Of a DNA stretch of 30,655 bases, positions 1 to 30,655 are shown piece after piece (position 1 is the stretch's first letter; each line of letters opens with the position of its first letter). The notes under the pieces were generated by a model. It was given only the letters and a program-made list of their open reading frames with translations. It did not search any database and had not been told where the DNA came from. Location of the stretch: IMG/VR virus record IMGVR_UViG_3300037502_000603, positions 1-30,655 of that record; one strand, written 5' to 3'. Position numbers and translations under genes: made by a program. The stretch is from a virus.

Positions 1-123
1 GGTATCTCCATGCGCGTTGTTCGTCAGTACGACATCAACAACGACCGTATGCCGTGCCGTATCGACGTGCTGTATGGCTACTCGGTGATCCGTCCGCAGA
101 TGGCTGTGCGCCTCTGGGGCTAA
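1..123 (+). CDS. Probable major capsid (coat) protein, C-terminal end only
   Basis: The frame is open from base 1 and stops at the TAA at 121-123, giving 40 residues that end in VRPQ-like RPQMAVRLWG. The position immediately upstream of a capsid-associated protein and the gp4/gp10-like neck genes is where a P22-type phage carries its coat gene, and an arginine-rich strand ending in a short hydrophobic tail is common in such coat proteins. Only the last 40 residues are visible, so the assignment rests mostly on gene order. The coding region continues to the left of the window. Confidence 0.6.
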   Translation, partial: GISMRVVRQYDINNDRMPCRIDVLYGYSVIRPQMAVRLWG

Positions 124-149
124 TGGTTAAATTTAAGGAGTAACTAAAA

Positions 150-551
150 ATGGCACTTCCTAATGGTTCAGGCGGTTATCAGATTGGCGATGGCAATCTT
201 GGCGAGCCGCTGTTTTTCATGCAGAGCGCTCCGACTGCGCTGACGGCTGCCGCTACGGCGACCCCGGCTCAGTTGGTCAACGGTCTTTTCACCTTTAACG
301 GCACTGCTGGCGACTTGACGTTGCCGACTGTTGCCGATCTTGAGGCGGCTTTCCCGTCTATGAGCGAAAAGGTGGATAGCGCGTTTGACTTCTTCGTTAT
401 CAACATTGATGCGACGACGGATGACGTGACCGTGGCGATTGGTTCGGGTTGGACGCTGGTTGGTAACGGCAAGGTGGACGAGGCGACTTCGGGCCACTTC
501 CGTGCCCGCAAGACCGGATCTGGCACCTGGACTTGCTACCGCGTTTCGTAA
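150..551 (+). CDS. Capsid-associated structural protein, possible head decoration protein
   Basis: A 133-residue protein with a good ribosome site (AAGGAG, 8 bases before the ATG). It has an N-terminal Gly-rich stretch (GSGGYQIGDGNLGEP), an Ala/Thr-rich middle, then alternating hydrophobic residues typical of beta structure (DDVTVAIGSGWTLVG) and a C-terminal RARKTGSGTWTCYRV. No membrane segment or enzyme motif is visible. It follows the coat gene after 26 bases, the usual place of head decoration or fibre proteins in podovirus-like genomes. The structural role is inferred from position and composition. I do not recognise a named family with certainty. Confidence 0.7.
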   Translation: MALPNGSGGYQIGDGNLGEPLFFMQSAPTALTAAATATPAQLVNGLFTFNGTAGDLTLPTVADLEAAFPSMSEKVDSAFDFFVINIDATTDDVTVAIGSGWTLVGNGKVDEATSGHFRARKTGSGTWTCYRVS

Positions 552-560
552 TAGCAACGC

Positions 561-584
561 CCTCGGCGGGGAAACCCGCCGGGG
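561..584 (+). terminator. Strong GC hairpin with GAAA loop after the capsid-associated gene
   Basis: CGGCGGG (564-570) and CCCGCCG (575-581) pair perfectly around a GAAA tetraloop. The stem extends to about 10 pairs with one G-T pair (561-570 with 575-584). No T tract follows, so it is not a classical intrinsic terminator. It may instead stabilise the 3' end of the coat transcript or reduce read-through into the genes at 608 and beyond. GAAA belongs to the very stable GNRA loop class. Confidence 0.6.
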
Positions 585-607
585 GCACCACCTAAAGGGG
601 TATTGAT

Positions 608-1108
608 ATGCCTAATACACAGGCGATTGGTGTTGCTTTTGCGGATCAGGCGCTTATCAACGGCTCGCTTGACTCGGCCACGCTCGTTAATTCCAACGTG
701 CGTAGCGGGTTTAGCGCAGCGCAGCAGGGTGCAACGATTGCTACGACCGGAAACGCTGACGTGTTCGTCATCGCTCCGGTATCGGGCGTGTTGTCGGCTG
801 CGTGGTTCTCTGGCGTTGATGCGCTGGCTGCAAGCGATATTAACTACATCACGTTTACCATCACCAACCTTGGTACGTCTGGTTCGGGCACCGCAGCAAT
901 GCTGGCGGCGACTGATGCCAACACCACCAAGTCAACGGGTGGCACTGCTTTGACTGCCAATGCTCGACGCGTTCTGTCGTTGAGCAGCACGGCAGCAAAC
1001 CTAGTGGTGGCAGCCGGTGATCGTCTCCGTATCCGCGCTGCGGCAACGGGCACGCTCGCCAACACTGTCACGTTCCCGGTTTACATGCTCAACTTCAGCG
1101 TTTCGTAA
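608..1108 (+). CDS. Putative virion structural protein
   Basis: A 166-residue protein preceded by AAAGGGG, 8 bases before the ATG. It is rich in Ala, Thr, Ser and Gly, with almost no Cys or Trp, and many short hydrophobic strands (ADVFVIAPVSGVLSAAW; INYITFTITNLG), which suggests a beta-sandwich surface protein. No signal peptide or enzyme motif is visible. It lies between two small capsid-region genes, in the operon that leads to the neck proteins, so a head-surface or head-completion role is likely but unproven. I do not recognise a named family. Confidence 0.7.
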   Translation: MPNTQAIGVAFADQALINGSLDSATLVNSNVRSGFSAAQQGATIATTGNADVFVIAPVSGVLSAAWFSGVDALAASDINYITFTITNLGTSGSGTAAMLAATDANTTKSTGGTALTANARRVLSLSSTAANLVVAAGDRLRIRAAATGTLANTVTFPVYMLNFSVS

Positions 1109-1109
1109 T

Positions 1110-1316
1110 ATGTCCAATATCTACCTTCGCCACCCCAGACATGGGGAAAAGATCGCTATCTCATGGATGGAAGCGAGGGAAGATATGGAGCAAGGATGGG
1201 AGGAGTTTGACCCCTCTGATCCTGATGAGTCTGAACCCTCGGCGTCGTCAGATGTGGCGGCGCTGGGGGATTCTCAGCATAATGCGTTGAGAACGCGTCG
1301 CCGCCGTAAGGAGTAA
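1110..1316 (+). CDS. Small acidic hypothetical protein
   Basis: A 68-residue protein starting at ATG 1110, one base after the upstream stop at 1106-1108, so translation is probably coupled. The open frame extends upstream to 1017, but the extra 31 residues are Ser/Arg-rich and lie inside the previous gene, so I start at 1110. The middle is strongly acidic (EDMEQGWEEFDPSDPDESEP) and the end is basic (RTRRRRKE), suggesting a disordered protein that may bind other proteins or DNA. The four-base gap to the gp4-like gene fits a head-completion operon. Function unknown. Confidence 0.65.
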   Translation: MSNIYLRHPRHGEKIAISWMEAREDMEQGWEEFDPSDPDESEPSASSDVAALGDSQHNALRTRRRRKE

Positions 1317-1319
1317 GTC

Positions 1320-2033
1320 ATGGCTACAACTGCTGCCGATCAAATCAACGGCGCGTTGCGGCTGATCGGGCAGTTGGCCGAGGGTGAAGTTCCCTCTGCG
1401 GCCACGTCGCAGGACGCCCTCACCGCACTTAACCAGATGCTTGACTCTTGGAGTACCGAGCGTCTAGCGGTCTATTCAACTCAAGATCAAGTCTACAACT
1501 GGCTGCCGGATATACGGACCATTACGATGGGACCGACCGGCACGTTTGTAGCCGAGCGTCCTATTCTGATGGACGACGCCACGTATTTCCGTGACCCTTC
1601 GACCAACGTGTCGTATGGCATCAAACTGATTAACAACGAGCAATACAACAACATTGCCGTTAAGACCGTTAAATCTACCTATCCGCAGTTGATGTGGGTC
1701 AACATGACCTATCCCAACGTGGAGATTTATATTTATCCGGTGCCGACCAAGGTGCTGGAATTTCACTTTGTATCGGTACGCCCACTGACGCAGCCTGCAA
1801 CGCTAGATACGGATTTGGCGTTCCCGCCTGGATACTTGCGTGCGTTCCGATTTAACTTGGCCTGTGAACTTGCGGCAGAGTTTGGTGTCGAACCCTCTCC
1901 GCAGGTTCAGCGCATTGCTATGACTAGCAAGCGCGACTTGAAGCGCATCAACAACCCGGATGACATGATGGCAATGCCAGCAGCGCTGCTTGTCAACCGT
2001 CCGCGCTTTAATATCTTTACAGGCAACTTCTAA
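1320..2033 (+). CDS. P22 gp4-like tail accessory / packaged-DNA stabilisation protein
   Basis: A 237-residue protein. The N-terminus (ADQINGALRLIGQLAEGE, then a helical ALNQMLDSWSTERLAVYS) is typical of the P22 gp4 family. In P22, gp4 binds under the portal and begins the short tail, plugging DNA in the head. The middle is beta-rich (VEIYIYPVPTKVLEFHFVSVRPLT) and the C-terminus is helical. It is directly followed by a gp10-like gene whose ATG overlaps its stop by one base, the same gp4-gp10 order as in P22. A ribosome site (AAGGAG) precedes ATG 1320. The family call is from recognised motifs, not a database search. Confidence 0.88.
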   Translation: MATTAADQINGALRLIGQLAEGEVPSAATSQDALTALNQMLDSWSTERLAVYSTQDQVYNWLPDIRTITMGPTGTFVAERPILMDDATYFRDPSTNVSYGIKLINNEQYNNIAVKTVKSTYPQLMWVNMTYPNVEIYIYPVPTKVLEFHFVSVRPLTQPATLDTDLAFPPGYLRAFRFNLACELAAEFGVEPSPQVQRIAMTSKRDLKRINNPDDMMAMPAALLVNRPRFNIFTGNF

Positions 2034-3730
2034 TGAAGACGCCGATCCTCGGGTCGTCGTATGTAATCCGGTCGGTCAATGCAGCCGACAGCCGGATGGT
2101 GAATCTTTACCCAGAGGTAATTCCCGAGGGTGGCAAGGAGCCTGCGTACCTACAACGCTGCCCCGGCTTGGCGTACAAGGCGACTATTGGCACTGGCCCG
2201 ATTCGCGCCGTGTACTCGCTGGGTAGTTTTTTGTACGTTGTGTCGGGCGAAGAGTTCTATAAGTTAGACGCTGCCTTTACCGCAACCAAGATTGGCGATG
2301 TAACGGGCAGCGGTCCTGTGTCGATGGCCGACAACGGCACGCAGATATTCCTTGCCTGCAACCCTGATGGATTTATCTACAACACTGATACGTTAGCGTT
2401 TGCCCGCATCACTGACGAGGACTTTCCCGGCGCAGTGACCGTGGGCTACCTTGACGGTTACTTTGTATTTAATGAGCCGAACTCGCAACGCGTCTGGGTC
2501 ACGAGCCTATTAGATGGCTTGTCTATTGACCCCTTGGATTTTGCCAGCGCTGAAGGTTCACCAGACGGGCTAGTCTCCCTGATCATTGACCATCGAGAGG
2601 CGTGGCTTTTTGGCACGAACTCCGTGGAGGTCTGGTACAACTCCGGCGACGCCGACTTTCCGCTCACCCGCATCCAAGGCGCCTACAACGAGATCGGCTG
2701 CATCGCGCCGTACTCGGTCGCCAAGATGGATAACTCCGTCTTTTGGCTTGGCGCAGACGCTCGGGGTCAGGGCATTGTGTATCGAGCCAACGGCTATCAG
2801 GGCGTGCGCGTATCCACCCATGCCGTTGAGTTTGCCATTCAGCAATACGGCAACCTTGCCGATGCGGTTGGCTACACCTATCAGCAGGACGGTCACACGT
2901 TCTATGTGCTGAACTTTACCGACGCCGATACGACGTGGGTGTTTGACGCTGCGACAGGCGCTTGGCACGAGCGTGCTGGTTTCCGTAACGGCGACTTCAA
3001 GCGTCATCGCGGTAACTGCCATGCACGCTTTATTGGAGAGCCGATTATTGGTGATTACCAAAACGGCAATCTATATGCGTTTGACCTGACCGTTTACTCA
3101 GATAACGGCGCTACGCAGAAATGGTTGCGTTCGTGGCGTGCGCTGCCAACCGGCGAGAACAACCTAAAACGTACCGCCCACCACTCGCTTCAAATTGACT
3201 GCGAGACGGGCGTGGGCTTGCAAGGCGTAGATGCTTTTGACCAGTTTGGCTACTTGCTGACGCAGACGCCTGAGTACATTGAAACAGAACAGGTGGCGAC
3301 CGTTAGCAACAACCCGCCGCCGTGGTATGTGCTGTCGTCCGCGTCGGTTGGCTACACCGTCAACAATCCCATTTTGTCCTCTACCGGCACGGCGTATACC
3401 GCTGTTGGCTCGGTGTTGAGCGCAGACGGCATCGTCTACACGCCTGTTTCGGCTGCTAATGGCTACCTAATTGAGTTGGAAGAAGGGCCGGTGGTTACGG
3501 GCGTCAACCCGCAGTTGATGCTGCGCTGGTCGGATGACGGCGGCCACACATGGAACGGCGAGCGCACCGTCTCGATGGGCCGCGCTGGACAGTACGGCAC
3601 TCGTGCTATCTTTCGTCGCCTTGGCATGACCCTAAAGTTGCGTGACCGCGTGTATGAAATTAGCGGCACCGATCCGGTCAAGGTTGCCATCATGGGCGCC
3701 GAACTACAGATCAGCGGTACGGCGTCGTGA
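2033..3730 (+). CDS. P22 gp10-like packaged-DNA stabilisation / tail hub protein
   Basis: A 565-residue protein close in size to P22 gp10 (about 470) but longer. The N-terminus (NAADSRMVNLYPEVIPEGG) matches the start of this family. Repeated Trp/Gly/Asp beta units follow (YSLGSFLYVVSGEEFYKLDA; WVFDAATGAWHERAGF), consistent with the beta-propeller-like body of gp10. In P22, gp10 forms the nozzle hub below gp4 and anchors the needle and tailspikes. It overlaps the gp4-like stop by one base and the next gene by four bases. The C-terminal ~170 residues include a Tyr/Ser/Thr-rich stretch and SDDGGHTWNGERTVSMGRAG, a sialidase-like Asp-box-type turn. Confidence 0.88.
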   Translation: MKTPILGSSYVIRSVNAADSRMVNLYPEVIPEGGKEPAYLQRCPGLAYKATIGTGPIRAVYSLGSFLYVVSGEEFYKLDAAFTATKIGDVTGSGPVSMADNGTQIFLACNPDGFIYNTDTLAFARITDEDFPGAVTVGYLDGYFVFNEPNSQRVWVTSLLDGLSIDPLDFASAEGSPDGLVSLIIDHREAWLFGTNSVEVWYNSGDADFPLTRIQGAYNEIGCIAPYSVAKMDNSVFWLGADARGQGIVYRANGYQGVRVSTHAVEFAIQQYGNLADAVGYTYQQDGHTFYVLNFTDADTTWVFDAATGAWHERAGFRNGDFKRHRGNCHARFIGEPIIGDYQNGNLYAFDLTVYSDNGATQKWLRSWRALPTGENNLKRTAHHSLQIDCETGVGLQGVDAFDQFGYLLTQTPEYIETEQVATVSNNPPPWYVLSSASVGYTVNNPILSSTGTAYTAVGSVLSADGIVYTPVSAANGYLIELEEGPVVTGVNPQLMLRWSDDGGHTWNGERTVSMGRAGQYGTRAIFRRLGMTLKLRDRVYEISGTDPVKVAIMGAELQISGTAS

Positions 3731-4434
3731 CACAGAATATCACGCAAATCCCTGCCCCGCGTGTGCCGTTTATTGACGAGCGCACCGGCCAGATTGCGCG
3801 TGAATGGTTCCGCTTTCTCAACAACCAATACCAACTGACGGGTGGCGGCACAACGCAGACCACCATCGCTGACCTTGAGTTGTCGCCCTCGCTGGCGGCT
3901 AACGTCGAGGACGAGATTGCCGTAGTCAAGGGTCAACTTGACGATCTGCAAAAAGGGCCGCCACGGTTTGAACCGGGGCTTATCAATTACGGGTCGTTTT
4001 ACTCAACGCAGACGCAAACGGCTACCGTAATCAATACGGCCAAAGCGATTACATACAACAATGCCGACCAAGCGTATGGCGTTTACCGTGATCCGGGCGA
4101 TAGCAGTAAAATTAAAGTAACCAGACCGGCGATTTACAACGTCCAATTTTCTATCCAAGTGGACAAAACGTCGGGCGGCACAGGGCGGTTATACATTTGG
4201 CCTGCTATTAACGGCACGGCTGTCGCTAATTCGGCGTCGCTGATTCAAATTCAAGGCAACAACGCTGAGATATTCTCAGCGGCTAACTTTTTCCTGCCGT
4301 TGTCTAACGGCGATTACTTTCAGTTGTACTTTTCGGTGGATGACCTTAGCGTGCAGTTGGAGCATTTTGCTGCCTCTGCTCCCGTCCCAGCCATTCCTTC
4401 AATTATTCTGACCGTTATGCAGGTGTACGTATGA
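3727..4434 (+). CDS. Structural protein with C1q/TNF-like C-terminal domain
   Basis: A 235-residue protein starting at GTG 3727, overlapping the gp10-like stop by four bases. Residues 1-65 contain a helical segment (TGQIAREWFRFLNNQYQL) that recurs in small virion proteins of podoviruses, followed by a likely short coiled coil (NVEDEIAVVKGQLDDLQ). Residues 80-235 alternate beta strands (YNVQFSIQVDKTSGGTGRLY; GDYFQLYFSVDDLSVQLEHF), as in C1q-like jelly-roll trimers used as receptor-binding tips. The order helix, coiled coil, jelly roll suggests a short trimeric fibre attached to the tail hub. The fold is inferred from pattern only. Confidence 0.7.
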   Translation: MTQNITQIPAPRVPFIDERTGQIAREWFRFLNNQYQLTGGGTTQTTIADLELSPSLAANVEDEIAVVKGQLDDLQKGPPRFEPGLINYGSFYSTQTQTATVINTAKAITYNNADQAYGVYRDPGDSSKIKVTRPAIYNVQFSIQVDKTSGGTGRLYIWPAINGTAVANSASLIQIQGNNAEIFSAANFFLPLSNGDYFQLYFSVDDLSVQLEHFAASAPVPAIPSIILTVMQVYV

Positions 4435-5231
4435 CCGTTTACCTTTCAGCCTTTGCAGGAGCCGGGGCGCAGTTCTTTACCGACGACGGCGAAGTCCTGT
4501 CGGGCGGAAAGATTTATACCTACGCCGCTGGCACCACAACGCCGACTGCGACCTACACGTCGATTGCCGGTTCCGCGCAAAACTCTAACCCCATCATCCT
4601 AACCTCTGACGGGCGACTGCCAGAGGATATGTGGTTGACCGAGGGCGTTAAGTACCGTTTCGTGCTAACCGACTCCACCAACGTGCAGATCGGTGAGTAC
4701 GACGACATTCCTGGCATCAACGACGTGTCTACCGAAACGGTGTCGTGGTCAACGATTACCGGCACGCCGACGACGCTTGCTGGATACGGCATCACCAACG
4801 GCATCACGGCAGCGACCGCTGCGGCGACTTATGCGCCGATTGCCTCGCCCACGTTTACTGGTACGCCGTTGGTTCCCGATAACGACACGGTAAGCACTAA
4901 CTATGCTGTGGGCTATCGAGAAGCCCCGCCGGTATCTAAGACGACCAACTACGGACTGGTGTTGGCCGACCGTGGTAAAGCGATTTTGATGAACGGCACC
5001 AGCCTGACGCTGACGATCCCGGCTAACGCTGCGATTCAGTTCCCGGTTGGAACCGTCATCATTATTGTCAATCTGAACTCTACGGCGCTGTCGATTGCTA
5101 TTTCTGTAGATACATTAACTCTGGCGAATAGCACTACGACGGGCACGCGTACCTTGGCGCAGAACGGCCTTGCCACTTGCGTCAAGATCGGCAGCACGTC
5201 TTGGCTGATCAGCGGAGCGGGATTGACCTAA
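4431..5231 (+). CDS. Tail fibre/spike-like protein with head-binding-type N-terminus
   Basis: A 266-residue protein overlapping the previous stop by four bases. The N-terminal ~110 residues (LSGGKIYTYAAGTTTPTATY, then DGRLPEDMWLTEGVKYRFVL) match the module that opens many short podovirus fibres and spikes, which in other phages anchors the fibre to the tail. A Thr/Ala-rich linker (about 120-145) leads to a C-terminal domain of hydrophobic strands (GTVIIIVNLNSTALSIAISV). No hydrolase motif is seen, so it more likely binds a receptor or adapts another fibre than degrades polysaccharide. The next gene starts on its stop codon. Confidence 0.75.
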   Translation: MTVYLSAFAGAGAQFFTDDGEVLSGGKIYTYAAGTTTPTATYTSIAGSAQNSNPIILTSDGRLPEDMWLTEGVKYRFVLTDSTNVQIGEYDDIPGINDVSTETVSWSTITGTPTTLAGYGITNGITAATAAATYAPIASPTFTGTPLVPDNDTVSTNYAVGYREAPPVSKTTNYGLVLADRGKAILMNGTSLTLTIPANAAIQFPVGTVIIIVNLNSTALSIAISVDTLTLANSTTTGTRTLAQNGLATCVKIGSTSWLISGAGLT

Positions 5232-5890
5232 TGAGTGGCGCTACCTTAGCAGCGGCGATTGCAGGCACGACGGGGGGAGCCGGTGCCGGTGTATTCGACT
5301 TCTCGTCGGGGTCGGGTAGCGTCACGATTCCTGCCAGCGCCACGGGCGTTACCATCGAGGTGTGGGGCGCAGGCGGTGGCGGTGGCTACGGCACGGTCAC
5401 GCAGATATTTGGCGAGTTCTTGTACGAGCCGCAAGAGAACCCCGGCGGTGGTGGCGGCGGCGGCGCTTACGCCAAGACGGTGCTAGTGCTGACTGCCCCA
5501 GACGCCGGTAAAACGATTCTGTACACTGTGGGCACTGCTGGCAGGGGCGGCACTGTAGGCGACGCTGTGGGCGGTGCAGGCGGTCAGTCTGTGGCCTATG
5601 CCGGAACCTACGCTCTGCCTGAAATGATCTGTACGGGCGGCTTCGGCGGTTATGGCGGCATCGGCATATTTGGCAGTCAGCAAGGTGCTGGCGGAACGGC
5701 GTCAGGCGGCAACACGACCAACACCAACGGCAACGGTGGCGCGGCCTTTACGCAGACCGGAGCCACGCCGATTGCCGGTGTGGGCAGCCTTGTCGGCGGT
5801 GCTGGCGGAGACGGTGGCGACCCGGTGGAGGGTGGCGCACCAGGTTTGGCTGGGTCAAGCGGTCGTGTCCGACTCAAATTTACCTTTTAG
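5231..5890 (+). CDS. Glycine-rich putative receptor-binding/adhesin protein
   Basis: A 219-residue protein starting at ATG 5231, which overlaps the upstream TAA (5229-5231) by one base. An in-frame upstream extension exists but lies inside the previous gene. After a short beta N-terminus (VTIPASATGVTIEVWGAGGG), it has repeated glycine runs (GGGGGYG; PGGGGGGGAY; GGFGGYGGIGIFG), resembling the glycine-rich tip domains of some phage fibres, which can form polyglycine helices. It is coupled to the fibre gene before it and likely forms the distal tip or an adhesin. The exact family is uncertain because glycine richness alone is weak evidence. Confidence 0.7.
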   Translation: MSGATLAAAIAGTTGGAGAGVFDFSSGSGSVTIPASATGVTIEVWGAGGGGGYGTVTQIFGEFLYEPQENPGGGGGGGAYAKTVLVLTAPDAGKTILYTVGTAGRGGTVGDAVGGAGGQSVAYAGTYALPEMICTGGFGGYGGIGIFGSQQGAGGTASGGNTTNTNGNGGAAFTQTGATPIAGVGSLVGGAGGDGGDPVEGGAPGLAGSSGRVRLKFTF

Positions 5891-5897
5891 GTGACAC

Positions 5898-6233
5898 ATG
5901 GCAGTTAGCGTAAAAGTCCTGATTCCGGCCAAGATTGCCGAGAACACCCAAACTACGCAGTACACGGCTACGAACGTGTCCACGATTATTGACAAGTTCA
6001 CGGCCACGAACTACAGCGCGTCGGCGGCTACTATCTCAATCAACCTCGTCACGCAGTTTGACTCTGCGGGCAACCAGAACTTGATCATTAAGAACAAGAC
6101 GCTGCTGCCCTCGGAGACGTATACGTTCCCTGAGTTGGTCGGCCATGTGCTGCAACCGGGCGGGTTTATCTCGACGATTGCCTCGGCGTCGTCGGCTATC
6201 AACATCCGATCCTCTGGTCGGGAAATCTCGTGA
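5898..6233 (+). CDS. Hypothetical beta-rich structural protein
   Basis: A 111-residue protein, seven bases after the glycine-rich gene, preceded by an AGGTG ribosome site. It is almost entirely Thr/Ser/Ile-rich strands (TQYTATNVSTIIDKFTATNY; ATISINLVTQF), without Cys, membrane segments or enzyme motifs. Small proteins of this kind often sit among podovirus fibre genes and may be minor virion proteins. Its TGA is shared with the GTG start of the acetyltransferase gene (GTGA, 6230-6233). Function unknown. Confidence 0.65.
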   Translation: MAVSVKVLIPAKIAENTQTTQYTATNVSTIIDKFTATNYSASAATISINLVTQFDSAGNQNLIIKNKTLLPSETYTFPELVGHVLQPGGFISTIASASSAINIRSSGREIS

Positions 6234-6688
6234 TTGTCCGAAACGCCATCCATGAGGATTTGCCGCGTTACCTGCCACTAGCGCAGGCGTTTCATGCGGC
6301 CTCCCCTATGCACGGGGTAATACCGTTTGACGTAGAGGGATATTCAGACTTTTATTTACGCGCTGTTGACAACCCATCGGTAGGGGTGTGGTTGGCAGAA
6401 GATGAGGGCAAGATTATTGGAATTGCGGGCGCGTTGTTCTACCCTATGTACTTCAGCCCTTCTAATGTGGTAGTGCAAGAATTGTGGTGGTGGATAGCCC
6501 CAGACGCTAGAGGCAAGGGCGCAGGGCAAGCGATGTACGAGACTATTGAATCATGGGCATCCGCAAAAGGCGCAACAGCGCTTTTTATGATTGCCCTTGA
6601 GGATGGTCGCTCAGACGAAATGGCACAGTTATATGCTCGAAAAGGGTTTTGCCCAATGGAGCGAACATTTTTTAAAGAGGTCGCGTAA
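6230..6688 (+). CDS. GNAT-family N-acetyltransferase
   Basis: A 152-residue protein starting at GTG 6230, overlapping the upstream stop by four bases. It matches the GNAT fold in length and order: N-terminal IVRNAIHEDLPRYLPLA, the central strand VGVWLAEDEGKIIGIAGALF, the acetyl-CoA site WIAPDARGKGAGQAMYETIE (R/Q-x-x-G-x-G/A type, about 90-105), and a C-terminal LYARKGFCPMERTFFKEV typical of the last strand-helix-strand. The acceptor substrate cannot be read from sequence. It sits between structural and ejection genes, so it may modify a virion or host protein. Its first bases have composition unlike the fibre genes, which may reflect separate acquisition. Confidence 0.85.
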   Translation: MIVRNAIHEDLPRYLPLAQAFHAASPMHGVIPFDVEGYSDFYLRAVDNPSVGVWLAEDEGKIIGIAGALFYPMYFSPSNVVVQELWWWIAPDARGKGAGQAMYETIESWASAKGATALFMIALEDGRSDEMAQLYARKGFCPMERTFFKEVA

Positions 6689-7519
6689 ATGGCGATTAGC
6701 ACAGCAGCAGCAATTCTAGGTAGCGCCGTCGTTGGCGGAGCAGTTGCCTCTCGCGGGGCAAGCAAAGCCGCAAGAGCGCAACAGCAAGCCGCCGATCAGG
6801 CCGCGAAAGTACAGCGCGAGACGTTTGAGCGTCAGGTAGAACTGCAAGAGCCGTTTCGGCAGGCAGGTATTACCTCGCAGAACGAACTGATGCGTTTGCT
6901 AGGTATCGGCGGTGACGCTACGGCTGGCGATTACGGGATGCTAACTCGCGGTTATCGACCGGAAGACCTGCAAATGGACCCCGGTTATGCTTTCCGCTTG
7001 GCAGAGGGGCAAAAGGCGCTTGAGCGATCTGCTGCCGCTCGTGGCGGTTTGCTGTCAGGCTCTATGCTTAAAGGCGCACAACGCTTTGGGCAAGAGTTAG
7101 GTTCGCAGGAATACATGAACGCGTTTAACCGCGCCCAGGCTCAGTTAAATACTCGCCTTGGCGCCCTTGGTAGTTTGTACGGCGCTGGACAAGCCACTGC
7201 TCAACAGATTGCTGGTCAAGCCGGACAAATGGGCGTCAATGTTGGTAATTTGATGACGCAGGGCGGGCAGGCCCGTGCTTCGGGCTATCTCGGTCAGGCT
7301 AACGCACTAAACCAAGCCTTACAGCAAGGCGCTATGGGATACGGATTGTATCGAGGTGGTTATTTCGGGTCGCCGGGAAGTCTATCGGCAGACGCTTTGG
7401 ATGATATTTTACCCGGAGTAAACGTCACGGGCAGCCGATACCTTAGTTCGGGACTGGCTCCTAGCCCAAACATGATGGCCGTTAATTATCGCGGCCCGCA
7501 ATACGCAAATCTGGGGTAA
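6689..7519 (+). CDS. DNA ejection protein, P22 gp7-like position
   Basis: A 276-residue Ala/Gln/Gly-rich protein. The N-terminus is a hydrophobic, Gly/Ala-rich segment (STAAAILGSAVVGGAVAS) and then a long helical stretch (RAQQQAADQAAKVQRETFER). The middle has Gln/Gly repeats (GQATAQQIAGQAGQMGVNVG). These traits fit ejection proteins that travel with the DNA and can insert into membranes, and the family often annotated as DNA transfer protein starts this way. It is the first of three such genes in tandem, as gp7, gp20 and gp16 form a group in P22. It starts immediately after the GNAT stop. Confidence 0.7.
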   Translation: MAISTAAAILGSAVVGGAVASRGASKAARAQQQAADQAAKVQRETFERQVELQEPFRQAGITSQNELMRLLGIGGDATAGDYGMLTRGYRPEDLQMDPGYAFRLAEGQKALERSAAARGGLLSGSMLKGAQRFGQELGSQEYMNAFNRAQAQLNTRLGALGSLYGAGQATAQQIAGQAGQMGVNVGNLMTQGGQARASGYLGQANALNQALQQGAMGYGLYRGGYFGSPGSLSADALDDILPGVNVTGSRYLSSGLAPSPNMMAVNYRGPQYANLG

Positions 7520-7522
7520 GTC

Positions 7523-8785
7523 ATGGCAGTCATAGGCGCAACTCAACTTGAACCCACAAACATTTTGGGTTCTTATGTTCAAGGGCTTGAGGCTGGTCGT
7601 CAGGCTCGCGCCCAGCGTATGCAAGAAGAGGCTTTGTTGGGGCAAACCCAGCGAGAAACAGCGCTTCGCAATTTTCTTTCATCTGCTGATTTAAGTAAGC
7701 CTGATGTTAGAAATCAATTACTACGGTTTGGCAAGTCAGGCGCAGAACTTGCTGCATCAATTGAAGACATTGAGTCCAAGCGAGCCACAGCGGAAAAGAC
7801 TGGTTTAGACATTAAAGCAGCCGAAATGAAAATGGCTGACGATAATTATGGCCGGTTTCAGAAGATGCTTGGGGATTTTGCGTATGGCGAAACCGCGCCA
7901 ACCAAAGACAGGGTTATAGACGAACTAGACTTTTTGATTGCTCGGGGAGTTGTTGCGCCTGAGTTTAAGCAATTTGCAGTATCAACCTTGCCTGATGACC
8001 CAGCGAAATTACAAACTACGCTGAGAAGTCAATTTTTGTCACAAATTCCGCCCGCTGAAAGGGCTAAGTTGTTTGTGCCAAAATCAAAAGAAGTGTTTGC
8101 TCAAGACGTTGCTGAAAGGGCTGCTGGCGCTCCAATGACTCAGATTGCTGCGTTTAAGCCTGCCGCAGAGACGATTCAAGAAGAGGCCGTTAAAAACCTT
8201 ACAAAAACTTACGATCAACTTAAAACGGCTAAAGTTGATATACAGAATTTGCGTAACGCAGCAACCCTTGCCAGAACAGAAGCCCGCAAGTACATGGGTA
8301 CTGGCGGTCAGGCTTTCTTGTCGGCTGCTAAGTTTCTTAAAAACCGCCTCGGCGTGGATGTTAATACGAAGGCTATTGTCAATGCTGAAGCGGCAAGAAC
8401 TACGTTGTTCCAAAACGTATTGAACAATTTGCGTAAGTTGGACGCGCAGCCGTCGCAGCAACAGCAAATGATTATGCAAGAGGCTCTGGGTAGTTTGGAT
8501 ACTGACCCGGATGCGCTTGAAGCGGTTGTTCAAGTTTACGAAGACGTTATTAGAGGCCGCGTTGAGCAGCACAATGCCGAAGTAGCGCAGGTAAAGGAAA
8601 ACAAGATTCCGTTGCCTTACGATCTCGCAATTAAAATTCCAGAAAAGTTAACTACGCCTCCCTCCGGCGCAGCGCCATCTGAAATTCCAGTTAAGGTTAA
8701 TTCAAAGGCTGAATTAGACGCGTTGCCGCCCAAGTCTTTATACATTGGCCCCGATGGAAAAACCCGGAGAAAGCCAAATGGCTAA
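7523..8785 (+). CDS. Internal virion / DNA ejection protein (second of three)
   Basis: A 420-residue, mostly helical protein. The N-terminus contains a Gln/Arg-rich helix (GRQARAQRMQEEALLGQTQR), and the body is Lys/Glu/Ala/Gln-rich with long amphipathic stretches (DQLKTAKVDIQNLRNAATLA; NNLRKLDAQPSQQQQMIMQE) and a Pro-rich C-terminus (LTTPPSGAAPSEIPVKV). No enzyme motif is visible. It lies between the gp7-like gene and another large helical gene, so its role is most likely as an ejected internal protein. Its base composition is lower in GC than the neck genes. The assignment is from position and character, not from a specific match. Confidence 0.6.
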   Translation: MAVIGATQLEPTNILGSYVQGLEAGRQARAQRMQEEALLGQTQRETALRNFLSSADLSKPDVRNQLLRFGKSGAELAASIEDIESKRATAEKTGLDIKAAEMKMADDNYGRFQKMLGDFAYGETAPTKDRVIDELDFLIARGVVAPEFKQFAVSTLPDDPAKLQTTLRSQFLSQIPPAERAKLFVPKSKEVFAQDVAERAAGAPMTQIAAFKPAAETIQEEAVKNLTKTYDQLKTAKVDIQNLRNAATLARTEARKYMGTGGQAFLSAAKFLKNRLGVDVNTKAIVNAEAARTTLFQNVLNNLRKLDAQPSQQQQMIMQEALGSLDTDPDALEAVVQVYEDVIRGRVEQHNAEVAQVKENKIPLPYDLAIKIPEKLTTPPSGAAPSEIPVKVNSKAELDALPPKSLYIGPDGKTRRKPNG

Positions 8786-10244
8786 CTGGTGGGAACAAGG
8801 CGAAATCGTAAAAGAGCCTTCTAAAAAAAAGGAGTGGTGGACGGTTGGTGAAGAGGTTTCTCCAGAAGCGCCAGCCGATTCCATTCCGCAACGCCAATCT
8901 CGTGCAGAACAATTCGCTGGTTTTAGCCGTGACATTGGTCCGGCTATGTCGATGCTTACGCCGCAGCAAAAACGAGAAGCATTAAAAACCGGCGTTGTTG
9001 GGTCAGCCGCATTGGCTATTGGGCCTGTTGTTGGGGGTGGATTAAGACTATTAGCGCCTTCAGCAGAGGCTCTGCCCGGTGCTAGGTTTTTAGGCCCGGT
9101 ATTTGACAGGTTTGGTCGTGCCATAGAATCTGGCGGCCTTGCGCCAGGCCTCTCTCCCGTAGAACGCGTCATTGGTGGAGCGTACTCTGGGGGATTAAGT
9201 TCTGCTGTTGTCGATCCAGAACAAGTTGAATTGGGCGCAACCATCGGCGCCGCGACTCCGGGGATTGCCAAGGTTGTTAAGCCATTTATTGCTCCGGTTT
9301 CTGCAACGCCGAAGTTAGAGCAAGAGTATCGAGCGGCTTACAAAGCCGCAGAAGATGTCGGCGCTGTCGTTCAGCCGACTCAATTCAACAATTTGCTTGG
9401 GCAGATTAAAGATACTGCTGCTAGGGCGCAGTTTTTGCCAAACAAGCACAAGAAAATTGAAAACGCATTAACCAACTTTGGTCAACAGGCTGACCTTAAG
9501 CAGCCTGTTTCGATTGAAAGAATTGATAATTTGCGAAGAGACTTGAACAAGGCTCTTGGTAGCGGCGATAAAACCGAAAGGGATATTGCCAAGAACATGC
9601 TGCAAGACCTTGACGGGTTTGTTCGCCAAACCTTCCCGCAAGAAACGGCCAAGCAAATTGAGTTGGCTCGTGACTTATTTACAAGAGCAAGCCGATCCAG
9701 CGTCATAGACGACATTCTTGAAAAGGCTAGAGTTGCAAAAGGCAAAGAGCCTTCGGAAATAATTAAGGAAGAGTTCTACAAAATTAGTCAAGGCAAGGGC
9801 AGATATGGCGCCGTTAAACGTCAATTTACCAAGGCCGAACAAGATGTAATCAAGAACATTGGTGAAGGCCGTTTTGACATCAACGCGCTAGAGTCTTTTG
9901 GCGGCATGTTTGCGCCGCCAAGAATCATGCGTCCAAATGTCCGAGACATTCCGAAGGTGCTTACGCAGGCAACTGCTACTGGACTTGGAACGGCAAGGTT
10001 TGGCCCTGAGGTCACGGTTCCGTTGGCTATAGCAACGGGCGGCACAGGATTTATGTCGCGTGCGGCTGCAAACCAGTTAGCCAGAGCAAGGGCTGCTCAG
10101 TTTGGCGCTCAAGTTGCCGCTGGCGGTCGTGCGCCGTCCATTTTGGCTCCAAATGTGTTTCCCCAAGTGCTGCCAGCCGCAGCACCCGCCGGGGTGAACT
10201 TCTTAAGCCAATCTGAAGTTCTTAACGCCTTGTCAGGGAGATAA
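8778..10244 (+). CDS. Internal virion / DNA ejection protein (third of three)
   Basis: A 488-residue protein. I start at ATG 8778, which overlaps the previous stop by eight bases and has GGAGAAAG upstream. An in-frame TTG at 8745 would add 11 residues. It begins with Trp/Lys-rich ANWWEQGEIVKEPSKKKEWW, has hydrophobic Gly/Ala segments (about 85-110: VGSAALAIGPVVGGGLRLLA), a long helical central region (KLEQEYRAAYKAAEDVGAVV), and a second Ala/Gly-rich hydrophobic stretch near 415-450. Amphipathic and hydrophobic segments together suit a protein that helps DNA cross the envelope. No lysozyme or transglycosylase motif was found. Confidence 0.6.
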   Translation: MANWWEQGEIVKEPSKKKEWWTVGEEVSPEAPADSIPQRQSRAEQFAGFSRDIGPAMSMLTPQQKREALKTGVVGSAALAIGPVVGGGLRLLAPSAEALPGARFLGPVFDRFGRAIESGGLAPGLSPVERVIGGAYSGGLSSAVVDPEQVELGATIGAATPGIAKVVKPFIAPVSATPKLEQEYRAAYKAAEDVGAVVQPTQFNNLLGQIKDTAARAQFLPNKHKKIENALTNFGQQADLKQPVSIERIDNLRRDLNKALGSGDKTERDIAKNMLQDLDGFVRQTFPQETAKQIELARDLFTRASRSSVIDDILEKARVAKGKEPSEIIKEEFYKISQGKGRYGAVKRQFTKAEQDVIKNIGEGRFDINALESFGGMFAPPRIMRPNVRDIPKVLTQATATGLGTARFGPEVTVPLAIATGGTGFMSRAAANQLARARAAQFGAQVAAGGRAPSILAPNVFPQVLPAAAPAGVNFLSQSEVLNALSGR

Positions 10245-10246
10245 CC

Positions 10247-10441
10247 ATGCTTAAAGGCGCGATAAAATCCAAGACCGTTTGGTGGAACGTCCTGCTGGCT
10301 GTCCTTGGCGGCCTTGAACTCGTAGGCGGTCACATGACTGTACTGTGGGGGCAGGAAGTGGCTGCGGCGATTCTGATGGTCGGCGCTTTGGCTAACCTCG
10401 TGCTGCGGGCTGTCACCACGCAGGCGCTTTCGGAGAAGTGA
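10247..10441 (+). CDS. Small membrane protein, candidate holin
   Basis: A 64-residue protein with a short basic N-terminus (MLKGAIKSK), a hydrophobic segment (VWWNVLLAVLGGLELVGGHM, about 10-29) and a second (AAAILMVGALANLVLRAV, about 38-56), ending with polar residues. Two transmembrane helices and a small size fit class II holins, which open the inner membrane to release the endolysin. It stands three bases after the last ejection gene and at the head of the lysis cluster. Holin families are not recognisable by strict motifs, so the call depends on topology and position. Confidence 0.6.
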   Translation: MLKGAIKSKTVWWNVLLAVLGGLELVGGHMTVLWGQEVAAAILMVGALANLVLRAVTTQALSEK

Positions 10442-10442
10442 C

Positions 10443-10679
10443 GTGGATGACATTCAGGTTCTTTTCAACATCATTCTGGGTGTGGCGGCTTTCCTTGGCG
10501 GCTGGGTCGTCAATAACCTGACGCGCACCATCGAACGATTAGATAAAGACGTTCGCAACATGCCGCACATGTACGTGCGCCGGGAAGACTACAAGGACGA
10601 CATTGAGTACATCCGAAAGACGCTGGATGACATCTTTAACCTGATTAACCAACTGAGCAACACCAAGGCCGACAAGTGA
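10443..10679 (+). CDS. Small single-pass membrane protein of the lysis cluster
   Basis: A 78-residue protein starting at GTG 10443, one base after the previous stop. Residues 4-24 (IQVLFNIILGVAAFLGGWVV) form one membrane segment. The rest is charged and helical (TRTIERLDKDVRNM; KDDIEYIRKTLDDIFNLINQ), suggesting a cytoplasmic coiled-coil domain. It overlaps the Rz-like gene by four bases. Such proteins occur beside holins and could be a second holin or antiholin. No specific family is claimed. Confidence 0.6.
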   Translation: MDDIQVLFNIILGVAAFLGGWVVNNLTRTIERLDKDVRNMPHMYVRREDYKDDIEYIRKTLDDIFNLINQLSNTKADK

Positions 10680-11158
10680 TGTGGGCGGCGTGGCTGTGGC
10701 GTTATGCACCACACGCGATCTTGGCGGCAGGATTGGGCTTATTGTGTATATACGCCGTATATACATTTCGGGAGCAGGGACGTGCGGAACTTAGGCCGCA
10801 AATTGAACGACTGGAGGCCGCCTTGGCGGCGGAGAAGGCTGACCGTGCGCGTGCTGAACGCGCTGCGGATTCGTACCAGTCTGAGATTAAAAGCCTTCGT
10901 GAGCGTGCTGCTAATCGTGCTGCTAACCGCCCTCCTGTCCGGCTGTGCGTCAACACCCCAGCAGTGTCTACCGTTGACGAAACCTCCCGCGATTCTGTTG
11001 GAACCACCTCCCCCTCCTGGGGCAGTGACAGACCGCCTCGAAGCGATCTTAAAGCAGGGCCAGATATCGGAGCCGACCTCTACGCCCTAGCCGCCGCCTG
11101 CGACGCGGAAAACGCTAAACTGCGTGCCTTGCAGGGATGGGTAAAAGACGGGGGTTAG
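10676..11158 (+). CDS. Rz: Rz-like inner-membrane spanin
   Basis: A 160-residue protein. The GTG at 10676 overlaps the previous stop, and the ATG at 10679 is an equally good start. Residues about 10-30 form the membrane anchor (PHAILAAGLGLLCIYAVYTF), followed by a long charged helix with heptad character (PQIERLEAALAAEKADRARA), as expected for the periplasmic coiled coil of an i-spanin. The distal half is less helical. The Rz1 reading frame lies completely inside this gene, the arrangement known from phage lambda. Together the two proteins fuse inner and outer membranes in the last lysis step. Confidence 0.85.
   Translation: MMWAAWLWRYAPHAILAAGLGLLCIYAVYTFREQGRAELRPQIERLEAALAAEKADRARAERAADSYQSEIKSLRERAANRAANRPPVRLCVNTPAVSTVDETSRDSVGTTSPSWGSDRPPRSDLKAGPDIGADLYALAAACDAENAKLRALQGWVKDGG
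10845..11090 (+). CDS. Rz1: Rz1-like outer-membrane lipoprotein spanin, embedded in Rz
   Basis: An 81-residue protein in the +1-shifted frame inside Rz. The frame is open further upstream, but GTG 10845 has GGAGAAGG six bases before it and places a basic N-terminus and hydrophobic segment (AFVSVLLIVLLTALLSGC) directly ahead of the lipobox LLSGC, with acylated Cys about residue 34. The mature part is short and proline-rich (EPPPPPG), a hallmark of Rz1 proteins. It would be lipid-anchored in the outer membrane and bind the C-terminus of Rz. Small size, lipobox and embedding make the call firm; the exact start is inferred. Confidence 0.85.
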   Translation: MRVLNALRIRTSLRLKAFVSVLLIVLLTALLSGCASTPQQCLPLTKPPAILLEPPPPPGAVTDRLEAILKQGQISEPTSTP

Positions 11159-11159
11159 C

Positions 11160-11531
11160 GTGGATTGGGCACTCGCACCGAACTTTAAGGCAGAAGAGTT
11201 CAACTGCTCGCACTGCGGCAAGAACGAGATGCAGCAGCAGTTCATGAATAAATTACAGGCTCTCCGTAATTTATACGGAAAGCCGATGACGATTACGTCC
11301 GGCTACCGCTGCCCTAAGCACCCCATCGAGGCTAAGAAAGCCAAGCCCGGAGCGCACGCCTCGGGCTGTGCCTGTGACATTGCTGTTGTGGGTGCTGACG
11401 CACACCGACTATTGAAGTTAGCCTTTCAAATGGGCTTTACTGGTATCGGCGTTCAACAAAAAGGTAATGGCCGCTTCATACATTTGGATACTTTGGAGGG
11501 CGGTCTAAGACCGAGTGTTTGGTCGTATTAG
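11160..11531 (+). CDS. M15-family peptidase, probable endolysin
   Basis: A 123-residue protein starting at GTG 11160. The N-terminus (APNFKAEEFNCSHCG) and central ITSGYRCPKHP are typical of the small peptidase M15 group. The zinc ligands appear as H66 (KPGAHASG), D73 (CACDIAV) and H108 (RFIHLD), in the spacing used by this family. Such enzymes cut peptide cross-links of peptidoglycan. It follows the spanins by one base and has no signal peptide, so it would depend on the holin for release. Four Cys residues are present in the N-terminal half (two in NCSHCG). Confidence 0.88.
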   Translation: MDWALAPNFKAEEFNCSHCGKNEMQQQFMNKLQALRNLYGKPMTITSGYRCPKHPIEAKKAKPGAHASGCACDIAVVGADAHRLLKLAFQMGFTGIGVQQKGNGRFIHLDTLEGGLRPSVWSY

Positions 11532-11540
11532 GAGGCGCAA

Positions 11541-11837
11541 ATGAGAACTGACGGCATACCTGAACGCTTCCAACTAGCCGGTCACACCATCAAAGTCAAA
11601 GTAATTTCGCCCTCTAAGTGGCGTCACGGCAAAAATTGTGTTGGAATGTGGCTTCCAGACAAATACGAGATACATATCGTAAGTTCTTGTAAAGGCACAA
11701 ACCGGCAGCAGGTGTGGGCGCATGAGGCGATCCACGCAATGCTTGACATCGCTGGTCATGACGACCTTAGCCGCGATGAGCAATTTGTAGATCGAATCGG
11801 ACACTTGCTGCAACAGATGCTCACTACTATGGGGTAA
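11541..11837 (+). CDS. Small HExxH metallopeptidase-like protein
   Basis: A 98-residue protein with GGAGG, ten bases before its ATG. It carries HEAIH (61-65), followed by a possible third ligand E80 in LSRDEQFVDRIGHLL, the layout of small gluzincin-like domains. Upstream strands (HTIKVKVISPSKW; KYEIHIVSSC) would form the sheet before the active helix. Similar short phage proteins are common and their substrates are unknown. ImmA/IrrE-like proteases that cut repressors have the same motif, but no HTH is present. Function is not assigned beyond the likely metal site. Confidence 0.7.
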   Translation: MRTDGIPERFQLAGHTIKVKVISPSKWRHGKNCVGMWLPDKYEIHIVSSCKGTNRQQVWAHEAIHAMLDIAGHDDLSRDEQFVDRIGHLLQQMLTTMG

Positions 11838-11840
11838 GCA

Positions 11841-12902
11841 ATGCGAGCAAAGGCAACCGACGATCAGATACTAGCGGCGCTACAGGAAGCCAACGGGATA
11901 CGAGCCAAGGTCGCTATCAAGTTTGGTCTAAATGAACGCAGCCTGCTAATGCGGCTAAAGAAGATGAAGGAAAAGGGATACACGATTCCCGAATCTACTT
12001 ATCAGCCAGGACAGCCAGTTGTAGATAAGGGTGATTACGAATTCACCCCACTGCCCGACGACGACGTTCCAATTGAGGAACTGATTGCCCAGCGCAAGCG
12101 CAAGTTTCTGCACAAGCGCGAACACGAAGAAGCCAGCAAACTCATTCCCATCAAGATCAAGATGGCCGGTGCTATCGGCATCTTGCACTTTGGCGACCCG
12201 CACGTTGACGACGACGGCTGCGACATTGAGGCCATCGAGCGTCACACCGACCTGGTGAACCGCACAGAAGGTCTATTCGCAGCCAACGTGGGCGACACCA
12301 CGAACAACTGGTGTGGCCGTCTCGCCCGCTTGTACGCCGACCAGACGACCTCGGCTGCTCAGGCTTGGAAAATAGCCGAGTGGTTTATCAAGCGCTGCGA
12401 CTGGCTCTACATGATTGGCGGCAACCACGACTTGTGGTCAGGCTCAGGCGATCCGCTGCGCTGGATAGCAAGACAGCAGGATGCCCTCTATAAGTCCTCA
12501 GAAGCCCGCCTAGCGCTTCGGTTCCCGAACGGACTAGAGGTGCGGGTCAACGCCCGCCACGACCACAGCGGCTCTAGCATCTGGAATCCGGCCCACGGCC
12601 CGATGAAGGCTGCTCTTATGGGCACGAGAGACCACCTTTACGTGGCCGGTCACAAGCACGAGTCGGCGTATAGCGTCCTGAAGGATGCGATTAGCGGTAT
12701 CACCATGCACGCTTGCAAGGTGGCCTCGTACAAGATTTACGACCGCTACGCAAAAGAGCGCGGCTTCAGGGACAACTGCCTGTCGCCCTGTGCGTTAACG
12801 ACGATTAACCCTGCGTTGCCGCCTGACCATCCAGACCTGATAAAGGTGTGGTGGGAGCCACAGGAAGGGGCTGACTACCTGACATTCCTGCGACGGCGCT
12901 GA
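11841..12902 (+). CDS. Calcineurin-like metallophosphoesterase with N-terminal HTH-like segment
   Basis: A 353-residue protein. Residues 5-45 (DDQILAALQEANGIRAKVAI; LNERSLLMRLKKM) resemble a helix-turn-helix, as in Fis-type or HTH-like DNA-binding proteins. The phosphoesterase motifs follow in order: GDPHVDDDG (118-126), NVGDTTNNW (149-157), GGNHDLW (193-199), ARHDHSG (238-244) and GHKH (270-273). Known relatives include nucleases and phosphatases; a DNA-binding front end suggests a nucleic-acid substrate. It ends at 12902 and runs against the - strand gene cluster, overlapping the last - strand gene by 98 bases. Substrate not determined. Confidence 0.85.
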   Translation: MRAKATDDQILAALQEANGIRAKVAIKFGLNERSLLMRLKKMKEKGYTIPESTYQPGQPVVDKGDYEFTPLPDDDVPIEELIAQRKRKFLHKREHEEASKLIPIKIKMAGAIGILHFGDPHVDDDGCDIEAIERHTDLVNRTEGLFAANVGDTTNNWCGRLARLYADQTTSAAQAWKIAEWFIKRCDWLYMIGGNHDLWSGSGDPLRWIARQQDALYKSSEARLALRFPNGLEVRVNARHDHSGSSIWNPAHGPMKAALMGTRDHLYVAGHKHESAYSVLKDAISGITMHACKVASYKIYDRYAKERGFRDNCLSPCALTTINPALPPDHPDLIKVWWEPQEGADYLTFLRRR

Positions 12903-13068
12903 AGATTTCAGCCCGTTCGCGGTTTGCTCGAAGGGTGCAATACCGTTGGTGTAGGCGCTTGAGGAACGTGGCACGCCGTTGACCGGCGATCTCCTCGTCC
13001 AAGAGCGCCTTCACTTCGGCCTCGTTAAACAGATTCAGGTTTTGGTTCAATACGCGCCAGTTCTTCAT
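12805..13068 (-). CDS. Hypothetical helical protein, overlapping the phosphoesterase gene
   Basis: An 87-residue frame. The N-terminal ~55 residues look like real coding: MKNWRVLNQNLNLFNEAEVK then GQRRATFLKRLHQRYCTLRA and RERAEI, a helical, basic pattern I associate with small phage proteins. The last ~32 residues (SQPLPVAPTTPLSGLDG) lie antisense to the C-terminus of the phosphoesterase and look like low-complexity tail. The start has no obvious ribosome site, but the preceding gene ends only 18 bases upstream. Convergent overlap of 98 bases is unusual. Function unknown. Confidence 0.6.
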   Translation of the reverse strand: MKNWRVLNQNLNLFNEAEVKALLDEEIAGQRRATFLKRLHQRYCTLRANRERAEIFSAVAGMSGSQPLPVAPTTPLSGLDGQAATQG

Positions 13069-13086
13069 GGCGGCATTGTAAACAAA

Positions 13087-13395
13087 TTATTTAAGCCGCT
13101 GCAAGTAAAGGGCTTGCAGGGCGCATACGGTGTCGTCGGGGTCACGGGCTTCGTACCACTCGCCCCTTGGCTGGAATAGCCCCTGAAACCGTTTCTGGCC
13201 GTCTGACAGCCGCCCACCCTTAGCCTTAACCTCTATCCAGCAAATCCACGCCATACCGTCGTGCATTGGCTTTACGGCCAACAGGTCGGGGATGTCGTGT
13301 CCGGCAGAGGCGAAGTCGATGACCTCAAAGTTCGCTTTGCGGAGGGCTTCTACAATATCGGTGTGGTTGTTGTCTCGACGTTTGGCGTAGCGCAT
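13087..13395 (-). CDS. VRR-NUC / PD-(D/E)XK nuclease-like protein
   Basis: A 102-residue protein with the motif set of small VRR-NUC nucleases: an N-terminal helix (HTDIVEALRKANFEVIDF), then GHDIPDLLA (D34 and D37), WIEVKAKGG with E55 and K57, and LSDGQKRF. The D-(x)n-ExK layout binds metal and cuts DNA, and stand-alone VRR-NUC domains can act on branched DNA such as Holliday junctions. It follows the 104-residue gene by seven bases in the Cro-methyltransferase operon. The substrate is inferred from the family only. Confidence 0.82.
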   Translation of the reverse strand: MRYAKRRDNNHTDIVEALRKANFEVIDFASAGHDIPDLLAVKPMHDGMAWICWIEVKAKGGRLSDGQKRFQGLFQPRGEWYEARDPDDTVCALQALYLQRLK

Positions 13396-13402
13396 GGGCT
13401 GA

Positions 13403-13717
13403 TTATGCCGGTTTGCACTTTGCCTTCAACTTGTTTACGCCATTCTCGCCCCACAGTTCCCGCACCATGCTGCGAACGTGCGGGTCGCCGTATGCCTCGG
13501 TCGCATCGTCCAGCGACCGCAGGATGTCACCCACGTAGTTCTTGAGCCAAGACGTGCGCTCGGCACGCTGCTGCCAATCGCCTACGCCGATCCGAGCAAG
13601 GTAAGCATCGGCTAACCGCAGTTTGCCGAAAGGCGTTGTGATGGCGTTCTCCCAATACCGCATGTTTGCTTGGGACGCCCACGAGATGTCGCTGCTATTT
13701 GTGACTGGATTGTTCAT
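13403..13717 (-). CDS. Hypothetical protein downstream of the methyltransferase
   Basis: A 104-residue protein whose ATG (13715-13717) lies 23 bases inside the end of the methyltransferase gene. It contains a Trp-rich region (ISWASQANMRYWENAI; GVGDWQQRAERTSWLKNYV) and a helical C-terminus (DPHVRSMVRELWGENG, then NKLKAKCK). No recognised motif. Its tight coupling to the methyltransferase and the nuclease suggests a shared role in DNA modification or processing, but the sequence does not reveal it. Confidence 0.65.
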   Translation of the reverse strand: MNNPVTNSSDISWASQANMRYWENAITTPFGKLRLADAYLARIGVGDWQQRAERTSWLKNYVGDILRSLDDATEAYGDPHVRSMVRELWGENGVNKLKAKCKPA

Positions 13718-14534
13718 ATATCCATCGTCCTATTAGTTCTGGTATCTGCGGTACTACCGCGTTTCCGAGTGCTTTAAGTCTGTCCAACCGATTGGGAACC
13801 CCATCAGCCACTCGACCCACCGCGGGTTCAATTTCCCACCATGTATTGCGTTGAGTGATTTGGATTGCTGAGTGTTGCCCTGAAGGCGATATTTGTGCGG
13901 ACTCGCATCCGGCGTCGGCCACATTCTGCGACCATAAACTTCTTGCGCCGCCACTTGACTCCATAGAGTCCAGCGTCCTTGTGGGTGCAATCGTTCTGCT
14001 TCCTTCAGTCCAGCGTCCAGACTGCAAGCGTTTGACGGATTCGCTGTGGGGGTAGGCCACAATCCAGATTCGGTCTCGACGGTGAGGGGCGCCAAGGGCT
14101 GAAGCGGGTATACAGTGCCATTCTGCGTCGTACCCGATCTCAAATAGGCTGCCGAGAACTTCGTCCAATCCTCGATGGCGAAGGGCCGCGACGTTCTCTG
14201 CAATGATCCAGGACGGCCTCGTTTCCGCGATGAGGCGGTGGTATTCCCACCAGAGTCCTGATCGCTCACCGGCAAGTCCTGCGCCTTTTCCGGCAACGCT
14301 GATGTCTTGGCACGGAAATCCGCCGCAGATAACGTCAAATCGGATTCCATCGTTAGCCAATCGAGTTGCTGATAAGTCACGTACATCCTCGTATATCGGC
14401 ACATCCGGCCAATGCTTATGAAGCACGGCTTGGCAAAACTTGTTGGGTTCGCAAAACGCTACTGTCTGCATACCAGCGCGTTCTAGCCCGAGGCTAAACC
14501 CGCCGATACCGCTGAACAGATCAAGCACCCTCAC
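13695..14534 (-). CDS. C5 cytosine DNA methyltransferase
   Basis: A 279-residue enzyme starting at GTG 14534, transferring methyl groups from SAM to cytosine. Motif I is FSGIGGFSLGLERAG (7-21), motif IV GGFPCQDIS (71-79, catalytic C75), motif VI AENVAAL (112-118), motif VIII APHRRDRIWIVA (149-160), and motifs IX-X near RLKALGNAVVPQ (about 252-263). The target-recognition region (about 165-235) is short. It follows the Cro-like gene with a 14-base overlap and likely protects phage DNA from host restriction, because no partner endonuclease is present. A second frame runs through most of this gene and is listed separately. Confidence 0.93.
   Translation of the reverse strand: MRVLDLFSGIGGFSLGLERAGMQTVAFCEPNKFCQAVLHKHWPDVPIYEDVRDLSATRLANDGIRFDVICGGFPCQDISVAGKGAGLAGERSGLWWEYHRLIAETRPSWIIAENVAALRHRGLDEVLGSLFEIGYDAEWHCIPASALGAPHRRDRIWIVAYPHSESVKRLQSGRWTEGSRTIAPTRTLDSMESSGGARSLWSQNVADAGCESAQISPSGQHSAIQITQRNTWWEIEPAVGRVADGVPNRLDRLKALGNAVVPQIPELIGRWIYEQSSHK
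13754..14404 (-). other. Long overlapping ORF in the +1 frame inside the methyltransferase gene
   Basis: A 216-codon ORF with no stop, wholly inside the methyltransferase gene and shifted by one base. ATG 14404 opens it; an internal ATG begins MESDLTLSAADFRAKTS. Its product contains ordered patterns (TESGLWPTPTANP; RRMWPTPDASP; NPRWVEWLMGFPIGWTDL) that I recall from ORFs annotated beside C5 methyltransferases in phages. These patterns map exactly to the other frame of conserved methyltransferase text: MWPTP pairs with NVADA, and the last motif pairs with VADGVPNRLDRL. It may be a coding frame or a conserved shadow. No clear ribosome site was identified. Confidence 0.35.
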
Positions 14535-14712
14535 GGATTTTCAGCACGCATTGGATTTGGTACAGACGCAACGCAGGAATCTTGTCTTCCTTAAACCAGC
14601 GCAGAACAGCCTGCCTGGTAACGCCCAACGCCCGAGCAATCTCGCTCTGGGAGCCATAAATCTTGAGTAGTTGTTTCGGTGTCATAGATTTCACGGTAAC
14701 AGTTGTTGACAT
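14521..14712 (-). CDS. Cro/YdaS-like HTH transcription regulator
   Basis: A 63-residue protein starting at ATG 14712 (the frame is open further upstream, but those residues lie beyond the promoter). The helix-turn-helix is SQSEIARALGVTRQAVLRWF (21-40), followed by KEDKIPALRLYQIQCVLKIR, close to Cro/YdaS-type repressors. Its start codon is inside the inverted repeat at 14705-14722, and it faces away from the early operon at 14767. This is the expected position for a repressor of the divergent early promoter. No partner CI-type repressor was found in the window. Confidence 0.85.
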   Translation of the reverse strand: MSTTVTVKSMTPKQLLKIYGSQSEIARALGVTRQAVLRWFKEDKIPALRLYQIQCVLKIREGA

Positions 14713-14733
14713 GATCGTCAACGGGAGTATACT
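14705..14733 (+). promoter_or_regulatory. Early promoter with operator-like inverted repeat
   Basis: TTGACA (14706-14711) and TATACT (14728-14733) are separated by 16 bases, an excellent sigma-70 promoter for the early operon. GTTGAC (14705-14710) and GTCAAC (14717-14722) form a perfect inverted repeat with a 6-base spacer that covers the -35 box and the Cro start codon, so it is the best operator candidate. The -10 region AGTATACT (14726-14733) is itself palindromic, giving TATACT on both strands. I found no good -35 for the leftward direction. Confidence 0.7.
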
Positions 14734-14739
14734 GCACTT

Positions 14740-14754
14740 CGGGGATTGGCCCCG
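14740..14754 (+). other. Leader hairpin upstream of the early operon
   Basis: CGGGG (14740-14744) and CCCCG (14750-14754) pair around ATTGG. The element lies between the predicted transcription start and the ribosome site GGAG (14757) of the first early gene, so it could stabilise the 5' end of the mRNA. Five pairs with no T tract are too few to call a terminator. Confidence 0.4.
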
Positions 14755-14766
14755 TTGGAGAAAGAC

Positions 14767-14979
14767 ATGGAAGACGATTACCGCATCTTGGCCGAGCAGG
14801 AACGCGACCGACTCATGGAGTTGCACTGCCGCGCCGAACACGCCGCCTTCAACGTCATTGAAGGCTTAAACGAACTTAACCGCATCGAAGCCGAAGGCGC
14901 TTTCAAACTGCACCAAGCGTTCGCTGAGTGCATCGCCGCTATTGACGCCGCATCCGCCAAACTGAGGAACCCGCAATGA
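14767..14979 (+). CDS. Small hypothetical early protein
   Basis: A 70-residue protein starting at ATG 14767, ten bases after GGAG. The open frame reaches TTG 14746, but that lies before the ribosome site. It is helical and acidic (EQERDRLMELHCRAEHAAFN; ELNRIEAEGAFKLHQAFAEC). It is the first gene behind the early promoter and overlaps the ERF start by four bases (ATGA, 14976-14979). Function unknown; early position and coupling suggest a link to recombination or takeover of the host. Confidence 0.7.
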   Translation: MEDDYRILAEQERDRLMELHCRAEHAAFNVIEGLNELNRIEAEGAFKLHQAFAECIAAIDAASAKLRNPQ

Positions 14980-15557
14980 AGGTCTACGAGAAGATTGCCG
15001 CTGTCACCGCCGAACTATCCAAGATCGGCATTAGCAAAGACAGCAAGAACCAGTCGCAGGGCTACGCCTTCCGTGGCATTGACGCTGTGTACGGTGCGCT
15101 CTCGCCGCTGCTGTCAAAGCACGGCCTGTGCATCCTGCCTCGCGTGACTGACCGACAGGTTATTGAGCGTCAGAACCGCCAAGGCACTGCGCTGTTCTAC
15201 GTCACGCTGACCGTGGAGTTTGACTTCGTAGCCGCCGAAGACGGCAGCAAGCACACAGTCATTACCGTAGGCGAGGCGATGGATAGCGGCGACAAGGCCA
15301 GCAACAAGGCGATGTCTGCGGCTTACAAGTACGCCGCTTTCCAAGCGTTCTGCATCCCGACCGAAGGCGACAACGATGCCGACTCGCAGACGCATGAGGT
15401 CGCCGCAGCCACTACCGATCCTGCTGTTGAAGCGGCAGTACAACTAGCAGCCACTATCGAGGAGTTAAACGGAATATGGAAAAGCCTAAACGCAAACGAG
15501 CGAAAGGTGCATCTGAGCCTGTTCAGCGAAAAGAAAAGCAAGTTGGCCTCAAATTGA
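14976..15557 (+). CDS. ERF-family single-strand annealing protein
   Basis: A 193-residue protein. The N-terminus (KIAAVTAELSKIGISKDSKN), then QGYAFRGIDAVYGALSPLLS and KHGLCILPRV, and the later GDKASNKAMSAAYKYAAFQAF are characteristic of the ERF family, which anneals complementary single strands in homologous recombination. The family's central beta region is present (ALFYVTLTVEFDF). The C-terminal ~45 residues are variable and acidic, and the last 27 codons overlap the next ORF. In the same operon a YqaJ-type exonuclease occurs, the usual partner for producing 3' single strands. Confidence 0.9.
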   Translation: MKVYEKIAAVTAELSKIGISKDSKNQSQGYAFRGIDAVYGALSPLLSKHGLCILPRVTDRQVIERQNRQGTALFYVTLTVEFDFVAAEDGSKHTVITVGEAMDSGDKASNKAMSAAYKYAAFQAFCIPTEGDNDADSQTHEVAAATTDPAVEAAVQLAATIEELNGIWKSLNANERKVHLSLFSEKKSKLASN

Positions 15558-15787
15558 AAGAGCAGCAACTTGTGAAGCAAATACTGAGCGATGTGGAGAC
15601 ATACATCGTGGCTTGGTCGCTGACCAACACCATTCAAACGATGGATGACATGATTGCAGAGCGCGAGGCTGGCGCATGTCCTAACGGGTTCTTTGAAAAG
15701 AACAAAGCGAAAGACATTCGCGTGATGAAAGACCACCGCGATGCCGCCAAGATTATTCTGAGTTGGTATGAGGTGCCAGAGTTATGA
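15476..15787 (+). CDS. Hypothetical basic protein overlapping the ERF gene
   Basis: A 103-residue frame beginning at ATG 15476, 82 bases inside the ERF gene in another frame. The N-terminal ~40 residues are very basic (KPKRKRAKGASEPVQRKEK), which may reflect the codon pattern of the overlapped gene. The rest looks like an ordinary globular helical protein (DVETYIVAWSLTNTIQTMDD; KDHRDAAKIILSWYEVPE). A later start (for example ATG near 15643) is possible. It overlaps the next gene by four bases (ATGA), which supports translation of the shared 3' part. Function unknown. Confidence 0.6.
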   Translation: MEKPKRKRAKGASEPVQRKEKQVGLKLKEQQLVKQILSDVETYIVAWSLTNTIQTMDDMIAEREAGACPNGFFEKNKAKDIRVMKDHRDAAKIILSWYEVPEL

Positions 15788-16278
15788 GTTACCCCATCAT
15801 TGAATTAGAGCGGTGGGAATACGACCTGGTAAACCTTGTCGGCGCTCGACGATGTTCAGCGCGATGGGATAGCCAAGACGCCCTGCATTACGACCCGAAG
15901 CGCATGGAAGACGACCGCACGGCACAGGTGGCCGCGTGTGCGGCAGAGTTAGCCGTAGCCAAGTACACCAATCGTTATTGGCACGCTCACGTATGGGATG
16001 CCCGCGATCACCAACTCTATAAGGATTGGCCGGACGTTGGCAGGAACATCGAGGTTCGTCGCGTGCGAACCAGTAACACTGCCGCTGTGCGTCAGCATCA
16101 AGTTGGCAAGGGCTTGGTGTTGTTCGTCGCCAAACCTGTCATGCCAGAAATACGCGCTGTAGAGATTTTGGGTTGGTTGCCGCATGACTTGGCATGGGAG
16201 AAGGCGACACCTTCTGACTATTCCGAGACAACGCGAGTGATTTCCCCTCAACACTTACGACTGGATAAGTATCCGTGA
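15784..16278 (+). CDS. Putative PD-(D/E)XK-like protein of unknown function
   Basis: A 164-residue protein overlapping the preceding stop by four bases. It has a helix with E in AACAAELAVAKYTNRYW, then WPDVGRNIEVRRVR, in which D and E-V-R resemble a nuclease-type D-xn-E-x-K site with Arg in place of Lys, and a strand KGLVLFVAKPV. This order suggests the restriction-endonuclease fold, but I do not know a named family. It sits between ERF and YqaJ in the early operon, so a DNA-related role is plausible. Confidence 0.6.
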   Translation: MSYPIIELERWEYDLVNLVGARRCSARWDSQDALHYDPKRMEDDRTAQVAACAAELAVAKYTNRYWHAHVWDARDHQLYKDWPDVGRNIEVRRVRTSNTAAVRQHQVGKGLVLFVAKPVMPEIRAVEILGWLPHDLAWEKATPSDYSETTRVISPQHLRLDKYP

Positions 16279-16282
16279 AGTT

Positions 16283-16507
16283 ATGAAAACCTACACCAAA
16301 CCATCGCGTTACAACCCTGGCATTACGTTTGAGCAGTACAAAATGCTGCGTGAACGTAAAGCCAAAGCGAAGGCCAATAAGAAACGCATCAATTATAGAC
16401 CTCTTGCAGAGGAGTGGGGCTTGAACCCCATGCATATGGCCTCTGCCCTGCATCGAGGAATCAAGCAGTACGACTATTTGCTCTGGAAGCAAGGTGAACT
16501 GCAATGA
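16283..16507 (+). CDS. Small basic hypothetical protein
   Basis: A 74-residue Lys/Arg-rich protein. The middle (ERKAKAKANKKRINYRPLAE) is strongly basic, and EEWGLNPMHMASALHRGIK could form a helix-turn-helix. It is in the early operon, four bases after the previous stop, and overlaps the next gene by four bases. It probably binds nucleic acid, judging only from charge. No family recognised. Confidence 0.6.
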   Translation: MKTYTKPSRYNPGITFEQYKMLRERKAKAKANKKRINYRPLAEEWGLNPMHMASALHRGIKQYDYLLWKQGELQ

Positions 16508-16728
16508 CTCCCTATTACGCGCTGATGTCGGATTACGAAATCATCGGCCACACAATGGCGATCCCTGACTCGTCAGAACTATCGCAAGCGTTGGCCGAGA
16601 AGTTGAAGCGCGTACTGGAGCAGCGAGACCAGTCGCTAGACCAAGTTCTCGCGCTGACAGAAAAGGTTGTTCGTTTAGAACGTGAATGTAAAGAACTTAG
16701 ACGCCTCATGGAGGCAGGGGAGGAGTGA
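16504..16728 (+). CDS. Small coiled-coil protein
   Basis: A 74-residue protein. Residues about 28-70 form a long heptad-type helix (LAEKLKRVLEQRDQSLDQVL; EKVVRLERECKELRRLMEAG), as in dimerising coiled coils. The ATG overlaps the previous stop by four bases, and its TGA shares one base with the next ATG. Similar short coiled-coil ORFs are common in phage early operons. Function unknown. Confidence 0.6.
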   Translation: MTPYYALMSDYEIIGHTMAIPDSSELSQALAEKLKRVLEQRDQSLDQVLALTEKVVRLERECKELRRLMEAGEE

Positions 16729-17039
16729 TGAAGAGATGGATAGCAACAGCCGCGCTGATGATCGGCGTAGCAAATGCACAGCAGATGCCCTACTTGGTGG
16801 GCAGCGTGAACAATCGAGCCAACGGCCAGATTCAGTTTACGTCGTCGCAAACTAACTGTGGAGACAAGTATTTCGTATACATCAAGGGTGATGGCGGGAG
16901 GCTTGAAGGCCGTGGGTGTTATGTGTTCGGAAACCAATTCATCGTTGTGACTTGGGATACTGGCGATACATATACCTATGACTACGATGCCCTCCAACTA
17001 ACGCCAGAGATGATTGCTTTTATGGAGTCCAAAAAATAA
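16728..17039 (+). CDS. Exported protein with signal peptide, unknown function
   Basis: A 103-residue protein. I start at ATG 16728, which shares one base with the previous stop, rather than GTG one codon earlier. The N-terminus (MKRWIATAALMIGVANAQ) has a basic start, hydrophobic core and an AxA-type cleavage site (ANA before Q), so it is likely secreted to the periplasm. The mature part is beta-rich (YFVYIKGDGGRLEGRGCYVF) with two Cys (TNCGDK, GRGCYVF) that could form a disulfide. It lies inside the recombination operon, an odd place. It could be an exclusion or envelope-acting protein, but that is inference. Confidence 0.7.
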   Translation: MKRWIATAALMIGVANAQQMPYLVGSVNNRANGQIQFTSSQTNCGDKYFVYIKGDGGRLEGRGCYVFGNQFIVVTWDTGDTYTYDYDALQLTPEMIAFMESKK

Positions 17040-17653
17040 TGGAACAACAACGAACAACAGAGTGGCACGCCGCTCGCTTGGGCAAGGTGACAGCCTCGAA
17101 AGTGGCTGACGTAGTGGCACGCACGAAGACCGGTTATGCTGCTTCGCGCAATAACTACATGGCACAACTGGTATGCGAACGACTGACCGGCAAGCCGACC
17201 GAAGGGTTTAGCAATGCCGCGATGGAGTGGGGCGTCGAGCAGGAAGCCGCAGCCCGTGATGCGTACAGCGCCAAGGTGGGCGAACTTGTCACCGAGGTGG
17301 GGTTCATTAACCATCCGTTCATTGAGATGGCAGGAGCCAGTCCTGACGGATTGGTCGGCGTGAATGGCTGCGTCGAGATCAAGTGCCCGTCTACTGCCAC
17401 GCATATTGAGTACCTTTTTGAGCGAGAACCGCCACAAAAATACTTTTACCAGATGCAATGGCAGATGGCTTGCGCGGATAAGGAGTGGTGCGATTGGGTC
17501 TCATACGATCCAAGGATGCCCGAAGAGTTACAACTGCTGGTAGTGCGTATCCCACGAGATACAGATTGCATTACGCTGTTGGAAAAAGAGGTGAAGGATT
17601 TTTTGGTTGAGTTGGATGCTAAAGTTTCTAAATTGAAGGAGATGACTCTGTGA
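17039..17653 (+). CDS. YqaJ-like viral recombinase / lambda-exonuclease-type nuclease
   Basis: A 204-residue protein. The N-terminus (TEWHAARLGKVTASKVADVV) and central AGASPDGLVGV with CVEIKCPS are diagnostic of the YqaJ/lambda exonuclease family. The catalytic D-xn-ExK is D103, E113 and K115, and E67/E69 in WGVEQEAAARDAY are likely metal ligands. The YFYQMQWQMACADKEWCDWV region is also typical. It digests one strand of duplex DNA from an end, giving 3' tails for the ERF protein in the same operon. It overlaps the exported-protein stop by one base. Confidence 0.92.
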   Translation: MEQQRTTEWHAARLGKVTASKVADVVARTKTGYAASRNNYMAQLVCERLTGKPTEGFSNAAMEWGVEQEAAARDAYSAKVGELVTEVGFINHPFIEMAGASPDGLVGVNGCVEIKCPSTATHIEYLFEREPPQKYFYQMQWQMACADKEWCDWVSYDPRMPEELQLLVVRIPRDTDCITLLEKEVKDFLVELDAKVSKLKEMTL

Positions 17654-17922
17654 CTTACGACAACACTAATCGAGGCGTATTGTTCCCAAACGACAAGAAG
17701 GGTAACGAAAAGCGCCCTGACTTTACCGGCGACCTGAACGTCGGCGGCGTGGAATACAAACTGTCTGCCTGGAAGAAGTCCTCAAAGGCCGGTAACAATT
17801 TTTTGTCCATTAGCGTCCAGCCGAAGAACGGCCAGCCGATGCAGCCAAAGACTGCGCCTGACAAGGGGCTGACCGAGGATAACTGGGCGAACGCTGACCT
17901 TAACGATCCGTTGGGTTTCTAA
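17650..17922 (+). CDS. DUF736-like, probable single-stranded DNA-binding accessory protein
   Basis: A 90-residue protein starting at GTG 17650, four bases into the exonuclease stop. NRGVLFPNDKKGNEKRPDF, then GVEYKLSAWKKSSKAG and FLSISVQP resemble the DUF736 group, which has a compact OB-type fold and often accompanies ERF/YqaJ recombination genes. Basic and aromatic residues on strands would suit ssDNA binding. The C-terminal tail (NWANADLNDPLGF) is acidic and ends in a hydrophobic residue, similar to SSB tails that recruit partners. The function is inferred from family and context. Confidence 0.75.
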   Translation: MTYDNTNRGVLFPNDKKGNEKRPDFTGDLNVGGVEYKLSAWKKSSKAGNNFLSISVQPKNGQPMQPKTAPDKGLTEDNWANADLNDPLGF

Positions 17923-18242
17923 TGATTAGCGAAGAGAGAGCCGAGAAAGCGTTGCGGTATCTCGTTGATACAGACGAGCCATGTGCGTTGGCGAAGGCTG
18001 AAATGGAGCGTGCCGAGTATGGCTGGAAGGCGACCCGAGAGGCCGTTTTTACGCACGCCGAGGGTACGGTAGCGGAGCGGCAAGCGATTGCCGCCACGCA
18101 CCACGCCACGAAAGAGGCGCATGAGCGATACTGTGCGGCTGTGGCGCTGTACTCCAAAATGGCGAACAAGCGCGAGACCGAGCGGATCGTCCTTGATACT
18201 TGGCGCACGATCTCGGCCAACCGACGAATGGGCAGTCCATAA
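17922..18242 (+). CDS. Hypothetical helical protein at the end of the recombination operon
   Basis: A 106-residue, fully helical protein (EERAEKALRYLVDTDEPCAL; TVAERQAIAATHHATKEAHE; YSKMANKRETERIVLDTWRT). It shares one base with the previous stop. Proteins of this type recur next to ERF and ssDNA-binding genes in phage operons. Its stop lies in the A tract that precedes the hairpin at 18247-18268. Function not known. Confidence 0.65.
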   Translation: MISEERAEKALRYLVDTDEPCALAKAEMERAEYGWKATREAVFTHAEGTVAERQAIAATHHATKEAHERYCAAVALYSKMANKRETERIVLDTWRTISANRRMGSP

Positions 18243-18268
18243 AAAAAGCCCCACGGTTAGGTGGGGCT
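18240..18268 (-). terminator. Intrinsic terminator pointing leftward
   Basis: AGCCCCAC (18247-18254) pairs with GTGGGGCT (18261-18268) around GGTTAG. On the - strand the stem is followed by seven T residues (the A tract at 18241-18247), the full intrinsic terminator pattern. On the + strand no T tract follows. It therefore stops leftward transcription entering the recombination operon from the right and is unlikely to end the + operon. Confidence 0.7.
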
Positions 18269-18285
18269 AAGGACTCACTAGGAGA

Positions 18286-18357
18286 ATGTACACGGAGAAA
18301 ATCGCAATGCTCCGTGAGAATAGCAGAACAGTGGGGTTATGCAATGGATCAGTATGA
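18286..18357 (+). other. Possible short leader ORF before the primase/helicase gene
   Basis: A 23-codon frame starts at ATG 18286 and ends at TGA 18355-18357, 14 bases inside the primase/helicase gene. An in-frame ATG at 18307 lies after GGAGAAA (18295-18301). The primase/helicase ATG at 18344 has only a weak ribosome site of its own, so translation of this short frame could feed it by coupling. Evidence is limited to this layout. Confidence 0.25.
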
Positions 18358-19669
18358 AAGTCTCGCGGAAGGTGATGTATCCCGGTTAGCCCCGGCTGAC
18401 TGGTTCAAGCGATTTATTTACGTCGCCGAGGGCGACCTGTTTTTCGACGTACAGACGCACCAAGACTATGCGCGGCAGACGTTTAACGCTCTGTTTCGGG
18501 GTACGCCGTGCTATTCCGTACACAATAAGTCTCGACGTATCGAGGCGGCGACGTTTTTCGATGAGAACCGAGCGGCGATGGGCAGTTACGTCGCCAACGC
18601 GCTGACGTATGCGCCGGGTGAAACCGAGTTGCTGAAGAAGTCGGGGATGGCTTACGTCAACAAGTGGAAAAGCGCACGGCCAGCCGCCGTGAGCGGGGAC
18701 GTTACGCTCTGGCTAAACCACTTGCATCGAATGGTTCCGACTGACTTCGAGCGCGAACACGTTTTGAACGTGATGGCTTACAAGCGCCAGAACCCGCATC
18801 GCAAGATTAACCATGCCGTACTGCATACGGGCGTACCTGGTGGTGGCAAGGACACGCTCTGGGCGCCTTTCCTATGGTCTATTGGCGGCGCTTCGCTAAA
18901 GAACGTCGCCGTGGCTAGGGCTGAAGAAGTCGCTGGGTCGTGGGGCTATACCTACGAGTCCGAGGTGATCGTCCTAAATGAGATTCGTTATCGAAAAGGC
19001 GATGACCGCAGGGCGATGGAAAACAACCTGAAACCCGTGATCGCTGCGCCACCCGAGTTGCTTTTGGTCAATAAGAAGCAGCAGCACCCGTACTATGTGG
19101 TGAATCGTATTTTCGTGTTGGCGTTCAGCAATGAGCGAGCGCCGATTACGATTCCAGCCGATGACCGACGCTGGTTCGTTATCTGGTCGCAAGTGCCTCG
19201 CTTACCGGACGACGAAGCCGCAAGGCTGTGGGATTGGTACTATCAGGGCGGCTTTGAGGCCGTGGCTGCGTACCTCGATGCCCGAGACGTTAGCGCGTTT
19301 AACCCTGGAGCCGTGCCACCCATCACCGACGCGAAGTTGGCGATGGTCGATCTCGGCATGAGCGGCGGCGAAGCCTTCATCGCTGACATGGTGCGGCAAC
19401 GTCGTGGAGTGTTCGCTAAAGGCGTTGTGGGCTCGCCGTGGTCAGGGGTGCTGGCTGACCTAGCCGCTGTGACGGACGGCCATAAGCCCTCGCGTGAGGC
19501 GTTATTCGTGGCGCTGCGTGAGAGTGGCTGGCGAGACATTGGCCGAGTGATGAGCCGCGAATTTCCGACGCCAAAGCATCTGTGGGCGGCTCCCGAGTTG
19601 GCCGACCGTAGCAAGTCTGAAATCAGGGCGCTCGCCGAGGGTAAGCCCGATCTTCAAGTGGTGAAATAA
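18344..19669 (+). CDS. DUF5906-type primase/helicase ATPase
   Basis: A 441-residue protein from ATG 18344. The frame is open upstream, and GTG 18314 is an alternative start. Walker A is GVPGGGKDT (163-171), Walker B-like EVIVLNEIRY (207-216), and a later ITIPADDRRWFVIW matches the superfamily III type helicases of phages and plasmids. The N-terminal part (residues 1-130) is unassigned and may contain a primase-like or DNA-binding region. It should unwind DNA for replication. It is the only gene between the two terminators and lies beside the candidate origin to its right. Confidence 0.85.
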   Translation: MDQYESLAEGDVSRLAPADWFKRFIYVAEGDLFFDVQTHQDYARQTFNALFRGTPCYSVHNKSRRIEAATFFDENRAAMGSYVANALTYAPGETELLKKSGMAYVNKWKSARPAAVSGDVTLWLNHLHRMVPTDFEREHVLNVMAYKRQNPHRKINHAVLHTGVPGGGKDTLWAPFLWSIGGASLKNVAVARAEEVAGSWGYTYESEVIVLNEIRYRKGDDRRAMENNLKPVIAAPPELLLVNKKQQHPYYVVNRIFVLAFSNERAPITIPADDRRWFVIWSQVPRLPDDEAARLWDWYYQGGFEAVAAYLDARDVSAFNPGAVPPITDAKLAMVDLGMSGGEAFIADMVRQRRGVFAKGVVGSPWSGVLADLAAVTDGHKPSREALFVALRESGWRDIGRVMSREFPTPKHLWAAPELADRSKSEIRALAEGKPDLQVVK

Positions 19670-19671
19670 GA

Positions 19672-19696
19672 GAGGGGGCGCGTAGCCCCCTCGTTT
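19672..19696. terminator. Bidirectional terminator between convergent operons
   Basis: GAGGGGGC (19672-19679) pairs with GCCCCCTC (19685-19692) around GCGTA. Rightward the stem is followed by GTTTAG, leftward by TCTTATTT, short T-rich runs in both directions. It lies between the end of the primase/helicase gene and the end of the - strand operon, so it can terminate both transcripts. Confidence 0.7.
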
Positions 19697-19757
19697 AGTC
19701 GTCGAACAGTACCGATGCCAGTACCGTCAAGGCGACAGCGATTAGGAATCCCGCCAT
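19695..19757 (-). CDS. Very small membrane peptide
   Basis: A 20-residue ORF from ATG 19757, with AGGG eight bases upstream. Almost all of it is one membrane segment (AGFLIAVALTVLASVLF) ending DD. It begins inside the end of the previous gene (16-base overlap) and closes the - strand operon next to the terminator. Short phage membrane peptides of this type can alter envelope functions, but here only the layout supports coding. Confidence 0.4.
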   Translation of the reverse strand: MAGFLIAVALTVLASVLFDD

Positions 19758-19876
19758 AAGTTAGCCCTCGCGGTATCAATACAGCGCCCCAGCCAAACAA
19801 CCCAAAAGCGACGGGTGCAACGGGTCAGCCGTGGATAGGTAGGCTGCAAGCCCCATCGTTCGTGGAACTCCGTCAC
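19742..19876 (-). CDS. Small Trp/Arg-rich hypothetical protein
   Basis: A 44-residue ORF too short for standard ORF lists. Its GTG (19874-19876) overlaps the preceding TGA by four bases, the same GTGA coupling seen through this operon. The sequence is basic and aromatic (TRRFWVVWLGRCIDTARA) and resembles the nearby 42-residue protein at 20087-20215 in having an R/K-rich start and W-W/C-R-G/L-I-D motif. They may be related by duplication. Function unknown. Confidence 0.5.
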   Translation of the reverse strand: MTEFHERWGLQPTYPRLTRCTRRFWVVWLGRCIDTARANLWRDS

Positions 19877-20082
19877 GGCCTACCCTCCAATGCTCGGCGC
19901 ACTTCCTCGACGAAAGGCGACAACTCCCGAACGGTCAAGTCGTCGTCCCATGCGCTGATAAAAGCCCGCACAGCCGTTTGGAGCCGCGCAGGGTTAGGGG
20001 GTGCGCGGTAAGTAAGAGGCGCATCATCCTCGGCAAATAGGGCTTCTAATTCTTGCAGGGTGGGTATGTGTGGCTTTTCCAT
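19873..20082 (-). CDS. Small acidic hypothetical protein
   Basis: A 69-residue protein starting at ATG 20082, preceded by GGTGAG. The upstream in-frame extension lies inside the neighbouring gene. It is rich in Asp/Glu and Pro (LQELEALFAEDDAPLTYRAP; WDDDLTVRELSPFVEEVRRA), helical in the second half. No motif recognised. It is coupled to the next gene by a GTGA overlap. Confidence 0.6.
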   Translation of the reverse strand: MEKPHIPTLQELEALFAEDDAPLTYRAPPNPARLQTAVRAFISAWDDDLTVRELSPFVEEVRRALEGRP

Positions 20083-20086
20083 AGGC

Positions 20087-20215
20087 TCACCAATAGTTAG
20101 ATAGCGGGTGCTGTGCGCGTGATGATCGGACGTTGGGCGGTGGCACCTCGCGCCAGTCAATCAGCCCACGGCAGAACCAGCGGGACAATTTGCGCCAAAG
20201 TTTATAGCGAGACAT
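20087..20215 (-). CDS. Small Trp/Arg-rich hypothetical protein
   Basis: A 42-residue ORF starting at ATG 20215, 14 bases inside the HTH gene upstream. The longer frame in this register starts in the previous gene and is not used. It is basic and aromatic (SRYKLWRKLSRWFCRGLIDW) and resembles the protein at 19742-19876. The cationic-aromatic character could allow binding to membranes or nucleic acid. Function unknown. Confidence 0.5.
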   Translation of the reverse strand: MSRYKLWRKLSRWFCRGLIDWREVPPPNVRSSRAQHPLSNYW

Positions 20216-20411
20216 AAGGCCTCCGCAGTTGGTAACGTGCATAACGCTTGCCGTTCTTCGTTTCGGTCTTGCACTCAATGTCTAGCCCCTCTCGCCTTAG
20301 TTCGGCAATCCGAGCGGCAAGGCGGAAACAGCCGTAGTCTTGGAGCGCATCCAAAGGGGTAAGCGACCGCCCTAGAATCAAGGCGGCGCGTATCTGGTCA
20401 TTCTGCGACAT
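20202..20411 (-). CDS. Helix-turn-helix protein (HTH_39-like)
   Basis: A 69-residue protein from ATG 20411. The pattern IRAALILGRSLTPLDALQDY then FRLAARIAELRREGLDIE, and a C-terminal GKRYARYQLRR wing, fits the small winged HTH group common in phages. In those proteins the helix pair binds DNA and the strand pair is the wing. It overlaps its upstream neighbour by 14 bases. It may regulate the - strand operon or replication, which cannot be told from sequence. Confidence 0.75.
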   Translation of the reverse strand: MSQNDQIRAALILGRSLTPLDALQDYGCFRLAARIAELRREGLDIECKTETKNGKRYARYQLRRPYVSL

Positions 20412-20583
20412 CTAGCGGGTCTCCTATGTTGACTTCCTCAACGTCCCAATCAACCTGCGCGTGAGGGGTATAGCCCGATTTAACAATCTGCAAGGCAATC
20501 TCGGCGGCTTCGTCCTCATCTCTGGCCTCGACGCTTACAATCTCTTGGATAGATGCGAATAGCACCACGTCAAAGGTTCTCAT
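20398..20583 (-). CDS. Small alpha/beta hypothetical protein
   Basis: A 61-residue acidic protein: strand FDVVLFASIQEIVSVEA, helix DEDEAAEIALQIVKSGY, then QVDWDVEEVNIGD. The same strand-helix pattern appears in the protein at 20774-20971, suggesting two paralogues in one operon. It is coupled by a four-base overlap with the upstream gene. Function unknown. Confidence 0.6.
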   Translation of the reverse strand: MRTFDVVLFASIQEIVSVEARDEDEAAEIALQIVKSGYTPHAQVDWDVEEVNIGDPLDVAE

Positions 20584-20777
20584 GCGTTTTCCCCTTTGGT
20601 TTTCTGGATGGTTTCTAGTACGTCCTCGCTGAACTCCTGCCGGTACTTATCGCAAGCCATACAGACGGCCATATCTATGCAAACCTCCTCGGGCATTTGT
20701 AACGAGTTGGGTTGACTCAATAGGCGGATGGCCTCCGCTGCTATAAGGTCGGCGAGTCTCTGTTCTGCGTGTGTCAT
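20580..20777 (-). CDS. Small helical hypothetical protein with Cys pair
   Basis: A 65-residue helical protein (EQRLADLIAAEAIRLLSQP; CIDMAVCMACDKYRQEFSED). Three Cys are clustered (ICIDMAVCMACD), which might bind metal, though a fourth ligand is not clear. Four-base overlaps on both sides show that it is translated with its neighbours. No family recognised. Confidence 0.6.
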   Translation of the reverse strand: MTHAEQRLADLIAAEAIRLLSQPNSLQMPEEVCIDMAVCMACDKYRQEFSEDVLETIQKTKGENA

Positions 20778-20971
20778 GCGGCCTCCGTTTTCTTTTTAAC
20801 GTCTTCAATAAAGTCTTCAGCGTGTACCACTCCGAGATGGTCGAACGCTTCGTCGTCGTCGTCCCATGTCTCCACGGCTATCTCGTGGGCTTCCTCGGGT
20901 GTATCGGCTTCCACTTCCAACTGATAGGCGTGATGCTCTACACGGCAGAGCGTGACCGTAAAGCGGCTCAT
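20774..20971 (-). CDS. Small acidic alpha/beta hypothetical protein
   Basis: A 65-residue protein: strands FTVTLCRVEHHAYQLEVEA, a helix TPEEAHEIAVETW, a strongly acidic loop (DDDDEAFDHLG), and a basic C-terminal helix (EDVKKKTEAA). The first half matches the order of the 61-residue protein at 20398-20583. Such acidic small proteins can mimic DNA, but this is speculation. Four-base overlaps on both sides. Confidence 0.6.
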   Translation of the reverse strand: MSRFTVTLCRVEHHAYQLEVEADTPEEAHEIAVETWDDDDEAFDHLGVVHAEDFIEDVKKKTEAA

Positions 20972-21267
20972 GCGGCCTCCGACTTGATAGCGTCCAACAT
21001 ATGCTCGGCAATCTCGTGCCAGTTAACGTCCTGCAAGAAAGCGTTTGCATAGCCCACGGCCAACCCTTCGACGGTAGCGCACTCAAAAACAACTTGTTCA
21101 GCGTAGTCGCGCAAGCCATCAGCCAGAGCGCGAACGTCAGTTGGGTCGAACGCGCTAAAGTAGTCGGCGGGGTCGTACCCGTCGAATATCTCCAAGTTAA
21201 CGCGCCAAGTGGCGTAGTTAGTCCATCCGTTATAACGGCTATCGGTGTCGTTGATTGTGTATCCCAT
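20968..21267 (-). CDS. Conserved hypothetical protein with NGWTNYATWRVNLE motif
   Basis: A 99-residue acidic protein. The motif YNGWTNYATWRVNLEIFDG (about 12-30) is one I recall from small bacterial and phage proteins, usually without a known role. The rest is helical (DVRALADGLRDYAEQVVFEC; LQDVNWHEIAEHMLDAIKS). Its leader has GGAG ten bases before the ATG, sharing the ACTAAC-GGAG pattern of the upstream genes. A role against host defence is possible for an early acidic protein, but nothing in the sequence proves it. Confidence 0.7.
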   Translation of the reverse strand: MGYTINDTDSRYNGWTNYATWRVNLEIFDGYDPADYFSAFDPTDVRALADGLRDYAEQVVFECATVEGLAVGYANAFLQDVNWHEIAEHMLDAIKSEAA

Positions 21268-21291
21268 GATTTTCTCCTAGTTAGTTATTAG

Positions 21292-21483
21292 TTAAGCGGC
21301 TTTGGCGATAGCGTTGAAGGCTTTCCAATAGGTCAAGGCAGAGCGATAGTCGTCACACCTCACCTTGTCGTGTACGTCGCCACGAGCGTTGCGGACGACG
21401 ACACACCACCACGAGCCAGAGCGCGAAAAATGGGTAGACCAATCGTTTTTGAAAATCTTTACTTTCGAGGATGCGTAAGACAT
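21292..21483 (-). CDS. Small basic hypothetical protein
   Basis: A 63-residue protein starting at ATG 21483 after GGAGAACCTAGCA. It is basic and aromatic (KVKIFKNDWSTHFSRSGSWW; VVVRNARGDVHDKVRC), with a helical C-terminus (DYRSALTYWKAFNAIAKA). The upstream in-frame extension would cross the repeated leader and is not used. No recognised family. Confidence 0.6.
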   Translation of the reverse strand: MSYASSKVKIFKNDWSTHFSRSGSWWCVVVRNARGDVHDKVRCDDYRSALTYWKAFNAIAKAA

Positions 21484-21656
21484 TGCTAGGTTCTCCGAGT
21501 TAGTTGCGGCAATAGTCAACGAGAGCAGCGATACCCGAGACACAGATGCTAAACGCACCGAGTCTGAAGTCGTCGAGGACGATAGAGGCTAGAGCGACGC
21601 TGAAGCCTACGAACACGAGAGAGTTAAGAAAGCGGGTCATTGCTAGATGCTCCGTG
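21484..21656 (-). repeat. Repeated translation-leader cassette of the small genes
   Basis: Read on the - strand, the 27 bases before ATG 21640 and before ATG 21483 are nearly the same: an ACTAAC box, then (A/T)CGGAG, three or four bases, and CTAGCA before ATG. Partial copies precede ATG 21869 (AACACGGAGAACTAACC) and ATG 21267 (ACTAACTAGGAG). The span listed here runs between the first two copies and includes the coding region 21500-21640. Confidence 0.55.
21500..21640 (-). CDS. Small two-segment membrane protein
   Basis: A 46-residue protein starting at ATG 21640 after GGAGCATCTAGCA. Residues 5-23 (LNSLVFVGFSVALASIVL) and 28-43 (LGAFSICVSGIAALV) are hydrophobic, suggesting two membrane helices joined by DDFR. 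It lies between two soluble small proteins with the same type of leader. Function unknown; a membrane role is likely. Confidence 0.55.
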   Translation of the reverse strand: MTRFLNSLVFVGFSVALASIVLDDFRLGAFSICVSGIAALVDYCRN

Positions 21657-21869
21657 TTAGTTAGCAAGGGCTGAGAGTTTCGCGGACATATCAGAGAGGC
21701 GATGCGCGAAGATCGGGACATTGCGGTATTTCGCTACGTTGTCACCATGCGAGACGCTTGCGAACCAGTTGCCGTAAGTGCTGTTAGTGCGGACAATATG
21801 AAAGACGCAGCCGTCTGCGTAACCTACATATTCACCTTTGCGGAATGCTGACTTCTCAATGTTGAACAT
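21657..21869 (-). CDS. Hypothetical protein, first gene of the - strand operon
   Basis: A 70-residue protein from ATG 21869, after ACACGGAGAACTAACC. It has beta character (KGEYVGYADGCVFHIVRTN; GNWFASVSHGDNVAKYR) and a short C-terminal helix. It is the first gene behind the promoter at 21914-21942. No motif recognised. Confidence 0.65.
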   Translation of the reverse strand: MFNIEKSAFRKGEYVGYADGCVFHIVRTNSTYGNWFASVSHGDNVAKYRNVPIFAHRLSDMSAKLSALAN

Positions 21870-21913
21870 GGTTAGTTCTCCGTGTTACCTGGTAGTTATC
21901 TGTCAACGATTCC

Positions 21914-21942
21914 TTTATAGCCTAGCCTTCTAATCGTGTAAA
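21914..21942 (-). promoter_or_regulatory. Promoter for the leftward small-gene operon
   Basis: On the - strand, TTTACA (21942-21937) and TATAAA (21919-21914) are spaced by 17 bases, close to sigma-70 consensus. It is the only good promoter I see before the first gene at 21869, leaving a leader of about 35 bases that contains the ACACGGAG ribosome site. Confidence 0.65.
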
Positions 21943-21967
21943 GGATTGTTTGACGAAATATAGTATG

Positions 21968-21992
21968 CTGCAACGATAGGTATTTGTTGCAG
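21968..21992. promoter_or_regulatory. Inverted repeat upstream of the leftward promoter
   Basis: CTGCAAC (21968-21974) and GTTGCAG (21986-21992) form a perfect inverted repeat with an 11-base spacer. It sits about 25 bases upstream of the -35 box and contains the GTTGC core of the iteron-like repeats at 22250-22314, which suggests a shared binding protein. Confidence 0.5.
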
Positions 21993-22249
21993 AGTGTTAG
22001 TAAAGGTGGACTATATACGACGTAAAAAACCTACTGACGTGCAAACTACTGAAAAGCAACGGAAAATCTATGCTGTTAGTAAGTAGTAAAGAGTCAATCG
22101 TAAAAATCAAAAAGAGAATGGTGTAGAAAACTAGTTTTAAAAAAATGACTACGTACTAACATTACTAACAGAATCTCTCGATTGACCGTCTTTGGTTGCT
22201 ATCTGTAGCACCCTCACCACTTGTTGCGATCCCGCCACAAACGTCTAGG

Positions 22250-22314
22250 TGTTGCACAAACGCAACAGGTCATGACCATGTTGCACCAACGCAACGTGTT
22301 GCATCTACGCGACA
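22250..22314. repeat. Three iteron-like 18-bp direct repeats
   Basis: TGTTGCANNNACGC(A/G)AC(A/G) occurs at 22250-22267, 22279-22296 and 22297-22314. Units 2 and 3 touch, and unit 1 is separated by an 11-base gap that holds the palindrome GGTCATGACC. Units 1 and 2 contain the inverted pair GTTGC-N6-GCAAC, so each could bind a dimer. An additional TTGTTGCGAT lies at 22221-22230. Tandem repeats of this length are typical of replication-initiator or repressor sites. Confidence 0.65.
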
Positions 22315-22490
22315 TCGAGTGAATGTAAATGATTCTCTTATGCGTAACGATAACCGTTAGCATCCAGGCTTGTGGTACACGCACAACAGGTGTGGTGTGA
22401 AAACAACAGGGGGGGGGTAGGGCCATGGGTTGACCGGTCACGATTACGAATGATCCGCGAACAATTTTTATTTTTTTATTAACCCCCTTC

Positions 22491-22524
22491 GCTAATAAAC
22501 CTTTTACCGTTATCCTTTATTAGC
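22491..22524. repeat. 9-bp perfect inverted repeat in AT-rich DNA
   Basis: GCTAATAAA (22491-22499) and TTTATTAGC (22516-22524) are perfect complements separated by 16 bases, next to a T/A-rich tract. It may form a weak hairpin in RNA or be a binding site in the DNA. No T tract follows, so I do not call it a terminator. Confidence 0.5.
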
Positions 22525-22709
22525 AACGTCTGACCAGGTGCGCTGGTAGCGACTGAGAGGTAACTGAAGGAAGGACTCCACCATCTAAGGCACTAAACGT
22601 CATATCTCCCGTGACGCTTCCGCCTCGGCACACAGGCTACCCGGTTGTGGTAGATCGCGGCCTCCCGGCAGGATCACCCTGCACGTTGCTTTCTCCTCGC
22701 CAAACCTTC

Positions 22710-22718
22710 TGTTACAGT
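22710..22718 (+). promoter_or_regulatory. Possible extended -10 promoter for the packaging operon
   Basis: TGTTACAGT at 22710-22718 reads as an extended -10 (TG, one base, TACAGT), seven bases before ATG 22725, so transcription could start at or near the first codon. No -35 at proper spacing was found. This is a weak candidate; late genes may depend on a phage activator instead. Confidence 0.3.
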
Positions 22719-22724
22719 CTGGAT

Positions 22725-22928
22725 ATGTCGATACGTATGTCGGAGGGGGAGTGGGCAGAGTTTGCTGCCAAGGCTTTGGTATGCCGCTCCTGCTTCTGGG
22801 CTGCTCAAGTGACGAAGTTAGCCGAGAAGGTCTGGTGTGCCCACGCCACGCACCACGGATGGATGCTTGACGTTCCTGCCTGTTCTGGCAAAGAGTTCCG
22901 ATATGAACCTTGTAACAGAAAGTTTTAA
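22725..22928 (+). CDS. Small Cys/His-rich protein before the terminase genes
   Basis: A 67-residue protein starting at ATG 22725 (ATG 22737 is an alternative). Cys and His residues are ordered CRSC, CAHATHH and then two single Cys (PACSG, EPCNR), suggesting a zinc-binding fold. It lies upstream of and overlaps the terminase small subunit by 26 bases, so a DNA-packaging or regulatory role fits. The open frame extends upstream to 22611, but the added residues are Pro-rich and lie before the candidate promoter. Confidence 0.6.
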   Translation: MSIRMSEGEWAEFAAKALVCRSCFWAAQVTKLAEKVWCAHATHHGWMLDVPACSGKEFRYEPCNRKF

Positions 22929-23391
22929 GTCCATTCCTTTTAAGCCTCGGGAACTAAAGGCTTCGCAAGAGGTTCTGGATAAGATTTACGAGGCTGCCAA
23001 ACTGGGGCTAAAGGGTGATGCCTTGGCCTTTGCTGCTGGGTTGCTGCCTGTCGAGTACCGTAGACTTTGCCAATTAGATAACGCGGCTGCCATAGCCGAG
23101 GGGAAGGGCCGTGCGGACTCCGAGGTTGAGGCAGCGGTCCAGTTGCGCACAGCGGCGACGAAAGGCGACAGCAAAGCCGCCCTTGCCCTGCTTACCCACC
23201 TTCACGGATGGGTTGCCAAGCAGCAAGTCCAAGTCGATATTAAGTCGCAAATTAGTATTGTCGCCGCGCTGCAAGAGGCAGAATCTCGCGTCCTGGCAGG
23301 CCGCGTATATGAGGCTACACCGGATCAATTAACGCATGAGCCTGCCCAAACCCTGACTCTGAAGGACGAACGTGCAACAGCCGATCTATAG
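22903..23391 (+). CDS. Terminase small subunit-like protein
   Basis: A 162-residue protein from ATG 22903. It is helical: an N-terminal HTH-like part (LKASQEVLDKIYEAAKLGLK; ALAFAAGLLPVEYRRLCQLD), a central region (DSEVEAAVQLRTAATKGDSK) and a C-terminal VQVDIKSQISIVAALQEAES. Length, helical order and location directly before TerL (20-base overlap) fit TerS, which recognises the packaging site. The upstream in-frame extension is inside the neighbouring gene and has no ribosome site. Confidence 0.75.
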   Translation: MNLVTESFKSIPFKPRELKASQEVLDKIYEAAKLGLKGDALAFAAGLLPVEYRRLCQLDNAAAIAEGKGRADSEVEAAVQLRTAATKGDSKAALALLTHLHGWVAKQQVQVDIKSQISIVAALQEAESRVLAGRVYEATPDQLTHEPAQTLTLKDERATADL

Positions 23392-24901
23392 CCCCGAAGA
23401 AGAAGAGTTGCTAATGAGCAAACTCTGGTCGCCCGTCATTAAGGACGACCCAGAGGCTTTCGTGCTACTCGCTTTCCCTTGGGGCCAGAAAGGTACGCCT
23501 CTCGAACACTTTCGGGGTCCGCGTAAGTGGCAGCGTGACATTCTGCGCGACATCGCCGCTCACGTAGCGAAAAACAAAACTGCCACTTCCTACGAAGTCC
23601 TGCGTATGGCTACGGCTTCGGGTCGCGGTATCGGTAAGTCCGCACTCGTATCCTGGCTGATCCTATGGATGCTCAGTACCCGCATAGGCTCAACGACCAT
23701 TGTGTCGGCTAACTCGGAAGCGCAGTTGCGCTCGATTACATGGGCAGAAATCACTAAGTGGGCAGCGCTCCTGATCAACTCGCATTGGTTTGAGATTAGC
23801 GCCACCCGCGTCATGCCCGCTAAGTGGCTCGCTGAACTGGTTGAACGTGACCTTAAAAAAGGTACGCGTTACTGGTCCGTTGAGGGTCGGTTGTGGTCCG
23901 AAGAGAACCCCGACTCGTATGCCGGTGTCCACAACTTTGACGGCGTGATGGTCATTTTTGACGAAGCCAGCGGTATCCCTGACCCCATCTGGTCGGTGAC
24001 GGCAGGCTTCTTCACGGAGAACACCCCGCACCGTTTCTGGATGTCGTTTAGCAACCCCCGCCGTAACGAGGGCTATTTTTTCGAGGCGTTCCACTCTAAG
24101 CGTGCGTTCTGGAACACCCGCAACATTGACGCTCGCACCGTTGAGGAAACGGATAAGTCGGTATACCAGCAGATCATTGACGAATATGGCATTGACTCAC
24201 CTCAAGCCAAGGTGGAAGTCTATGGAGAGTTTCCGTCAGAAGGTGACGACCAATTTATTCCGCCTAGCCTTGTTGATGGCGCAATGTCTCGTAATCGGTA
24301 TAAGGACGAAACAGCGCCACGAGTTATCGGCGTCGATCCTGCGCGAAGTGGAGCAGACTCGACGGTTATCGCAGTCCGCCAAGGACGCGACATCATCGCC
24401 ATCAAACGCTACAAAGGCGAAGACACGATGGAGATTGTGGGACGCGTAATTGACGCTATTGAAGAATACCAACCCGCACTCGTCGTCCTTGACGAAGGCG
24501 GTCTCGGCTACGGCATCCTTGATCGTTTGAAAGAGCAGCGTTATAAGGTGGTGCGTGGCGTTAACTTTGGATGGAAGTCCAAGACCCCGGCTATGTGGCA
24601 AAACAAGCGTGCAGAGTTGTGGGGCGAAATGAAAGCGTGGCTGAAAGACGCCGCGTTGCCTAATGATCGGCAACTAAAAGCCGACCTTACGGGTCCAAAG
24701 CAGAAGATCAATTCCTCTGGCGCTATCTTGCTGGAATCTAAAAAGGACATGAAAGCGCGTGGCCTTGCCTCGCCTGACGCCGCCGATGCGATTGCCGTGA
24801 CCTTTGCGTATCCCGTCGCGCACCGCGAATACCGCGAGCGTCCTCGAACCATTACCGCAAGCCGCGATAGCGGCATGATCAACACTTGGATGGGTGCTTA
24901 A
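23372..24901 (+). CDS. terL: Terminase large subunit
   Basis: A 509-residue protein starting at GTG 23372. The ATPase has Walker A GRGIGKS (84-90), Walker B VMVIFDEAS (192-200, with D197 and E198 catalytic) and the coupling motif MSFSNPRRNEGYFFE. The C-terminal nuclease has VIGVDPARSGADSTVIAV (about 318-335), LVVLDEGGLGYG and SPDAADAIAVTFAY, giving the three acidic metal ligands of the RNase H-like fold. It packages the DNA into the prohead through the portal and cuts the concatemer. Its TAA shares one base with the next ATG. Confidence 0.95.
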   Translation: MQQPIYSPEEEELLMSKLWSPVIKDDPEAFVLLAFPWGQKGTPLEHFRGPRKWQRDILRDIAAHVAKNKTATSYEVLRMATASGRGIGKSALVSWLILWMLSTRIGSTTIVSANSEAQLRSITWAEITKWAALLINSHWFEISATRVMPAKWLAELVERDLKKGTRYWSVEGRLWSEENPDSYAGVHNFDGVMVIFDEASGIPDPIWSVTAGFFTENTPHRFWMSFSNPRRNEGYFFEAFHSKRAFWNTRNIDARTVEETDKSVYQQIIDEYGIDSPQAKVEVYGEFPSEGDDQFIPPSLVDGAMSRNRYKDETAPRVIGVDPARSGADSTVIAVRQGRDIIAIKRYKGEDTMEIVGRVIDAIEEYQPALVVLDEGGLGYGILDRLKEQRYKVVRGVNFGWKSKTPAMWQNKRAELWGEMKAWLKDAALPNDRQLKADLTGPKQKINSSGAILLESKKDMKARGLASPDAADAIAVTFAYPVAHREYRERPRTITASRDSGMINTWMGA

Positions 24902-25161
24902 TGGCTAAGAAGTCCGTCAGCCTCTCAGTTGGTAGAGGAGAAAAACAGCCCGTGTCAAGAGGGGCGGGATTGACCGCGAAAGGTCGTGCAAAATACAATC
25001 GTGCAACGGGGTCTAAATTGAAGGCTCCGGCGCCCAATCCGAAGACAAAAGCGGATGCAGGCAGAAAGAAATCATTCTGTGCTAGAATGGCTCCCATCGC
25101 AAAAAAGAGTCCGCGAGGAAGCCGTGCTAGAGCATCGATGCGTAGATGGAACTGTAACTGA
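24901..25161 (+). CDS. Small basic DUF6321-like protein
   Basis: An 86-residue protein starting at ATG 24901, sharing one base with the TerL stop. It reads VSRGAGLTAKGRAKYNRATG, then KKSFCARMAP, and ends RRWNCN. This order matches the DUF6321 group as I recall it, a common small phage protein of unknown function. It is Lys/Arg-rich, so likely binds DNA or protein in the head or packaging step. Its last 38 bases overlap the proposed start of the HNH gene. Confidence 0.75.
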   Translation: MAKKSVSLSVGRGEKQPVSRGAGLTAKGRAKYNRATGSKLKAPAPNPKTKADAGRKKSFCARMAPIAKKSPRGSRARASMRRWNCN

Positions 25162-25591
25162 AGTTTGGGCAGACGTAAGAGGGTACGAGGGCAAATACCA
25201 AGTTAGCACTCTTGGGCGCGTCAAGTCAGTTGCTAGATTTAGGCGCACCAAACGTGGAGGGCAGACATGGATGCCAGAGCGCATCATGAAACCTCACGTA
25301 AAGACGCGCAAAAACCGGACATTGCCATACGCAGAAATTGGACTAAGAAACGGTGAATCCCGAGATGTACGTGGAAAAGCGTTTCTGGTGCATAGGTTGG
25401 TTGCAGATGCCTTTATAAAGCAACTGGAGCCGGGCGAGCAGGTTGATCACATTAACGGGGTGCATGACGACAATAGGGTTGAGAATTTGCGTGTAATGCA
25501 CTACACAGAACACGCAAGATTGCATCCAACTGTTGTCAATCCGTTAAGTCACAACCCAGTAAACGGACAATTTTTGCCGAGAGGCGCTTAA
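25124..25591 (+). CDS. HNH endonuclease with NUMOD4-like N-terminus
   Basis: A 155-residue protein if started at GTG 25124, which has GAGGAA four bases upstream; the frame is open to 25055. The N-terminal part is a NUMOD4-like module (EVWADVRGYEGKYQVSTLGR), followed by the HNH_3 type core: FLVHRLVADAFIKQ (first H), VDHINGVHDDNRVENLRVM (DH and N). Such enzymes cut DNA and behave as selfish elements. It is wedged between a small basic protein and the next one in the packaging operon, with lower GC than TerL, which supports insertion. Confidence 0.88.
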   Translation: MLEHRCVDGTVTEVWADVRGYEGKYQVSTLGRVKSVARFRRTKRGGQTWMPERIMKPHVKTRKNRTLPYAEIGLRNGESRDVRGKAFLVHRLVADAFIKQLEPGEQVDHINGVHDDNRVENLRVMHYTEHARLHPTVVNPLSHNPVNGQFLPRGA

Positions 25592-25592
25592 A

Positions 25593-25766
25593 ATGGCTAA
25601 AAAGCCGGGTCTTTATGAAAATATTCATCGAAAACGCGCTCGAATCGCTGCGGGATCGGGCGAGAAAATGCGTAAACCGGGCGCTAGAGGCGCTCCAACG
25701 GCTGCCGCTTTCCGAAAATCTGCCCGAACCGCCAAAAAGCCCGCCAAATCCTCCAAAAAAGGTTAA
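25593..25766 (+). CDS. Small basic phage protein (KPGLYENIH type)
   Basis: A 57-residue ORF below common length cutoffs. It reads MAKKPGLYENIHRKRARI and GSGEKMRKPGARGAPTAAA, a conserved pattern in small basic phage proteins that I recall, ending in a Lys/Ala tail. It lies one base after the HNH gene, with the HNH 3' end as its only leader. Function unknown; DNA binding or head assembly is a guess from its charge. A longer frame at 25615-25830 is only its shadow. Confidence 0.7.
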   Translation: MAKKPGLYENIHRKRARIAAGSGEKMRKPGARGAPTAAAFRKSARTAKKPAKSSKKG

Positions 25767-25771
25767 AAAAC

Positions 25772-25963
25772 ATGTACGGAAAGAAAAACCCCGGTCCAAT
25801 CGGCGTGTCTCCCGGCGCAACAGTCGGTGACATGATCCAAAACAGCCGGATGCAGAAGCCTCGTGCGCCTGCTCCGCGTGCGCCTCGTCGCATGAACGAG
25901 GAAATGATCCGCACTACGGTTGATTTTCGACCGACCCCGATGGTGAAGCGGGGTATGCGCTAA
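25772..25963 (+). CDS. Small basic Pro-rich hypothetical protein
   Basis: A 63-residue protein, Pro/Arg-rich in the middle ([20 protein letters not shown]), probably disordered, and ending MVKRGMR. Its stop shares one base with the next ATG. It belongs to a series of three short basic proteins before the portal gene. Function unknown. Confidence 0.6.
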
Positions 25964-26109
25964 TGCCGCTAGTCAAGTCTGCGTCTAAGGGCGCTTTTCG
26001 CAAGAACATCCGAGCCGAAGTGAAGGCAGGCAAGCCCGTAAAGCAAGCCCTTGCCATCGCGTATTCGGTCAAGCGCCGCGCTGCGGCCAAGGGTAAGAAG
26101 GGCAAGTAA
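25963..26109 (+). CDS. Small basic DUF6496-like protein
   Basis: A 48-residue ORF too short for standard ORF lists. It reads [40 protein letters not shown] and ends with a Lys/Gly tail, matching a recurring phage pattern I associate with DUF6496-type proteins. It shares one base with the genes on both sides (TAATG at each joint), including the portal gene. Function unknown; position suggests a role in capsid assembly or packaging. Confidence 0.7.
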
Positions 26110-28280
26110 TGGCTAAAGACCCGACAGGGATAAAGGGCGCGGCTTACGTGGCTAATACGCCCGAAAGCCGTCGTGGGCGCGATAAAGCAGACATTCTGTC
26201 TCAAGCGCGTACCCGGATGCAGTTGTCCCTGACGGCTTATAGCGAGTCTCGGGACAGCGAACTAGACGACCTGCGCTTTATGGCAGGTTCGCCGGATAAC
26301 CGCTGGCAGTGGCCTCAAGAGGTGCTGGCAACCCGTGGTGCCGTGCAGGGTCAGACGATTAACGCTCGTCCCTGCCTGACCATCAACAAGTTGCCCCAGC
26401 ATGTGCGCCAAGTCACGAACGACCAGCGCCAGAATCGCCCTGCGGGTAAGGTCATCCCGGTTGATGACAAGGCGGACATTGAAGTTGCCGAGGTGTTTGA
26501 CGGCATCGTCCGGCACATTGAGTACATTTCCGACGCTGATGTCGCTTATGACACCGCCTGTGAGAATCAGGTGACGTATGGCGAAGGCTATATCCGCATC
26601 CTAACCGAGTATTGCGACCCGGATTCGTTTGACCAAGACATCCGTATCGCTCGCGTTCGTAACTCGTTCTCGGTATATATGGACCCGCACATCCAAGACC
26701 CGTGCGGAGCCGACGCAGAATGGTGTTTCATAACCGAGGACATGCCCCGTGAGGAGTTTGAGCGTCATTTTCCTGACGCCGAGCCCATCTCGTCGATCCA
26801 GAGCCGTGGTATTGGTGACGAGAATCTGGCGCAGTGGATTACCGACAATTCAGTACGGATTGCGGAATACTTCTACGCTTACTACGAAAAAGCGAAGTTA
26901 AACCTTTATCCAGGCGGCGCTACCGCCTACGCTGGCTCACCTGAAGCCGCGCAGATGGAGGCGATGGGCCTCGCTCCGATCCGCAGCCGTGACGTAGACA
27001 TCCGCAAGATCAAGTGGATGAAGATTAACGGCTACGAGGTGCTGGAAGAGCAGGACTGGCCGGGTAAGTCGATTCCGGTTGTTCGCGTAGTCGGCAACGA
27101 GTTTGAGGTTGAAGGCCGTATCTACATCAGCGGCCTCGTGCGTAACGCTAAAGACGCGCAGCGCATGTACAACTACTGGGTATCCCAAGAGGCGGAAATG
27201 CTCGCCTTGGCCCCCAAAGCGCCGTTTATCGGCTACGGTGGGCAGTTCGAGGGATACGAACACCAGTGGAAGACCGCCAATACCCAGAACTGGCCGTATT
27301 TGGAGGTCAATCCTGACGTAACTGACGGCGCTGGCAACATGCTGCCGCTGCCGCAACGTGCCGCTCCGCCCCTTGCTCAAACCGGCCTGATTCAGGCTAA
27401 GATGGGCGCGTCGGACGACATCAAGTCTACGACGGGCTACTATGACTCTAGCCTTGGCGCCACGTCTAACGAGCGCTCGGGTAGAGCCATATTGGCGCGT
27501 GAACGTCAGGGCGATACGGGGTCATATCACTACGTCGATAACCTTGCCCGCGCTATCCGCTACGTCACGCGTCAACTCGTTGACTTGATTCCGAAGATTT
27601 ACGATACCCAGCGTATCGCTCGGATCATTGGCATTGACGGGGAAACCTCGACGGTGCGGATTGACCCGATGCAGCAAGAGCCTGTCCGTAAGATCATGGA
27701 TCAGGCTGGCATTGTTATTGAGAAAATCTACAACCCGTCCGTGGGTAAGTACGACGTTGCCGTTACGACCGGCCCGTCCTACATGACCAAGCGCCAAGAG
27801 GCGATGGACGCGATGTCGCAGATTCTTCAAGCCAACCCGAACCTTTGGGGCGTGGCAGGCGATCTGTTCGTTAAGAACATGGATTGGCCGGGAGCGCAGG
27901 AAATTGCCAAGCGCCTCGCCAAGACCATCGATCCGAAACTGCTGTCTGACCCGGATGAAGACCCAGCGCTTCAGGCTGCTAACCAGCAAATTGAGGCTAT
28001 GGGCGCTGAAATGGATCAGATGTTCCAGATGCTCCAGAACGTCTCGCGCTCGATGGAAGCGACGGAACTGCGGATTAAGGAGCAGGAAGCGCAGATTAAG
28101 GCGTATGACGCTGAAACCAAGCGCATTAGCGCTGTCCAATCTGGTCTGAACGAAGATCAAATTCAAGACATTATTATGGGTACTCTTGCCGGAATGATGA
28201 CTACCGGTGATTTGGTTGGTACTATGGAACCTCGCGTTTCGCCCATGGAACTCGACAATAGTCAAGTACCGCCACAATGA
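26109..28280 (+). CDS. Portal protein, P22 type
   Basis: A 723-residue protein, close in size to P22 gp1 (about 725). The N-terminal region (SRDSELDDLRFMAGSPDNRW, then LTINKLPQHVRQVTNDQRQN) and central FSVYMDPHIQDPCGADAEWC are characteristic of P22-like portals. The C-terminal ~110 residues are a long Gln/Glu/Ala-rich helix (QQIEAMGAEMDQMFQMLQNV; MEATELRIKEQEAQIKAYDA), matching the barrel of P22-type portals that extends into the head. It forms the DNA channel used by TerL and, later, the ejection proteins. It overlaps the HNH gene by four bases (ATGA). Confidence 0.95.
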   Translation: MAKDPTGIKGAAYVANTPESRRGRDKADILSQARTRMQLSLTAYSESRDSELDDLRFMAGSPDNRWQWPQEVLATRGAVQGQTINARPCLTINKLPQHVRQVTNDQRQNRPAGKVIPVDDKADIEVAEVFDGIVRHIEYISDADVAYDTACENQVTYGEGYIRILTEYCDPDSFDQDIRIARVRNSFSVYMDPHIQDPCGADAEWCFITEDMPREEFERHFPDAEPISSIQSRGIGDENLAQWITDNSVRIAEYFYAYYEKAKLNLYPGGATAYAGSPEAAQMEAMGLAPIRSRDVDIRKIKWMKINGYEVLEEQDWPGKSIPVVRVVGNEFEVEGRIYISGLVRNAKDAQRMYNYWVSQEAEMLALAPKAPFIGYGGQFEGYEHQWKTANTQNWPYLEVNPDVTDGAGNMLPLPQRAAPPLAQTGLIQAKMGASDDIKSTTGYYDSSLGATSNERSGRAILARERQGDTGSYHYVDNLARAIRYVTRQLVDLIPKIYDTQRIARIIGIDGETSTVRIDPMQQEPVRKIMDQAGIVIEKIYNPSVGKYDVAVTTGPSYMTKRQEAMDAMSQILQANPNLWGVAGDLFVKNMDWPGAQEIAKRLAKTIDPKLLSDPDEDPALQAANQQIEAMGAEMDQMFQMLQNVSRSMEATELRIKEQEAQIKAYDAETKRISAVQSGLNEDQIQDIIMGTLAGMMTTGDLVGTMEPRVSPMELDNSQVPPQ

Positions 28281-28771
28281 CCCAAGATGAAATAAAACAA
28301 GTTTTTACGTACAAAGACGGTGTTTTGTACTGGAACTGCCGTCCGGGTAACAACCAAGACAAGGTTGGCAAACCGGCTGGCAGTTTTAACAAAGCACTGA
28401 ATCGAGTGAAAATTCAATACAAAGGAAAGATTTACGGCGCACACCAGTTAATCTTTTTTATGTTTTACGGCTATATGCCTCAAGTTATTGACCATATTGA
28501 CCGTAACACGCAAAACAATCGTATTGAGAATCTGCGGGAAGCCACGTTTTCTGGTAACGCGCAAAACGCTCGGGTCAGAAAAGACAATAAGTCTGGTGTT
28601 AAAAATGTTTGCTGGCATAAGCGCCTTGGTAAGTGGGGCGTTTCTGTTTCTAAAAACAGGAAAATCCAGCATTTTGGCTATTACGACAACCTTGAGTTGG
28701 CTGAACTTGTTGCACTTGAGGCAAAAGCCAAATTGCACGGAAAGTTCGCTTATTTGGAGTACGCAGCATGA
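28277..28771 (+). CDS. HNH endonuclease with AP2-like DNA-binding domain
   Basis: A 164-residue protein. The HNH core is YGAHQLIFFMFYGYMPQVID, HIDRNTQNNRIENLREAT (H, D, N). The C-terminal part (GVKNVCWHKRLGKWGVSVSK; KIQHFGYYDNLELAELVALE) is the AP2-type DNA-binding module often fused to HNH homing endonucleases. Its start overlaps the portal stop and its end overlaps the DUF5856-type gene (both ATGA), so it is fitted exactly into the operon. It is lower in GC than the portal gene, as expected for an inserted element. Confidence 0.9.
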   Translation: MTQDEIKQVFTYKDGVLYWNCRPGNNQDKVGKPAGSFNKALNRVKIQYKGKIYGAHQLIFFMFYGYMPQVIDHIDRNTQNNRIENLREATFSGNAQNARVRKDNKSGVKNVCWHKRLGKWGVSVSKNRKIQHFGYYDNLELAELVALEAKAKLHGKFAYLEYAA

Positions 28772-29130
28772 AACCGGCTGACTTCGTAGGCATGTTGTTC
28801 CTAGCGCGGGATGTGACCCATTCCGTGCATCTGAACACCCGTTCGTATGCCAAGCACAAGGCTCTCGGTAAGTTTTACGAGAGCGTGATCGGGCTGGCTG
28901 ACGACTTCGCGGAAGCCTATCAGGGGCGGCACGGGCTAATTGGCCCGATTTCGTTAATGTCGGCAAAAAAGACCACTAACGTCGTGGAGTTTTTGCAGGA
29001 TCAGTTAGCCGAAATTGAGGCTAACCGTTACAAGTTTTGTGACGAAAACGAAACGGCTATTCAGAACATTATTGACGAAATCGTCGCGCTGTATCTCAGC
29101 ACGTTGTACAAGTTGCGCTTTTTAGCGTGA
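28768..29130 (+). CDS. DUF5856-like helical protein
   Basis: A 120-residue all-helical protein: ADFVGMLFLARDVTHSVHLN, then RSYAKHKALGKFYESVIGLA, HGLIGPISLMSAKKTTNVVE and IIDEIVALYLSTLYKLRFLA. This series is typical of the DUF5856 group, which looks like a four-helix (ferritin/Dps-like) bundle. H16, H19 and E42 positions might bind metal, but this is not established. It lies between portal and structural genes; role unknown. Confidence 0.75.
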   Translation: MKPADFVGMLFLARDVTHSVHLNTRSYAKHKALGKFYESVIGLADDFAEAYQGRHGLIGPISLMSAKKTTNVVEFLQDQLAEIEANRYKFCDENETAIQNIIDEIVALYLSTLYKLRFLA

Positions 29131-29140
29131 GGTAACGATA

Positions 29141-29437
29141 GTGGAACTTCTTAATCCCCTTGTTCAATACCCGTCATACAACGCCGCGTACACTGGTACC
29201 GCAGGCTCAACGACGGCGTGGAACCCCGGCCCCGAGGGCGTGGTGGTGTGGTCAACGACGGCGGCGTATATCCGCGTGGGTGAAGGCGTAACGGCCACCA
29301 CGGCGGACACTCCGATTCCGGCCAACACCCCGATCCCGTTTAAGGTTCCGCCGGGTACTGGCGCTCCGTGGCGAGTGTCGGCCATTCAGATTGGCTCAAA
29401 CGGTACGGTGTACGCCAAGCCCATTAACCAGAACTAA
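29141..29437 (+). CDS. Putative virion protein, beta-rich
   Basis: A 98-residue protein starting at GTG 29141, after GAGGTAAC. It is made of short strands with many Gly, Thr and Pro (EGVVVWSTTAAYIRVGEGVT; TPIPFKVPPGTGAPWRVSAI). No signal peptide or enzyme motif. Its stop shares one base with the next ATG. A structural role in the head or fibre is inferred from its position and composition. Confidence 0.65.
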   Translation: MELLNPLVQYPSYNAAYTGTAGSTTAWNPGPEGVVVWSTTAAYIRVGEGVTATTADTPIPANTPIPFKVPPGTGAPWRVSAIQIGSNGTVYAKPINQN

Positions 29438-29670
29438 TGGCTCGATACTACGGAGTCCCGTTGCGTAATGCCGTCAGCCTTGGGCTGGGCGGCATCATCG
29501 CGCTGGCTACTGCCGAGGCACCCCCGCTGCCTGGGCCGCCGTTCCAAGTCGCTGATAGCGCTGGGACGATTTACAACTGCGATACAATCGTAGTGGACAG
29601 TGGCGGGACATCCTATGTGGTTGTGGATTCGGTCAAAGACAGTGCCGGAACAACCTACTTCCCAGTTTGA
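29437..29670 (+). CDS. Hypothetical structural protein
   Basis: A 77-residue protein: a hydrophobic N-terminal part (AVSLGLGGIIALATAEAPP), then repeated strands with a D-S-A/G-G-T rhythm (ADSAGTIYNC; VVDSGGTSYVVVDSVKDSAG), which suggests a small beta-repeat fold. It lies between the previous small virion protein and the fibre-like gene. Function unknown. Confidence 0.6.
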   Translation: MARYYGVPLRNAVSLGLGGIIALATAEAPPLPGPPFQVADSAGTIYNCDTIVVDSGGTSYVVVDSVKDSAGTTYFPV

Positions 29671-29681
29671 GGTAACTGAAC

Positions 29682-30655
29682 ATGGCTAACTTTGAAGTTT
29701 TGTCTTTAGACCCAACCACCCCGCAGATTCGCGCTCCGGGCGCAGGCGACGGCTACTCCGTCCCCCGCGACATGACGTTTGCAACGGGCACGACGCTGAA
29801 CGCCCCGACGACTGTTGTGTCCGTCAACACCTCGACTGACGCTCTGCGTATCACGCAGGTCGGTGCTGGTAACGCGCTGGTCGTTGAGGATAGCGCGAAC
29901 CCAGATGCGACTCCGACTGTGATTACGGCGGCTGGCCTCGTCGGCATCGGGACGAGCAGTCCGGTAGTATCATTAGACGTATCTGGAACTCCGGGTTCAC
30001 AAGGAGATTTGAGTTATACGGTTAGAACAACTAACGCAACAACGGCTTTTAATGCCACGCCAGCAACCGGATGGATTGGAAGAGTAATTTTCAACTCTTC
30101 TAACGCATTGATGAATGCCGGTGGATGGCAGGTCGCCAAAGAAAATACAACAGACGGTGATACGGCATCGTTTTTATCTTTGCATACGAGATCAGGCGCA
30201 ACAGTTGCAGAAAAAATGCGCATAACCAGCGCAGGCAATATGGTTATCGGAGGATCAGCCGCTCCCGCTGAAGGACTGCTTACTGTTTTTGGTTCAAACG
30301 CTCGTATTCTTGTCCGAGATAACGGAGTCCCGGTTCGGGTACAGTTAGACGTTGATACGACAAATACTCTCGGTCGAGTGGGCACACGATCAAACCATCC
30401 GTTTGTGTTCACAGTTCAAGATACCGAGCGCATGCGCCTTGACACCTCCGGCAACCTCGGTCTGGGCGTGACGCCGAGTGCGTCAACAACTTATAAAAAC
30501 GTTCAAAACGGCAATGCCGTTATGATGGGAAGCACATCGGATGTTAGCGCTTATTGGAATTCCAACGCCACATTCAATTCTGGGTGGAAGTACATTAGCA
30601 ACGGCACCGCTGCGCGATATGAGCAAACATCTTTAGGTGGACACGCTTGGTTCAC
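29682..30655 (+). CDS. Tail fibre-like protein, 5' part (runs off the window)
   Basis: The frame is open from ATG 29682 to the end of the window (about 324 codons). The start is preceded by GAGGTAACTGAAC. It is rich in Thr, Ser, Gly and Val, with repeat-type motifs common in phage fibres (GLVGIGTSSPVVSLDVSG; AEKMRITSAGNMVIGGSA; ERMRLDTSGNLGLGVTP). These resemble fibre shaft segments that often precede a chaperone-cleaved C-terminus, which would be to the right. It sits between the portal and the coat gene, a place where P22 carries a scaffold. Confidence 0.8.
   Translation, partial: MANFEVLSLDPTTPQIRAPGAGDGYSVPRDMTFATGTTLNAPTTVVSVNTSTDALRITQVGAGNALVVEDSANPDATPTVITAAGLVGIGTSSPVVSLDVSGTPGSQGDLSYTVRTTNATTAFNATPATGWIGRVIFNSSNALMNAGGWQVAKENTTDGDTASFLSLHTRSGATVAEKMRITSAGNMVIGGSAAPAEGLLTVFGSNARILVRDNGVPVRVQLDVDTTNTLGRVGTRSNHPFVFTVQDTERMRLDTSGNLGLGVTPSASTTYKNVQNGNAVMMGSTSDVSAYWNSNATFNSGWKYISNGTAARYEQTSLGGHAWF

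Follow-up and report, generated by a model that had tools for sequence, protein, structure and literature searches.

An overlapping second protein in a phage C5-cytosine methyltransferase gene, and its likely role as the recognition subunit of a split enzyme

Does a long open frame inside a C5-cytosine DNA methyltransferase gene encode a protein of its own, or is it a shadow that conserved methyltransferase codons cast on the frame beside them? Two conserved proteins rarely share a long stretch of one strand, and demonstrating that they do is difficult. The case considered here lies in a 30,655-base IMG/VR virus record (the window, meaning the whole stretch of DNA analysed), which carries tailed-phage genes for a portal, head closure, a major head protein match, an Erf-like annealing protein and a primase. 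A preliminary description, made from the letters alone, had pointed to a stop-free +1 frame of 216 codons inside the methyltransferase (alpha), and this frame, ORF2, is indeed present with an ATG start (Table 1). The ordered motifs described in its translation could likewise be found, as two WPTP units and WVEWLMGFPIGWTDL, and they face the methyltransferase elements NVADA and VADGVPNRLDRL. The methyltransferase is part of a small minus-strand cluster: an HTH regulator (phrog_409; 14521-14841, minus strand) shares 14 bases with its start, and the product of a downstream gene (13087-13395, minus strand), 102 aa long, weakly resembles Holliday junction resolvase/endonuclease families. Possibly, the cluster is a small regulated methyltransferase-nuclease unit.

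Table 1. Features of the overlapping gene pair, in window positions.
Feature	Position	Strand	Basis
Alpha: C5-cytosine methyltransferase with motifs I-VIII and X, GTG start, 279 codons	13695..14534	-	Pfam PF00145
ORF2 (product, beta): overlapping +1-frame protein, 216 aa from the upstream ATG; the true start may be internal	13754..14404	-	Stop depletion, dual-frame purifying selection, PHROG phrog_1008
Alpha large domain, motifs I-VIII, residues 1-165	14040..14534	-	AF2 pLDDT
Linker of alpha (residues 166-244), with predicted disorder and neutral evolution in alpha's frame, in place of the usual target-recognition domain and motif IX	13803..14039	-	pLDDT, dNN/dSN
Alpha motif X helices, KALGNAVVPQ, residues 249-277	13704..13790	-	Conserved in A6; AF2 helices; flankC alpha dNN/dSN 0.18
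GTG that may serve as an internal start of beta; SD-like ACGAGG six bases upstream	14378..14380	-	SD scan
Beta N-terminal part, LTLSAADF...SGL, residues 23-115, overlapping alpha motifs IV-VIII	14060..14338	-	Both frames constrained
Beta cassette 1, WPTPTANPSNACSLDAGLKEAERLHPQGRWTLWSQVAAQEVYGRR	13925..14059	-	Cassette family
Beta cassette 2, MWPTPDASPHKYRLQGNTQQSKSLNAIHGGK	13832..13924	-	Cassette family
Beta C-terminal motif-IX-like segment, LNPRWVEWLMGFPIGWTDL	13775..13831	-	Near-invariant in family; motif IX PSSM; ORF2 dNN/dNS

Stop codons were counted in a set of 80-81 homologues that had been fetched by the methyltransferase protein alone, with ORF2 playing no part in the choice, and expected numbers were obtained by shuffling each gene's own synonymous codons. 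Across window codons 101-220, ORF2's frame contained no stop in any homologue, compared to 242 expected; the frequent stops by which the preliminary description would have recognized a shadow did not appear. Stops exceeded expectation in the bins before codon 45 and after codon 263 (ratios 1.26-1.67), so the depletion has sharp edges, which match the ends of ORF2. The other sense frame, serving as a control, behaved about as expected (1142 stops observed versus 1062 expected overall), and 23 canonical C5 methyltransferases given the same treatment showed no depletion (154 versus 163). For the window gene taken alone, codons 51-258 held no frame-2 stops versus 8.7 expected, and only 0.8% of the codon-shuffled versions of the whole gene reached so few. 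Apparent ORF2 stops in four gammaproteobacterial loci (L423, L425, L428 and L431) turned out to lie upstream of the ORF2 start or past its end, leaving ORF2 intact. Two further loci, L433 and L436, were rejected as examples of an ORF2 with stops, both being other C5 methyltransferases without ORF2. L433 (1676 onward), where motif IX (RRMLPSEYEILQGFPEGWTEV) is unmistakable in the +1 frame and motif X lies in the main frame, may be an evolutionary intermediate.

Substitution rates gave a complementary view. The synonymous share of methyltransferase codon differences was 0.36 in the N flank and 0.33 in the C flank, versus 0.20 in the overlap (40 homologue pairs, 70-97% identity); between the window and L013, 12 of 145 differences were synonymous inside the overlap versus 15 of 47 in the N flank. 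Some pairs proved recombinant, with near-identical flanks and divergent cores, and 14 pairs were therefore picked by eye, recombinants left out, for a dual-frame count. In this simple count, which leaves multiple hits uncorrected, the overlap showed a dNN of 0.068, a dNS of 0.182, a dSN of 0.177 and a dSS of 0.588; taken as a whole, it is about equally constrained in both frames. The dNN/dNS of ORF2 was 0.38 in the overlap versus 1.28 in the flanks of the same genes. Purifying selection thus acts on both frames within the overlap, but not beyond it, and the dual-frame check proposed in the preliminary description comes out in favor of constraint in ORF2's frame. That the locus holds two overlapping protein-coding frames is near-certain.

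Constraint was not evenly distributed along the gene. Region-wise rates were taken from 17 pairs with a bootstrap over pairs, whose intervals are somewhat narrow because some sequences recur in several pairs. Over motifs IV-VIII (codons 72-162), alpha was the more constrained frame (0.22, ORF2 0.50). Over the linker/TRD region (codons 166-232), the dNN/dSN of alpha was 1.05 (0.90-1.21) and the corresponding ORF2 value 0.49; in the motif-IX region (codons 233-252), ORF2 had a dNN/dNS of 0.19 and alpha a ratio of 0.48. In the C flank, alpha's dNN/dSN was 0.18. The dominant frame hence shifts along the gene, being alpha's over motifs I-VIII and X and ORF2's between VIII and X.

When loci were retrieved with the ORF2 profile or with a DNA pattern for WVEWLMGFP, 159 of 160 overlapped a methyltransferase in the same relative frame, the remaining one having no ORF2 match, and no free-standing ORF2 without a methyltransferase was found among the 159. 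Such ORFs had been said to recur near phage C5 methyltransferases; they do recur, though inside the methyltransferases and not near them. At least 255 distinct beta sequences belong to the family, and they come from phages, prophages and the genomes of bacteria in several phyla. ORF2 matched phrog_1008 (E 3.1e-22), as well as phrog_26627 and phrog_31772, and two of these three matched families are labeled DNA methyltransferase; all three appear to be made up of frame-2 products whose overlap went unnoticed in annotation. It is rare for public records to show both frames; usually only one is annotated. The Paenibacillus phage Shelly record lists an internal gene, while in those of Virus Rctr197k and Microcystis phage Mwe-JY08 (L006, L009) the methyltransferase frame is left without annotation and the only genes listed are frame-2 products, which in Mwe-JY08 span just a part of that frame.

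The 255 distinct beta sequences carry between zero and six xPTP units, followed by an end, LNPxWVEWLMGFPxGWT, that is near-invariant in the family. Among 22 distinct copies of the GNYN cassette, found at varied gene positions, identity was 79% in ORF2's frame, compared to 37% and 34% in the two remaining frames; here, it is therefore alpha's NVADA that shadows ORF2's WPTP. Cassettes also swap: in two pairs of otherwise near-identical phages (L303/L322 and L229/L248), the stretch between WPTP and LNPxWVEWLMGFP is cleanly replaced, as would be expected for specificity cassettes. Four loci (L046, L076, L058 and L065) carry a WPTP-type cassette inside the catalytic domain, flanked by methyltransferase motifs III and IV and in the correct frame for ORF2. 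In a distant second C5 group (FGEQV type, 'C-specific methylase'; L442:435-1421, L444:1541-2536 and L445), the +1 frame is likewise open and contains WPTP units as well as LNPAHSRWLMGLP / LRPGHSRWLMGFP.

Zero stops against 242 expected, the sharp edges of the depletion and the undepleted canonical enzymes hence defeat the idea that ORF2 is a mere shadow, held open and apparently conserved by methyltransferase codons, and, with ORF2-frame constraint confined to the overlap, cassettes conserved in ORF2's frame and not alpha's, and ORF2 open in five loci with an interrupted alpha frame (L313, L316, L350, L200 and L221), we consider it scarcely credible, even if some shadow similarity is real, the ORF2 profile also matching the stop-filled +1 frame of the C5 methyltransferases L433 and L436. 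Of the two alternatives originally posed, selection on both frames holds over most of the overlap, and a pattern forced by the methyltransferase does not. Between motifs VIII and X the direction is even reversed, with a passive methyltransferase frame and conserved ORF2 cassettes.

What, then, might the second protein do? Alpha itself offers a lead. Its PF00145 match (E 3.9e-47) covers only model positions 1-182 of 324, and several further ORF2-bearing enzymes show the same partial C5 match beside full-length canonical enzymes in the same genomes. PDB sequence matches include M.HhaI over alpha residues 1-171. Motifs I-VIII are all present, including the PCQ catalytic loop and ENV. In the AF2 model, residues 1-165 have a pLDDT of about 68-98 in 10-residue blocks, mostly above 85, residues 176-244 fall below 50 except for residue 218 and are predicted to be disordered, and the C-terminal helices are folded, mostly at high confidence. 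The model aligned to M.HhaI over 209 residues (Z 25.5, 2.7 A), reaching M.HhaI residue 325 and thereby including the C-terminal helices; together with KALGNAVVPQ, which is conserved in A6, this identifies motif X in alpha. A motif-IX-like segment was not found in alpha by a PSSM of 12 canonical motifs (p = 0.91), and the end of the PF00145 match, the disorder over 176-244 and the neutral linker also speak against a small domain with TRD and motif IX in this chain. M.HhaI and M.HaeIII carry the variable region and motif IX in a small domain (PMC3404938). Based on the partial Pfam match, the AF2 model and the comparison with these two enzymes, alpha looks like a C5 large domain with motif X and without the conserved small domain.

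Beta, in turn, ends in a segment resembling canonical motif IX (R-x-L-T-P-R-E-x-x-R-L-M-G-F-P-D-x-F). The same PSSM picked LNPRWVEWLMGFPIGW as the best ORF2 segment (p = 0.012), a short match that is suggestive, not strong. Whole-family comparisons returned nothing significant, either by hhalign of beta against canonical C5 methyltransferases or with the beta profile against the PDB, and an AF2 model of beta alone was poor (mean pLDDT 55). Three loci are instructive at this point. In L313, L316 and L350, alpha ends after motif VIII, and ORF2 is open and runs in frame into a motif X tail (for example, RVATGIKERVNRLKCLGNAVVPQ), which a profile of canonical enzymes matched in L316 (E 7e-4); the WVEWLMGFP segment is retained in all three although alpha's coding sequence no longer reaches it. 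ORF2 is also open despite an interrupted alpha frame in L200 and L221. Two irregular loci were seen besides. The pair in the E. coli PCP07014 prophage (L443:3366-4127) has one stop per frame and is decayed, and in L228 an indel near motif VI swaps the frames, leaving the catalytic motif and LMGFP in one frame, which reflects either a sequencing error or a decayed gene.

With a probability of roughly 70%, we consider the locus a naturally split C5-cytosine DNA methyltransferase in which ORF2 encodes the likely recognition subunit, a function that we infer for beta. A single stretch of DNA, read in two frames, would give the two polypeptides of one enzyme. Alpha would be the catalytic large domain, comprising the AdoMet-binding and catalytic motifs I-VIII, a long disordered linker and the C-terminal motif X. 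Beta would have its own start within alpha, around alpha codons 44-66 in the window's group, and would carry one or more exchangeable WPTP cassettes ahead of the motif-IX-like end. Most likely, it binds alpha, standing in for the missing small domain, and sets which DNA sequence is methylated, and cassette exchange would alter that specificity.

Where beta begins appears to differ between groups, and a single conserved start codon was not found. In the window, an SD scan gave -5.9 kcal/mol for the GTG at 14380, with the same value in L013 and L014; the ATGs at 14404 and 14350 are further possibilities, and the GTG at 14380 and the ATG at 14404 are the best candidates. In the window's group, stops in ORF2's frame extend up to alpha codons 51-68, often immediately 5' of an ATG. 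In the NELALFAGAGGG group (16 loci), the ORF2 ATG follows four bases after alpha's start, usually downstream of a purine-rich ribosome-binding site, often of Shine-Dalgarno type, and the frame is stop-free for 240 codons versus roughly 58 stops expected; the stop before this ATG is forced by the M-N-E-L sequence, whereas the later absence of stops is not. Strong Shine-Dalgarno sites near the beta start occur in some loci of the window's group, such as L075/L077 (AAGGAGGATATCAATG) and L030/L042 (AAAGGAGAAGACATTG). The mean best SD energy was -4.8 versus -3.2 kcal/mol for shuffles, a modest excess, with several loci having no strong site.

Two other readings also accept ORF2 as coding. Phage genes beside methyltransferases often counter host defense, and beta could accordingly be a genuine overprinted protein that has nothing to do with target recognition and serves, for instance, in anti-restriction or regulation alongside the methyltransferase. 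In line with this, no relatives of its N-terminal part were detected beyond the family in Pfam, NCBIfam or the PDB, and ORF2 as a whole had no match in these resources (best PDB E 0.37). Several features, however, count against such a function: ORF2 comes with a methyltransferase at every one of the 159 loci, it has a motif-IX-like end that runs in frame into motif X in three of them, it is constrained exactly where alpha lacks a conserved small domain, and its cassettes are exchanged in a manner typical of specificity regions. We hold this reading to be unlikely.

Slightly less likely again is programmed ribosomal frameshifting from alpha into ORF2, so that motifs I-VIII, the cassettes and motif IX would all end up in a single fused polypeptide. 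In L313, L316 and L350, a shift by +1 once motif VIII has been read would restore the canonical order of I-VIII, cassettes, IX and X. In the window type, however, motif X lies in alpha's frame and a single shift would lose it, and several loci have a Shine-Dalgarno site and start codon at the predicted beta start. Moreover, ORF2's frame is open upstream as well: almost every homologue has it open from around codon 70, and the NELALFAGAGGG group from alpha's start onward. This long open stretch would be unneeded if ribosomes entered ORF2 by shifting frame.

The split-enzyme reading would have practical consequences. Should recognition indeed reside in beta, cloning just the annotated gene would, for many phage methyltransferases now taken to be complete one-gene enzymes, give a product with no activity or with the wrong specificity. 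More broadly, we see even odds for a large phage and prophage class of C5 enzymes in which the recognition domain is an exchangeable cassette array in the second frame of the catalytic gene, specificity evolves by swapping, and the catalytic subunit, reading this DNA passively, obtains a disordered linker from it. This would amount to a natural system that shuffles specificity cassettes in a frame separate from the catalytic one. The overlap itself is supported by independent tests and is widespread in phages and bacterial genomes; a literature search for it in phages, covering chiefly open-access papers, returned nothing.

Among known systems, multispecific phage C5 methyltransferases of the SPbeta, phi3T and rho11 type carry short exchangeable TRDs between motifs VIII and IX. 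The likeness lies in placement and exchangeability; there, the modules are in frame within one chain, whereas here the cassettes occupy a second frame. M.AquI, a two-polypeptide enzyme recognizing CYCGRG and, with M.EcoHK31I, one of two C5 enzymes with a known split, shares the natural split near motif VIII. Its beta holds part of the variable region and motifs IX and X (PMC3404938), a layout matched only by L313, L316 and L350, with their IX-like segment and motif X in beta. Unlike M.AquI, the window type keeps motif X in alpha, and its two genes overlap over most of beta instead of following one another.

The two-polypeptide enzyme M.EcoHK31I (YGGCCR) comes closest to the window type. Its small-subunit gene is reportedly nested within the large-subunit gene in another frame. 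As in the window type, its alpha contains motifs I-VIII and X and lacks IX, the smaller polypeptide carrying motif IX only (PMC3404938), where beta here has a predicted motif-IX-like segment. The published TRD prediction for M.EcoHK31I, in alpha and not beta (PMC3404938), counts against the split-enzyme model, in which the target-recognition part appears in beta. The likeness is drawn from the published motif layout of M.EcoHK31I, to which the present family adds WPTP cassette arrays, a phage and prophage setting and a broad occurrence. If the split-enzyme model is true, M.EcoHK31I is no oddity.
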